Source: Pyropia yezoensis (taxonomy: Eukaryota; Rhodophyta; Bangiophyceae; Bangiales; Bangiaceae). Taken from it: DNA of 64,000 bases. The notes below the pieces were generated by a model, which saw only the letters and a program-made list of their open reading frames with translations, was not told the DNA's origin and did no database searches. The stretch spans positions 38,416,894-38,480,893 of the forward strand of contig CM020618.1 of assembly GCA_009829735.1 (NCBI GenBank). Direction: 5' to 3'. Positions 1 through 64,000 of the stretch are shown piece by piece. The translations under genes were made by a program, and so were the position numbers. Positions within the stretch are counted from its first letter, which is position 1. Each line of letters begins with the position of its first letter.

Positions 1-2459
1 AGCACTGCGACCGACGCACACCCCGCGGCCGGCCACTGCCCGGAAGGGCGCGTTGGCGGTAGAGTGAACTGTAGAGTTAGACGTGTGCTGCTCGGTGGTG
101 GGGGGAACTGCCCAGCCGCCGGGTCCCCCGCCGCCGAGCCGGCCGCAGACACTTCCCGCAGCGGAGTTGCGCTTTGCGAAGGCGTGGGGGTCCCCTTGTC
201 CGTGCCTCCGACTGGCTCCTCCCTGACCCCCCTGCGGGGGCTCGCTACCAGCTGCACCTGCAAAGGGCGCATCCATCGCCGCCAAGAAAAAGGCGGCACG
301 CACCGCCTGCCCCACCCATGACACTGCGAGCCGGCTGCGAACTCCTCGCCCGATACACCCTAAAAAAATATCCCACTGGCGGCGGAGGGCGAAAAGTAGG
401 GCGAAAGAGGCAACGCCGCAACGCCGCCGACGTGCACACGCCCCACGGGCGCGCTCTGACCACAAAAAAAACCTCCTCGCCCGAGACTCCGCACGCGAGA
501 AGCAGTGTCAAGACCGCCGCGCTCTCGCGGCCTCTGTGGCCGCCGAAGAGCGGTAGCTCCCAGGCGACTGCACAACACTGGCCAGAAACATGCTGCCAAG
601 CCAGAAACTGACCCCAGAGGTGACACGGCGTTGATAGACAGTGGCGTAGGACGCCGGCCGGGCGCACGCGCGGGCTTGACCGGTGCTGAGGTCGCCGGAG
701 AGGCGCATAGAAGGCGGTCCCGCGTTCGGCGGCCGCGCAAGAAGCTTTGAAAGCCCACGCTCCGCGGAGTGCCCAACCGAGATTGCGCAGAACGAGGCAC
801 ACAGACGAGGCAGGCAGGAGGTGTGGCCGCGTCGGGGCGACGGTGCTTGGGCGCGAAACGCCGAAGTGCCTCATGGATGCGTGGGGCGCAGCTGCGCGTC
901 GGCGGACGGCCATGCCTCATAGGCGACACACGATGCGCCCGACGGGGTCGCGTCCCAGTCGGCCAGGAAGCCGGCGAAGGGGGCCCAGAGGCCGACCCCG
1001 ACCGGCGTCGGGGCGGCCCACCGTGCCCGTGTCGCCCGTGTACCCTCCTACCCGCTGCCACCATTCGCCCTTCCACCACCCGACACAGGCTTGACAACTC
1101 CGCGCCAGGAGAAAGGGGCACGGCCCGCCCGCAAAGGCTCTTGCTGGAGCGAATCGTGAACAGGTAACCCCTCCCTTACGAGCCCCCCCAAGGCCCCGAA
1201 GCCCCCCCCCCCTCGCGGTGGACAGTGCTTACCTCGCACACGAAGACGTATACGAATTGCATCCCAAGCTGCTCCGTCTGCCGTAACCAGCGCACGCCAG
1301 GTGGTTCGCGTGCACAAAAACCCCTCACACTGGTGCGCTACGGGCACCTTTCGATAAAAGAGAACGACAAGCAAGTCCGCCACCCCCTTCCACACTCATT
1401 GCCAGCCCACCAAGGCCACCTCCCCCGTTTACAGCTTGCTCACCCCACTGTGGACAGGACGCTCGGGTCACGCATACAAGTGCTTCGAGGCCCAAGTAGC
1501 AGTGTACGAGCCGTGCTTCATGGGGATGCTGCAAGTGGCAGTGCGCAGTGAATCGACGTGGTGCTGCCACGTGACTGTAGCCCAATCACATTGATCCCCA
1601 CCTTTCCCAGCTCGGTGTCCTGTGGTGGGTCAGCCGGCCAGCACACCCGCCACCGCATTCCCGTCTCCCATTCCTGGGACGCACACAGGCACTGACGCGA
1701 CCTTTCCTTTGACGCGCGAAGCCCGATGCCACCAAGCAGCCGAACAGCCAAACAACGTCTCCCCATCACACCGCGATCTCGTCGCCACGTGAGCGGCCCG
1801 AGAGTGCTCCAACGCAATCAGGCTGCCCAGGTCGAGCGTGTCTTCGTCAGATGACGCACGCACGGGCACGCCGGGCGTCTCATCAGGCCGCAAGAGGCCA
1901 CAAACACGAATTCTTGTCCCAATATGGGCACATATTGCGGCTGTAGTCGGGTACACGTGGCACACTCGATCGATCCACCAACTGTGAATTACCACGATCG
2001 CGCCCATAATTGCTCTCTTTCACACAGATTGCAGCCGATTCAGCGACGACCGCGGGCGATTCATTCGACGATCGATGCATGACCGCTCCATTTTGCGACA
2101 CTCGGACCATGGAACTTGGCCCTGCGGGCATCCATTCCGCGAAACGCAACGTGACGCGGCGAAATCGGCAGACCGTTCGCGCACATTGTTGGGCGAAGCC
2201 AACTTTCGCGTTCGGGACATCGCGACTCCGGAAACGCGCAGTAGCCCCCGTTTCTGCTCAAGTCCTTTGTCGCTTGCTCTCCACCTGGCCCTGAGATTGT
2301 CCAAGGCGTATGCCCACGAGCTGCAGCCACTCAGCGCGGCACACGTCGCATTCTGAATTGTCGCGGGTTAAGAAATGTGGCGCCCGGGTATGACGACGGT
2401 GGACGTGCTCTAACTATCGCGCACGAGCCGCGCCCACGTCCCGTTCGTTGTCCTCTGCG
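1..2459. other. No gene recognised
   Basis: Overlapping open frames occur on both strands (a 253-codon frame on the minus strand at 360-1121 is the longest), but none shows a domain, a convincing start or a consistent codon pattern. GC content falls toward 1.6-2.5 kb. No RNA gene or repeat was recognised. Confidence 0.5.
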
Positions 2460-2524
2460 CAGTGCCCGTTGTTGCGGGATCCACCGCAAACGCGTTTTGA
2501 CCCCGGAACCGTTGTTGAGACCTC
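2460..2524 (-). repeat. Left arm of inverted repeat
   Basis: Reverse complement of 3552-3617 with roughly four mismatches, centred on a GGATCC site. Similarity stops abruptly at the outer edge near 2460. Confidence 0.6.
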
Positions 2525-3551
2525 GTAAAAGCTAGTTGAGGGGCGCCGCGGCGCCGTCTCGCCCGGGTGAAACGACCCCAAACCTGGGCTCAGTATCGCA
2601 CTTAATGACAAAGAATTCCCACGAAGTGCATACTATTAGAGGGGTAGGCTCGCTATTAGGAGCGCCGGAAGTATTACTACAGCACTCAGACGTACTACTG
2701 CTGGGTCCAGAAGTCCCAGAGGAAATGCTCATCGGGAAGAACAACGCGCCGCCGTTGGCTTGTCACAGAGGCGCCAACACCCGTGGCGAGCCCCCCCCGC
2801 GTGCATACCATGGCTGCGTCACTGCGCGCATCACTTGGTCCATCAGGCTCACGCTGGTGGGAGGCGGCGGCGGGGGCTGGGCATGGTCGGCGCGGCGGCG
2901 GCAAGGGTCGCGCGTGGAGTACGGGCGGCCGCGGTGGGCACGGTGGGAGAGTTCTTGGGGGGGGGGATGCCGCTGCCAGCTCAACCACCAGCACACCTCA
3001 GCTGCGCGAGTGGGCGGCTGCCGCCGTTCCTCATGGCTTGGCGGCGATTGCAATGGTCGTTGCAGGCCGCGGGGTGGGATGCGAGGGTGCTGGTGTTCTT
3101 CCTCTTGTTGGGCCTTGTATGGGAGTTGCCTCCGACATTCCTTGCCCACTCCATATCGCGGCCTGAAAGCTGACTATGAGCGAGGCTGCGAACTCCTGAT
3201 GCGCGCAAAAATATGCTCAGTAAGCTCGTGAAAGCGCAATTAGAGACCCGTCTTCCGGGCCATGCTTGCTGTACTGCTCCTTAGTAGAGGTCCAGACGCC
3301 TTAATGCAGACGCTCCTGTCACGGCAGAGGGCTTGTTGAACGCTTGTCAAACCTTGTTATTTCTTCGGGGTGGGTACGTCCTCTATTTTTTTTTTACATC
3401 TTCTGGTACGCACCGCCGAGGGCCGTCTCGTCATACGACGAAACCCATGTTCCAGAGACGTATAGATGCATCCAACAAGGGTCAAAGGCAAAAATCATAT
3501 TCGACCGGCCTGTACGGGGGTGTGAAGGGGGGTGTAGAGGGCTACTTAACA

Positions 3552-3617
3552 AGGTCTCAACAACGATTCCGGGGTCAAAACGCGCTTGCGGTGGATCCCG
3601 CAACAACGAGCACTGCG
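3552..3617 (+). repeat. Right arm of inverted repeat
   Basis: Partner of the arm at 2460-2524. It is followed by unrelated sequence after the shared GCACTGCGC. Confidence 0.6.
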
Positions 3618-4606
3618 CTGTGGCACCCGGCGGCGCAGTGGGGTCTAAAGAGGGACCACCGATTTCTTGCATTCCGGGTGTTTTTCTCTTGCGCAGGATT
3701 TTGCAACCCCCTCTCAGTGCTTGAAGAATGTCGATTTTGAGGACTAAACTTGCTTTACGCTTCCAGATGCAAGTTGCACAAGCCCGCATGGATGGTGCTT
3801 GTCTGCGCCGGAAGCGCACGACCCTCAGTTTCCTTGTGGTATCGACAGAACAACTTGCGAGCTTGTGAAGCGCTCCCTGAAGAGGGAATGGAAAAGGTTA
3901 CATCTGGGATCTGTTCTGCACAGCAAGCACTGCACCCACAAGCAACGGACGATGCAGGTCTGTATCCCACTGCAGGGCGCCCCCAGAGCAGGAAATAAAA
4001 TCTCCCAGCATTCCGTTTGGAACTGCGACCAGTCATATGTTCTCACTCGTGACAGCGGAGTCATCCGGGCCGTTCTATTGGACACTAGCGGAGAAAGAGT
4101 AAGGATCAGTCACGGGAGATTTTTCGCTCGTCCCGAAGAGCACGGCCGACCTGGGTTGTCCTCTTGTTGTGCCCTGCAAGAAGTTGCGCTGCGCAGCAAT
4201 CTCAGGAATCTTTCTTGCGCCCGCGATGCAAACTCAGCGTCGCTAAAAGCAAGGTTTCGAGCCAGGACCCCGCTTGCTCGTGGTCCTGGCTCAAGCCCCA
4301 CTGCGCGGCGTGGCGCTCGCGGCGGGCATTCCCTTTTGGCTCGCCTGGAGCAGCGACGTGGGCGGTGGCGTCACCCTGGCGCCTGGAGCCGCGATGCGGG
4401 CGGCGGCGTTGGCCGGGCGGCGGCGTCGCCGCCCCCGAGGGGGGGACCGTCTGCCCCGCGGTGTACGTGCGGCCGCTGGTGCGTGGCTCAGAGGGCGGGC
4501 GGGGGGTGTCAGCGGCCCCAAGCGAAAAGAGAGAGCAGAAAAAATACCAGCCCACACCGCCAGCAGCTACGGTACCTCTGCATGCTACGCCTCCCGCTGG
4601 TCCCCA
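3618..4606. other. No secure gene; one hairpin
   Basis: A plus-strand frame is open from about 3799 but lacks an ATG near its start and shows no family signature. The only clear structure is the hairpin at 4259-4292. Confidence 0.45.
4259..4292. repeat. 11-bp perfect inverted repeat (hairpin)
   Basis: GAGCCAGGACC at 4259-4269 is followed after a 12-base loop by GGTCCTGGCTC at 4282-4292. A stable stem-loop is possible in DNA or RNA. The function is unknown. Confidence 0.6.
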
Positions 4607-5950
4607 TCATCCGCCGAGGCCCCCCCCGAAATGGTCGCCAGCGCGGCGGGGCAGCGGACGCGGCGGGCGCGCACCGGCGCCACGGCGGCGGCGGCGCCGC
4701 GGCCCACCCGCGACAGCCACCCGTCGCGGGCGGCGCACGCGGCCGCCCCCCCCCCGCCGACGCCGCCATGCAGGGGGGAGCGGGCACAGCCGCCCCCTGC
4801 CGGGCACGCCCCCCTGGCAGGGCCGCCGCACCCGCCAAGGCCGCCGCCGCCGCCGTGGCCACCCGCACGGCTGCTCCTCCTGCGGCCGCCGCCCGCGCAC
4901 GCCGGCGACCTCCAACCGCTGCGGAGCCCACACTACCCGCTCCCCGCCCGCCTCTCCCGCCTCGAACCACCGCTGCAGGGGCCCCACCTCCAACGCCACC
5001 TCGCGCAGCGGCGACCGGCGCAAACGTTCCCACTCCATCACTCTCACCCAGCATGCCCCCCCCCCCCCCCGTTCCCGCACCTCGTCCCCCGATAACCGCT
5101 GCTCCGCCAGAGCCGCTGCCGCGCTGAGCAGCTGCACGTGCTCCGCTCCGGCGACCGCCCCGCCCAGCAGCTGCACTCGCACTGCCCCTGCCACGGCCAG
5201 CGTGGCGAGCAATACCTGGTGCTGCCGCCCACCCTCCGGACTCACCCATAGCGCCCCCCCCCCGCTCCCCCCCCCCTTCTTCCTCCACAGCACCTGTTCC
5301 TCCCCTGCCCCCTCCGCACCGCGCGGCTGCAGCTGGTCCGCCCCTGCCGCCGCTGCGCCGCGCGGCCACAGCTGGTACGCCCCTACCGCCGCCGCGCGTG
5401 GCAGCTCCAGCTTCTCCACCCGTTCCGCCGACACGCCCGGTGTCGACTGGCGGCACCCGCCTCAGTCCACCTCGGCCTCCAAAGGTGCCCTCTTCTACCC
5501 CCGCCCTCAGCGTAGCGCCCCCCCCCCCCCCTGGCGTGTCACGATCTGCTGTCATGGTGCCCACAACAGGTTCCCTTCCCATGCGGCGCGCCGCGGTACC
5601 CAATGCGCCGCTGGCACCGCCACGCCCGGCCACTCCCACCGACGCCGAGTGGCTCCCGCCGCTCATGCGGTACGACATGCCACGGGAAAGTAAGGAGCAG
5701 GCCCCCCAGCTGTTGCAACACGTCGCCAGAGGCGGCTCACGCTGCTCTATGTACAACACGGCGTGGCACAGGCTGTCTGCAGATTGTCTGGTGAAAGAGA
5801 CGCCAGGCTGTAGACCGCTGTCCTTGATGGCGTCCCGTAACAGAGCCCGCATACGTTTCGCATCCGAGGCCGAATATCCGAGGTGTCCGTCCTTGAAAAT
5901 CCGAATCTTGGCAATAGTTTTCTCGGGTGCATCCACGGTGCGAGCCAAAC
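4607..5950 (-). CDS. Possible multi-part gene of unknown function
   Basis: Two stretches look like real coding sequence on the minus strand. At about 5950-5740 the translation has a natural composition (segments TIAKIRIFKDGHLGYSASD and MRALLRDAIKD), with charged helices and hydrophobic spacing. At about 5434-4790 another frame uses CTG, GAG, CAG and GTG codons like the confirmed genes. The second frame is preceded by an in-frame stop (TGA near 5460 on the minus strand) and opens with GTG, so the parts would have to be joined by splicing or are separated by a frameshift. No domain is recognised. The opposite strand is also open at 5398-5964 and cannot be excluded. Boundaries are approximate. 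Confidence 0.3.
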
Positions 5951-7162
5951 TGCTGTCAACTTGAAGGCCCCCCCATCCGTTCGTGCGACGCTTGCTACGA
6001 CGGCCGGAGAGGACGGCAGCCGCGGCCGCCCGCGCGCATGCCGCGGGGCCTTCATCGTCCTCAACCCCCCGTCCCACGTCAGCGCCGCGGCCAGGATCCT
6101 CCCCGAGTGCCCTTGACGCTGCGGCCGCCGGAGAGGCTCCGGGAAGACGCCGCCAAGCCGCTCGGCCCGACGGAGCACCAGCCGCGGCGAGTGCTGGCGC
6201 TGCCAGGGGGGGGCATGGGCCGGCTGCTGATGCACCGCGGCTCGACGGAGAGCCGGCCGCAGCGGAGCCTCGCGGGGGGACTGGCACGGAAGAAGGGGTG
6301 GCGGCTTCCGCGCGGCGTGATGAAGCGTAGGCGAAAGCACGGCCTGGAGGGTTGATGGGAGGCGGGGAGCGGGGGGGAGGGGGGGGGGGAGGGGGGGGGG
6401 GAAGGGGGAGGCGCCGTGCCTGCACGGCTGGCAGGCAGGCTGGCAGCGACAGTGGCGGCCGTGCGGATGGAGCTCGCGTCTAGACATGCATCAGTCAAAG
6501 TACGCAGAACAAGAAGTAGCATAGAATGCGGGTGGGGAATGTCAGTACTAGCCAGGTAGTGGACGTCGGAGTGAGGCACGGCAAAGGGCACGCCGCGTCC
6601 CAAGGCGCCAAAAAGATATACGAGCCTGCCCGCCGTGTCCCCCAGTGCAGGTAACAATTAACTTGTTCGTGGCTGCCGCTCACTGGTTGACGACCGCTTG
6701 ACTCGAGCCATGTTGATGGTGTGCTCGGCACCAAGAGAAGTTGGAAAGAGCGTCCACATGTGCGTGCAGGAGAGCCAGACGACGCCGTCGTGGCGCACGC
6801 GGATCGCTGGAACGCGTTGTCCCCGTCCTCCAGCAACAAGCAGTCACGGCTACTTTTCAAATTCCCTGAATACATGTAGAAGTCAGAGACATCTGTCCGA
6901 CAGAAAAAGCCGACGCGATGATATCATCGGCCATATGTAAGCTCTGAGCCACACGTGCCAGACGTGAGGTCGGGGAGCCACATCGCTCGGAGCAGCGCTG
7001 GAGGCACCCGGAAACGTCCAGCAAGTCCCACGCTCAGGCCATGATCCTTGCTGGCCTGAATGGGCCACGTTTCGACGCCAGCTCGGACAGAGCACAGCCT
7101 GGGGAGTACATGTAGCCTGCCTCCGAGACTTCGCAACGAGCCGACTCGCGGCGCGATCCACA
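5951..7162. other. No gene recognised
   Basis: Contains a G-rich tract at 6359-6410 and mixed-composition sequence to about 7160. Short open frames exist on both strands without recognisable features. Confidence 0.5.
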
Positions 7163-7163
7163 A

Positions 7164-7221
7164 ACCTCGATATCAAGGATTAAACATAGATATCGAGGTC
7201 GTAAAACCTGGATATCGAGGT
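7164..7221. repeat. Clustered ACCTCGATATC inverted/direct repeats
   Basis: The word AACCTCGATATC (7164-7175) is followed by GATATCGAGGTC (about 7190) and GATATCGAGGTT (about 7211), then a run of thirteen T. The three copies form alternative hairpins. The cluster lies just upstream of the Popeye-domain frame and could be a mobile-element end or a regulatory cluster. Confidence 0.55.
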
Positions 7222-7324
7222 TTTTTTTTTTTGTAGGGCCCGCGGGGGCACCGCCGTCGCCGTCGGCGGCGGCAGTGGCGCCACGGCGGCGGCGGCGGCG
7301 GCGGGAGCGGCGGCGGCGGCGCCC

Positions 7325-7975
7325 CTGCCCCCCCCCTCCTCCTCCACGTGGCGCGCCGCGGCGGCTGCGTGGCGGGCGCGCACACTCGGCGCCGGCCGGC
7401 GGGCGCCCGTCCTCCCCCCCCGGGCGGCGTCGGTGCTGGGCAATGCGAGCTTTGTGCTCGTCGCCCTCTACTTCCTATCGGGCGACATGCTGACGCTCCG
7501 CGCCCTCAACGTCACGGCGAGCGTGCTGATGCTGGCGTTCAACGCGTTTGCGCTGGAGCGCCCCGTGTGGCTGGCCCTCCGGTGGGGCACCCTCTTTGTG
7601 GCCATCAACGCCGCGCACATTGGGGTGCTGCTGCGGGAGCGGGCGGCGGGGCTTGCCATGCCCGCCGCCGCCCGCGACGCGTACGACCGGTGGTACCGGG
7701 GGGGGGGGATGTGCGAGCGCGCGTTTGTGCGGCTCGTCGACGCGGGGGCGGTGGTGCAGCTGCGGCGGGGCGACCGGCTGACGTCGGGGGGGGAGCCCAA
7801 CGGCGGTCTGTGGCTGGTCACCGACGGCGCCGTGCGGGTGGCGGTGGGGGGGGTGGTCGTCGCGCGGGCGCAGACGGCGGGCAGCTGGGTGGGGGAGCGG
7901 GGGTTCTTGCGGGGGCAGACCCTCAAGAGCCTCAACGCCGCGTGTGGGCGCCCGTCGCCGGCGGCGGCGGTACGT
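7325..7975 (+). pseudogene. Popeye-domain (POPDC-like) gene, 3'-truncated
   Basis: From about 7433 the frame reads like a Popeye domain. It has an LGNASF motif, a first hydrophobic helix, LSGDMLTLRAL, a second and third hydrophobic segment (LMLAFNAFAL; LRWGTLFVAINAAHIGVLL), the LLRERAAG helix, and then a beta-rich cyclic-nucleotide-binding-like part (RGDRLTSGGEPNGGLWLV, GSWVGERGFLRG). In animals POPDC proteins are membrane proteins that bind cAMP through this domain. The frame runs upstream to about 7325 without an ATG. After about 7960 the expected last strands and helix are replaced by a poly-G run and by sequence antisense to the next gene. Either a 5' exon and a 3' exon are missing from view or the copy is a truncated pseudogene. 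The domain call is fairly strong; gene integrity is doubtful. Confidence 0.55.
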
Positions 7976-8129
7976 GGGCGGCAACGCCAGACGAAGGGGG
8001 GGGGGGGGGGGGGGTGCCGCGCTGCGGGTGCGCCGCCGGGCCGGGCCGGTCGCGGCGGGCGTGGACGCGGGGTGGTGGGGTGGGGTGGCGCAGGCGGCGC
8101 GGCGGCCCAGGCGGCGTGGGTGGACGCCC

Positions 8130-9987
8130 CAATGGGCCGCTGCTGTCACGGCCGGCCCCGACGGGCCGCCGCTGTGGCCGCCGCCGTCGCTGACCTCCAG
8201 CCGGATGTTGGTAGACCCGAGGGGGAACGCCGCCTTGACAGACAGGCCCGTGCCCAGCTGCTCCTGCGTTTCGTCATTAAACCACGTGGTGGCGACGAGG
8301 CGGCCGGGCGCACCATCCTCGGAAAAGGCGTGTGTGTGCGAGCGGTAGCCCGTCAGCTCCACCACCTCCTCCCCATCATCATCACGATCAATGGCGGGCG
8401 ACAGCTTGTCAATAATCGCGTGGGCCTTGTGCTCGGGCGGCAGGATCGGGGCGGCGGGCGCGTCGCCAACCTCAGGTGGGGAGTCCTCGATGTCGTTACC
8501 ACCATCTCGCAGCGCGTCATCAGCGTCGTCATCGCCAGCATCGGGCGGGGAGTCATCACCGTTGTCGCCAGCGTCGGACGAAGAGTCCTGCTCGTCGAAG
8601 TCATTAGCATCGAGCGGGGGGTCCTTCTCGTCGTCGCCAGCGTCAAGCGACGCGTCCTGCACGTCGCCAACGGCGCCGCTGGCGCCGTCACCGCTGGCGC
8701 TGCCGCCGCCGCCGTCGTCGGTATCCGCGTACCACGGGTCGACATCGCGATGCTGGCGGTACCGCCACTCCCCCCCACTTGACTGCGCGCCGCCCGCCGC
8801 CATCGTATCGCCCGCCGCCCCCCCGTGGTTGTCCCTCCCCCACGGGATCCCCACCACCACCTCCACCGCCGTCGGCAACGGGCTCTGCCGCACCCCCACC
8901 AGCGTCAGGCGCACCCCACCGCCAGCCCGCACGCCCGCCCCACCGGCCAGGCGGTAGGAGCGGACGAGGGCGGCGGCGCCGCCGCCCGCGACGGCAGCCA
9001 CATCCAGCCCCGCCTCCACGCGCTCCCCCCCCAGCCACACGTCAAAGACGCGCACGCCGGCCACCGCCGCGGGCGGCCACATCTCGGCCCAGTGGAGCCG
9101 CACCGTGACGGCGCCGCCGCCGTCACCGCCGCCGGCCGCCGCGACGGCGGGCGCCGCGGGGACGGGGAGGGTGCAGGAGAGGTTGCCCCCCGGTGCGAAG
9201 TGGTACGTCTGGTACAGCCCCGGCGTGTCGGTGCCGCCAACCGGCCGGCCGCGGCGGGCGGCCACGTACGTGGGCGCGGCGGTGGTGAGGGTGGCCGCGT
9301 CTTTGGGCGCCCAGCCGGGCGGCGCGGCGGCGGCGCCAACGCTCATGCGCCACGCGGGGGGGGCGGGCGTCGTCGGCATGGCCGCCGCCGGGTGCACCGC
9401 GGCGGCGGCGGCGGCGGCCGCAGCCGCGGCGGCACAGGCCGCCGTCACGACGGCTCCCGCCAACGCGCGGTGGTCCGCCGGTGGGGGCGCCCCCTCCTCC
9501 CACGGCACCGCGTCGGGGCAGGTGCGGGTGCCGCCGCCGCCGCCGCCGCCGCCGCACGCAGACGCCGCGGCGGCGTCGGCGGTGGAGCCGTTGGCGGTGC
9601 ACGTGCGGACGGGGGGCGGCCATGGAGCCCGCCGCCCCCGCCCCACCACACGACGGCTTGCAGCAGTCCCGGCTGGCCGTCACGGCGCGCACGCGCACCC
9701 ACCCGTCGGCGTCCCCGCCGCCGCCGCCGTCAGCGGGGGTGTCCCCGGCGGGGGAGCCGCACCACGTGCCGCCGCACAGGCCCGCACACCGTGCCGCCGA
9801 CGGGTCACCATAGTCGGCCCCGCCGGCAATGACCGCCAGGGCGCGCGCGCAGCGGGCGCAGCCGCCGTCGCCCATGCAGCAGCTGCCCGACGCGCCGCCG
9901 CCGGCCGCGTCCGCCTGGCGGCCGGCGGTGGGGGCGGCGACGGGGCCGCCACCGGCGCCACCGGCACCACCGGCCGTCGCCTGCCCA

Positions 9988-10019
<32 letters not shown>

Positions 10020-10157
10020 CGTCGTCGCCGTCGCTGCCGCTGCCGTGTCCGTCAGCGCCGCTGCAGCCGCCACGCCCACCGCCGCCACCGCCGCCACCGC
10101 CACCGCGGGGGCCCACAGCAGGGGCGGGCGGGGCGCGGGGGAGCGTGCGGGGACCAT
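8130..10157 (-). CDS. GH45-like / malectin / PKD-like secreted or anchored protein (frameshifted)
   Basis: Starts at the ATG at 10157 with a hydrophobic N-terminus (residues about 13-40), a signal peptide or anchor. A Cys-rich stretch follows, then DCCKPSC (Asp164-Cys170), the hallmark of the GH45 endoglucanase N-terminus. A frame change at about 9640 leads to PVRTCTANGS...ACGGGG...TRTCPDAVPW, the matching continuation in GH45. The rest of a GH45 catalytic domain, including its second Asp, is not seen. Next comes a malectin domain (about 9290-8840; YQTYHFAPGG, VRLHWAEMWPP, VRVFDVWLGGERV), an acidic repeat region (8660-8420; repeated DSPPDAGDD-like units) and a PKD-like domain (8400-8170; EEVVELTGYRSHTHAF, IRLEVSDGGG). 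Malectin domains bind oligosaccharides, so the protein probably acts on or binds wall glycans. The frameshift lies among G-runs and may be a sequence error. The 3' end is unresolved because the frame runs into the antisense of the Popeye-like gene. Confidence 0.6.
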
Positions 10158-11296
10158 CTCGCGACACGGTCAAGAGGGACGGGAATAGGGGGGGGGGGGG
10201 GGGGGGGGGGGGGGAGGGGGAAGAGGAAAGGGGGAATGGGGGGGGCCCAAGGGGAGGGCGGGGAGGGGGGGAGGGGGGGGGGGGGGGAAGGGGGAGGAGA
10301 TGGGGCAGGAGAGATGGCGGGCGGGGGGGGGGAGAGGGAAGAAGGGCGGCTTCCCCCCCCCCCCCCCGAGCCGCCGCTACGCGACCGGCCGCCGCCCGTC
10401 CCGGCCCCCTCCCCGTACCGTCGCCGCTGCCGCCGCTGCTGCGGGCTGCTTTGGCTGCTGCTGCTGCTGCCTGCCGTCGACGCGGCGGCCGCCACCGCCG
10501 CCCCCGCTGCGGTCACCGCGGCCGCGGCGGTGGGGGGGTGGTGGCCCCGTCCACCGTGGTGGCCCCGTCCCCCACCACCGCCGTCGATGCATCGCCGCTG
10601 GGGGGAAACAAGGGTCCCCGCCGGCCGACAACCCCCCCCTTCCCCCCATGACCCCCGCGGGCCATCGTCGCTGGGCAAAAGAGGCCTACAGTACATAGCC
10701 AGCCGCCGCCCGCCAAGTAGGTACCAGCAGGCTTCCCCCTCCCCCCCCGCCCTCCTCCCCCTGTAGGTGTGTACAGTACATACAGTATGTACAGGACAAG
10801 CAGGCCGGCGAGCAGTCGGGACTTTCCCAGTTTTTTTCGGCTGAAAAGTTCTTTCCCCCACCACGAAAGCAATGGCAACCAGCAGCAGCCGCCTGAATTG
10901 GTAGACGGGAGTAGCATTTTTGACGCGGAAGGCAGCTGTGGTCCACAGCCTGTGGACTTGGAGAAGTGGGTGCGCCAGCCACCAGAGCTGCCGCGTTGCC
11001 ATTTCACTCGGGGCTGCCTGCTGCTGCACCACCCGGCCGCCCTCTCCCGATGCGCCCGGCACCACCGCCGCCCGCGTCACACGCCCACACGCCCACACCC
11101 GCGCCGTGCGCCGTCGCGCCCCCCCCCCCCCCCCCCTTTCCTCGTGCGGTCCGCCCCTTCCATTCCCTCCCCCTGTCGGTGCCTTCCCTTTCCGTCTCTT
11201 TCTTTCCTCTTTCCGCCCAGGCCTCTGCACGTGGGCGCGTCGCGTCCCACCCCCCCCCCGCCCCCCCTCCCCGCCCCCCCTCGCCACGCCGGCAGC
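10158..11296. other. Low-complexity spacer between divergent genes
   Basis: G-runs and poly-G/A tracts at 10189-10345, proline-coding C-runs, and a GTAC-rich near-palindrome at 10769-10797. No gene was recognised. It separates the minus-strand GH45-like/malectin gene from the plus-strand DDRGK gene and should hold both promoters. Confidence 0.5.
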
Positions 11297-11558
11297 ATGT
11301 GGGCCGTCGACGCGGCCATTGTGGCCTCCCTCTGCGCCGTCCTGGCCACCCTCGTCGCCTTCCTCTACCGCGCCGACAGCGAGCGGCGGGCGGCGCTGGC
11401 CGCGCTGGCCGCCGCGGAGGAGGAGGCTGCGGCAGCGGCGCCGTGGCGGCCGCCCCGCCGCGGCGGCCGCGGCCGCCGGCCGCCCGCCGCGGCCGCCGGC
11501 CCGCCCGGCGGGGTGGGGGCGGCCGCCGCTGCTGCCGCTGCGGCAACGGCCGCTGCCG

Positions 11559-11595
<37 letters not shown>

Positions 11596-11652
11596 TGCCG
11601 CTGCTGCTGCCGTGCGCGCCGTGCTGGCGTGGTGGCTCCCTAGGGCGGTGGT

Positions 11653-11693
<41 letters not shown>

Positions 11694-12309
11694 CGCCGCC
11701 GCCGCTGGCGCCGCCGGCCCAACCCGCCGCGGCGGCCGGGGCGGGGGTGGACGCGGCGGCCGCCGCCGCCGCCGCCGCCCCGCCCGCCCCGCACCACCGC
11801 CGGGCCGGTGGCCGTGGCGGGGTCCCCCCCCCCCCGTGCTGGTGGCGGCTGCCGCGGCGGGGGCGGCGGCGGCCGACGGGTCGGGGTCAGAGTCGGACGA
11901 CACCCGCGCCGCGCGGGCGGCGCAGCGGCGGGGCGCCACGCGGGCGGCGGCGGCGGCTGCCGCCGCGGCCGCCGCCGCTGCCGCTGCCGATGGGCTGATC
12001 GACAGCGACGGGGGGGACAGTGACGGTGGGCCCGTCGGTGGGGGGGGGGGCGACGGCGAGGACGGGGAGGAGGGGCCGTCGGGGGGCGGCGGGGGGGGCG
12101 GCGGCGGCGGCGGTGGGGGTGGCGGCGGCGGCGGCGGCGGCCCCGCCCGGCGGCGGCGGCGGCCGAGCAAGAAAAAGGAGGCCCACCGGCAGGCCAAGCT
12201 CAACGCCCAGGCCGCCGCGGCCTACCACCTGGCCCTCTCCCGCGCGCGGGAGGAGGTTGCCGCCGACGCGCGGCGGGAGGCGGAGAAGGTGGAGGAGGCT
12301 GCCGAGGAG

Positions 12310-12340
<31 letters not shown>

Positions 12341-12822
12341 ACGCCGCCGCCGCGGCGGCGGCCGAGGAGTACGGCGCGTGGCGGGGGCGCTTTTCGGTGG
12401 AAGCGTCGGGGGAGGGCCGCGCGGTGGACGCGGCGGCCGCCGCCGACATGGGCGGCGGCGACGGCGGCGGCGGCGGCGGGCCGGCCGCCGCCGCTGCCGC
12501 CGACGCGGCGGCGGCGGCCGTGGGGGGGGCAGGCGGGGACCCCACCGACGGGGCGCTGGTGGCGCTCACCCGGGAGCGGCGGGTGGTATCGGTGGAGGAG
12601 GCGGCGCTGGCGGTGGGCATTGGCAGCGCCGACGCGGCGGCACGGCTGGCCGCCGCCGCTGCGTCGGGGGCGTTAGAGGGCGTCTGGGACGACCGTGGCC
12701 GGTTCGTGGCGCTGGGGGGGGGGGGGGCCGACGCGCTCGCCGCCTGGGTGGCTGCCCGGGGGGTGGTGCGGGTGGAGGAGGTGGCCGCCCACGCCGAGGC
12801 GCTGCTGTGGGGGGGGGCGTGA
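11297..12822 (+). CDS. DDRGK domain protein (UFBP1/DDRGK1 homologue), frameshift in a C-run
   Basis: The ATG at 11297 opens a protein with an N-terminal membrane anchor (residues 5-24, VDAAIVASLCAVLATLVAFL) followed by Arg/Ala-rich low complexity, as in DDRGK1 of the ER membrane. The frame changes at a run of 12 C (11824-11835). From there the second frame continues through a basic coiled-coil (PSKKKEAHRQAKLNAQ), the EEYGAWRGRFSVE block, and a C-terminal winged-helix/PCI-like part with VWDDRGRF (DDRG at 12688-12699; Arg replaces Lys of the name-giving motif), ending at TGA 12822. DDRGK1/UFBP1 is an adaptor of the UFL1 ligase that attaches UFM1, notably to ribosomes at the ER. The C-run suggests a sequence error rather than a real break. 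Ala and Gly homopolymers are longer than in animal homologues. Confidence 0.7.
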
Positions 12823-14174
12823 GGGGGGCGAGGGGTGGAGGGGGGGGGGGCAGGGGGGGGGGGGTCTTAAAATACGCTGTGCCGCCGTGCGGAGAGCGCC
12901 TGGCGGCGGCCCGGTGGCCCTGCCGGTGGTGTGGACGACAACCACGGGCACGGCGGCCGTCGGCCGCCGTGTAGACGAGGACCCACATCAGGCAGGAAAG
13001 AGGACGCGGTCGGCTGAGAATAGCAGTGAGCGCGGCGGGTATGGGGCCACGGACAGGCCGAGGGGCAACGGGCAGGTCGGGGGGGCGGGGGCGGGGGGAG
13101 GCCTCCGCGCTGGTCGCATGTGGGGGGGTTGGCAGGAGGTTGGGCCCTCTCGCACGCGCGCCGTTGCATCCCCGACGGCCGCGCGCCGTTGCATCCCCGA
13201 CGGCCGCGTGGGGCGGCCACCCGCGCGGGGGCGCGCCCACCGCACCCGCCCACGCGCGGACGTCCACGAGTGCGGGGATGGCTGATGAGTGCCCGTGTGG
13301 TGACGCATGCTCCGCCGCGGGTTTCCCACCCCCCCCCCCCCCCCGCATGTCGCAAGGCGGGCCCGGCGGGGATGCTGCTGGGTGCCCTGCCCACACGGCT
13401 GCCGTCCGGCCAGTGCCCCTCGGCGGCAGGTGGGGCAGCGGCCGCGACTGCGGCCAGCCTGCCCTCCATCAGCTCCCCATCACAGCTTTTCAACATCGGG
13501 GAGGGTAGCCCTCTCCGTCGGCAGCTTCCACCAAAGCGGCGGCCCCCCCATCCGCCCATCCATCCATCCATCCAATGTACGTACAAGTAGGCGCGGCGCT
13601 CCCTGGAGGGAGACAACACGAAACCGCTCGCCCCGAGGTACCCACATCCATCCCAATCGCTTTACAAGGGCATGCAGAGGCGGCCGCCGCGCAGCCACTG
13701 CCGGCGCCGTCGCGCTGGCCGGCCAAGCCGTCGGCTGCCAACGGGGCAACACCGGGACGGCAAACGACAACGCGTCTAGGCCACGGGGGCAAACGGGGGA
13801 GCAGCAACCTCCGCCTTCCTCCCCCCCCTCTCCTACTGCCCCCACCACCCCCAAAAGTCCCACCGCGTCCTCCAGTCGACCACACGACCAACCGCCACCG
13901 CCGCGCCAACGAGGAGGCCGCCCCGACAGCCCCCGCGACCGTCGTCGAGGGAGCCTCCCACAACACGGGTGAAACTGTCGCAGACCACCGCCAGAGGGGA
14001 GCGGCGCCAGGCGAGGTACCCGCAGAAATCAGTACGGACCTGCAAGCGACCCAATCGCATGTACGCACACACACGCCAGGGGCGGTATAAAATAGGAGGC
14101 ACACCAGATGCGCAACAGCGGACGCAAAACATGTTAGCTACGGGTGCCATTGACCAGACCAGCCCCCCACACCA
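12823..14174. other. Intergenic, no gene recognised
   Basis: Holds a two-copy direct repeat (GCGCCGTTGCATCCCCGACG) at 13156-13206, a CATC microsatellite at 13558-13575 and a TATA-like TATAAAATA at about 14088. A 221-codon plus-strand frame (13307-13972) has no family signature. Confidence 0.45.
13156..13206. repeat. Two-copy tandem repeat, ~25 bp unit
   Basis: The unit GCGCCGTTGCATCCCCGACG plus GCCGC occurs twice in succession with no visible change. Confidence 0.6.
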
Positions 14175-15116
14175 TCAACCGCGTGTGGGGTCTGTGAGCT
14201 CAGCGCACGACCTCATCATCGGCTCCAAGCCCCACCGACCACCTCCGTCAGCCCCAACTTGGAACAAAACCAACCAAGAACCCCCCCCAAACCTCTCCAC
14301 CCCCTCTCGCCCCCACCGCCCAGCGGCCACAAACAACGTACCAATCTGCGCCTCGACCGCCTCGCTCACCGCTGGGATCTGGTCTGGGACCTCCCCCCGC
14401 GCGTTGCTCACGACCGCGTACCCCACAGACACTACGACGGCGTAAAAGATGGTTGACGAGCCCGCCTCGAGCAACCACCCCGGCACGCCCGCGGCGGCGA
14501 CGGCCCCCCCCAGGAGCTGCGGGAGGATTAACACCACGTCCAGCAGAAGCGCCTGCTGCGTGTTGAACCGCACAAAGCGGGAAAACCCCGTGTTGCGCAC
14601 GACCAGCAGGTAGAGCGCAAAAAATATGCCAAAAGCAAAGAACGGGATGCCCCGGTAGGCGCGGAACAGGGGGGCGATGGCGGGCAGCACGACCGCCGCC
14701 ACCGTTGGCGCGCGCTCAAAGACAAACCGCCCAAAGACGAGGCCATCAAGGAGGGGGAGGAGGTAGGGGGCCGACGCACCAATGCGCTCCAGGACAGGGA
14801 CGGGCTCCCCGCCGCCGCCACCCCGGTCGCCCCCGCCGCGGATCATGGTGGGGGGGGTGGCGCCGCGGCGCGCGCGCCGCGGCGCCGTCGATGACCACCG
14901 CCAGGTGGCGACAGGGACGGAAGAGCGGCCAACAAAGGAGCCAGGGGTAACCGAGGAAGGGGAAGCACCGGTAGCCCGCTGGGGCGCCAGCGCTGCCACA
15001 CGGGGGGGGGGGGGCGCCCGGCTCGACGACGACCTGCCATGCCGGAGGCTGGCCGCGACGGGCGCCCCGCCTGGCGCAGCGACAAAAGCACCTGCCTGCC
15101 CAACGAATGACCCCAT
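14175..15116 (-). CDS. TIC20-like plastid protein import component
   Basis: A 313-aa frame starts at the ATG at 15116. The first ~100 residues are Ser/Ala/Arg/Pro-rich with early Phe residues (GSFVGQAGAFVAAP), as expected of a red-lineage plastid transit peptide. The body has four hydrophobic segments: YLLPLLDGLVFGRFVF, VAAVVLPAIAPLFRAY, IPFFAFGIFFALYLLVV and a last pair around LILPQLLGGAVAAA and IFYAVVVSVGYAVVS. Between them lies the conserved RFVRFNTQQALLLDVVLIL block typical of the Tic20 family. TIC20 is a channel component of the inner-envelope translocon. The last ~45 residues (GRWGREGVERFGGG onward) are not typical and may be lineage specific. The gene has no visible intron and lies tail-on to a gene-poor stretch. 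Confidence 0.8.
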   Translation of the reverse strand: MGSFVGQAGAFVAAPGGAPVAASLRHGRSSSSRAPPPPRVAALAPQRATGASPSSVTPGSFVGRSSVPVATWRWSSTAPRRARRGATPPTMIRGGGDRGGGGGEPVPVLERIGASAPYLLPLLDGLVFGRFVFERAPTVAAVVLPAIAPLFRAYRGIPFFAFGIFFALYLLVVRNTGFSRFVRFNTQQALLLDVVLILPQLLGGAVAAAGVPGWLLEAGSSTIFYAVVVSVGYAVVSNARGEVPDQIPAVSEAVEAQIGTLFVAAGRWGREGVERFGGGSWLVLFQVGADGGGRWGLEPMMRSCAELTDPTRG

Positions 15117-15371
15117 GGTGGATTGAGGGGGAGGGAAGCGCCCGCCGCGTCTATAGGGCAGAGCCTAGCCACGTGCGGGGCTGGACGGTCGGTACCGGGG
15201 GTCACGGACAAGACGGTCTTCCTCGCTCGACGTGCCTTGGGGGAGACGCTTGCCGCCAGATCCAGACTTGCAGCCTTCCACGGGCTCGATGAAAAAAAGG
15301 GGCTGTATTTGTACATACAGTATAACGATTGTACATACATAAGAGACATGTAATTTCCAGAAGCGCTCCAA
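15117..15371. other. Short AT-richer spacer
   Basis: Contains GTACATACAGTATAAC and ATTGTACATACATAAG (15308-15342), GTAC-core repeats of the type that recurs elsewhere in the window. Confidence 0.4.
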
Positions 15372-15831
15372 CTAAACGCAAGTGAAAAATAGGCAAACAT
15401 TTTCTGCAAACAGTGTGCTAACTGCGCCAAGTAGCCCGAGTCCTGAAGGCTGACAGCCACTGCGGGATCGCCCGCTTGTACAGAAAAGTCCAGAGGGTGA
15501 GGAAGAAGCGGCGGGACGTCTATCTTGACAGTGCGCCCGCCCCCGACGCCGCTGCTGCGGAGCTCCGCCAACTCCCCTTCCAGCGCCGCCGACAGACCAC
15601 CGCAGCCGCCATCGCCACTGCCCCCACCGCCACCGCTTCCGCCACTCCCCGCCCCCCCCCCTCCCCTCCCTCGCCACTCCCTGTCGCGAGCGCCCCATCG
15701 AAGCAATCGCTAAGAAGGGCCACCTCCTCTTGGCCAGCACGGACGTCGTAGCGGGGCTCGCACGTGACGACAAAGCACCGCCGTCTGTTGACTGGGTTAG
15801 CCGTACTTCCCTCTCGCTGCTGCCGCTGCAC
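15372..15831 (-). CDS. Putative coding fragment(s), function unknown
   Basis: Two minus-strand frames look like consecutive parts of one protein. At 15831-15680 the translation has CFVVTCEPRYDVRAGQEEV and LLSDCFDGALATG. After a Gly-rich stretch (C-runs on the plus strand) another frame continues with LSAALEGELAELRSS, TVKIDVPPLLPHPLDF and VAVSLQDSGYLAQLAHCLQ (about 15600-15400). Codon use is like the confirmed genes. A frameshift in the C-run or a short intron must join them, and no start or stop can be fixed. I do not recognise the family. Confidence 0.35.
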
Positions 15832-16198
15832 ACACCGCCGCGGCCGCCGCGGCCATCGCCGCCACCACGGTTATATGTACTTGGCGTCCTTGCGCTTGCT
15901 GCTGCCACCTCTGCCGCAACCCTGCCGCCACCGCCTCCGCCGCCGCCGCCCTTCAGGCGGGGCGCTTGTGAGGTCTCATGTCTGGAGCAGACGGTGGGTA
16001 GGACACAGATGGCACGGAAAGAGGGAAGGCGGGAGAGATGTGGGAGATATACCCCAAGAAAGCAGAGTGGACGGTCGGGGGGGGGAGCGCTTCCTGGAGC
16101 AAGGGCACGGCGGGGTCGAGCGACGGAAGCTGCGGATGGTCCGCCGCCTTGCCGTGTATCACGCGGCGACATGAACCGTGGTTTGCATGGTCACGGCG
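15832..16198. other. No gene recognised
   Basis: GC-rich sequence with Pro/Gly low complexity in all frames. It may contain the 5' part of the fragmented gene at 15372-15831 (-). Confidence 0.4.
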
Positions 16199-16826
16199 CA
16201 GTGGTGCTTCGAGGGAGGTTCAGGAAAACGCCCTAAATCGGGTTTGCGGGTTGCGGATCCGATTGCGGACCCCCTCTCACGGTACCGTCCGCCCCAGCAT
16301 TCTCTTTTTTTTTTCGTACCTTCTGTAGCCGTCACGTCGGGCGACGTACGCGCTGCATACGACCATCACGTGAAGCACCATGCGCTGTGCTACAAGAGCA
16401 TATAACGCGGCAGGGCGTATGTCTTTCGACCATCACCGTCGTGTGCGCCCCACAGCAGCTGTCAAAACCGACGCGGAGAATACTGTGATTGTTGGGGAAC
16501 GAGAAACCCGCTGTGGAAGGGGCCTAAAAACGCGCATTTCTCAGATGGAGGTGCTGGACCTTAAAGAGTGCTGGTTGGCTGATACTCGCCCAGTCATCAA
16601 GACCAGACCGCGTGATGGGTTTTTATTGGTTGATCCTCGCGAAGTCGTTACCGGGAGCCTTCCCGCAAGCGTTTGCCCCGCAAAGTTTTGCATTGGGCCC
16701 GCAGCGTTTGCGCAAAAATCGAGAGAAAACGGCGTGACACGGTCCGCAAACCGTCTGTGGACTCGCCTGAGGGTCCATAAACAGGTCAAAACAGGCTTTT
16801 CCTGAACCTCCCTTTATGCACCACTG
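16199..16826. mobile_element. MITE-like non-autonomous DNA element, copy 1
   Basis: The 628-bp element begins CAGTGGTGCTTCGAGGGAGG and ends, in reverse complement, CAGTGGTGCATAAAGGGAGG. The terminal inverted repeats are about 30 bp, through TTCAGGAAAA. The interior is closely related to 28360-28840 apart from about 140 bp missing from that copy. No transposase frame exists, so an autonomous partner must mobilise it. The CAGTG ends recall hAT-type elements, but no convincing 8-bp target duplication is visible (TCACGGCG left, TGCGGGCC right). Confidence 0.75.
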
Positions 16827-18051
16827 TGCGGGCCCCGTCCGAGTCCAGCTGAGAGTGGGCGCGCGAAAAAGGCCAAGGTTCAAAGCTGTCTGTTGTTTTC
16901 AAGTGGTGACTTTCTTTCTGCGGGTGCGGCCAGCCCCCACCTCAGACGATGTCCGTCCTCGGCGACTGCTGCTTGAGGGGGGGGCGCTCACCACCCCCCC
17001 CTGAAGCGCTTGACCTCGCGGACGCACCGGCCCCAGCGGCGCCCGTCGTTGCACACGCCCCGCGACCCCGAGGGTGGCGGCGAGCTGCCAAGATCCGTGT
17101 CGCCCTCCTGGGTGACCGCGTGGGCACGCGGCACTGCCCACCCCCCCCCCCCGGCGTCGGCGGGGAGCCCTGTGCGCTGGGCCGTCCGCCGATCACCTTC
17201 GCTGGCAGAGCGAAGCATCCCTAGTCACACCCCCCTGCGAAGCATCCCTAGTCACACCCCCCTGCGAAGCATCCCTAGTCACACCCCCCTGCAGCTTTTG
17301 TCATAGTAGGACGAGCGCATCTATCGGGAATAAGACTCACTTTCCGTGGACCCTGCTTTGAGGGAGGACTGCGCTGTGCGCGTGGCTTCCTCGGCGACGG
17401 CTGCGCCGGCGGCGGGCGCGGCCGATGGTGCTTCTGTTGGCCACCCGACCGCACGTGGCGGTGGGGTGATGCCGGCGTGGTGTATGCAGGAGCGCGCAGC
17501 CCCCTGTTCTCGCCGGCCTCCAATCTCTGCCCCCCGCGAGCGTGCGTGCGGGGGGGGGGGGGAAGGGGGGGAAGGGGGGCGGGTAAGGGCACACATATTT
17601 GCACACTGCAATGTCGTTCGGGGCGGACCGCCCAGGTGCCTGGCCTGACTTGCTGGGCTCCCGTCCCCTCGCCCACCCCCCCCCCGTCTGCACGTGTGAG
17701 GACGCTGGCGGACACGGATGCAGAGGCAGCGGTGGCGACAGTGGCCACGGGAGATACCTTCCTGTTCTAGAGGAAGTCGGCGCTAATGGCAGGGAGGGTT
17801 CTCGCCCCCCCCCCACCCTGACAAGACATCCCCGCGCCGGGTGTCAATCCGTGAGCACCGATCTTCGTGCCTCATCCCCCCCCCCCCCATCCGCAGTGGT
17901 GCCCGGAGCGCAGCACGGTACGTCGTCCCTTTCCCACCTTGTCACCGATCTGCCCCCGACGGGCAGTCATCCCTATTCCCACCCACCCATCCACCCACTC
18001 CCTCGATCCCCTTCCCCTGACCTCTTTGCCCGCCCCACCCGGCCGCGCACC
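16827..18051. other. Upstream region of the MT-PanD gene
   Basis: No other gene was recognised. It holds the 27-bp tandem repeat at 17210-17290, G-runs at 17551-17580 and a pyrimidine-rich leader (about 17940-18050) leading into the CACC-ATG at 18052. No obvious TATA box. Confidence 0.5.
17210..17290. repeat. Three perfect 27-bp tandem repeats
   Basis: The unit GCGAAGCATCCCTAGTCACA plus CCCCCCT occurs three times without change, about 0.8 kb upstream of the MT-PanD start. It could be a recent slippage expansion or a cluster of binding sites. Confidence 0.8.
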
Positions 18052-19458
18052 ATGTCTAAGACCAATGGAGCCTCCCCGCCCCTCACGGCACCCCCCACCG
18101 ATGCGGTCCTCGAGCAGTACGACACGGCCGAGTCGGCCCAGTTTTACTCCGTAATCATGGGCGACGACACCGCTCACGTGCACTACGGGGTCTTTTCTTC
18201 ACCTTCCGACACAACACGACAGGCGGCAGCCGCCACAACCACCGCCCTCCGCACGCTCGCCGAGGATGGGGGCGTCGTCTTCCGCCGGGGGGTGCGGGTG
18301 CTCGACTTGGGCGCCGGCAATGGCGGCGCCGCGCACGCGCTCGCCGCCGCCACCGGCTGCAGCGTCACATGCCTCAACCTGTGTGGGCGGCAAAATGCGG
18401 CCAACGAGGCGGCCGCCGAGGCGGCGGGCCTGTCTTCGCTGATCACGGTCGTGACGGGCTCCTTTGAGGCACTCCCCGCCGAGTGGACCGCCGCGTTTGA
18501 CGTGGTGTGGTCGCAGGACGCGATCGTCCACTCGTCGTCCAAGGGGCGGGTGTGGGCCGAGGCTGCGCGCGTGCTGGTACCCGGCGGCCACGTGGTGCTG
18601 AGTGACATCATGGCGGCACCCGCGGCAGGCGGCGAGGCGCTCGCGGCATTCAAGGAGCGGCTGCACGTGGAGGAGCTGCTGACGCTCGACGGCTACGAGG
18701 CGGGCCTTCGGGGCGCGGGCGTGGCCACTCTTCGCACCCGTGACCTGTCGGGCCACCTGGTGCCCAACTACCGGCGGATGCTGAGGCGGATTGGCAGCGA
18801 GCGCGCACGCCTGACCCTCTGCTCGGACGCCTACCTGGACAACTACGCCGCGCTGCTGCGCGACAACATTAAGGTGTTGTGTGAGGGGGAAGCGCAGGCG
18901 TGGTGCGCGCTCGTCGCCCGAAAGGGTGGCTTCGTCGCCACCACCGGCGACGCCGCGGCGGTGGTCGCCCCGGCCAATGGGGTGCCCAACGGCAGCGGCG
19001 TCACTGCCGCGCCGTGGGCACCATCCCCCACCCCAGTGAAGCGCTGGGTGTCGTCCAAGCTGCACGGCGTCAAGGTCACCCGCAAGAGCGTGGCGTACCA
19101 CGGGAGCGTGGGCGTGTCCCGGACGCTCCTTGCCGCTGCGGGCATCACCGAATACGAGGCGGTGGACGTGGTGAACCTGTCCAACGGCGCCCGATGGACA
19201 ACCTACGCGCTGGGGATGGACGAGGAGGGGGCGTTCTCGCTCAACGGCGGGGGCGCCCGCCTGGGCGAAGTCGGCGACGCGTGCGTCGTCATGAGCTACG
19301 CCGACGCCCCGACGTACGTGCCCGCGCGGGTGGCCATCCTGGGGGGGGGCAACGTGGTCGTTGACGAGTTCGCGTACGAACACCAAAAGGACGCTGGCAA
19401 GAGCCCCCTCCCCACGGAGGCGCCCAAGGGAGCGGACGGGGGCACTACCGCGATGTGA
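18052..19458 (+). CDS. N-methyltransferase / aspartate 1-decarboxylase (PanD) fusion
   Basis: One uninterrupted 468-aa frame from a CACC-ATG. Residues ~10-300 are a class I SAM methyltransferase of the sarcosine/dimethylglycine type: RVLDLGAGNGGAAHALA (SAM loop, 83-91), VTCLNLCGRQNAANEA, DVVWSQDAIVHSS, ARVLVPGGHVVLSDIM, GHLVPNYRRML. A Pro/Ala/Thr linker (~300-330) leads to a complete PanD domain (~331-435). Aligned to E. coli PanD, Lys336, Tyr349, Gly351-Ser352, Arg381, Thr384 and Tyr385 match Lys9, Tyr22, Gly24-Ser25, Arg54, Thr57 and Tyr58 with one constant offset, and LNGGGA matches the VNGAAA loop. PanD self-cleaves at Gly-Ser to make its pyruvoyl cofactor and converts aspartate to beta-alanine. 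The inferred role is beta-alanine N-methylation toward beta-alanine betaine. No targeting peptide is evident, so it is probably cytosolic. Self-cleavage would leave the methyltransferase on the beta chain. Domain calls are strong; the methyl acceptor is inference. Confidence 0.9.
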   Translation: MSKTNGASPPLTAPPTDAVLEQYDTAESAQFYSVIMGDDTAHVHYGVFSSPSDTTRQAAAATTTALRTLAEDGGVVFRRGVRVLDLGAGNGGAAHALAAATGCSVTCLNLCGRQNAANEAAAEAAGLSSLITVVTGSFEALPAEWTAAFDVVWSQDAIVHSSSKGRVWAEAARVLVPGGHVVLSDIMAAPAAGGEALAAFKERLHVEELLTLDGYEAGLRGAGVATLRTRDLSGHLVPNYRRMLRRIGSERARLTLCSDAYLDNYAALLRDNIKVLCEGEAQAWCALVARKGGFVATTGDAAAVVAPANGVPNGSGVTAAPWAPSPTPVKRWVSSKLHGVKVTRKSVAYHGSVGVSRTLLAAAGITEYEAVDVVNLSNGARWTTYALGMDEEGAFSLNGGGARLGEVGDACVVMSYADAPTYVPARVAILGGGNVVVDEFAYEHQKDAGKSPLPTEAPKGADGGTTAM

Positions 19459-22373
19459 GCTCTGACCAGGTTGGAGAACATGGCGACGCGACAGAGCGCA
19501 ACAACGGCCTTCCTTCGACCTTGTGCATCTGTGGCGGGTGACGATAGAATCCTCTTACTTTTTGAGCACGCCCGAGCTGAGATACATCAAGTATCTATGA
19601 TAGATAGCCCGCTTTGAACACTGTGCGTTCACAAGTCGCACGGTCCCATATCTGACCGTCAGCTGACAGTGATCAGAAGCGTTTAGAGTCGGCAAAGCAC
19701 AACTCCCACATAGGGTGCGCAGCCAAGTTCGCTTACCGAACCCCGCCCCTCTCGAATCGACGGTGGATGAGGTGGGCGCCAACTCGAGTGATCAGGGGAA
19801 GGTTGGGGAGCGGACGGCGCACCCATCATGGGTGCGCAGGGATGATCCTGGCAGTCTTGGATAGCCATGCGTATCCAGCTGGGCAAGGAGAGGCCCCGGG
19901 CTTGGAAGCTGCCATGTGGGCAACGGGGGGGGTCGCCCACCCTCCCACGGCGCGGTACGTTAGTGCATCCGTTTACGGATCGGTGACAAAAAAAACAACG
20001 ATCACAGCAATGCCTAAATTAAGTGGGGGACGGCCAGCCCCCTATCTGCCCACCCCCTGGTCTCCTTCGCGGCCCGCGTGGGTCTTCTCCGTCAGTTGTG
20101 CTGGCCACTGTACGCTGGGAAGAGTTTCCGTGGTTGTGACCGCATCATTCTGCTAAAAGACGATGGTAGCAAGCCGTCGATCAAGCAGAGGGTCTGGGAG
20201 CGGTGCGGAGGGTGAGCGTTGCTTCACTAGGAGCGGCTCGGACGGGGACTCCACATTCTGTTTCGATCGATCGTTCCCCGTGTAACCGGACCTATTATTA
20301 TTATTTTGTCAGCCGGCACGCACGGCCGCCAGGCCGTTGGCGAGCGGCTGACGCGGGGACGCGCGGCAGGACGGGGGGGGAGGGGCCGAACGGTCACGCC
20401 CGACGGCGCCTGCGCGGCGGTGCGTGGGCGGTGCCACTGTGGCGGACGTGGCGGAGCGGACGCGGATGTGGCGCCCGAACGGGCGTCACGCCAATGGTGC
20501 TGACTGGCGGGCGGCCCGGGGGCGGCCACCCGACACGAGGGGGGGCGCGCGCCCGCGCGCGCCCACGCGGGCAAGCCCCTCCCGACTACAATTCGACGAC
20601 ACCCCCCCCCTCCCCCCCGTGCGTCCCGTGGGCCCTGGCCCGCAAGGACGGGCGGGCCCACGACCACACGACTGGCCCATCGTGGGCTGGGCGGCGGGAC
20701 GTGCACCACCCTGCCCTGCCGGCGGTGCCGGCGCCAGCCGGTGCGGCCGACTACTTGGGGGCGCGGGGCGACGGCCAGCAGCCGGCCCGACAGGCCGGCA
20801 GCGTCCTTTGTCTTCTCGCGGCCCACCCTCCTCCCTGGGCGCCGCGCCGTCGTCAACGGCGGGCACCCACTGTACCTGTTTACCTTGTCCGACCCCGCGG
20901 GGCGCCACTCTTCGGGCGTGCGCGGGGCCGCTGTGCTTGTTTGTACCTGTCATGCATACCAACCACGCCGCGGGGGCACCGGACCACCCGCGGCACTGTA
21001 CCTGTTTCACGGGCGGCGGCCGCTCCCCCTCACCGGGGCGGCCGCCGCATGATCTACCTGCAGCATGCCGCGCCGAGGCGGTATGCGCCCATTGTCTTCT
21101 TTGCGGCCTGGGCGCGGGGCGGACGGCGGCGGTCCCTCGGGGAAGGGGGGGCCAGCCGGCGTTCCACCACGCGCCTGCGGCGTGACCGAGGTCACGCCCA
21201 AGCCCGCAGCCATGTTCACTCGCATCTTTGACTCCCGCAGGGCCGGCGTAGCCGGTCAGCCAGCTGCTTTGGGGGAGCTGGCCTAGCCTGCAAGAGGGAA
21301 GTAAAAACTGTCACGTTTCTTGGCGCACTCTCCCCTCGGCTCCCCTCGCTGGTTACCGTCGTTAACAGTCTTTCCCACGCCCCACGGCGCGGCCGCGGAT
21401 CAAATCGGGAGCGTTGCCTGATTGCGGCAGATCCGTCAGTGATTTTTTGCCAGCGAGGAGACGGATGACGTATTTTTATGTCCACGCCGTCCACCGTGGG
21501 GTGGGGGCAAGCACCAGGCCTGCAGTGAGGTGGCCCCCGCGGGCGTACAGTACATTTGTATATAGGGATGTAGCAATGACATTGTCGGCCTTCAAGGGGG
21601 GGTGGGCCAGCGCGGAGCTCTCTTTTTCCAGTACCCCGCCCGCCCAGCATCATGCGACCATGGTACCAGATCTCGAGCGAGGTGGCGGGCGCCCCCACGC
21701 CAACAGCTGGATGCTCGGATGTGCTGGCATCCGTGGGCCGTCCCCTCCCCACCCCCACCTCCCTTCCCACCCCTAGCCACCCACGTGGCACATCCACCGC
21801 CTCCTCCATTTTGTTGCCTCTGTACTCGTGTACCTACTGTTTGTACAGCGGGGTAGCACCCGCACAGCAGAGTGGGAAAGGCACCCGCCCCTGACGCGAC
21901 AGAAGGGGTGAGCGGGGAACGAGCATACGGGCGGGGCGGGGGGGGGCGGGGGCCCAACTCCCCACGACGAGCTCAGGCGGGTTGAGGGGGGGGCGGCAGG
22001 GCAAGGCGCCCTCGGCAGGAGCGCACCAGCGCGGGGGTGCCCGGCCGCCAAGCACTGGCCAGTCCACACAGCGGCGGCCGCCCCGCGGATAAGAGGGGCA
22101 GCTCCCTCGCGGGCGCCGCCAGCTACTCGGTGCGTCACGGGCAGCCGCCCAAGGCGCGGGGGCCTGCAAACAGACCAAGGTCGCGTGTGCACGTCGCGGG
22201 CAGGCATCCCCCCCTCTTGAGCGCCACCCGCCCCACCCCTTGACGGCCGAGGGGTCGACACCCCGGCTTCCCCCCCGCCCTCTGTCGTTCCCTCCACTCT
22301 TTTGGCTCCGACACTCGTCGACTGTCCCCTGGGGGCGCCGGGTGCGCGGCGCCCTCGCAACCCGACGCGCGCC
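19459..22373. other. Long intergenic region
   Basis: No family signature in any frame; 300-codon frames on both strands at 20.2-22.3 kb are Pro/Arg/Gly-rich noise. Contains a TTATTA microsatellite at 20291-20303, two copies of CACTGTACCTGTTT (about 20868 and 20994) and a GTACAGTACATTTGTA motif at about 21545. Confidence 0.5.
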
Positions 22374-23206
22374 ATGGTCCACCACTCCCTCGGACGGCTG
22401 CAGTCGCCGCGCAAGACCTGTGCGGCCGGGGCGGCGACGGCGGCTGCCGTTGCCGCCGCGGTCGTGACCATCATGGCCGTCGCGGCCGCGGCAACGGCGG
22501 TGGCGGTGGCAGGGGCGCGCCGCGCGGCGGTGACGGCGTCGCCGCCGCGGTCCGCCGCCGTCGCACAGCAGCCGGCCACCCTCCCCACGCCGGCGGTGCG
22601 TGCGCTGGACGTGGCGGCCATTGGCAACATCCTCTTTGAGCTGCGGTGGGAGCGACAGGACTTCCGCTGCCCGCGGACCTTCTTCCTGGGCAACGCCACA
22701 CCCGTGGCAGAAGTGCCGTCCCCCAGCGTGCGACTCTTCCCGGGGGAGGGAATCCGTCACAACGGTAGCTTGTGTGTCGGTGGGGGTCTTCTGGTGGTGA
22801 CCGTCGAAGCGCTTCGGAATGACCAAACAATGACCCGCCTTGACGAATCCACCATGGCGACACGTCTGCGGAGCGACCGGTGGACAAGCGAAACCCTAAC
22901 GTGGGCGTCGCTGGTCGGCCTGGATATGGACTCTTGGACGTGCTATGGCCGGTCAATGTGGAACGACTTTGCCGTTGCGTACTTTGGCGATGCCTCTTAC
23001 CTTTTCCATGAAGATGAAGGAGGGTGGAACACCCGGCTCCCTCCAGGGCACCGGCATATGATGGTGATCACACCCGAGGACGGCCTTTGGTGCCTGTTGA
23101 GCGCGCCCCCCATCCGGGCCACCGTTATCGAGACAGGGAGCCCCGACGAGGGCGACGGGAGCACGGGCAGCGCAGCACCGGATGCAGCCGGTCGCGACGG
23201 GGACGA

Positions 23207-23239
<33 letters not shown>

Positions 23240-23801
23240 CGGCGAGCCGGCGCCTGCGGCGGGTGAGGACGCCAGCGGCCTGTCCACGGGCGCCACTGTT
23301 GGCGTCAGCGTCGCTGCCACTGTGGCCACTGTCGTTGCCGCCGTCGTGGTCGTTACGCTGGTGGTACGGCGGGCGCGCCGCGGCGGGGACGCTGGCGGGG
23401 GTGGCGACACCGCCGCCGCGGCGGGGGGGAAGGAGGGTGACGGCGCGCCTCCCCCGCCGCCGTCGCCGCCGCTCCCACCCGCGCAAGACCCCCGGGCGGT
23501 GGGGTACCCCGCCGGCGTTGGCGCCCCGCGGGGCTTCTGGGCAGCGCCGCCCGCGGCGGCGGCGGCGGCGGCGGGGCCCCCTCCGAAAGGCGCGGCCGCG
23601 TTTTTACCGATGGGGGGGAACGGGTGTGTGAAGGGAAGAGGGGGCGGGTGGACCACTGGGGGGGGGGGGGGGGGGGGGGGTGGTCCCGCCCGTGACGGGG
23701 GTGGTGGAAGCGAAGGCAGCGGCGGTGGCGGCGGCAGGCTCTCGTTGGACGTCTCGCCAACGCCGCCGCCCATGCCTGTCTCCCTCCTCACCCAATCGTA
23801 G
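22374..23801 (+). CDS. Two-TM membrane protein of unknown function
   Basis: The ATG at 22374 (context GCC-ATG-G) gives 475 aa. Residues ~18-45 are a long Ala/Val-rich hydrophobic segment after Arg/Lys, a signal anchor or signal peptide. Residues ~75-250 form a probable lumenal or extracellular domain with Trp/Phe-rich stretches, two Asn-glycosylation sequons (GNAT, HNGS) and Cys at FRCPRTFF, SLCVGG, WTCYGR and LWCLLS. An acidic/Gly linker precedes a second TM helix (~306-330, VGVSVAATVATVVAAVVVVTLVV followed by RRARRGG as stop-transfer). The ~140-residue cytoplasmic tail is Pro/Gly low complexity. The layout suits a type I receptor-like or cell-surface protein. I do not recognise the lumenal domain. 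Confidence 0.6.
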
Positions 23802-24449
23802 CGCCAATGTCGCAGGGACTGGGGGGACGGCTGTCCCTGGGGGGGGTCTAGCTCGGGCGGCCGTCCGTTTCGAGGTACGGGTGTCAGTTGGAGGGCGGGG
23901 AGGTTGCGGTGTGGTGTGGGCGTCGGGAGGGGGCGCTGTTTGGGAGGGGGGGGCGGGGGGGGGGGGCGAAGGTCGGGCGGCAGCCTCGATGGACCAATCG
24001 GCGAGGGGGCATCCGTCCGTGGGGGACACACAAGCTGCGTGGGGGACACACAAGCACCGGTACCGGTGAGGAGCGCATTGCTCGGTAATATTAAAGTGAA
24101 ACGGGCAGCAGCAGCCCAGCACGATGGGAGGCGGCGCCGGGGCCAAAAAAAAGAGGGAACACTCAAAGCGAGTCGAGCGTATGTACGCAGGCGTTGGTCC
24201 TTCTCTCTTTCGCGAGCGATGCCCCCACGCTCCTATGAAGCAGGCGGGTAGGCGTGCAATCGTGGGCACAGCCCCCAGTCCCCCGCTCACACCCCCGCTT
24301 ACTTGCGCTTCCCGGCGGTTGATGACGCGTAGGGGCTGCAGGAGCAGCCGGCTCACTTTCCGGCTTCTGCTGCAGCCGCGCGTTGCGCGGGTCAGCGTGG
24401 ACGCGGCGGTGCGTGCGGTGTCGCCTTGCTCTGCACGTGGCGGAACCCT
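23802..24449. other. Intergenic
   Basis: G-runs at 23940-23965 and two copies of GTGGGGGACACACAAGC at 24022-24055. No gene was recognised. Confidence 0.5.
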
Positions 24450-24950
24450 CTTGTCCCTGCGTGGCGTGCCGGCTGTCGGCGCTTTGCCGCCGCCAGGCCG
24501 ACCAAGCGCTGCTGCCGGTTGCCCACGCCTTGGCCGCCAGCTGCAGCTGCGGGTTCTCCCTCCCGCTCCACCGCAGCCCACGGCGCGGGCGCCGCCGCGG
24601 CGCCCGACGCGGCGTGCCAGACCGTGTCTGGGTCGTTGGCGGGGCGGTCAAACACCGCCCCCTCCCCCCGGCAAGTGGGATGTCCGGCCAGCTGACCATC
24701 TTGCGGACCCGCCCCCCGGGGAATACCTACACGTCCGCCACCGTCGCATGCCGCACATCATCGACCGCCGCCACTGCTCCCCCCACCGCCAGTCCACCCG
24801 CCCAGTGGGAGAGGAGATTGCCGGTGAACGCTCATTTTCGCGTCGTCCCAGTCGATAAAGAAGAGGCCGCGGAAGGCATCTGCCAGGTGGTAGGCCAACG
24901 GGATGGTCTTGGAGGCGTCGTCGAGCCCCACGCCCAAACGACCGCACCCG
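24450..24950 (-). pseudogene. Decayed copy of the fucosyltransferase-like gene
   Basis: On the minus strand three successive frames match the middle of the intact genes at 26.3 and 31.7 kb. Frame 1 has VGLDDASKTIPLAYHLADAF and LFFIDWDD (intact: GLGDVFKSITLAYQMAVATR and LFFIDWDD). Next comes nucleotide-level similarity over the GGGCGGGTGGACTGGCGGTG block. Then DPDTVWHAASG and LVGLAAAKRR in another frame (intact: DPDAVWRAASG and LGGLAAARAA). The N-terminal anchor and the C-terminal third are absent. Frameshifts and loss of both ends make this an old partial duplicate, inverted relative to the intact pair. Confidence 0.75.
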
Positions 24951-26315
24951 GTTGCGCATCCTCCGGTGGCGGCAGCCCCGCAGGCCGCCCCCCCCCCCCA
25001 GCCAGCAGGGTAGCCTGACATCTTTGCGCCGCGGCTGCTGCGGCGGGTGCCGCCGCCCCGCGTGACCGTGTCGCCGCCGTCGCCGAGCGCCACAACTTAC
25101 TGGCCGTCGGCCGTTTCGCCCGTAGATCATGGAGCCGGGCACCGGCTCCCTCCTTGTCGTCCAATCTATTTAGCAGGTATTTTACTACTTACCACGCACG
25201 TGCCAACCTACAATCACAAATGTGATGTCTGTGTGTAATCCCGTGTTTCCAGCTCTCTGATTGGTCAAGATGTTCACTAATTTCATTTACAAAATTCGGT
25301 GAAATAAACTATTGTCGATTGGTGCAGCGCACGCACAGGCTACCTACGTAGCCGCTTGCCCGACGAGAAGCCAGACCGTCAGCTCGGTGGGCGACGCTGA
25401 CATGGCAGCGTATGTTTCCCAACGCCGCGCGGGGGCGGCGCCGACGATGCCATTCGCGACTACGCGCCCTACCTACGTATCCATACATCAATAGACACTG
25501 GTTGCATCGTGCTGACGAGCGTCAACAGTGATCCAGGGCACAGCGGCGGCGGCAGCGGCGGGCGCCGACGGCCCGCCGCTGCCAGCAGCCCATCACCCCA
25601 TCATAGCGGGGTGTGGCGCCCCCACCGCCCCGCGCGGCCGCCACCTGGCGGGCGAGCGACGGCGGGCCGCGACGAGCGGCGGCGTGGGCGCGCGTGGGGG
25701 GCGCGCCCCCCCCAACGCTGCCGTCGTGCGTCAACTTCCCCCCCCGTCTCCCGCAGGCACTGGCGGCGCAAGGCCCCCAGGGTGGGAGGGGGGGGCCCGC
25801 GCGGCGTCGGCGCTTCAAGCACGCGGGAGGCCGCCCCGCTCTACGCGCGTCAGCACCCCCCCCTGCACGGCCACGGCACGCCACACCCTCCCGCCCGCCG
25901 GCGGCGGCAGGCTTCCCCCCCCCACCCCCCCCCGCCCCCGCAAGTGTGGGGCTGCAGGCCGCGGGGGGGCTTGGATGGGAGAGCATGTGCGGGGGGTGTG
26001 CGGTGAATGGAGAGTGGGACGGGGGGGGGGAATGGAGACTGGGGGGGGGGGGGGGGGGCGGCAGCGGCCACCCCCACTTTCATGGGGCAGCCGCCGACTC
26101 GCCATAAGAGGGTCTGCGGTGCAACATACCCTCGCCACCTTTCCCCCCACCCCCCCCCCCCCCCCCCAGCCGCAGTGCGCGTCCCCCCCCTCCTCCTACC
26201 GTCGACATCGCCGCCGGACCCCTTTCCCCCAGGCCTTTCCCCTCCCGCCCCCCCCCCCTCCCTCCTTCCCTCCGCTGCCGCCGCATCAGCCACACCCCCG
26301 TGGGCGTCTCTCGGG
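24951..26315. other. Intergenic, upstream of glycosyltransferase A
   Basis: An AT-richer island at 25165-25320 and strongly C/G-rich low complexity at 25530-26300. A plus-strand frame is open from 26007 into the gene but lacks conserved sequence before 26316. Confidence 0.5.
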
Positions 26316-27986
26316 ATGACGGCGGTGGGCGGGGGCAGGGCCGCCCGGCGCGGTCCCCCCCCCCAGCCGGGCGCCCCCGCCGGGCCGGCGGCGGCCAAGG
26401 CCCGGCGGCCCGCCATGGCCGCCGCCGTCGCCGCCGTCGTTGCGCTCGGCGGCGGGGTGGTGCTCGCCGCCGCCGCCGCCACGGGCGTCTTCCCGCAGGC
26501 GGGGAGCCCCTCTGCCGCGTGGGCGGGGCAGGGGGGGCACCCGCCGTGGGCCGCCCGCCCCCGACACTGGGTCGCCCCCGCACCGCCGCCGCCCGTCGCC
26601 ACCGCCCCTGGTCAAGGGGACGCCGCCGCCGCCGCCGCCGCCGCCGCCGTTGCCCCTGCCCCCCGCTCGGTGGAGGCTCCCAAAGCGGCGCCGGGGCGCC
26701 CGCCGCAGCCACCCCCCCCGCTGCGCACCACCCCCTCCCCGGTGTCCACCGCCCCATTTTCGCACTGGGTGCCTGCGGTGCGGCACCTGCTGGAAGAGGA
26801 ATACCCCGCGTGGCACGCGGCGCAGGCGGCCAACGCGTCGGTGCCGGTGCTCGTCTACACCTACCAGACGTTCGGCAATGAGCGGGGGCCGCCACAGGGG
26901 ATGGGCCTCGGCGACGTCTTCAAGTCCATCACGCTCGCCTACCAGATGGCCGTTGCCACCCGCCGCCTCTTCTTTATCGACTGGGACGACGAAGAGTGGG
27001 CGCTCACCGACGTGCTCGTCCCCGCCGGGCGGGTGGACTGGCGGTGGGCGGCGGTGGCGGGGGTGCACGGCCGCCGGGAGGCGGTGGCCGTGGATGGGCT
27101 GGTGTCCCCAGACGGGCCCCGGCGGCTGGTCAATGGGTCGGCCATCCCCCTGCCGGGGGGGGGCGCCTTTGACGTCCGCGCCGATGACCCCGACGCGGTC
27201 TGGCGCGCCGCGTCGGGGGGCGGGCCGGCGCCGGTGCTGCGGTGGCGGGTGAATGGCAACCCGCTGCTGGGATCAATGGCGGACAACCCCCACCTGGGCG
27301 GCCTGGCGGCGGCGCGGGCGGCGCGGGCGGGCAGCCACTTCAAGTCCACCTGGTACGAGGCGCAGGTGGTGGACGTCAGCCGGCTGCTGTTTGCCCCCTC
27401 CCCGGCGCTCTCCGCCGCCGCCGCCGCCGAGCGGGCGGCGCTGGGCATGGCGCCGGCCGCCCGCTACGTGGGCGTCCACGGCCGCTTTGGGGGTCCGCTC
27501 ATGCGGGAGCGCCTCGCCGGGTGGCGCGCGTGGGATGTGCCGCTGCCGGTCGCCGCCGCCGGCCTGGCCGACTGCGTGGCGGGCAAGGCCGCCGCGACGA
27601 TGGCGCACGCCGGGTGGGTGCGGACGGTGCCGTGTCGCCTCCACTATGGGCGCGCCTGGGACGGGGCGGCCGCCGCCACCGTGACGGGGGTGTACGTTGC
27701 GTCAGATACGCCGGCCTTTGCGGCCGCCTTCCGCGCCGAGGCCACCCGCCGGGGGTGGGCGGTGGCCGTGTCCCGGCAGCGGGCCGCCCACATTGGCAAA
27801 ATGGCGCGGGATCCGGGCGGGACGGGCGCGCGGCGGCGGGCCCTCTTTGCCGCGCTGCTGGACATTGCGCTGCTGGGGGGGGGGGACGCGCTCATTGGCG
27901 TCGCGTCGGGCTTTTCCGCCACCGCCTATGGGCTGACCAACACGTCCTCGCTGGTGTGGCTGTCGGCACCCCAGCCACCACAGTAA
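26316..27986 (+). CDS. Fucosyltransferase-like type II glycosyltransferase, copy A
   Basis: 556 aa from the ATG at 26316, chosen because similarity with copy B begins just after it and a type II anchor follows (residues ~33-59). A Pro/Ala stem leads to the catalytic part. GLGDVFKSITLAYQMAVATRR and LFFIDWDDEEW resemble the GLGDRLRGI...FLIDW region of GT23/NodZ-like fucosyltransferases. VGVHGRFGG (His388, Arg390) resembles the H-x-R motif that contacts the GDP-sugar. The C-terminal ALFAALLDIALLGGGDALIG and SGFSATAYGL resemble the last conserved motif. It would act in the Golgi on glycoprotein or wall glycans. The acceptor is unknown and the family assignment rests on motifs only. The frame is intact. 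Asn-glycosylation sequons include NASV and NTSS. Confidence 0.7.
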   Translation: MTAVGGGRAARRGPPPQPGAPAGPAAAKARRPAMAAAVAAVVALGGGVVLAAAAATGVFPQAGSPSAAWAGQGGHPPWAARPRHWVAPAPPPPVATAPGQGDAAAAAAAAAVAPAPRSVEAPKAAPGRPPQPPPPLRTTPSPVSTAPFSHWVPAVRHLLEEEYPAWHAAQAANASVPVLVYTYQTFGNERGPPQGMGLGDVFKSITLAYQMAVATRRLFFIDWDDEEWALTDVLVPAGRVDWRWAAVAGVHGRREAVAVDGLVSPDGPRRLVNGSAIPLPGGGAFDVRADDPDAVWRAASGGGPAPVLRWRVNGNPLLGSMADNPHLGGLAAARAARAGSHFKSTWYEAQVVDVSRLLFAPSPALSAAAAAERAALGMAPAARYVGVHGRFGGPLMRERLAGWRAWDVPLPVAAAGLADCVAGKAAATMAHAGWVRTVPCRLHYGRAWDGAAAATVTGVYVASDTPAFAAAFRAEATRRGWAVAVSRQRAAHIGKMARDPGGTGARRRALFAALLDIALLGGGDALIGVASGFSATAYGLTNTSSLVWLSAPQPPQ

Positions 27987-28219
27987 TAGCTGCCACGCAC
28001 TAAAGCACAGTTCCCTCTGGGAGGGCTCAAAGACTCCATTCTCGATTCTCGACGCCGTCAGAGAGTCAAGAGCTCTTTGAAGCTCAGTCCAATCTGATGT
28101 GGCCGGAAAGGCTCCCTGAGAGGGTCAAGCACAGCCTGGTACTGTACAGTAGTCAATGCGGCCACGCCTCTCACAAATCTGGACCTGAACACTCTCGCCT
28201 GTGCACACTCACCGTCTCT
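27866..28219 (+). repeat. 3' segment shared with copy B (354 bp, one mismatch)
   Basis: From the last ~120 coding bases through ~230 bp past the stop, this matches 33228-33581 with a single difference (CTCAAAGAC against CTCACAGAC near 28026). The upstream coding regions are clearly more diverged. This indicates recent gene conversion or a conserved 3' UTR. Confidence 0.85.
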
Positions 28220-28359
28220 GCGACCTGCCCTGTCTCCATAATGTAGAGTTGAGTCGTGCATACATACCTATTCTATGTTTCTTCTGGGAAAAAAGACCAT
28301 GAAAGTGAGAGAGAGCCACAAAGGGAACAAACGGACTGGAGCTGCATGCCGCAGCTGCG

Positions 28360-28840
28360 CAGTAGTGCTTAAAGGGAGGTTTAGGAAAACGCCCTAAATC
28401 GGGTTTGCGGGTTGCGGATCCGATTGCGGACCCCCTCTCACGGTACCGTCCGCCCCAGCATTCTCTATTTTTTTTTCGTACTTTCCGTGGCCGTCACGTC
28501 GGGCGACGTACGCGCTGCATACGACCATCACGTGAAGCACCATGCGCTGTGCTACAAGGGCATACAACGCGGCAGGGCGTATGTCTCCCGACCATCACCG
28601 TCGTGTGCGCCCCACAGCAGCTGTCAAAACAGACGCGCAGAATATTGTGGGAACGAGAAACCCGCTGTGGCAGGGGCCTAAAAACGCTAATTTCTCAGAT
28701 GGAGGTGCTGGACGTTAAAGAGTGCTGGTTGGCTGATACTCGCCCAGTCATCAAAACCAGACCGCGTGCTGAGTTTTTGCCTGCGGGTCTATAAACAGGT
28801 CAAAATAAGCTTTTCCTGAACCTCCCTTTAAGCACCACTG
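28360..28840. mobile_element. MITE-like element, copy 2 (internal deletion)
   Basis: 481 bp with ends CAGTAGTGCTTAAAGGGAGG and, in reverse complement, CAGTGGTGCTTAAAGGGAGG. It is near-identical to copy 1 at 16199-16826 over most of its length but lacks about 140 bp before the right end. GCTGCG flanks both ends, offset by one base on the right, a possible remnant of a target duplication. It sits between glycosyltransferase A and the F-box-like gene. Confidence 0.75.
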
Positions 28841-29265
28841 CGCTGCGGCCAGCAGAGGGTTCCGCCACAGACACAAAAAGAAACGAGTCGGACAAGGGCA
28901 GTCCTGACAATGTTTTTTCCGTCCGCCACCGCGCGTCGGTGGCGTGCGCGCCGTCGGCGGGCCGTTCTCGCGCTCACCGCCCGCTCGCACGGTCGGCCGC
29001 GCACCCCGTGGCACGCGGCCAATCGCACCGGCAGCGGTCCAACGCGGGCGCGCGGGTCTGCTTGCCACGCCGCCGCGCCGCCTCCCTGCCCTCACCGACG
29101 CGCCGCCGCCCGCCCTTGCGCACGCTCTGCCTGCCCCTCACGCGGCGTTCCCTCCTTTCCACCCGACCGCCCCCCCGGCCACGCCGATCCCCTGCACGCC
29201 CCGCCGCCCAAGCTGCACCGGCTTCCCCCCCCCCCGCCCATCTCCCAACTCTAACCCCGCCCCCT
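28841..29265. other. Upstream region of F-box-like gene
   Basis: Pyrimidine-rich sequence leading into the ATG at 29266. No TATA box seen. Confidence 0.4.
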
Positions 29266-30051
29266 ATGGCGGCCACGTTTTCTGACCTCCCGGTCGAAGT
29301 GGTGGAGCTGATCGGCAGGGCCCTCCTCCGGTCCTGCTACGTCGGTGTCCACGGGGGGCGCTGCCACCCGCAGGCGTTTCTACAAAGCAAGCCGTTTACG
29401 GACAAAGTACCTGTCCCATCCAATGGGGTGACGCTGCTCGACCTCCTCTTGGTGGACGCCCCAACATGGGCAGCCGCCGCGGCCGCGTCACGGGCGAGTC
29501 GATCCCTGCGAGGCGCCCTGCTGTCCGCCGTGGGGGGGTTGGTGCTGCCGTGGTGGGGCAACCCCGACGCGGGGGAGCGCGCAATTATGAAGAGCGGCTG
29601 CAGCTTTCTGTGGACCTGCCCACAGCTGCGCCGCGGGCTGGAGGTGTGGGGGAGCCCGACGGACCCGCGGTTCTTCCTGCGGTGGAACGGGGCGAGCACC
29701 GCCGGAGCGGTGGCGGGGGCGGCGCGGTCGTGCCCTCCAACGGAGACGGCAGTTGTGCCCAGGCTGGCGCGGGAGGATGAGGTGCCGCTGCTGCTGGCGG
29801 TGCGTCAGCACCTTGGGGCGGACGTGGTGCGGGTGGTGATTGTCAAGGAGGAACCGCCCAGCAGTGGCGGGGATGACGCCGCCATGGGCAGTTTTCCCCA
29901 GCTGCGACGCCTTGTGCTCTATGATCATGCGCGAGGCGATGCAAAGGACCCGGATCTGTTCCAAGACGAGGCGTTTGGCTTCTGGCGCGATCAGAGCGCC
30001 ATTAGAGACTTTTCAGCAGGTACGGATGTGGGATGGCGTGGATTTGAGTGA
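29266..30051 (+). CDS. F-box-like protein, 261 aa
   Basis: The ATG at 29266 follows a C-rich leader. The N-terminus (FSDLPVEVVELIGRALL) matches the first helix of an F-box. A ~45-residue insert separates it from a region resembling the remaining helices (LLDLLLVDAPTWAAAAAASRASRSLRGALL). The rest (PWWGNPDAGERAIMK, FLWTCPQLRRGLEVWG, DPRFFLRWNG, QLRRLVLYDHARGDAKD) resembles no repeat domain I can name. If the F-box is real the protein would be an SCF substrate receptor. The insert makes the assignment tentative. It lies between the tandem glycosyltransferases, so it was either included in the duplicated block or inserted after it. Confidence 0.55.
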   Translation: MAATFSDLPVEVVELIGRALLRSCYVGVHGGRCHPQAFLQSKPFTDKVPVPSNGVTLLDLLLVDAPTWAAAAAASRASRSLRGALLSAVGGLVLPWWGNPDAGERAIMKSGCSFLWTCPQLRRGLEVWGSPTDPRFFLRWNGASTAGAVAGAARSCPPTETAVVPRLAREDEVPLLLAVRQHLGADVVRVVIVKEEPPSSGGDDAAMGSFPQLRRLVLYDHARGDAKDPDLFQDEAFGFWRDQSAIRDFSAGTDVGWRGFE

Positions 30052-31716
30052 GCTGGCCGCGCTCTCTGCTCTCCTGTCGCAGAGCATGAATGAGGAAGAC
30101 GTCGAGACAGACGACTCTTCGTAGTGTCTGAGTGGCCGAGTCGGTCCCCTCAGAGTTTCTTTTTGCTCCCTGCTGCATCGTTACATTGATTTGAGTTGCT
30201 TCCCTTCTTTCCTTTTGAGTACCTACATGCTGCGGGGCCAGCCCCCGTTGTGGGGCGCGGGAGCACTGATCCCTACGCGCACACATCCCCAAAGGACGAC
30301 GAGCGCCCACAGGACTCCTCTGCCCCCCCCCCACGCAGCTGCAGCTGCTGCGGCCGTCCCCTTGGCCGTGGCCGACTCCAGTGGCACTGAGTCTGCCCCC
30401 CCCCCCGGCGACAGTGCGACCGCCGCCTTTCGCGGGGCCCATTGACGGCGCGTGTAGTGGTGAAGCGCGAGTGGTCTTGGAGGGGGCCGGGGGGGAAGCC
30501 GAGGGCGGCTGCGCGCGGCGGCTGTGAGCGACCTGCCAGCAAACCAACCGTCCGCGTAGGGGTATGGCGTCGGGGGCCCCAGCGGGGGGTGGGGAGGGGG
30601 GGGAGGGCGGGGGGGGGCGGCCTATCCCAGCGCGAAGTAGCACGGTGACCTCCAATTTCAGGCGAATATACTATTTCGTCCAGTCCCTGACCAGGACTGC
30701 TGAGTGGGAAAAGCCGAATACCTATTATATATTCAATACAATTCCACTCAAAGCGGCCTGCATGGTGTTACATATGGGGGCATTTTTCTAGATCCACAGC
30801 ATGCCTGGATTCTGTCACGCCCGTGACAGTACGGTACGTATGTTCTGTACAGTACGGTACGTTGACACCCCGCCGGTGGGCTCTGGCGGGTGCCCATCTG
30901 CCAACCGACAGGGGCGTGTTTCCCCCATGGAGTCGTGCGCGCGACCAGTGGTGGTGACGGCCTCACCGCCCGAGGGCTGCGGCCTGACGAGCCACGGCGG
31001 GGAGGCGGGCGGCCGCCGAGGGCGGGCGGCGCGCCCGCGCACGCCGACGACCGCGCGACCGCATCACGCTCCCCCCCTCCCTCCCCCGCTGCTTCACACA
31101 CAACCCCCGCCTCGGCCGGCTGGCGTGCAAGGGCCAAGGGGGAGGTGGGGAAAGGGGTAGGGGGCACCCCCCCTCACACTAACATCGACGGCCCCCCCCC
31201 CCCCCCCCCCCCCCCCTTTTCCCCTGCCGCCGCCCCCTTCTCACAGTGGACGCTTCGCCATCCCCACACCCCTGCATGCGCGTCCTCGGCCACAGTCTGC
31301 CGCCCACACCCTCCCGCCGGGCGGCAGGCCTGCTCAGCGCAGCTGGCACGCACGCTGGCCGTGGGGGGGGTGCGGCGGGAGAACGCCTGCCGGGGCCCCG
31401 GGGGGAGGGGGGCGGAAGGGTGAGAGACGGGGACCGGGGAGGGGGGCGGAAGGGTGAGAGACGGGGACCGGGGAGGGGCACTGGCCGCCCCCGCTCCCAG
31501 GCGCCGGCCGCCGGCGCGGTACAAAACGGGCACTGCGCTGCCATCCCCCGCCGCTCAGCAGCCCCGTGCGCGTCCCCCTCCTGCCGTCCCCATCCCGCCC
31601 CGGTGGTCCGCCCCTTGCCCCATCCCCTCCCCCCCCACCGCTCCCTCACCTGCCGTGCCCCGGGTGCACCTTTGCGGGGTCACCAAACCCCGCGAACGAC
31701 GGCGGTCAGGGCGGGC
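30052..31716. other. Intergenic
   Basis: AT-richer segment at 30655-30800 and a dense GTAC cluster at 30828-30862 (ACAGTACGGTACGT, TGTACAGTACGGTACG). Also a C-run of about 25 at 31192-31216 and the 34-bp tandem repeat at 31407-31474. No gene was recognised. Confidence 0.5.
31407..31474. repeat. Two perfect 34-bp tandem repeats
   Basis: The unit starts GGGGGGCGGAAGGGTGAGAG and ends ACGGGGACCGGGGA; both copies are identical. Confidence 0.75.
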
Positions 31717-33348
31717 ATGGCCGCCCGGTGGTGGTTCCTTCGCCCGCCTGGCCCCCCCCCCAACGCGACCGCCACAAAGGCGCGGCGGCCCGCGACGGTC
31801 GCGACGGTGGCTGCGATCATCGCCGTTGGCGGCGGGGTGGCCCTCGCCGCCGCGGGGGTCCTCTCGTCGGGCGGCCGCCTCGCCGCGTGGCCGCAGCGGG
31901 GGGAGCTCCACGGGTGGGCCAACCGCCCCCGCTCCGGGACCGCCCCCCCGCAGCCGCCGCCGGCCGCTGCTGGCGCTGTGAAGACGGCCGCGGCAGCTGC
32001 CGCCGCTGCCCCTGCCCCCCACTCGGTCGGGGGGGCCAGGGAGGGGCGGGTGCCCCCCCCCCCGTCGCCCCCGCCGGCCACCCCCCCCCCTGCTGCTGCC
32101 GCCCCGTTTCCGAGGTGGGTGCCCGCCGTGCGCCACCTGCTGGCAGAGGAATACCCCGCGTGGCACGCGGCACAGGCGGCCAACGCGTCGGTGCCGGTGC
32201 TCGTCTACACCTACCCGACGTTTGGCGACCAGCGGGGGCGGGCGCAGAGCACGGGCCTGGGCGACGTCTTCAAGGCCATCACGCTCGCCTACCAGGTGGC
32301 CGCCGCCACCCGCCGCCTCTTCTTTATTGACTGGGACGACGCAGAGTGGGCGCTCACCGACGTGCTCGTCCCCGCCGGGCGGGTGGACTGGCGGTGGGCG
32401 GCGGTGGCGGGGGTGCACGGCCGCCGGGAGGCGCTGCACGTGGACGGGTCCTCCTACCCAGGGGGGCCCCGGCGGCTGGTCAATGGGTCGGGCATCCCCC
32501 TGCCGGGGGGGCGGGTGTTTGACCTCGCCGCCGACGACCCCGACACGGCCTTGCGTGCGCCGTCGGGGGGCGGGCCGGCGCCGGTGCTGCGGTGGCGGGT
32601 GAATGGGAACCCCCAGGTGCACGTCATGGCGACCAACCCGCACCTGGTCGGCCTGGCGGCCGCGCGGGCGGCGCACGCCCGCCGCCCCGCCGCGTCCACG
32701 TGGTACCCCACGCAGGTGGTGGACGTCAGCCGCCTCCTCTTCACCCCCTCCCCGGCGCTAGCCGCCGCTGTTGCCGCCGAGCAGGCGGCGCTGGGCATTG
32801 GCGGCGGCGGTGGCGGCGGCTCCCGCTACGTGGGCGTCCACGGCCGCTTTGGCGGCCCGCAGATGCGGGAGCGCCTCGTCGGCCCGCGGGGGTGGGACGT
32901 GCCGCTGGCGGTCGCCGCAGCCGGCCTGGCCGACTGCGTGGCGGGCAAGGCGGCGGCGACGATGGCGCACGCCGGGTGGGAGCGGACCGTGCCGTGCCGC
33001 CGCCGCTTTGGGCGGCTGTGGGACGAGGCCGCCGCCGCCGCCGTGACGGGCGTGTACGTGGCGTCGGATACGCCGGCCTTTGGGGCCGCCTTTCGGTCCG
33101 AGGCCACCCGCCGGGGGTGGGCGGTGGCGGCGTCCCGCCAGCAGCCGGCGCACATTGGCAACATTGGCCGGGACCCGCCGGGGACGGGCGTGCGGCGGCG
33201 GGCGCTGTGGGCGGCGGTGCTGGACATGGCGCTGCTGGGGGGGGGGGACGCGCTCATTGGCGTCGCGTCGGGCTTTTCCGCCACCGCCTATGGGCTGACC
33301 AACACGTCCTCGCTGGTGTGGCTGTCGGCACCCCAGCCACCACAGTAA
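31717..33348 (+). CDS. Fucosyltransferase-like type II glycosyltransferase, copy B
   Basis: 543 aa from the ATG at 31717. Anchor at residues ~24-49 (ATVATVAAIIAVGGGVALAAAG), then a Pro/Ala-rich stem. The catalytic part is closely similar to copy A: GLGDVFKAITLAYQVAAATRR, LFFIDWDDAEWALTDVLVPA, VGVHGRFGGPQMRERL and DALIGVASGFSATAYGL. Differences cluster in the stem, in DPDTALRAPSG, and in a Gly-rich insert before VGVHGRFGG. The last part and the 3' flank are almost identical to copy A. Same inferred role: a Golgi glycosyltransferase of GT23/NodZ-like fold with unknown acceptor. The pair plus the decayed copy at 24.4-24.95 kb shows local family expansion. Confidence 0.7.
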   Translation: MAARWWFLRPPGPPPNATATKARRPATVATVAAIIAVGGGVALAAAGVLSSGGRLAAWPQRGELHGWANRPRSGTAPPQPPPAAAGAVKTAAAAAAAAPAPHSVGGAREGRVPPPPSPPPATPPPAAAAPFPRWVPAVRHLLAEEYPAWHAAQAANASVPVLVYTYPTFGDQRGRAQSTGLGDVFKAITLAYQVAAATRRLFFIDWDDAEWALTDVLVPAGRVDWRWAAVAGVHGRREALHVDGSSYPGGPRRLVNGSGIPLPGGRVFDLAADDPDTALRAPSGGGPAPVLRWRVNGNPQVHVMATNPHLVGLAAARAAHARRPAASTWYPTQVVDVSRLLFTPSPALAAAVAAEQAALGIGGGGGGGSRYVGVHGRFGGPQMRERLVGPRGWDVPLAVAAAGLADCVAGKAAATMAHAGWERTVPCRRRFGRLWDEAAAAAVTGVYVASDTPAFGAAFRSEATRRGWAVAASRQQPAHIGNIGRDPPGTGVRRRALWAAVLDMALLGGGDALIGVASGFSATAYGLTNTSSLVWLSAPQPPQ

Positions 33349-33581
33349 TAGCTGCCACGCACTAAAGCACAGTTCCCTCTGGGAGGGCTCACAGACTCCA
33401 TTCTCGATTCTCGACGCCGTCAGAGAGTCAAGAGCTCTTTGAAGCTCAGTCCAATCTGATGTGGCCGGAAAGGCTCCCTGAGAGGGTCAAGCACAGCCTG
33501 GTACTGTACAGTAGTCAATGCGGCCACGCCTCTCACAAATCTGGACCTGAACACTCTCGCCTGTGCACACTCACCGTCTCT
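33228..33581 (+). repeat. 3' segment shared with copy A
   Basis: Partner of 27866-28219 with one mismatch. Similarity ends at the same point in both copies, just after CACCGTCTCT. Confidence 0.85.
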
Positions 33582-33779
33582 CCGCACCCGAGGCGACCGT
33601 CACCGCGGTGCCCCCGCGTTTGCCACGGCGGCAGCGGCGGCGGCGGTGGCTGGCAGCCGCGCCCCTGCTGAGCCCGCAAAGACGGCGAGGCCGCAGTTAC
33701 CACGCCGCTGCAGCATCCGACGCGGCTCCCGACACCGCCAGCGACCGTCGCCGCCGTGGCTCCGCCTTTTGCAGCGGCC

Positions 33780-33812
<33 letters not shown>

Positions 33813-34781
33813 GCGATGGCGGCTCGCTGCATGCGCCGCCGCTGAGCCCACCACGGCCGTCCACTGCCGCCGGCCATGGCGGGAGGGCACAGGCACAGAG
33901 GGGGTGGTGGTGGGGGGGGAGGAGGAAGGAGGACCACAGGGATGGCCTATTAGCGGGTGGGGTACGCCGCGTGGCTACCAAGGTCGAGTCGCCGAAAGAG
34001 GGGCGGCAAAACGAAGCGGCCGCGCCGAGAGGAGGGGGGGGCGGCTGGTGACACCTGGCCGCCCCGCGGCACTGCCCAGCGGGCCGGCCGCCGTGCGCAC
34101 CGTGGCGACAAAGCCGGCCACCGCCGTGGGAAGCGGGCGGCGGGCAGTGGTCTGGCGGTTGGGGAGGAACAGTAGCAAAAAAAGGAAGAAAACAGGGTCA
34201 AGTCAAGGGAAAAAGAAAAGAGTAGAAGCCGCCGGGGGGGTCGGCGGGCGTCAACCCCTCCGCTCCCCTCCCTCCCCTGCCGCCCTGGTGCTCATGGCCG
34301 CTGCCGCCCCTCCCGCCACTCCTGCTGTTCTGCCTTTTCTTTTTTCAAGTGCCCGCCGTTGGCTGCCCGCCAGCGGAACAGCCGCGGGTGGGGCGGCGGC
34401 CCGCCGGGCGGCGGCACCCCCCACCTCCCTCAAACGGAGGGCGACAGGCACCGCTCCCGCGAGGCCCGCCGTCACAGTGGAGTGGGCTGAAATCCCACAA
34501 CACGGTCAAATCGGGTCTGGACTCGTCACCGTACAATAACGGCAGGCCCAGAACCGAGTGTGTGGAGCAGTGGCAGTTGGTTGCGAGTCCCTTCGCTCCT
34601 CCCACCCCCACCCCTGCCAAGCCCCAGCCTGCAGGCCCCACCTCCCACCCCAACGTCACGCCCCTCCCCCCCCTCGCCCCCCCCCCACCCCCACCCCCCC
34701 TCCCTCGTACTGGGTCCTCCACCCTCCCGGTTGCCCCACCCCTCGGCTGGGTAGGGGGCGTGAGGGGGGGGGGGGGGGGGG
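33582..34781. other. Intergenic
   Basis: Arg/Gly/Pro-coding low complexity, a CGG-rich microsatellite at 33778-33815 and C-runs at 34670-34700. No supported gene. Confidence 0.45.
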
Positions 34782-35648
34782 GTGTGCCTCCGCTTCTCGC
34801 TGCCATGCACGGGGCACCGCCAGCCGGGGACGCAGCCGCCGCCGCCTCCTCCTCCCCCCCCCCCCCCCCCACCCCGCCGCCGACGCGGGGGCGGCGCCGC
34901 CCCCCCCCCCGTCGCCCCCCAGTGGGAGCGTGCCTTCCCCGCCCGGCGGCTGGGCCGCCGGCCTGGCGACCGCGTGGCGCACACGGCCGCCGCCGGCCGC
35001 CGCGTGACGGTGCTGCGGCTGGCCGACGGGGGGCTCGCGTGCATTGACACGGTGTGCTTCCACACGGGCGGGCCGCTGGGGGCGGGGGACCTGGGGGAGC
35101 TGGGGGGGGGGGGGGGGGGGGGGGCGGGCGGGCGCTCGTCGCACCGCGGGCGTGCGCGGCCACCGGCGTCGACGCTGCCGCCGCCGTCGTCATTGCCGTC
35201 GTCGACGGCGGGCGCAGCTGCAGCGGCCGCCCGCACCTGCCTGGTGTGCCCGTGGCACCAGTACCGGGTGGACGTGCGGACGGGGGAGGGCATGTACCTC
35301 GACCTGGAGGGCCAGTGGCGGTCCAAGGGCGTACGGCAGCGCGTCCACGACGTGGAGATCCGCACCGCCGGGTCGGGGGGGGAGCCCGGGGGGGCGGCGG
35401 CGGCGGCGGCGGCGGCGGGGGCGGAGACGCGGGCGCGGCGGGGGGGGGGGGGGGGGGGGGGGGGGGGGCTCCCCGCCGCTGCCGCCGCCACGCCAGCCCT
35501 CCGCTGGGTGTTCGTGCGGCTGCGGGAGGATCAGCCGCCGGGGGAGCTGCCCAGCGACGTGTACGCGTACGGCCTCGACGCGCTCGTCGCGCGGATGCAG
35601 GCGGAGCAGGAGCGGAAAAAGGCGGAGCGGCTGCGGCAGGGGCGGTGA
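34782..35648 (+). CDS. Rieske [2Fe-2S] domain protein with expanded cluster loop
   Basis: The frame ending at TGA 35648 has a Rieske domain. CFH at 35055-35063 gives C-x-H, and CPWH at 35247-35258 gives C-x2-H, followed by QYRVDVRTGEGMYLD as in non-haem Rieske proteins. Upstream WERAFPARRLGRRPGDRV and VTVLRLADGGLACIDTV supply the preceding strands. Between the two motifs 61 residues of Gly/Ser/Pro low complexity replace the usual 15-17. The C-terminus (ELPSDVYAYGLDALVARMQAEQERKKAERLRQ) is a charged helix. The frame opens after a stop at 34761 with GTG and no ATG. The ATG at 34805 is in another frame and would join through the C-run at 34857-34871 if that run is miscounted. Such proteins carry electrons or form part of oxygenase systems; the partner is unknown. 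Confidence 0.65.
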   Translation: MCLRFSLPCTGHRQPGTQPPPPPPPPPPPPPRRRRGGGAAPPPVAPQWERAFPARRLGRRPGDRVAHTAAAGRRVTVLRLADGGLACIDTVCFHTGGPLGAGDLGELGGGGGGGAGGRSSHRGRARPPASTLPPPSSLPSSTAGAAAAAARTCLVCPWHQYRVDVRTGEGMYLDLEGQWRSKGVRQRVHDVEIRTAGSGGEPGGAAAAAAAAGAETRARRGGGGGGGGGLPAAAAATPALRWVFVRLREDQPPGELPSDVYAYGLDALVARMQAEQERKKAERLRQGR

Positions 35649-37477
35649 GGGGTGGGCGCCGTGGGGGGAGCAAGGGGGGGCGGGGGAGGTGGTGAGCCCC
35701 ACAGGCAGGTTGGGGCGTCTGCAGAGGGGTGAGGCGGGAGGGGTCGGTTGGGTTTTGGCGGCGTCCTCTTTTTTGTTCTCGTCCTCTGGTAGGCGTTTTT
35801 TCCTCTCGTTTTGCATGGGTGGCCACTGCCACGCGTGCGGGAGGTGGGATGCGGTGGGGCGGCAGCGGCAGCGGCGTTGGGGAGCCACCTGATGGTGCCG
35901 CCCGCAGCGGCGCCCCCCGCCACCATGGCGCCGTCGCCGACAGACAGAGCCGAGGAAGGGGGGGGACAGGACGGGGGTGGAGGTGCATTTGACCCCGCCT
36001 TGTCCCCTCCCCTGCGCCCAGCATGCGCGTGTGTCGGGCGCTCGTCGTGAGTGGCTGCCTCTCGCGGCGGCAGCAGCTTCTGCTGCGGTGAAGGTTCTGG
36101 TGGTGGTGGTGGAGCTCCGACGACGGCGGCCGCTGCGGCCGACACCGCGCGGCTCCCCGCCGGTGGCGTGGCCCCCTCGGTCTGGAGCCCGCAGCCGCCG
36201 CCGGAACAGAGTCCCCGTCCGCGGCGATGGCCCTCTGCGATCTTCGGCCGCGTGGGAGGGCGGCAGGCAGAGGCGGTGGAGAAGGAGTGGGCGCCCATAG
36301 GCGGGAAGGTCCCACTTCTGAGGGGAAGGTCATCTTCGATGCTGGCTTTGGGCACCACCGCGCGTGGGCCACGTGGTCGCCACGTGTATGTATGGATTTG
36401 AAATATTGCTTCCGTTTTTTGAGTTCATGGCTCAAGTTTTGATAGTCCTGTGACGATTTAACTAAATTACTTTACCGGTACGAAATAATCTCTCGGTCCC
36501 GCACTGTGCCTGCCCGGTGCCCGTCCCAGTGTCTCCTCGGGTGGTGGCGGCTCCATCCGCCACCTCCCCCTCCCCGCCCTCCACGCGCATCTACGGCGAG
36601 GAGGGGAGGAGGCAGGGGGGAGGGGAGCGGCCGACTGGCGTCAGCGACAAAGGGGCTGAGCGGGCTGGGGGGCCGCGGGAGAGGCCCTGTGGAAGGGAGA
36701 GGCTGGCGTGGAACTTCGATGGGGGGAGGCATGATGATGGGTTGAGGGTGGGAGGGGGGAGGCCGCGGCCGCCTCTTCTGCCTTTGGCGCGCCACTAGCT
36801 GGCGGCGTCCAGGCGGGACACCCGCAGGTTGGTGCCAGGATGGGGGGGGGGGGGAGGGGGGGGGGGGGGGGGCGGGAATCATTCGCCTTGGCGTGGGGGG
36901 GGGGTTGGCCTCCGCCACTACCCCTCTCTTCCAGGGAGTGCTGGGAGCGGTGGCTGCTGGGGACCGCACTGACACACCACCATTGTGACGCTGCTGCCGC
37001 TGCCGCTGGGACAGCCGCACGTGCGCGCGCACGGCCGAGCGCACGGCGCCAAGGCCCAGCTGGGCTCTGCTGCAGGGGGAAGTGCCTGCCCGCCGCGTGC
37101 CGCCCGCCAGCCGCTCGTGACGTGGTGGTGGGTGGCCCGCCTTGACGGGACGGGGGCGAATTGGTCGGGACCAGCACGACGGTGTCGCCACCACCTGCCA
37201 CTGTTGGTCCACCAGCGGCGGCTAGGGTCACGCCCCTCGCTGCCAGTTGTGGTTGCGGCCGGCGTTGCGGGGTGGCGGCGGAGGTGGGAGAGGCGGCGAG
37301 GGGTTGACGCAACACACCAGCCGCCACAGCCGCTCGACGCGGGGGCGGCGGCGGCGGCGGCAGCGGCGGCGCTTGGGTGCCTCCGTGGCCGTGGTGGCCG
37401 TGGCGGTGTGCGCTCGACCGCACTCCCCCCGCCGCCGCGCCCCGCCCGGCCCCCCTCCCGCGCAGCCGTCGTGGCGG
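35649..37477. other. Intergenic
   Basis: AT-richer stretch at 36390-36490 and G-run blocks at 36840-36905. Open frames on both strands (for example 36051-36401 +) have no recognisable domain. Confidence 0.45.
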
Positions 37478-40400
37478 ATGGCGTCGACGGCAGCGTGGTC
37501 GAGTAGCGGCGGTGAACGGGGTGGCCGCCACCAGGCACCCGCCCCCCCTCCTCCTGTGGTCGACGGCTCGCCGTCGGGGAGCGCGTTTGTCGCCCACGCG
37601 GCGGACTTCCTCCACGCCGCCTCGGTGGTGGAAGGGAGGAGGGAGGGGAAGGGAGGAGGAGGGGTGCGCGCCGGCGGCGGTGGCGGCGGTGGCGGCCAAG
37701 ATGATGGCGGCAGCGACAGCAGCAGCGACGGGGATGGGCCCGTGTCGCTCGCCTGGTCTACTACCTCGGCCGTGTCCCCCCGCGGCGGCGACGGCGGCGG
37801 CGACGACGGCGGCGGCGGCGACGGGGGTGCCTTTGGCGGCAGCGGCAGTGGCGGCGGGAAGCGGCCTGACGCGCCCGGCCGGGCGTGTGGGGCGGACTGG
37901 GCGCCCCGCGGGGCGGGGCGGCAGCTGCGGTTTGTGGCGGCCGCGTCGATGATTGAGGCGCGCCTCGGCGCGGACGGCCGGTCGGCGGTGGTCAAGGCGG
38001 GAGTTGGCGCGCCGCTGCGGGCGCTCCCGACGTGGCCGCCATCCGACGCACCCGGCCTGTCGGCGCTCACGTCGCTCGTGTCGCAGGCGTCAGCGTCGTC
38101 TGATGCCGCCGACGATGATGAGGAGGCGGTGGCCGTCGCCACGCCGGCATCGGCGTCGTCGGCGGGTGCTGCCAGCACCAGCCTTGCGTCGTCGCGGTCG
38201 TCTTCGCGGTCCGCCTCCAAGCGCCCGTCGGTGCTGCAGCTGCAGTTCCTCGACGGGCCGTCGAGCTTGGAGCTCGCCTCCTCCCCCGTGTCTGTGGCGG
38301 GCTCCCCCCTGTCTACGTCGGCAGCTCTGGGCGCGACCGTCGCGGCCGCAGCCGAGGCGTCCGCAGCCGCCGCCGTGGGGACGGCGCCCAGCGGCGACGC
38401 GGCAGCGAAACGGCCGTCGGCCCCCACGGGTGGGGCTGACGACGCCCTGGCCGCCGCCCGCGTCCGGGAGCGCCTCGACGCGGTGATGCGGCGGGCGGCG
38501 GGCGGGGCGGCGCTGGGGCCGGCGCCAGCCGGGCCGACGCGCGCAGAGGCACCCCTGGTGGCGGGCGTGGACACCACGGCCCAGGACTTTGCGTCCATCC
38601 GCAGCCGTCTGGAGGTGCTGACTGTCAGGGCGAGTCGTGGCGCCGACGATGCCACGCTGGCGCCCGGCGGCGGGAGCGACACCGCGGAGCTGTCGGTGGC
38701 AGCCACCCCGGTGGCTGACCCGCCCGCAGTGGCCGCCGCGTGCGGTACGCCGATGCCCCTTGCGAAGCTGCCAGACGGCAGGGACGCAAGCACCTCCCGC
38801 TCAAAGCCACGCAAAAAGGCGTCCACGGGCAAGTCACCCAACGGAAAGGCGTCGGCGGGCAAGTCGCCCCGTGGGAAGGCGTCCACGAACAAGTCAGTAG
38901 CTGGTAAGTCGGCTGGAAAGTCGGCCGGCAAGTCGGCCAGGAAGTCGTCCACGGGGCGGTCGACGGGGGCGAAAGCATCGTCGCTGGGGACAGTGTCTGT
39001 GGCAGAGGTGGAGACGGCCAAGTCGTCCCAGGTGACTCCCACCACCACAGGCTCCGGGTCGTCGTCGTCGTTCCCGGCCATTGAGGCGCTGGCCGCCTCG
39101 ACGGATACGGCTTGGCCGACAGATGAGTCGTTGGCGGTCACGGCGCCACCGTCGCCATCGGCCATGGTGTCGGAGCCGCCGTCGCTTGAACCCGTGTCGT
39201 CGACGACAGCGGCGGTGCCACAGCCCGTGTCGGCCGCCGCCGCCGCTGTTGCCGCTGGCGCCCTTACCCCTGCGCGATTGGCCAGCCCCATCGACGAGGT
39301 CGCTGTGCCCACGCGCAGTATCCCCTTCTCCTTGGCGTCGTCGACAGCCGCACCTGCGGCACTGACGGCGACGCCATGGGCCGATGCGGCGGCGACTGCA
39401 GCGCCCAATGACCTGGCCCGCGCGCGCACCCTCCCCGCCCGTCGGTTCGGCCGGTCGGGCAGCGAGCTGCGCGGCCGCCTCGACGCGTTTGTGCGCCGCT
39501 CGACGAGCCGTGACCCGGGGACCCGTCGCTCTAGCACTGCGCTAGATGCGGCCTCTGTGGCGGCGTCGGCGTCCACTACCGTTCCCTCCCCCGCCAACGC
39601 CGCCCGTTCGGTGCCCACTGCGCCGGAGCATGGCACCGCCGCCCCCTCCGCCGCCACCGCCCCCTCCGCGGACGCTGCCGCCGCCGCCGCTGCCGCTGGG
39701 GATGAGGGCGCGCCAAGTGACGTGGCCAGCTCCCCCTCCCACAGCTCAGTCCAGGATGCGGACGGGTCGGGCACGTCCTTGGCGGCGCCACCGCCGCCGT
39801 CCCCCCGCGGTGCCCGTCTTCGCACCCGCATTGAATCAATGGGCGTCTTTCACCGGGTCCGCAGCGAGCGCGGCACGCCGCCCGGCTTGCGCATGGATGG
39901 GCCGGATGCGGGGGGGGACGCGGGGGGCCCCACGCTGGTGACCGCTGCGTCGCTGCCAGCCGACGCAGCCGCCCAGACGGGGACGCCGCGGGCGCGCCCT
40001 GGGGGGGGGGGCGGCTACACCGGCTTTGGTTCTGCCACCGCCGCCAGTGTCGGGGGCGGAGGGGGAGGGGGCTCCCCCCGCTCCCCGCCCACGGCGGTGG
40101 CGGCAACGGCGGCGACGCGGGTGCCGCCGCCGCCTCGCGGGCGGTCCCGCTGGGGCCGCCCCGCCGCCGCGCCGGCGGCGCCGCACAAGCTGACCGTCGG
40201 CACTGGGTGGATGACGGCCGAGGCGGCCGCCGCGGCCGCTGCCGCGGCGGGCTCCCCCGCGGCGGTCGTGCCCGATCCGACGGTCGCTGCGCCGGCGGCC
40301 GCCGGGCCGTTTGGGCGGTCCCTGCTGGGTGGGAGTGGCGGCAGCGGCAGCGGCGGTAGTGGCAGCGGTGGCAGCGGTGGCCGTGGCAGTGGCGGTGGAG

Positions 40401-40828
40401 GTGGGGATGGGGGTGGGGGTGGCGGGCGGCGGCCGCGGGTGCGGTCGCCCGCCCTCCTCACGTCCGGCGTTGACGCGGTCGCCGCCCTGACGGCGTTGGC
40501 CAACAAGAAGGGCGACACGGTCCTGCGGGGGCTCGTCGGGGGCGGGGGGCGCCGTCCGGCCGACGTCCCCGCCGGGGGGCCCCCCCCTGACGGTCTGGCG
40601 TTGAAGGAGGCGGAGGGGTCGCCGCACGCTGTCGGTGCGACCGCGTCGTCTCCGTCGTCGGTGCCGGCGTCACCGGCGGCGGTGGCGTCAATGGCGGCGG
40701 TGACGGCAGAGGCGGCGGCGGCGACGCCCCGCCGTCGCGCCCCATCGGCCGTGCGCGGCGCGGCGCGGCCGCTGCGGCGGATGCTGTCGCGGCGGCTGAG
40801 TAACGCGAGCAGCGCAAGTGCCGCGTGA
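37478..40828 (+). CDS. Long Ser/Ala-rich, mostly disordered protein with recurrent basic motif
   Basis: 1116 aa from the first ATG in the frame (37478), which is open from 37247. Codon choice is uniform and matches confirmed genes; no stop interrupts 3.3 kb. Most of it is predicted disordered (Ser, Ala, Thr, Gly, Pro). A Lys/Ser repeat block lies at about residues 442-498 (KASTGKSPNGKASAGKSPRG, then GKSAGKSAGKS), like histone-H1-type tails. Short basic helices recur: VRERLDAVMRRA (~330), IRSRLEVLTVRA (~373), LRGRLDAFVRRS (~663), LRTRIESMGVFHR (~781), with a weaker MIEARLGADGR (~157). The C-terminus (AARPLRRMLSRRLSNASSASAA) is basic and Ser-rich. It has no enzyme domain. A nuclear or cytoskeletal scaffold is possible but is inference. 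Confidence 0.6.
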   Translation: MASTAAWSSSGGERGGRHQAPAPPPPVVDGSPSGSAFVAHAADFLHAASVVEGRREGKGGGGVRAGGGGGGGGQDDGGSDSSSDGDGPVSLAWSTTSAVSPRGGDGGGDDGGGGDGGAFGGSGSGGGKRPDAPGRACGADWAPRGAGRQLRFVAAASMIEARLGADGRSAVVKAGVGAPLRALPTWPPSDAPGLSALTSLVSQASASSDAADDDEEAVAVATPASASSAGAASTSLASSRSSSRSASKRPSVLQLQFLDGPSSLELASSPVSVAGSPLSTSAALGATVAAAAEASAAAAVGTAPSGDAAAKRPSAPTGGADDALAAARVRERLDAVMRRAAGGAALGPAPAGPTRAEAPLVAGVDTTAQDFASIRSRLEVLTVRASRGADDATLAPGGGSDTAELSVAATPVADPPAVAAACGTPMPLAKLPDGRDASTSRSKPRKKASTGKSPNGKASAGKSPRGKASTNKSVAGKSAGKSAGKSARKSSTGRSTGAKASSLGTVSVAEVETAKSSQVTPTTTGSGSSSSFPAIEALAASTDTAWPTDESLAVTAPPSPSAMVSEPPSLEPVSSTTAAVPQPVSAAAAAVAAGALTPARLASPIDEVAVPTRSIPFSLASSTAAPAALTATPWADAAATAAPNDLARARTLPARRFGRSGSELRGRLDAFVRRSTSRDPGTRRSSTALDAASVAASASTTVPSPANAARSVPTAPEHGTAAPSAATAPSADAAAAAAAAGDEGAPSDVASSPSHSSVQDADGSGTSLAAPPPPSPRGARLRTRIESMGVFHRVRSERGTPPGLRMDGPDAGGDAGGPTLVTAASLPADAAAQTGTPRARPGGGGGYTGFGSATAASVGGGGGGGSPRSPPTAVAATAATRVPPPPRGRSRWGRPAAAPAAPHKLTVGTGWMTAEAAAAAAAAAGSPAAVVPDPTVAAPAAAGPFGRSLLGGSGGSGSGGSGSGGSGGRGSGGGGGDGGGGGGRRPRVRSPALLTSGVDAVAALTALANKKGDTVLRGLVGGGGRRPADVPAGGPPPDGLALKEAEGSPHAVGATASSPSSVPASPAAVASMAAVTAEAAAATPRRRAPSAVRGAARPLRRMLSRRLSNASSASAA

Positions 40829-41188
40829 GGTTGGTGGGATTGCGGAGCGGGGGGGGGCAAAGGGGGTGGGAGATAAAAGGATTGCCAGAGCAGGGGGGGG
40901 CGTGCGGGAGTGAGAGGGAAGAGGGGCGGGGGAGTAGCGGGGGAGCCCTTGACGTGCGGTCGTGCGTGAGTGTGTAAGATTGTCTAGCAGACGGTTGGGC
41001 GCTGCTGCCCCTTGCTTTGCACACGATATGCAGTGAGTTCGATGCCCGACAGAGAGCCCACTGCCGCGAGCTGGTGAAGGGCTGCGCTTGGTGGTCATTG
41101 CGCACTGGTGAGTCGTGCCAGCGTGTGCAGCCACTCGCCCCTCCCCCCCCCCCCCCCCCCCCCCCCCGCCCCTCCCTCGCCATCAGTG
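40829..41188. other. Convergent intergenic spacer
   Basis: Lies between the tails of the plus-strand Ser/Ala-rich gene and the minus-strand creatininase-family gene. It ends in a C-run at 41143-41167. Confidence 0.5.
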
Positions 41189-41664
41189 TCACCCCCCCGG
41201 CAGCAGCTCGGCCAAGTCAGCCGCAGCCACCCCCCGCAGCAGCGCCGCGAGCCGCCCTCCGACGCGGCGGAGGAGCTCGACGCCCGCCTCGGCCGACGCG
41301 GCGGCCACGTCCCCGACGGCGCCGTCGGGGTGGAGGTCCTCGGCGCGCCAGCCATAGGCGCCCACGCCGCCCACCGCACACAAGCCGGCGGGGGTGCAGG
41401 GCGCAAGAGCGGGCGGAACTGCCGCTGGGTCAGGGCTTCCGCCGCCAGCTTCTCCTCTTTTAGAGGGACCGTGGCGGCGCACAACCGCCGGGCCGGCAAC
41501 GGCCAGCATCACGCTCGCCTCGATGGCGCCGCCGTGGATGCCCGCCGCCGCTTCCGCAGCGCCCCACCCCGCAACACCGTCGGCGACCATATCCGCCGCC
41601 GCCGCCGACAAGAGGCCCTGCAGGTGGACGGCCACCACCAACGGGGGCGGGCGGCCGCCGCCGT

Positions 41665-41696
<32 letters not shown>

Positions 41697-42634
41697 GGGG
41701 CACCACGAAAGCGCGCGGCGCGGACGGCCATGTCCACATTGGCCGTCTGGCCGCCGTGGCCATTGACCACCACCACCCGCGTCGCGCCCGCCGCGGCCAC
41801 AGACGCCAGCACGTCGCCGTAGAGGCCCGCGAGCGTCGCGTCAGAGAGGGAGAGGGTGCCGGGAAAGGAGCGGTGCTCGCCGGCGGCACCCACCGCCAGG
41901 TGCGGGAGGGGCAGCCACACGGGCGCTGACGGCACTGCCAACGCTGATGCCGCCGCCGCTGCCGCAGACGCAGACGCAGACGCCGACGCAGACGCTGGCG
42001 TTGGCGCTGGCGCCGTGACCGCCGCGGGCGGCGGCACACCACTCGCGTCGGCAGTGGCGTTGACATAGTCAGCGGCGGCGGCGCCCGCCAACGCGACGTG
42101 CAGGATGGCGTCGACAAGGGCCGTGTCGGTGCCCAGCGGCAGCGCCCGCCCGTGCTGCTCGGTGGACGAGACGGGGAGGAGCACCACCGCCGGCGCGGGG
42201 GCGGCGGGGTGGAGGAGCGCCGCCAGCTCGGCGCTCGTCAGGGAAGCCCACGGCCGGATGGAGGGGGGGGAGCCGCCGCGCGCGCCGCCGCCGCCGCCAC
42301 CGCTGCTGCCGCCGCCGCCGCCGGCAGCGGTGGCGGCCGCGGCAGTGACAGCGGCATGGATAGCGGCAGTGACAGCGGCAGTGACAGCGGCATGGATAGC
42401 AGGGGCAGCAGCGGCGGCTTCGGCGGCAGCAGCGGTGGCGGCGGTGGCGGCAGCAGCAGCGGCTCCAGTCCCCCCCGGTGGGGGTGCGACGGCCGAACAC
42501 GCCGGTGGCGGCTCTGCCGCCACCGCCCCACCCGCCGCCGCCGTCGAGGCGATGGCAACCGCGGCGGCCGCGGCCACCCGCAGCACCGCGGGGAGGCGCC
42601 AGGCGGACCAGCGGCAAGACTGCCGGGAGCGCAT
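41189..42634 (-). CDS. Creatininase-family amidohydrolase
   Basis: 481 aa from the ATG at 42634 (an upstream in-frame GTG at 42652 is less likely). The N-terminus (LPAVLRVAAAAAVAIASTAAAGGAVAA) is a signal or transit peptide; ~80 residues of Ala/Gly/Ser low complexity follow. The domain starts at SLTSAELAALL. Metal-site residues Glu159, His161 and Asp170 in STEQHGRALPLGTD have exactly the spacing of Glu34/His36/Asp45 in bacterial creatininase. Then GEHRSFPGTLSLS, VVVVNGHGGQTANVDMA and GIHGGAIEASVML supply the remaining family motifs. The family hydrolyses cyclic or linear amides (creatinine, formamides, peptide tags), so the substrate cannot be inferred. The gene diverges from the F-box gene at 43531 with ~0.9 kb between starts. 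Confidence 0.8.
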
Positions 42635-43530
42635 GCCGCAAACGTCGGGCACGGTCAGGGTGCGCGGCGAGGCTGGTCAGGGCGGGGAAGCGAAAGGGGG
42701 AAAGGCGAATAAGGGCAGACAGGAGATCACTGAGCCGCGCCGAAAAAATAAAAGAGCGAGCAGACCTACCCGGGGGGCTATTGGTCGGGTGTGCACCGGA
42801 CCATGGTCGAAGAAAAGAAATATATGGGGAATAGTAATTACCGGCGGGTCTTCCACGAGTGCTCCACCCCACGCCTGCGTCGTTCCCGCCAGTTCGCAGC
42901 TGCGGCGGTGCGTGCGTACTTGTGGCGTGCCACCCATGCAGCCAGCGCACACCTCGTTCGTAGTCTGACCCGTTCGCTTGGCCGGGCGGGGTCCCCGCAA
43001 ACCAATGTCAGTCTACCCGTACGGCCGTGCGCGCACCCCCATCATGTGGTGCATGTATGTATGTACATATGAGCTGTCGACGGTGGGTGGGCGGTGTCGC
43101 TGGGGGGCGGCCGACCCCTGAATGGGCTGCCCCGCCTTCCGCAACGTTGTGCGGCCTATCGGCGCGCGCACGGTCTGGCCACCGGGGGCTACTGCAAACC
43201 CACTCATCAGCGCCGTGCAGGGGGGGGGCGGCGGCCCGGTACCATCCCTTCCCCCCACTCCATACGCCTTAACGGGCGTCCGAGGCCCCGGCGGTTCGTC
43301 CCAGGGCGGCGCGAGCTCGGTGCGCAACCACGCGGGTGCCGTCCCTATAAAGTCCCCGTGGGAAGCAGGAGGGCGCCGCCGGGTGCACAGACCGTGAGCA
43401 CCTGGCGACGGGCACACAGCCTGGCCCTTCCCCGCCGGCCCGTCCTCTCACTGCCCCGCGGTGCAGAGCACCGGGCTCTCCCGTCAGAGGCGCACACAAC
43501 GGTGGGGTGGGCGACAGCGTCGACAGCACC
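42635..43530. promoter_or_regulatory. Shared upstream region of divergent genes
   Basis: Separates the starts of the creatininase-family gene (-) and the F-box gene (+). It contains TATAAAG at 43346-43352, 179 bases before the F-box ATG, and a GTATGTATGTACATA stretch at 43055-43069. No third gene was recognised. Confidence 0.4.
43346..43352 (+). promoter_or_regulatory. TATA-like box upstream of F-box gene
   Basis: TATAAAG in otherwise GC-rich DNA, oriented toward the ATG at 43531. It would imply a ~150-base leader. Confidence 0.35.
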
Positions 43531-45132
43531 ATGGGCACGCGCCGCCACGCTGGTGGCAAGCGCCGCGCCAGTGACGCGGACGACGCGGCCGCGGGCGGCG
43601 CCGCCGCCGGCAGCGCGCCCGTCGACGACGTCAGTGGGCAGCGCAAGAGCCGGCGGCTAGCTGCGGCGGCCACGGGGACGGCCACCGCGCCGCCGCAGCC
43701 GCCGCTGGGGGGCTCCTCGCCTGCGCCTACGCGCGCTGCAGATGGAGATTTTTCGCCAGGTGGTCCCACTGGCGCCGCCGCCGCCGCCGCCGCCGCGGCA
43801 GCGGCGAGCACCACCGTTGCCCCAGCCGCCGCGTCGGCCGTCGAGCCGCCCCCGCCGGCTGACGCACCAGTGGCCAATGACGCAGACCCCGCATTCCTCC
43901 TGTCCTTGCCAGACGACCTGCTGCGTGTGGTGGCGTCGCGGCTGACGCTGCTCGACCGGGGGTGCCTGGCCGCCACCTGCCGCCCACTGTACGACCTGCT
44001 GTACGAGGGCGTGGCACTGGGGGCAGCCAACGCCCTGCTGGGCCCCGCCGACGACGACGCACCCGCCGTGCGCAGGTGGGTTGGCCCGTGCGTGCCCCAT
44101 GTGGTGCCAATGCCGACGGGCAAGCACCACCCAGACACGGTGGACGTGGTGGGCGTGCGGTTCCCCCGCGGGGAGGCGGCCGCCCAAGGCCGCGCGGCGC
44201 TACGGGCGGTGACCATGGCAGCCGAGACGGCGGCCGCAAAGCACAGCCTCCCCACCATCGTCGCGCACATCCTCGAGTGCCACCCCGACGGCGTGTACGC
44301 GGGGTGCGCGGTTGCCAACCGGGCGCTCATGTCCAAGTCCGCCGCGCGGACGCTGTGGGGCATCCCCGCGTCGTACGAGTGGGTGGAATCGTGCTCGGGC
44401 GTTGAGCGCCGCAACGACTATGGCTGGTACATTGCCCACCCGCTGCGGCAGGTGCTGCGGGAGGCCTTTCACAGCCGCACGCCGACCGGCGGGAGCGGCG
44501 GCGGCGGCGGCGGCGGCGGCGGCAGCCGCCCCATTGGCCTCGTCCGCCTCGTGGCCGACATGGAGACCCGCCGCGCGGTGGCGGCGCGGCGGGAAGGGGT
44601 GCGAGCCAAGGCCGCGACGGCAGCGGCGGCGGTCGTCGACCGCCTCGTTGCGGAGCGTGTGGCCGGGGGCGGCGGGGGCAGCAGCTGCAGCAGCGACGGC
44701 GGCGGCCGCAAGGTCAGCCGCGGCTCCGCCGCTGCGGCGGCTGCCGGCACCGCCGCGGCGGGCGCCACCTCCGCCGCGGGGCGCCCCGCCTACGCCCGCT
44801 GGGTGCAGGATGGCCTCTACCCCGCCCGCTGTGCCGTGTCGTCCTACGTCAGTGGGTCTCCTCGAGGTCGCCAGGCGGCGGCAACGGCGCTGCTCGACGA
44901 CGTGGCCGCCGTCTATGATGGCCTTGGCGCCGACCTCCACGCCTTTTACGACGGCTGCACCCGCCGCGAGTGGTCGTTTGCCGCGATGCAGCTGGGCCTG
45001 GCCGCGCAGGCGCCAAAGGACAAGACCGCGGGGCTGGACAGCGTGGCCGCCGTCGTGGCCACTCTCTCCAAGCCGCGTAGTCGCAAGTCGTGGACGGGCA
45101 AGTGCAAGTGCTGCCACAAGGGGCAAGCCTGA
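43531..45132 (+). CDS. F-box protein
   Basis: The ATG at 43531 sits in an ideal CACC-ATG-G context; 533 aa. The N-terminal ~115 residues are basic and Ala/Gly-rich (GTRRHAGGKRRASDADD, QRKSRRLA), possibly nuclear. Residues ~120-158 are an F-box (LLSLPDDLLRVVASRLTLLD, RGCLAATCRPLYDLL). The middle (SLPTIVAHILECHPDGVYAG, RNDYGWYIAHPLRQVLREAF) and C-terminus (YARWVQDGLYPARCAVSSYV, TALLDDVAAVYDGLGADLHAFY, ending KCKCCHKGQA) are not a known repeat type. They are well-formed protein. Likely an SCF ubiquitin-ligase adaptor with an unknown recognition domain. The Cys pair at the end could bind metal. Confidence 0.65.
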   Translation: MGTRRHAGGKRRASDADDAAAGGAAAGSAPVDDVSGQRKSRRLAAAATGTATAPPQPPLGGSSPAPTRAADGDFSPGGPTGAAAAAAAAAAASTTVAPAAASAVEPPPPADAPVANDADPAFLLSLPDDLLRVVASRLTLLDRGCLAATCRPLYDLLYEGVALGAANALLGPADDDAPAVRRWVGPCVPHVVPMPTGKHHPDTVDVVGVRFPRGEAAAQGRAALRAVTMAAETAAAKHSLPTIVAHILECHPDGVYAGCAVANRALMSKSAARTLWGIPASYEWVESCSGVERRNDYGWYIAHPLRQVLREAFHSRTPTGGSGGGGGGGGGSRPIGLVRLVADMETRRAVAARREGVRAKAATAAAAVVDRLVAERVAGGGGGSSCSSDGGGRKVSRGSAAAAAAGTAAAGATSAAGRPAYARWVQDGLYPARCAVSSYVSGSPRGRQAAATALLDDVAAVYDGLGADLHAFYDGCTRREWSFAAMQLGLAAQAPKDKTAGLDSVAAVVATLSKPRSRKSWTGKCKCCHKGQA

Positions 45133-45938
45133 AACGGCAATGACAATCTCGGTGCCTCCCTGGATTCCCTTCTCCTTTGGATTGAAACGTGACATTGTGA
45201 GTCATATCTGTCAAAACAAGTCAGGGCTTTTGTTCGATACTCACTGTATGTACTGTACAGTACACTCTGGAAGGGCCTTTGTAAGCCATCGCCATGACCA
45301 GGTCTCCTCCCCGTCGTCGGCGAGCCGTCCGTGCACCCGTTCCGCGCGCGGGCTCCTCGACAGAACGGCGCGCCGCTCTGTCGAGGAGTGCCCAGTGACA
45401 AGGTCCAATGCCTGTTTACCCGCTCCGCGACCGCCCGCTCGAGGAGTGACGTACGTATCCACCAGGCAGCCACCAAGAGAGCCCCTGCCCCTGCCCTGAC
45501 GGGGGCGGCCATGGAGCATTGTGGGAGGGGCGGGGGGGGGGGGACGCCCGCACCACGGGGGCGTGGAGCAGCGTGCCGCCCGGCAGGCGCGTCGCGGGGG
45601 ACCCGCGGCAGCGTGATGGGCCCGCTCTCTGTGGGAGTCCATCCGCCCCACCTCCCCTTGTCCGGCTATAACAGCGGCGTGGCGTGCCGCAGTTGATAGG
45701 CAGCCGGGGCGGTCAGGCGCTCTCCGCGTCGCCCCCCCGAGCATTGCATCCACCGCCGCCGCCCACCACCCGTCTCCCCGCCCGCTGCTCCGTTCTGTGA
45801 CACACACCGGCGCCGCCGAAGCGGTGGGCCGCCGTCCCCTCCCCCCCACCGCGGGCGAGACGCCCTCACCGAGACCGCCCAGTTCCCACACCCCCCCCCC
45901 TCCCGCCCTGCCCCCCTGCCTCCCTGTTGAGGTCCACC
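45133..45938. other. Intergenic with a strong palindrome
   Basis: Holds TGTACTGTACAGTACA at 45249-45264 just after the F-box gene, the 36-bp palindrome at 45353-45388 and a weak TATA-like GCTATAAC at about 45665, before the ZZ gene. Confidence 0.5.
45353..45388. repeat. 36-bp near-perfect palindrome
   Basis: CTCCTCGACAGAACGGCG is followed at once by CGCCGCTCTGTCGAGGAG, its reverse complement except for one base. No spacer. A cruciform or dimeric protein-binding site is possible. A partial half-site (CTCGAGGAGTGACG) recurs at about 45438. Confidence 0.75.
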
Positions 45939-47225
45939 ATGAACGTTCTTCTCCAGCGAGAGCGGGCCGTCAAGGACACGAGCGCCGACGTGACGGTGCC
46001 CGCCAACAATGTGGCGCGCCTCATGTACTACCTCCGCTGCGTGACGCGGTCGCTGGGCGTGGACGTCCTCCCCGCCCGGCTGGTGGACTTTTCCCGCTGG
46101 GCGTACCTATCCGACACTGAAGATGACGCGGTGTACACAGAGGCGTGGCGGTTCAGCCCAGACGAGCTGCTGGACAAGATCATCTTTCACGACACGGACG
46201 GCACGCTGTGCGAGACGTCCTCCAACCGCTTCCTCGAGCTCTCCGAGGCCACCTCCCTGCTCGCCGTGTCGGGCAGCGCGGTGGTGGGCGGCACGTCCCG
46301 CACGGCCACCCGCGTCATGATTTTTACCACCGCCTGGCTCACCAAGTTCTACATCCACCCGATGCGGTCCGCGGCGGGCCGGCTGACCCGCCTGCGCATC
46401 CGCCTAATCCTCCACTGCCGCCACTGTGGGGGCGCCGCCGCCAGCTGCGCGTGCACCCACGGCTGCGCCCGCCGCGAGTGGAGCGAGTGCACCCCGCGGC
46501 GGCGGCCGGCGGCGGGCACCCTCCTGTCTGCGCTGGTGGAGGAGCTCGCCGGCGCCGGCCTGGCCGACCCCACCCGCCACTGCAGCCACTGCAAGGGCCT
46601 CGGCGGCGGCCGGTGCGGCTGCGGCGTCTGCCCGCGGCCCGCCGGCGCGCGGTGCGTCGACCACTGCGCCCACTGCTGGGGGCTCCCGGGCGCCTGCGAC
46701 TGCAAGGCGGGGTGTGGGCGGCTGGCCACCACCGCCTGCACGCCCCGCCACCAGGCGTGGTGCGACGGGTGCGCGCAGGCGGGGCAGGAAATCGTCGGCG
46801 ACCGGTACAAGTGTGGGGGGTGTGCGGATGTGGACTTTTGCGCCCCCTGCTACGCCGCCGACCGGCGGCACCGGCGGCACCCGTTTATCCGGTCGTCCCA
46901 GCCGGGGGGGGTGGGCGTCCGGCTGGAACCCCGGGAGGCCGCACCGCCGCCGCCGCGGCCGGCGGCACCGCCGCCACGGCCGGCGCCGCGGGCGGCACCG
47001 GCGGCCGCCGCGGCCGCCGCCGCCGCCGGCTCCCGCCCAGGCTTCCGCGCCGGCGAGCGGGTGGTGCTCGCCGGCCTCAAGGCCGCCGCCATGAATGGCG
47101 CGGCGGCGGTGGTGGTGGACCCCGTGGCGGGGGGCGGCCGCGCCGAGGTGCGGCTGGTGGCGGGCGGCGGGCACTACAACATTCGGTACGAAAACATGCG
47201 GGGGGGGGCGGTGGACCTGGACTAA
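45939..47225 (+). CDS. ZZ-type zinc finger protein
   Basis: 428 aa from the ACC-ATG at 45939. Residues 1-155 form an unrecognised globular region (VARLMYYLRCVTRSLGVDV, DELLDKIIFHDTDGTLCE). A Cys/His-rich block follows (CRHCGGAAASCACTHGCA, HCSHCKGLGGGRCGCGVC, HCAHCWGLPGACDC), three repeats of an HCxHC-type unit. The ZZ finger is at about residues 270-310: WCDGCAQAGQEIVGDRYKCGG then CADVDFCAPCYAADRRHRRH. A Pro/Ala linker leads to a C-terminal ~50-residue domain (GERVVLAGLKAAAMNGAAAV, YNIRYENMR) like the small LNG-containing beta domain seen beside other zinc fingers. ZZ fingers bind N-terminal degrons, histone tails or SUMO, so a role in ubiquitin-type signalling is plausible but unproven. Confidence 0.75.
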   Translation: MNVLLQRERAVKDTSADVTVPANNVARLMYYLRCVTRSLGVDVLPARLVDFSRWAYLSDTEDDAVYTEAWRFSPDELLDKIIFHDTDGTLCETSSNRFLELSEATSLLAVSGSAVVGGTSRTATRVMIFTTAWLTKFYIHPMRSAAGRLTRLRIRLILHCRHCGGAAASCACTHGCARREWSECTPRRRPAAGTLLSALVEELAGAGLADPTRHCSHCKGLGGGRCGCGVCPRPAGARCVDHCAHCWGLPGACDCKAGCGRLATTACTPRHQAWCDGCAQAGQEIVGDRYKCGGCADVDFCAPCYAADRRHRRHPFIRSSQPGGVGVRLEPREAAPPPPRPAAPPPRPAPRAAPAAAAAAAAAGSRPGFRAGERVVLAGLKAAAMNGAAAVVVDPVAGGGRAEVRLVAGGGHYNIRYENMRGGAVDLD

Positions 47226-50200
47226 CGGCCGGCGGGGGTGGCAGCGGGACTGGACAGGGTGGAAAGAAAGGGAAACCCCTTGCAACGCGCTCAAAGACAG
47301 GCGGAGACACTCCCAAGAGAGACACAACCAGGCCCCTGTGTAGTATCTTCTTTTCATATCGGGTAGAACCCATCTTAACTGGGCGTGAACGAAAGAGAAG
47401 GCTGCAGGAATACATCGTGGCCATCTTTCGTACGAAAACCGACGTCGGTGGCGAGACCGCCCGGGATGGGCAGTCACGGCTCAGCACTACGCGCTGGCGA
47501 GCTCCCCGCGACGACGGCGCGCGGCGCGGGGGGGAGGGGGGGGGGGGGGGTGGTCCGACGGCGCCGCTGCAAGAATGGCCACAGCAGACAGTCGGGGGCC
47601 CGTCGGGCGGGGTCCCCGTCACAGCCGGGGCCGCGCCGGCGGCCGCGGTGGCGGCTGTGGCCGTCACGCACGTGACGGGGCGCCAGCGGCCCATGCGCTC
47701 CACCCACCAGTGTGTGGGCCGCCGTCCCTATTTCGGTACCCCGACGGGTCGCCGTCGCCGTCTGTGCTCGCCTCCCCAAGCAGGGCCGTCTTCGTCCCGC
47801 GGCGCGCTCGTGGCGTCGTCGTCGGCGGCACCCGCCGCGCCTTCCCTTCCCCCGCCGTGCCAACACCGACGCCCCGCCCGCCCTGTCGACGGCAGCCGCC
47901 CGCTCGGCCCGCCCCGCCACGCGCCGGCCAGCCACACGAGCCGCCCGCTGCGCTGCCGGTCGCCCCACTTACCGTCCCCTCTCCCACGTCGGCCACCGCC
48001 GCCGCCCCTGCGGCACGCGCCCCGTCCCGTCAATGGCTGCCTCCGCGGCGCCCGCCCCCCCGCCACGCGGCGTCTTGCCGCGACGGCCGCCTGCAGGGGT
48101 CGTCCCAGGCGCGCCGCTACTGCCGCCTGCACCGCCGCCGCCCCCCCCCCCCCCCCCCCCCCCGCCGACACGGCCACCCGTACAGACTCCGGCTGCACCG
48201 CTGCCGGCCGCGCCGCTGCGGGCCGCTGCGCTGCGGTGACCAGCGCCGGTCGGCCGCCTCGTCCCTCCCAGTCCCGCGGCCGCTGCCGTCGCGGCCCGCA
48301 ATGGCAATGCATCGCCGCCGTCGCGTGCCGCGCCCGCCGTCCTGCCCGCGTCGGTGCCACTGAACGACCCGGCTCACTCCGGGAAGGCGTTGCCCACTGG
48401 CGCGTGCGGCGGCTGCCATGGTCGGCAGGGCGCGCAGTGCGTAGCGGGGTAGCGCCCGTCGCCGTCACTGAACAAGCCAACAGCGCGCAGAGCGTCGCGC
48501 CGGCGCACGCACCAACGCCCGTCGCGTCGGCCACAGGATGGCGATGACCATGGCTGAAGAGCCAGCGAGCTCACCCACGCCTCGCACCCCCCCCCCCCTC
48601 GCAGGGGAGCGCCCAAACCGTACGGCACCATCACCACATGCGTCGCTGGCACGCACAGGCCGTAACAGACACTCACGCCTTGACTTGGCCGAGGGACCAC
48701 CCCCACCTCAAGAGAACTCCTGCTAGCACAGCCGGCGCGGGCGCCGTTTCGGTCAGCCACAGAGGTGCAGCGGCCACGTCAAGGGTGGCAGGGACGGTGC
48801 CAGCCGCCGCGCCGCGGCAGCCATGGCCCAACCCGGGCCGGGCGGCCCCCCCTGCCGCCGCCAGTGCTCGTCCGTGCCTCATGGCGGCAGGTCCCCCGAC
48901 CCTCCACGCCCCGCCACCGCTGTGAACGTCGCGTGGCAGTCCCGGTGTGCAGCGACCCGGCGTCGTCAGTCACATCCCGATGCGGCAATAATTGGGGTCG
49001 CGGCTTCTTTCGCAGTGGCCAAGAACAGGAAAATCGGGGTCGCGACCCAATTCGTCGTTTACGGTCTTTGTAAGAGGGGGTGGTCTGTCTCGACCACTCA
49101 TATGTTAGCACGTTGTATCGAAACCTGTGATGTAATGCTCAGGCCAGCTCAAACCCAGAAGAGCCGGCTTAACTTGGCGTGTGCGCCGCCTCTTCCGTCG
49201 CCTACCGCTCAATTCAATGGCCACGTGTGGCCACGTGTCCTGTGACGGATCAAAAGGCCACGGCGCCGCGGCGCTTTGGCGGGGGGGCCAACCACCGCGC
49301 CTTGCACGCACGGTCGTATCACAAACGCCTCCCACTGACAAACCGACGCCCACGCCACATCCCCTTTGTCGACCAATGTCGAGGACGCCCGACTCACGCA
49401 TTGAACCATCTGACTCCACCCCTTCCCTCCCAGCTGGGGGGGGGGGGGAGGGGTTGAGTCGGCTGGCGCCGCAACCCCCCTGCCAACCATCCGTATCGAT
49501 GTCTGCTCTGTACGTCTATCTTACTGAGGGCGCCGGTTGGGGGGGTGCCTCATGATCCACCGAATCGCCAGCCGCGTGGCACCGGTGCCGCGGCATGCAT
49601 GTCAGGTGCACCTGTCGCAGGGCCAAGGGGGCCCCCTGGCCACGCGTTGCGCCATTTGTTTGCAGGCAGCGCTATGTGCGGACGCGCAAAGGTGCCTGGC
49701 GTGACACACGCTGGGGACTGCGCACTCGTGGGCAAGGTTGGTTGATCGGAAGGGGGGGCAGAGGCGTCTGGGAACGAGCGGTCGCGGGAGGTGAGGACGG
49801 CGCGTGGCCACGCCTCCCGCCCAGCCAGGAGCCCGGCCAAGTGTCAATGGGGATATCTACATAGAGGATGGCAGCGAGGGTGATGGATCGGCGAGGGGGC
49901 CGGCAGGTGAGGCAGGGGTCGTTAATCTGCGAATATCGTCGGGGGCGGTTGCGCGGTGCGATCCGTGCACGTGTGGCGCGGGCGGGCACGTGTGGGGTGT
50001 GGGCGTGTGCAAGGGGGGGTGGCGGCCAGTGGGTAGATCCGCCCCGACCACGGATTTCGACGCAGTCGCTGGGGGGGGGAAGGGTGTGTCCTCTACACCA
50101 GGGAGGATGACCACCACCAGGTGGGCAGCTCGTGCCCCTGCACCCGGTGACTGCTTCTCTTCACCCTGCCGCTGGCACCAAGTCTGTCTATCTCCCCCCC

Positions 50201-50330
50201 CCCCTGCGCGCTGCGCGTCTCTTCTTGGCCTTGTCCCAGCCGCCCTCGCATGCAGGGCACGTCCCAGCCAACTCCCGCCCTTCCTCCCTCTCTCACGCTC
50301 GCGCCACGCTCCAGCGACGCCTCCACCGTC
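47226..50330. other. Long intergenic region with a diverged repeat
   Basis: No secure gene. The stretch 48440-48830 is homologous to 61650-61995 (see findings). G/C-runs lie at 47528-47551 and 48140-48163. Long frames crossing it are Arg/Pro/Ala noise. Confidence 0.5.
48440..48830. repeat. Diverged duplicate of 61650-61995
   Basis: Shared words include CACTGAACAAGCCAACAGCG (here) against CACTGAAGAAGCCAACAGCG (there), GTCGCGTCGGCC, TCGGTCAGCCACAG against TTGGTCAGCCACAG, and GCCGCGGCAGCC against GCCGTGGCAGCC, in the same order. Likely an old duplicated gene fragment or dispersed repeat. Confidence 0.6.
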
Positions 50331-51890
50331 ATGGGAGCCACGTCGCGGGCGCGGACACGGCGGCGGCTTGGCGCCATGACGGTCGCCGCCGCGGTAGCGG
50401 CGGTGGCAGCGGCGGCGGCGGCCGCCCCCCGTGTGGCGGCCACTAGCCTCCGCTTCCCCCGCCCCGCCGCCAGGCTGGGGACCGCCGCCAGCAACGACGG
50501 CGGCAGAGGCAGCGACCCGGCAGCGCTCCCCGCCTCTATCTGCACGCCCACCGCGGATGGCGGTTGCGGGAAGGCCATCCCGGTGGTGGTGGAGCCGACC
50601 GTGGCCGCCACGGGGGGATCTCTCCACCCCCTTGCTCGCCCAGACGGGGCTGCGGCTGCCCACGTTGAGCGCCAAGGCTCTCGCCCGGGCCCCAGCGTGT
50701 GTGCCGCGCTTGGCGCCCCCTGCTCGGTCGCTCGCCCGTGCTGCGCTGGCGGCGCCAGTGCGTGTGTGAAGGACACTATGATTGGTCGCGGCATCCCACA
50801 TTGTGCGTACGACATTGGCGCCTTTCGAGGGACGACGCTGGTGCCCAAGTCTCGGTGGGACCTCTCCACCCCAGCCTTTGCCAGTACCGTCCGGGAGCTC
50901 CCCCGTGCCGGCTTTGACTGCGTTGCCCTGACGTTCTACGCGTTTATGGACACCCTCGAGTCGACCTCCTTCCACTACAACTTTTCTACGGCAGGGGAGC
51001 CGGTCAGTGCCGACCCGTCAAGCATCGTCAGCGCTATCGGAAAGATCCACGCCGCTGGCATGTGCGTCATCCTCAAGCCCCACATTGCCATTGAAACGCG
51101 CGAGTGGCGTGGCTACGTCAACGCCTCCGCTCCCTTCTTCAACGCATACCGGTCGTGGGTCCTTGGCTGGGTGGAAGTGGCGCAGCGGAACCGCGTCGAG
51201 GCGTTTGCGATTGGGTCGGAATGGAAGCGCGTGGAGCAGGACGACGCGTCGTGGCGGCGCATTATCAGAGAGGCGCGCGCACGGTACTCGGGATACCTGT
51301 GCTACGGTACAAACTGGGACGCGTACAAGACGCTGCCCTTTACGGATGCCCTTGACTTTGTCGCCACGTCGGCCTACTTTGAAGTGGCCCCGCCCCCCAA
51401 GCCGTGGCCGGCGCTGCCGACGCGCCACTCGTACGAGACGGTACTCAATGGGTGGAAGCGGGTGGTGTGGGAGATGGACGGCTGGCAGCGGACGACGGCG
51501 CCCGACAAGCCCATTGTTTTTATCGAGGCAGGGGTCCGCTCCGTGGTCGGCGCCGCCTCGTACCCGTGGGAGTCGCAGCCGCCGCAGGACCGCAGCGATA
51601 CGGTGGACCTGTGGGGCCAGGCCCAGTTCTACAACGCCATGTTTGAGGCCGTTGCCCCGTACACGTGGTGGCGCGGTCAATTCTCTTGGGAGTGGCTGTG
51701 GGGGCCCGCCACGGCCAAGTCGGGAGGCCCCACGGGCACAGGGTACTCGGTGCAAGGCAAGCCCGCAGAGGGGGTGCTGCGGAGGCGGATTTCGGGCTGG
51801 ACGCAGCGGGCGTTGCCGCTGGCAGTCGCCAACCAGGGTGTGGAAGAGCCTCGGCCGCTGCGCATGACCTTCCCCAAAACGCCGCTGTAG
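50331..51890 (+). CDS. GH113-like glycoside hydrolase (beta-mannanase type TIM barrel)
   Basis: 519 aa from the ATG at 50331. The N-terminus is basic then hydrophobic (MTVAAAVAAVAAAAAAAPRVAA), a signal peptide for secretion. A Cys-rich linker (CGKAIPVVVEP, ARPCCAGGASACVKD) precedes the barrel from ~residue 180: SRWDLSTPAFASTVRELPRA, FDCVALTFYAFMD, MCVILKPHIAIE, EAFAIGSEWKRV (Glu297, likely acid/base), YGTNWDAYKTLPFTDALDFV, IVFIEAGVRS (Glu399, likely nucleophile), WWRGQFSWEWLW. This order and the two Glu positions fit GH113 endo-beta-1,4-mannanases and relatives. Mannan is a wall polymer of Porphyra-type gametophytes, so wall remodelling is a fitting role, but the substrate is inferred. The frame is intact. 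Confidence 0.75.
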   Translation: MGATSRARTRRRLGAMTVAAAVAAVAAAAAAAPRVAATSLRFPRPAARLGTAASNDGGRGSDPAALPASICTPTADGGCGKAIPVVVEPTVAATGGSLHPLARPDGAAAAHVERQGSRPGPSVCAALGAPCSVARPCCAGGASACVKDTMIGRGIPHCAYDIGAFRGTTLVPKSRWDLSTPAFASTVRELPRAGFDCVALTFYAFMDTLESTSFHYNFSTAGEPVSADPSSIVSAIGKIHAAGMCVILKPHIAIETREWRGYVNASAPFFNAYRSWVLGWVEVAQRNRVEAFAIGSEWKRVEQDDASWRRIIREARARYSGYLCYGTNWDAYKTLPFTDALDFVATSAYFEVAPPPKPWPALPTRHSYETVLNGWKRVVWEMDGWQRTTAPDKPIVFIEAGVRSVVGAASYPWESQPPQDRSDTVDLWGQAQFYNAMFEAVAPYTWWRGQFSWEWLWGPATAKSGGPTGTGYSVQGKPAEGVLRRRISGWTQRALPLAVANQGVEEPRPLRMTFPKTPL

Positions 51891-52889
51891 GGTGGAGGCG
51901 CTGGGAAGGGCGAGAAGGGTGGCCACGATGGAGGAGCACAACTCTTTAACAAGAATGAGATGGCCAATGTACCGTACAGATCAGAGAAGAACTAACAAGT
52001 ATTGTCTTTGGAACTAACATTTAGAAGGGGCTGATGCGTCGCCTCCAGGTCGTGGAGATGCCGGGCCATTGATATCCAGATATCTATATTGGTAGATATT
52101 CTTCATATATTTGTGCGTAAGTATTTCGGCTTAACCGTCAAGAGAGAATACTCCAGCCGCTTCCTTACATGGATACGATCTCTGTCCCTGCTGGGAAGCA
52201 ACTGCGATTGACCATTCTGGCCGTCTGGCCGTTTCCTGTGATTTTTTTCTCGTTTTATTGGCCGCGTGCTGCCTCGGCGGCAGTCTCCCTCTAGACCGCC
52301 GCAAACAAGCAGCAGAAATAGCTCTTCCCGTTCCGCCACGCCACTCTATACCCCATGATGGTCGCCTGCGCATAGCCCGCTCCTCAAGAGCCAGCGACCT
52401 GACCCGGGATGTGCCCCGCACGGCCCGTCATCGACGGTTTGGGGGGATGGCCGAGGAGGATGCAACCGGCCGGCAGCCGCTGACCAAGGGTTATGAATAT
52501 GTGCCGCGGGGGGGGCAGCAGCGGGCATCGTCGGGGGCGGGACGTGCAGGTGCCGCTCTCGTTGTCGGTTTGCAGAGCGACCGACGAGCTTGCCCGGGGC
52601 GGCGGGCGTCCCACATCGTGTGTCCTCTTGTCGGTCTGGGGAGGAAGGGGAAGGGAGGGTCGGCGAGCACGCAGAGGGACCAGCTACCATCACGTAGCAC
52701 ACATCGACGAAAGCTTCTCGATGGAAACTCGGCGCAACGCGTGGCTCCAGGCACGCTCCCCCGCTCCCGCGACTACCCGCACACCCGCACACCCACACGC
52801 TGTCTATGCCTATGCTTCCGCCGCTACAGGCGTCGCCTCGATGGTCTTGCAAACATCCCGGTGGCTGGTGAGCGCCTGCGCGTAGCGAC
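51891..52889. other. Convergent intergenic spacer
   Basis: Between the 3' ends of the GH113-like gene (+) and lipase 1 (-). AT-richer at 51950-52140 with GATATCCAGATATCTATATT at about 52072-52091. No gene was recognised. Confidence 0.5.
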
Positions 52890-53951
52890 TCAGCTTGTGA
52901 CGCGACCGGTGGCGGCGCGCCAGAGAGGGTTAAGCGGCGTCCGCGGCTCGTCGGGTCTCGCCGGCGCGGCGGCGGCGACGCCATCCGGGTCGAGCCGCCA
53001 GCTGTAGCTCGCGTGGTGGGGCGCGTACAGGTCCACATGGGGAGGCCAACCGAGCAAGTGGGACCCCTGCCGGGGCACCCCTGCAATCACATCCTGGTGC
53101 AGGAAGAGGCGCTCGTGATGGATCCACCATTCAAGGAGCAACCGCAGGGCGCGGCAGCCGATCCTTGGGCACCCAAAAGACCTCACCCAGGTCGTCGGTC
53201 CACCTGGGGGGCGTTCCCCGCTCTGCTGCGCGTAGGCCAGTGCTAGCAGCTGCGCTACCGCCCCGCCCAGGCTGTGGCCGCAAAATACAACATCTTTCAG
53301 GTCGCGGGAGGACAAGAGCTCTTCTTCAATGCTCCCTAGCACCTCATCCAGCTGCGCTCTGCACGCGTGGAGAAAGCCCGAGTGCGCCATTGCCGTGCCG
53401 AGGAGGCCACCTTCATCAACCGACTGCAGATGGGTGTCCCCGTCCAGCCACCACTCGCGGATGTGGTGCGACCCGCGGCACGCCACGAACAGCGTGTGAC
53501 CGCGCCGGATGAGCGTTGCCGGCGACCACGGGGAGTAGCACAGCTTGCGGATTTTGTACGGGGGCGACGACGGGGAGCGTTGGTACTTCTCCAGCAGGCT
53601 CCGCAGGGCATCAATAGGCGCAGCCGCTGCCGTCCCCCCGCCAACACCAGGTCGCTCTGCCGGCCTCCGCGGCTCCGGCCGGGCCTCGCTACCAAAGTAG
53701 CTCATCAGCAGCGCGTGGTAGTCGTCGGGGTCGAGGCAGTCGACAACGGATTGGCCATCCATGCCGGGCGCGTTCAGGGTGGCGACGGTATCAAACAGCG
53801 CGCGCACCCGGTCGTCCGTGCCGTCGCGCCGGCGCGGCAATGGCATCCAGCGGACCAGGTGCGCAAGACCAGAAGCCCGGCGTGCCCTTTCCCGTGCCAA
53901 TGCTACCGGCGACGCAGGCGGCGGTGGTGGCGCCGCCGGCTGTGGCTCCAT
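52890..53951 (-). CDS. Class 3 (alpha/beta hydrolase) lipase 1
   Basis: 353 aa from the ATG at 53951 (an upstream in-frame GTG at 53975 is less likely). The N-terminus is Pro-rich without a clear signal peptide. IRKLCYSPWSPATLIRRGHT and LFVACRGSHHIREWWLDGD correspond to the strand-and-oxyanion part of Lipase_3 proteins. VVFCGHSLGGAVAQLLALAY holds the nucleophile Ser227. HQDVIAGVP supplies the expected Asp, and YAPHHASYSW the His. The family cleaves acyl esters of mono-, di- or galactolipids. Paralogous to lipase 2 (the VVFCGHSLGGAVAQLLA block is identical), from which it diverges across ~2.4 kb. Confidence 0.8.
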   Translation of the reverse strand: MEPQPAAPPPPPASPVALARERARRASGLAHLVRWMPLPRRRDGTDDRVRALFDTVATLNAPGMDGQSVVDCLDPDDYHALLMSYFGSEARPEPRRPAERPGVGGGTAAAAPIDALRSLLEKYQRSPSSPPYKIRKLCYSPWSPATLIRRGHTLFVACRGSHHIREWWLDGDTHLQSVDEGGLLGTAMAHSGFLHACRAQLDEVLGSIEEELLSSRDLKDVVFCGHSLGGAVAQLLALAYAQQSGERPPGGPTTWVRSFGCPRIGCRALRLLLEWWIHHERLFLHQDVIAGVPRQGSHLLGWPPHVDLYAPHHASYSWRLDPDGVAAAAPARPDEPRTPLNPLWRAATGRVTS

Positions 53952-56411
53952 GGCTAGAAGAGAAAGAAAGAACACGCGCGCCCGTCACCGGCTTCCCGAC
54001 GCGCAGCCAGGTGCCCCTCCCCCCTCCGTGAACTGGTGGGTGCAGCCAAGAGCCCGCCGACCTCTGGCTGCCTGCTGAGGCAGACGGGTACCACCGCCAG
54101 TGCTGGTGGACCCGTGGCGCTCCCTCTTACCTTTAGAAGAGTACGAGAAGTCTGTAGGGTGACGTCGGTTGCAGGGGGGCACATGACCATGCGGGCGCGC
54201 CGGGCTTGCCATTCCCGTCGCGGCCGCAGTGGTTGTATGAGTGCCATGGCCTGTAGTTGCACCAGTCAGGAGCAGCTCCATAGTGTATGACAATGACAGG
54301 GGTGAATACACCCGCTGTTCCCCGTCAGCCAGACAACAACGAGGGATGGTGCGGCAGAGCCGCCTGGCTGGGCTGTGCGCCTCGTCTGCATCGAACCTGG
54401 TCAGGAAGTGCGGTCTGACGCGCCCCACGCTGTGCATTGGCTCGCCCCAGATGGCCGTCAAGAGGGAGAGGGGACGGGCGTGTAATTGCTGTCCTTCCCT
54501 TGTCGCGGGCCTGGCAGGCACCGGGAGCGTGGGCAGGCCGCACTGGACAGCCGATGACGTAGCGCCAACAGAAATGCGCGGCCGCCCGCCGTGCGCACGC
54601 AAGGTCCTCCCCCTGATCCCGTGGGGGGTGGAGTGGGGGTGGCGGTCGCTCAAGCTGGCAGCCGCCCCAGCACAGGGCATTGTTGGCGTCGCCCCCAAGG
54701 GGGCCCCCGCCTGGAGCCACCGGACTCCCCTCTCTCGCGGGGGCACCCGCCCTCCCGACTGGACCATGGTGTGGTACCACGGCCATGACCGCACTAATTG
54801 CGGTGCTGCTCTCAGGGGGGTGGGTGCCCCCCCGGCATGTTCCTTCGCTGCGCCGTCCAGCAACAGGGGAAAAAGAAGTGGTTTGCGGGCGGTGGGATGC
54901 CGTGGGCCCACGGCCTGCAGTTCGATATGTTTTTGTTTGCTACGTATTACGGTTTTAGTGTGCTCGCGCCCGGGTGCGCAGTCGGATGTGGTGGAGGTGA
55001 CCCGGGTCAGCCCGCGGCTGGTTGCGCTGCCCCTGGTGCACCGCAGAGTCCAAGGAGGGATCCTATCACCGAACGACCGAGCGCAGCGTAGCTTCCGTGA
55101 CGGGCCGCCCGGCTGGTGGCGCCGCCCCTTCCTCCCCCGGGCGGCGATACTCGACGGGACCGGCGGGGCTCCGCCCCCGACACTGCAGTGCCTGAGACTG
55201 CTCTGGCAGGACGTGCTGGGAGGACTCCTTCCCATAGGCGACTCGAACAACTCAATGGGCGGCCCCCAGTCCAGTCGGGTCAGAAGACCAGCGATCTTCC
55301 TCGGAGCGGTGGTAACCCAGCACAAGCACGGCACAGGAGGGGAGCGGGTGTGTGCCGGTGCGCCAATCGGGACAGCTCCCCCCCCTTGGACCGCGGGCCG
55401 GGGGATGACTGTCGAACGCACCGGGGGGAAGCCGCCGCCGTGCTGTCAATCCCGGGCCGCTGTGCAAATGCACAACGTGTCGGGATCGACAGTGCAGATA
55501 TTGCTGTGCATCGCCGTTTGTTGTGCTTTTTTTGCTGCGCAGCGGAGCAAGAACTGGTGGTCCCTGCGACAGTCGACGCGCAGAGTGGCAGCCGGTAGGA
55601 GGCTCTTATCACTGTCGGCTCTGTTGGCCAGGTGTCAGCGGCTCCGTGCCTATTAAGTAGACTTTTTGTACGCTGACTTGCGGCGTGGCGCGGCGCCACA
55701 ACGGCTCCGCTCGTCGACAGGCCTGAACGGGGTCCATGTTGCCGACACGTGCGGCTCTCTCCCTAGGTGGGCTGACGAAATTTGTTTCCAAGTTTCATGG
55801 TTGTCCCTCCCGATTGGACGACCCCAGTGCATTGTTGCGGGTGGGTGGCCGGCAGCGGGCCCCTGACGACCATGGCGCGGGGCCTGTGCTCAGTGGCAAG
55901 CCAGGCCTGATTCCGTCCAGCCTGGTCCCTCCACGACGACCTCGACCGCGGTGGCGGATGCTTTCACGTGTATAGCCTATATATATATAGTGAGCTGCAA
56001 ACGCACCGCAAGGTACAGTACTGTCGCCCCTCTGAGCGCAGCTTGATTGGGGGGCCCGCCGCGCCTAAGGACGGTTCTGCGCAGACCCAGCTTTGCGTGC
56101 GAGGATGCACACGCGGCTTTAGTGCTGCGCTGCCCTTGTGCTCTGACGGCTCCGCGAGGGCCCGCTTGTCTGCCAAGAGGGTGCTTATTCAGCCGTTGCG
56201 CTCAGACTTGCAACGGTGCGCACAAGCTTGTCAGAGGTTGACTCCGTCCCCTGGTGCCTCTCCGCCCACAAGACTCCCACCTACACCACTCCACAGGCCT
56301 ACGATACAGCACAGGCCGCGCCAACTTGGCCAGCGCTTCCCTCAGGCGGGTGTTACACTGACCGTCCCGGGAGACTCTCCCGTTGGCCCCCAGCGCGTCG
56401 GTGGTACGCGG
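53952..56411. other. Spacer between divergent lipase genes
   Basis: Long frames exist on both strands (about 471 codons + at 54241-55656; 478 codons - at 53985-55421). They are mutually exclusive, open without ATG, are unlike known families, and sit in DNA less GC-rich than the genes. Probably noncoding or decayed. It holds the TATA-like box at 55978 and GTACAGTACTG at about 56015. Confidence 0.4.
55978..55989 (+). promoter_or_regulatory. TATA-like TATATATATATA upstream of lipase 2
   Basis: An alternating TA tract, rare in this GC-rich window, lies 422 bases before the lipase 2 ATG and points to a promoter with a long leader or an unseen 5' exon. Confidence 0.35.
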
Positions 56412-58019
56412 ATGGCCCGGTTCAGGCGTGTGCTGCGACGTGCCATTCCACGCCGTGATGGCCCAACGTTGGCGCTTGATACAGGGCGTGGTCGTGGCCG
56501 TTGGCTCTTAAGAACTCTGAGGAGCTTGAGCAGCCGCCCTTCGGCCGAGGATCCGTACCGATGCGCCACGAGCTCTGTGGACAAGACAGAAGACGCTGAG
56601 GAGCTAAGCTCCTGTGACAATGAGGATGTTGAGGATGTGAGGCGGATGCGCGGCGGAGACAAGAGGATGAACGACATGGCGGTGGCGGAGGTGAGGCAGT
56701 ATGAGAGGCTGAACAAGTCCCAGCAAGCTAAGTGCGACAGCGACAAGGAGATGCGGGACTTTTGCATGAAGGCGGCTGAGGCCGCGGGGGCAGTGCTCAA
56801 CCCAGTCGCTCCCGTGCCCCCCGATGCGCCAAAGCTGGCCGCCGCCTGGCTGGACACGCTCCGCTGGCCACGGGAGGCCAAGCTACCAGATCGAGAAAAG
56901 GCTGACCTTCGCGCCTTTGCTGCTTCCGTCGCCGCCTACGCCGACACGGCCGCCAGTCCAGGGTGGCTGGGCCGCTGGTTTCCGTCAGCCAACGATGGCT
57001 GCACCATCGGCGCCCGCTTCCGCAGCGGGTCCGTTGTGACCTCCCTCTTGCGCTGGGGATCCACCCTCTACGTGGCCAGCGCAGAGCCGCAAGCGAGAGC
57101 GTGGAATGCGTGGGTGGCCACCTTGGCAGCTGCACTGGTCCCAGTAGACGCCGTCGCATTGTGTGACGGCAGGGCCCTGCCAGAGGGACTTCCCAGCCGC
57201 GCTGCCGTGCTGGCAGACGCGTGGGAGGCCGTGTGCAAGGTGCGGCAAGCCGTCCTGGCCCACGTCCAGGCCTTTGTCGACAACATTTCCGGCGCTGAGA
57301 AGTGCGTCGTCTTTTGCGGCCACAGCTTGGGCGGCGCCGTCGCGCAGCTGCTGGCATTTGCCTTTTCCCACCGCCGGCAGCCCGACGGCAAGCCGGTGTC
57401 CGCGTCGGTCGTCACCTTTGGGTGCCCCTCGGCCGGGGACGCGGCGTTCCAGGAGCTCTCCCTGCGCCTGACCCGCACCGTGCGCTACTACGTCGACAAT
57501 GACCCCGTCCCGGGGCTCCCCGCGTGGGCCTGCGCGGGTCTCCGCTTCTCCCCCGCCGTCGACAACACTGCCGACGCGCAGGCGCGGGAGCATTGGGCGC
57601 TCCGTGACGACGGCCGCGCGCGGCCGGGCACAGGTAGCGCGCCGGTTGTGCCGTCCCTGTCAGTGGCAGCGCTGGTGTTTGCGAGCCACCATAGCCTCCA
57701 GGCCTACGCCTGGGGCCTCTGCCGCCACTGGGCGTCAGCCAGCCGAGACGGCACGCGACTGCGACGGCGGCAGCGGCGAGAGCAGAGGCACGGCTGCGGC
57801 TGCGTTGGCAGCCGCTGCGGCTGTGACGGAAGCAGAGGAGGTGGTAGCGGTGGCGACGGCGGCGGCGGCAGTGGCGCCAACGAGGTGGGGCGGTCTACAG
57901 ACTCCTCGCCCGCTGTCTTTGGCCGCAGGCGGTCCAGCTCCGCCATGCCGCCGCCGACCGACAGACGGCCGCAGAGCCATCCCACTCCGGCGGCGAGACG
58001 TTGGCTCCCCGAGTCATAA
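56412..58019 (+). CDS. Class 3 (alpha/beta hydrolase) lipase 2
   Basis: 535 aa from the first ATG in the frame (56412). The frame is open upstream to 55968 but without ATG. The N-terminus is Arg-rich (ARFRRVLRRAIPRRD), then an acidic helical stretch (DKTEDAEELSSCDNEDVEDV, NKSQQAKCDSDKEMRDF). The lipase core has SVVTSLLRWGSTLYVASAEP, VVFCGHSLGGAVAQLLAFAF (Ser305), VVTFGCPSAGD, YYVDNDPVPGLP (likely Asp) and ASHHSLQAYAWGL (likely His): a complete triad. The C-terminal ~100 residues are Arg/Gly/Cys low complexity (GCGCVGSRCGCDGS). The basic N-terminus could be a targeting sequence. The paralogue of lipase 1 has lost the acidic extension. Likely acyl hydrolase on membrane or storage lipids. Confidence 0.8.
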   Translation: MARFRRVLRRAIPRRDGPTLALDTGRGRGRWLLRTLRSLSSRPSAEDPYRCATSSVDKTEDAEELSSCDNEDVEDVRRMRGGDKRMNDMAVAEVRQYERLNKSQQAKCDSDKEMRDFCMKAAEAAGAVLNPVAPVPPDAPKLAAAWLDTLRWPREAKLPDREKADLRAFAASVAAYADTAASPGWLGRWFPSANDGCTIGARFRSGSVVTSLLRWGSTLYVASAEPQARAWNAWVATLAAALVPVDAVALCDGRALPEGLPSRAAVLADAWEAVCKVRQAVLAHVQAFVDNISGAEKCVVFCGHSLGGAVAQLLAFAFSHRRQPDGKPVSASVVTFGCPSAGDAAFQELSLRLTRTVRYYVDNDPVPGLPAWACAGLRFSPAVDNTADAQAREHWALRDDGRARPGTGSAPVVPSLSVAALVFASHHSLQAYAWGLCRHWASASRDGTRLRRRQRREQRHGCGCVGSRCGCDGSRGGGSGGDGGGGSGANEVGRSTDSSPAVFGRRRSSSAMPPPTDRRPQSHPTPAARRWLPES

Positions 58020-60400
58020 TCCTCGGCGTGCAGCTGCAAGCATATTTAGTGGGTGCCCCGGCTGCGCACGTCCTCTGCTGCGTGGGAGCGGCTACCAAGA
58101 AGGTCGCGGCGGCGGCCGCCGCCCCCGTCGTCGCCGCTGCGGCTGCCGCCGCTGCCGCCGCCGCCGCTGCGGCCACCAACGCCGCCGCCGCCGCCGCCGC
58201 TGCCGCCGCCGCAGACGCCGCTGCCGCAGCGCCACCGCCGCCGCCGCCGCCACCCCCGCGCTTGGCCGCCGCGTCCTTGCGCCAGGTGGCGGCGAGGTCC
58301 TTGCGAGCTCCCCCGCCACCGCCGCCGCCGCCGCGGCCGCCCACCCCCCCGCGCGCGTCAACGCCCATTGCGCCCGCCGCGGCGGCACGCCGCTGGCCAC
58401 ACGGCGACTGTCACCCCCACCGCCGCTGCCGCCGCTGCTGTTGGTGCTGCTGCCGCCGCCGCCGCTGCTGTCACCAACGTCACCGTCACCGCTGCTACTG
58501 TCACCGCCGTCACCGTCACCGCGCCGCGGGGAGGTGGGCACCGCGTGGAAGCCGGGAGGGGGGGAAAGCGCCCGCGTTGCAAGACGCTGCCACGGCGGCG
58601 GGAGCAAGAACACCCTTCCCCCAACCCCCCCACCCCCCCCCCCCCTCCCGCCCCCCACCCCCCTTCCCAAGGAGCAACCCCACCTCGACGACGCAAGCGC
58701 CCCGCCGCCACCGTCCACATTCACCACCGCCACCACTACCACCACCACCGCCACCACCACCACCACCACCACTTCCACCACCACCGGCCGCCGACAACGC
58801 GGGCGGCAGCCGCGGCGTCCTCGTTGTCGGTTGCACCACCAACACCTGGAAAAGGAAGAGGGGCAGGCCGGCGGAGGAGGGGGGGGGGGGTTGGGGTGGG
58901 GTGCTGGCCTACGCGGCGGCCGGAAATTATCACGGCTGGCGAGGGTGGGCGCGCCCGCCTCTGTGCGCCCATGTGACCGCCGTCACGCCCACGCGCGAGT
59001 GTCCGTGACGGCGGTGCGGCGCCGTGCGGCCGTAGGGAAGGAGTATCCGCCGTCATGGACCATGGGGGGGATGGCTATGGTCCATCGGTCTGCCGCCACC
59101 CCCACCGGGGGCGCGCCCCCGCCCCGCCCCGCTCCGCCCCCCCCCCGTGGTGGCCCGGCTCACGCCGCCGCCGCGCCCCACCCCGCGCCCCCCCGCCACG
59201 CCCACCCCGGCGCTGGCACGCGTGCGTCCCCCCCGGTGCGCTCGCGCTCCTCGCGCCGCGGTGGGGGCAGGGAGCGCCGGCGCGCCGGCGGCGGCGGGGT
59301 GTGGGGGGGGAGGGGTGCCGCACCCCGCCAGCGTGGCGGGCAGACGCGGCAGCGCAGAGACCGCTTGTGGACGACACCGCGGCGGCTGCCTCACACCTGG
59401 ACGTGCTGAAGCACACCGCCGTCGCGTGCCGGCCTTGCTCCATGCCGCGAGCAAGTCCACGGCCACACAGGCATTCCCTGTCCGCGCTCGCCGAGGGTGA
59501 GTTGGTGGCGGAGGGGGGGGGGGGGAGCGCTGGGAGGGCAGGAGGGGGGGGGCAAAGGGCGGTGAGAGCAATGGATACGACGCACAAGAGAAAAGAAAAG
59601 CAGCCCCATCCGCACACCCAGCCCGGTGGCGCGCGAGGCGAGTGGTTGAAGAGGGAGTGGCATCCGGCAGAGGCTATCGGCTGCTTCTCCCCCCCTCCAC
59701 CCCCCCCCCCCCCCGACTTCGCGCCATCGGCGGGGGGCTGCGAGCGGCCAGACTGGCGGCTGCCACACCCGCAGCGGCAAGGAAAACGTGGGGGGAGGGG
59801 ATGGGCGGGAGATGGGGTGGCGTGGGCGCCCGCCGCGCAACGGCGCCCGCCTTGCAATGCACAAAAAAAAATGCCGGCGAAGGGGGCGCCGCGGCGGCCT
59901 GCGCCGCTCCGAGCAAGACAGGACGCGGGTGGGGGCGTTCAACGGCGGCAGACAACACCCCGGCGAGTGAGCCGAAAAGAGAGGGAAGGTCGGGGGGAGG
60001 GGGGGTGCGCGTCGCTCCGCCTGCCGCCGCCGGCGCGAGCGCGCTCCAGAGAAGCGGCGACAGGTGACGAGTGGAGAGGGGACGGGGGAGATGGCCCCAC
60101 GCGACACCGTCGCCGCCGCTGTCGCGGCACGCTGTCGGGAAGAGGCCGTCGTCGCCATGACCTCATTTGCCGCTGCCGCTCCCGCTCCCGACGCGGCCAA
60201 TGGCATTGAGAGCGGCCGGCGCCGCTTTCCGGCAACCGCCACCACCGCGAAAGACAGTGACAGCACCGCCGCAGCCGCCATCGCTCTTCCGCCCCCGCGG
60301 CCCCCAATCCCCGCCCCTCCCCCTCCCCTTTCTCTCCACGATGCTCGACGCACTCCCATCTGGCCAACGTTGCGACCTTGCTCCCCGCGGTCATACAGTT
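58020..60400. other. Low-complexity region without secure gene
   Basis: Ala-coding GCC repeats at 58095-58240 and a CAC/ACC microsatellite at 58722-58785. Frames with local protein-like composition occur on both strands (for example ARKDLAATWRKDAAAKRG, minus, about 58300; MAPRDTVAAAVAARCREEAV, plus, from 60091). None extends into a recognisable domain. Confidence 0.4.
58722..58785. repeat. CAC/ACC trinucleotide microsatellite
   Basis: About 20 imperfect units; it encodes His or Thr runs on the plus strand and Val, Trp or Gly runs on the minus strand. Confidence 0.8.
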
Positions 60401-62300
60401 GCTGGCGCGTGTCGCCACCGCATACGTGCCCTGGACGGTGGTTGAACACAACCAGAGGGTCCCGCTTCCGCCATACCCTGGCGAGGCGTTAGGGCCCAGA
60501 TTGGCGGAGCGTGATGGGCGGGCCCCCGCCCAGCCACGCCCGCCCCACCCCGTGCCTCAACAGCCGCTCGAAGGCACAGGAGCAGCGCCGCGTAGCGGTC
60601 GCACGCGCCCCCCACCGCGGCACCCACATCAGGCCTTAGCTATCCCCCCGCACACCGTCGCCGTCGCCGCCATTATCGGCAGCCACATTCCCCACATCCA
60701 ACGCTACCAGCATCACCGTCGATGGCGGCGGCGGGGCACCATTGGTCGCACCAGCGCCCCTCCCCACAGCCAGTGCCGCCAGGCTGCAGCGGATGAAGTG
60801 CCGTGACAAGACCTTGCCCAGCGGTCAGCGCGGCAGTCGCCCACCCGCCACAAAGCGCGACTCAACGGCCGCAGGGACAGTGGCCGAGCTCGTTGGATCC
60901 ACGTCGCAGTACATGAACCCAAACACGCCCAAAGGAGCAGTCAGTGGGTCCGGGTAGGGGCCTCCAACCGCACAGCGGCATGGCGGCGGGCTGCCAACCA
61001 GAAGCAAAAAAGAGGTGCGCAACAAGCCAGCCGGTCGACGGCTAACCTTGCAGCTGAGGTTGCCGCCGACTGGGTGGGACACGGCCACCGCCACGGCGGC
61101 GGTGGCGCGGGGGAATAGCATGCCATGCGCCAGCGTGGACGCACAGGGCGGACGACTCGTTGGCCAGCAGCTGGTCGAGCGCTACGCCCGCCTTCTGCAC
61201 ATGCACCCTGAAAGTGTGAAGGCAGGCACGGACCACGTCCTAGTACAATGTCGACCTCGGCCACCACCCAGTCATCATCGGCATAGTTCTCCTCACCGCC
61301 ATGACCAGCCGTGCCATTCAGGGCGCTTCACACCCCGTCGCGCTGCTTGCCCAGGGCGCAGAGCAGTCCCAGGTCATCCTCGACTCCCTCCCCACACAAT
61401 GGTAATCGGCAGCGGTCAAAAAGGAGGGAGAGAGGCAGAGGCCCAACCTCCACCGTGGACGGCAGCGACTCACGGTCGTCGGTCCAGGTGGCGACCATCG
61501 ACGGAATAGGGCGGTCGCCGACGCCCGAACATGTCGTCCACGGTCTCACCGCAACGGCTACGTCAACTGTCGCGGCGGCCACTAGACGCCGTCGTGACGG
61601 GCCTGCATGACGTCGCTAAGCTCCTCCTCTGCCGCCGCCTCCAACAATTGGCCATCACTGAAGAAGCCAACAGCGCGCCGAGCACAATGCGGGGGCCGCC
61701 GGCTAAGCGCGTCGCGTCGGCCGCATCAGGATGACCATACCCGACGAGCCCGACCGAAGCAGCACCTCGCCCTCCCCCCCTGACAAGGACCACCCGAACC
61801 GTGAAGAATCAGGACGATCCATCGCCGGTACGGGCAGGTCGCAACAGGCCGCACGCCGTTCGCCACCGGGGGCCACCCGCTTCAGCAAACCGCTCGCACA
61901 GTTGGCGTCAACACCGCTTTGGTCAGCCACAGCGAAGCAGCACTCCCAAGAGCGGAAAATTGCATGGCCCGCGCGCCGTGGCAGCCGCTGCCCAACTATC
62001 GACCGTGGAGCGCCTCGTGTGCATGGGAGCGCAGATGAAGGCTGCCCGTGCGAGACAAGAGCTGCTCCCGATCGGCCAGGTGGCCCCCACCGTAGCCGAG
62101 CCCACAGTCGCACAGGCCGGGCCAGCCGGGTGGTCCATGTCGAGGGCGGCACCGAGAGTGGTGGTGGCCACGCGCAATTCGTCGAGTGACTGCGCAAGAG
62201 GGAAGGAGAAAAGTGAGCAGCACGCGGCCACTCGGTGAGCACGGAAGTAGGGTTCCCAAAACGTGGATAGTTTTTTTTCAAGTTTTGTAAAACACGTGTC
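60401..62300. other. Possible decayed coding region
   Basis: Minus-strand pieces look protein-like (PLGVFGFMYCDVDPTSSATV about 60930; FRVHVQKAGVALDQLLANES about 61190; TTTLGAALDMDHPAGPACAT about 62140). They lie in different frames interrupted by stops. The 61650-61995 part duplicates 48440-48830. A degenerate gene family is the likeliest explanation. Confidence 0.35.
61650..61995. repeat. Diverged duplicate of 48440-48830
   Basis: Same word order as in the other copy, roughly two-thirds identity by eye, with several small indels. Confidence 0.6.
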
Positions 62301-64000
62301 TTTTAACGTGCATCCGAAAGGTTTGGGTACTCATAGTTCATCGCTCAATGTGTCCGAATGTCAGCTATGGATTTCGACACACAGAAGCCAGTCTGTCCAA
62401 CGGCAAGAAAGTGCCGTCCGCTCTGGCAAAGAGACGCCGTCCACTCCCTGCCGCCCCCGCCACGTCGGCAGTGCAGCCTCACAGGAACCGCTGCTCCCCC
62501 GCAGCGACCAGCAGGCACGAGACGCGGGGGGGCCCCCACGGGAACTAACTGCTGTGAGGTGGCCCGTTTGTTCCGGGTCCATGGAGGGCGACGCCCGCCA
62601 TGGCTCGACTAGCACGCAATGCGAGCCGGCCGGCAGCGGGGAGCGCTCCCTCTCCCCCCCGCCTCCCCCCAGCGCCAGGCTCGCGGGGCTCAAACCAACG
62701 CGGAGGGAATTCCCTCAAGGTGAAGGGCAGGGGCTACAGCAATCCTCGCTCATGGTGGCGTGACGGCGGAGGTGGCGCGTCGGCTGGCGCGCCACGCGCC
62801 CCCGTTTTGGTCACAGCGGGGCCTTTGCGTTGCCCTCAAATCGGTGTGCGTAGTATCATCCCTCTGATGCACCAGCCGACGCGGTGCCGCTCTCTGTTCT
62901 TGTCTGTGACGGTGCCTCTAAAGGCACGCCGTGAGGGCCTTTTCGATTTGGGTCGTAGGTACAGCCGTCACTTCAGCCGTGTCGCCCACCGTGGGGCGTG
63001 CGCCTCCTATTGGTGCTTGCCTCTGTAGTGGCTCTTGTCGGTGGCCTTCGTGGGGACGGCAGCGGCTTTCTATCGCCACCGGGCCTGTGGCAACCGCGAC
63101 ATCGGTCACGGAAGGTACTATGCCTTTTACGTGGGCATCGTCCGCCCCAGAGACGCTTCTTCGTCTGCCTGTCGATGCCCGCCACACATGAGGGCGCTTG
63201 GAGGCGAGGAATGGGGCGGGGGGGATTGGGCAGTGGGGATTCGAGTGAGGGGCCGTGGGCTGGTAGGATTTACCAATGACCCCGCCTGGGTGCTCGCGTG
63301 CCGTCGTCCCCGTGCGGGAGAAGGTGGCGACGCTCCACTGCTTTTGGTGCATGTATTGGCGGGTGGTCCCCCTACTGTAGCTGCAGGGGTCCATCATGAA
63401 ACGGAAATCACCAGCGTGAGATTTGGGATAGGGGAGAACGAGGTGTGTTGGCAGCCATTGATGCCCACGAAAGGGCACCTGACCCGGCGGCATCTGCAGG
63501 GGCAGCCACCGCGATTTGGCCTTGGCAGCCGCGCGCGCCGCGGTGGCCGCCCAACGCGGTGGCCGCCGCCGTACCGCCATGCCCTGAAGCACGGTGGACA
63601 AGGACTGGGGGAGGCGGCATCATACCGTATGATACGGTGTGACACGGGCGAGGGCAATAGGGAATACGCGGCGGCCCGCCACGCCCGGGCGGGTGGGAGC
63701 GTGATTTGGGCCACCACACGCCGGGCTGGTGCGAGGGCCCAACCAGATCATTTGGGTAGGTGGGGCCCTCCCGCATGATACGGGAGGGCCCCACCCGCAT
63801 GATGCGGGAGGGCCCCACTTATGTCCCATGACCGCTGCGGCTCGTCATGCCCGCGGCAGCGATATGTATGCACGCAGCAGGGGTACGTCGGGAAAGGGGT
63901 CGGGACAGATGCAGTGGCTCCTCTTTTTGACCCGACGACCGGCGGTGACAGGCAGGCGGTCACCCCCCCACCAACGGTGTCTTCGGCCGGGCCGCGCGGC
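62301..64000. other. No gene recognised
   Basis: Open frames on both strands at 62.9-63.8 kb (a 247-codon plus frame at 63035 and a 227-codon minus frame at 63601) cannot be separated and have no domain. The hairpin array at 63760-63818 is the main structure. Confidence 0.45.
63760..63818. repeat. 14-bp perfect hairpin with duplicated arm
   Basis: GTGGGGCCCTCCCG (63760-63773), loop CATGATA, CGGGAGGGCCCCAC (63781-63794), then CCGCATGATG and a second CGGGAGGGCCCCAC (63805-63818). Either right arm can pair with the left arm. Confidence 0.75.

What the first reader, a model, noticed from the sequence alone, without database searches (positions are those of the whole stretch)
18052..19458. Single-chain N-methyltransferase-PanD fusion: candidate one-protein beta-alanine betaine pathway
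One frame encodes an SDMT-like methyltransferase followed by a PanD domain with Lys336, Tyr349, Gly351-Ser352, Arg381, Thr384 and Tyr385 at the catalytic and self-processing positions. PanD makes beta-alanine from aspartate; the methyltransferase class adds methyl groups to the amine of small amino acids. Joining them suggests direct synthesis of N-methylated beta-alanine (beta-alanine betaine), an osmolyte reported in red algae whose route there is not known to me. PanD is otherwise mainly bacterial, so transfer before or after fusion is likely. I do not recall a described fusion of this kind.
Basis: partly seen in the sequence, partly recalled or inferred. Interest (0 to 1): 0.93.

Follow-up and report, generated by a model that had tools for sequence, protein, structure and literature searches.

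The report
Methyltransferase fused to beta-alanine-making enzyme
A seaweed gene joins an enzyme that should make beta-alanine to one that may methylate it, a plausible one-protein route to a drought-protecting molecule, and its beta-alanine half resembles a kind also carried by bacterial viruses.

Summary
In detail: window 18052-19458 (+) is one intact 468-aa frame, an SDMT-like methyltransferase followed by a PanD domain with the catalytic and self-processing residues. Five further distinct proteins, one from Porphyra umbilicalis, have the same architecture. It is in print in passing: the DsyGD paper (PMC11306096, passages) notes a P. umbilicalis two-domain protein with C-terminal pfam02261 and found no DMSP-pathway activity; I saw no beta-alanine assay there.

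New here: (1) it is the only catalytically complete PanD found in this 107.5-Mb genome, which has PanB and PanC and no match to the PLP decarboxylase family PF00282; (2) a paralogous fusion keeps the methyltransferase but has lost the PanD lysine, tyrosine, cleavage serine and asparagine, and a third paralogue has no PanD; (3) in two trees the PanD half falls with sequences from phages, viral contigs, metagenomes and two bacteria, across a long branch from ordinary PanD. Whether it lies inside that group or beside it is unresolved.

Best reading: aspartate to beta-alanine, then N-methylation towards beta-alanine betaine, reported to rise in desiccated Pyropia haitanensis. The decarboxylase step is likely; the methyl acceptor is inferred and untested. 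New variant of a known kind; interest 0.6.

The parts
18052..19458 (+). Complete coding frame, methyltransferase-PanD fusion, 468 aa plus stop, read without an intron
   Evidence: start region aligned with homologues
18115..18861 (+). SDMT-like SAM-dependent methyltransferase domain (residues 22-270)
18937..19038 (+). Ala/Pro/Gly-rich linker (residues 296-329), variable in length between homologues, low model confidence
   Evidence: alignment; pLDDT under 50 at residues 294-328
19039..19386 (+). PanD (aspartate 1-decarboxylase) domain, residues 330-445, of the 'RWTTY/GGGARLG' type
   Evidence: PF02261 91.1 bits at 332-419; PDB PanD hits; trees
19057..19059 (+). Lys336, equivalent of E. coli PanD Lys9
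19102..19107 (+). Gly351-Ser352, predicted self-cleavage bond and pyruvoyl-forming serine (E. coli Gly24-Ser25)
   Evidence: cleavage itself is inferred
19192..19206 (+). Arg381 to Tyr385, holding Arg381, Thr384, Tyr385 (E. coli Arg54, Thr57, Tyr58)

Best explanation
A bifunctional enzyme for N-methylated beta-alanine. The proenzyme is expected to self-cleave at Gly351-Ser352, giving a methyltransferase-plus-beta-chain (351 residues) and an alpha-chain with an N-terminal pyruvoyl group, held together in a PanD-type oligomer. The PanD half decarboxylates L-aspartate to beta-alanine; the tethered methyltransferase then transfers methyl groups from SAM to the beta-alanine amine, ending at beta-alanine betaine, alone or with its two paralogues. 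Decarboxylation should come first, since the pyruvoyl cofactor works through a Schiff base with a primary amine (established PanD chemistry, recalled). Shown here: architecture, complete residues, conservation, no second complete PanD and no PF00282 match in the genome. Inferred: self-processing, aspartate as substrate, beta-alanine as methyl acceptor, number of methylations.
For: Both domains match and the eight PanD catalytic positions are kept in 7 of 7 live fusions aligned. Six distinct live fusions, down to 43% identity with the window protein, keep both halves joined. The genome has two PF02261 matches, this one and one lacking the lysine, tyrosine, cleavage serine and asparagine. No PF00282 match (0 candidates; the same search rang in 8 of 14 control genomes). 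The methyltransferase half is nearest, by sequence and fold among solved structures, to a putative sarcosine/dimethylglycine methyltransferase from Galdieria (2o57). Beta-alanine betaine is reported to accumulate with increasing dehydration in Pyropia haitanensis (PMC12113544, abstract and passages). DMSP activities were not detected for a P. umbilicalis protein of this kind (PMC11306096, passages).
Against: I saw no assay on aspartate or beta-alanine in the passages read. The methyltransferase falls far below the SDMT equivalog cut-off (122.6 of 550 bits) and the PanD half below the panD equivalog cut-off (66.3 of 106). The PMC11306096 authors place the P. umbilicalis methyltransferase nearer a diatom sulfur methyltransferase (TpMMT) than to their DsyG, so N-specificity is not certain. 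Paralogues retain the methyltransferase with a dead or missing PanD, so the methyltransferase may have a use apart from its own PanD. PanB and PanC matches are present, so beta-alanine has another outlet, pantothenate. The metabolite report is metabolomics in another species; how firmly the compound was identified was not checked.
Confidence: 0.55

Rival explanations
1. Two loosely linked jobs: the PanD half supplies beta-alanine for pantothenate and CoA, while the methyltransferase acts on another small amine such as glycine, sarcosine or dimethylglycine; the fusion merely fixes co-expression.
For: PanC and PanB matches are in the genome and no other complete PanD and no PF00282 match was found. 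The best structural relative of the methyltransferase is a putative sarcosine/dimethylglycine enzyme.
Against: Pantothenate needs little beta-alanine, and fusion of a decarboxylase to an enzyme that does not use its product would be unusual (inference). None of the 4 NF041675 matches in the genome reaches that model's cut-off, so a glycine betaine role is not supported by that model either.
Confidence: 0.22
2. The PanD half acts on a sulfur analogue of aspartate (cysteine sulfinate or cysteate), giving hypotaurine or taurine, and the methyltransferase makes N-methyltaurines or taurine betaine.
For: Taurine accumulates in some red algae (PMC8123152, passages); N-methyltaurines in red algae are recalled, not checked.
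Against: The Arg, Thr, Tyr and Asn at the PanD active site are kept in 7 of 7 live fusions, which points to aspartate.
Confidence: 0.08
3. A DMSP-pathway enzyme like DsyGD: S-methylation of methylthiohydroxybutyrate followed by decarboxylation.
For: Same order of domains as DsyGD; the DsyGD authors thought it a good candidate (PMC11306096, passage).
Against: Recombinant P. umbilicalis protein OSX77567.1 gave no detectable S-methyltransferase or decarboxylase activity in that study (Table 1 passage). PanD chemistry needs an amino group, which that hydroxy acid lacks (established chemistry).
Confidence: 0.04
4. A false join: two genes or two transcripts read as one.
For: Long open frames arise easily at this GC content; no RNA was examined.
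Against: Same join, with in-frame linkers, in five further distinct proteins from other data.
Confidence: 0.02

Closest known systems
P. umbilicalis 'DsyG-like' two-domain protein OSX77567.1 in PMC11306096 (passages seen); probably the protein listed here as P0004 (BU14_0143s0003), identity not verified
   Same: Methyltransferase followed by pfam02261 domain in a Bangiales alga
   Different: In the passages read it was tested only for DMSP-pathway activities (none detected), and no other function was proposed
DsyGD of Gynuella sunshinyii and some cyanobacteria (PMC11306096, passages)
   Same: N-terminal SAM methyltransferase joined to a C-terminal decarboxylase, for an osmolyte
   Different: Its C-terminal domain is PF04115, not PanD; it makes DMSP
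Aspartate 1-decarboxylase PanD (PF02261, TIGR00223)
   Same: Catalytic and cleavage residues, significant match
   Different: Fused to a methyltransferase; separated from ordinary PanD by a long, fully supported branch; below the TIGR00223 cut-off
Galdieria sulphuraria putative sarcosine/dimethylglycine methyltransferase (PDB 2o57)
   Same: Best sequence and fold match of the methyltransferase half among solved structures
   Different: Single domain; about 28-33% identity; on a long outgroup branch in the tree
PanD of Gordonia/Rhodococcus phage Jace (gp87) and IMG/VR relatives
   Same: Same side of the PanD tree and same GGGARLG signature
   Different: Stand-alone; no relative of this methyltransferase within the flanks examined

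Membership tests
PanD, pyruvoyl-dependent aspartate 1-decarboxylase | Match to PF02261 above curated cut-off | tested here: met
   91.1 bits against 25
PanD, pyruvoyl-dependent aspartate 1-decarboxylase | Equivalog model TIGR00223 above cut-off | tested here: not met
   66.3 bits against 106
PanD, pyruvoyl-dependent aspartate 1-decarboxylase | Lys9, Tyr22, Gly24-Ser25, Arg54, Thr57, Tyr58, Asn72 equivalents (roles recalled from the E. coli enzyme) | tested here: met
   7 of 7 live fusions aligned
PanD, pyruvoyl-dependent aspartate 1-decarboxylase | Self-cleavage and aspartate decarboxylation | not testable with these tools
   needs purified protein
Sarcosine/dimethylglycine N-methyltransferase (NF041675) | Equivalog model above cut-off | tested here: not met
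   122.6 bits against 550
Sarcosine/dimethylglycine N-methyltransferase (NF041675) | Same fold as the Galdieria protein 2o57 | tested here: met
Sarcosine/dimethylglycine N-methyltransferase (NF041675) | Methylates sarcosine and dimethylglycine | not testable with these tools
   needs assay
DsyGD DMSP synthesis enzyme | C-terminal PF04115 decarboxylase domain (per PMC11306096) | tested here: not met
   C-terminal domain is PF02261; PF04115 is not among the 13 Pfam families at E up to 1
RWTTY/GGGARLG-type PanD group (phages, viral contigs, metagenomes, two bacteria) | Lies on that side of the branch that parts it from ordinary PanD | tested here: met
   branch 100/100 in two trees
RWTTY/GGGARLG-type PanD group (phages, viral contigs, metagenomes, two bacteria) | Nested inside that group, as descent from it would require | tested here: inconclusive
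   drawn inside in both trees, but placing the algae at the edge next to ordinary PanD costs 10.2 log units and is not rejected, AU p 0.356

The most novel reading that the evidence does not exclude
Red algae took a phage-type PanD, fused it to an SDMT-like methyltransferase, and so made a single-protein aspartate-to-beta-alanine-betaine pathway; a duplicated fusion whose PanD lost its cofactor-forming serine persists as a catalytically dead partner (prozyme-like) that may assemble with, and tune, the live enzyme.
Probability: 0.1. Interest if true: 0.85.

Novelty: new variant of a known kind. Interest (0 to 1): 0.6.

Why it matters
If right, it gives a gene for beta-alanine betaine, a likely desiccation protectant, in an intertidal seaweed. 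As recalled, the plant beta-alanine methyltransferase of Limonium is a different kind of protein, so this would be an independent solution, compact enough to test in other organisms. It might also prove to be a eukaryotic osmolyte enzyme built partly from a gene type shared with phages, and the dead-PanD paralogue offers a testable case of a retained pseudoenzyme domain.

Tried and rejected
Considered and rejected or set aside: (a) chance ORF or misjoin: rejected by conserved fusions. (b) DMSP enzyme: contradicted for a P. umbilicalis protein by published assays. (c) An operon precursor in bacteria or phages: no relative of the methyltransferase half at E up to 1e-3 in the 48 loci L016-L063 (flanks up to 4 kb, 3 kb for L022, shorter where contigs end), all 48 of which hold PanD. 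(d) A like-for-like comparison of phage and cellular abundance of this PanD type failed: the tool chose different patterns for each collection; the algal alignment A2 confirmed 6 loci in genome contigs but none in viral contigs, while alignment A4, which already held a phage and a Hyphomicrobium sequence, confirmed 41 in viral contigs. So enrichment in phages was not measured. A single-sequence scan of viral contigs also found nothing. (e) Algae as two separate entries into the PanD group: drawn so in both trees, but one algal clade is not rejected (AU p 0.513). (f) A test that I first took as rejecting kinship with ordinary PanD (58 log units, AU p 0.043) was badly set: it also forced out four viral-contig rows that sit among ordinary PanD. 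Set properly, the cost is 10.2 log units and p 0.356. (g) Fold matches for the PanD half: none among the 50 rows shown, which the methyltransferase fills; the model is middling (mean pLDDT 67.7, seven sequences, under 50 also at residues 348-350 and 397-401 in the PanD active site). (h) Literature for phage PanD: one search found 0 papers, one search found 0, one search found 229 of which 12 were listed, none about phage PanD by title. Literature for the fusion; only led to it. No supplementary file was read.

Rows dropped: the tree used 75 rows: sequences 88% or more alike were removed, the 3 dead-PanD rows left out, and 35 of the 119 listed database proteins P0019-P0137 used (34 plus P0077 as a bacterial row), most chosen for nearness to the algae; the 119 are themselves part of the best 120 of 930. 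The tree has one long outgroup row (2o57) and one long, cut-off row (P0015).

Full report

CATALYTIC RESIDUES. Aligned to E. coli PanD, the window protein has Lys, Tyr, Gly-Ser, Arg, Thr, Tyr and Asn at positions 9, 22, 24-25, 54, 57, 58 and 72 (roles recalled). They are kept in 7 of 7 live fusions: the window protein, P0002 (99% identical), P0003, P0004 (Porphyra umbilicalis), P0005, P0014 and P0015. Position 11 is His in 6 of 7. P0003, P0005, P0014 and P0015 come from unnamed assemblies; the last three are 53, 48 and 43% identical to the window protein, so the fusion may be older than the named Bangiales. P0015 lacks its start and its last stretch differs. A search restricted to the PanD half, with proteins of 257-819 residues as candidates, returned 6 proteins at E up to 1e-3 from 467 candidates, and all 6 carry the methyltransferase too; it reaches only relatives sharing short exact words.

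GENOME CONTEXT. The window lies in an unnamed 107.5-Mb, 11-contig assembly. From its relatives and a Tic20-like plastid-import gene at 14175-15116 (-) I take it for a Bangiales red alga (the size is recalled as that of Neopyropia yezoensis, not verified). PF02261 has two matches there: this gene and C2:21040528-21040740. PanC has one match; PanB has four matches at two places. The PLP-decarboxylase family PF00282 has no candidate (it rang in 8 of 14 control genomes). Searches run exon by exon in six frames, so intron-split genes can be missed. Other decarboxylase families and the uracil and polyamine routes to beta-alanine were not examined.

PARALOGUES. A protein search of the genome gives four matches: the window gene; a second fusion on C2 (56% identity over residues 8-437); a methyltransferase-only gene at C1:19284824-19285750 (57% over 5-313); and a weak one (35% over 41-201). 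The C2 protein differs from the database protein P0008 at 2 of 427 residues and the C1 one from P0011 at 6 of 330. P0008, P0006 and P0007 (Pyropia vietnamensis MMPV_002797) have lost the Lys9, Tyr22, Ser25 and Asn72 equivalents in 3 of 3, while Thr57 is kept in 3 of 3 and Arg54 and Tyr58 in 2 of 3. The C2 gene's PF02261 score is 23.2 bits, under the cut-off of 25, when the protein is scanned, and 25.5, over it, in the genome search. In a 16-row methyltransferase tree these three and the methyltransferase-only proteins P0009-P0011 form one group (bootstrap 93, SH-aLRT 100), with the methyltransferase-only ones inside it (96/92 and 91/91). Holding live and dead fusions together without the methyltransferase-only proteins is rejected (AU p 0.0004). 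The simple reading is that a fused ancestor duplicated, and one copy's PanD decayed and was lost in some lines. The place of P0012 is unresolved.

RELATIVES OF THE PanD HALF. A genome-contig scan with the algal PanD alignment confirmed 6 loci, the nearest (53%) on a Hyphomicrobium MAG contig where 3 of 4 neighbouring frames tested match phage families, one of them ParB-like; this suggests, but does not show, a prophage. Among annotated phages the nearest is gp87 of phage Jace (48.7%). A viral-contig scan with these two added confirmed 41 loci. By the GGGARLG signature 18 of the 48 loci L016-L063 are of the algal type (16 of 41 IMG/VR loci, plus Jace and Hyphomicrobium; one IMG/VR locus, L033, has Jace's length and identical PanD) and 30 are not; the 18 hold 8 distinct sequences. 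In a 75-row tree a branch with 100/100 support and length 0.72 separates ordinary PanD (22 rows plus 4 viral-contig rows) from a group holding all 6 algal rows, 7 phage or viral-contig rows, 34 database rows and two bacterial rows. A 77-row tree with 12 of those ordinary rows and 20 new ones keeps the split at 100/100. Both trees draw the algae inside the group, in two places; one algal clade is not rejected (AU p 0.513), nor is placing the algae at the group's edge next to ordinary PanD (10.2 log units, AU p 0.356). So kinship with the group is supported, descent from phages is not shown. Further caveats: about 125 columns, unsettled bootstraps, sampling leaning to the algal side, most database rows of unknown host. 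No methyltransferase relative lies near PanD in these 48 loci, so the fusion probably formed in the algal line (inference).

FUNCTION. PanD makes beta-alanine from aspartate, and the methyltransferase class includes enzymes that methylate small amino acids (established knowledge). Joined, the likely product is N-methylated beta-alanine. In support, beta-alanine betaine is reported to rise in Pyropia haitanensis as dehydration deepens (PMC12113544; abstract and passages). Against certainty, neither half reaches the equivalog cut-off of its nearest NCBIfam model, and the authors of PMC11306096 found their P. umbilicalis protein nearer the diatom sulfur methyltransferase TpMMT than to DsyG (passage). 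[quoted passage not shown] I saw no beta-alanine or aspartate assay in the passages read. Whether OSX77567.1 is P0004 was not verified.

VERDICT. A real, conserved, already glimpsed but unexplained bifunctional enzyme. The decarboxylase function is likely; beta-alanine as methyl acceptor is the best single hypothesis (0.55 for the joint pathway).

Noticed in passing
L022 1344-4109 (phage Jace), L023 2281-5070, L024 2344-5016, L032 267-2967: In 4 of 8 distinct GGGARLG-type PanD sequences from phage, viral-contig or Hyphomicrobium loci, PanD sits in a conserved cassette: ParB-like protein, ABC-ATPase/GNAT fusion (phrog_11143 where scanned), PanD, CoA-transferase-III-like protein. The ParB match in L032 is weak (1e-8). 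Perhaps a beta-alanine-dependent phage pathway such as DNA modification; function is a guess.
   Followed up: partly
L045 4001-7592, L050 4001-8352, L025 3977-5923: A second phage setting of the same PanD type: two TauD-like dioxygenases and a radical-SAM-like gene beside PanD in L045 and L050; only the radical-SAM-like gene was matched near PanD in L025.
   Followed up: partly
G000 C2:21039553-21040791 (L002, L004): Paralogous fusion with PanD lacking the catalytic Lys, Tyr, cleavage Ser and Asn; P0006 (unnamed) and P0007 (Pyropia vietnamensis) share the losses.
   Followed up: yes
L102 and L103 (from G128 and G100): Two bacterial PanD sequences on a very long branch (1.95, support 100/100) may be a third PanD type; the one from G100 lies in a 615-residue open frame.
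   Followed up: no
window 14175-15116 (-): Tic20-like plastid import protein (PF16166, 67.1 bits).
   Followed up: no
window 22302-23801 (+): 499-aa open frame with Gly/Pro/Ala-rich low-complexity regions and, by eye, a hydrophobic stretch; no Pfam match at E up to 0.001.
   Followed up: no
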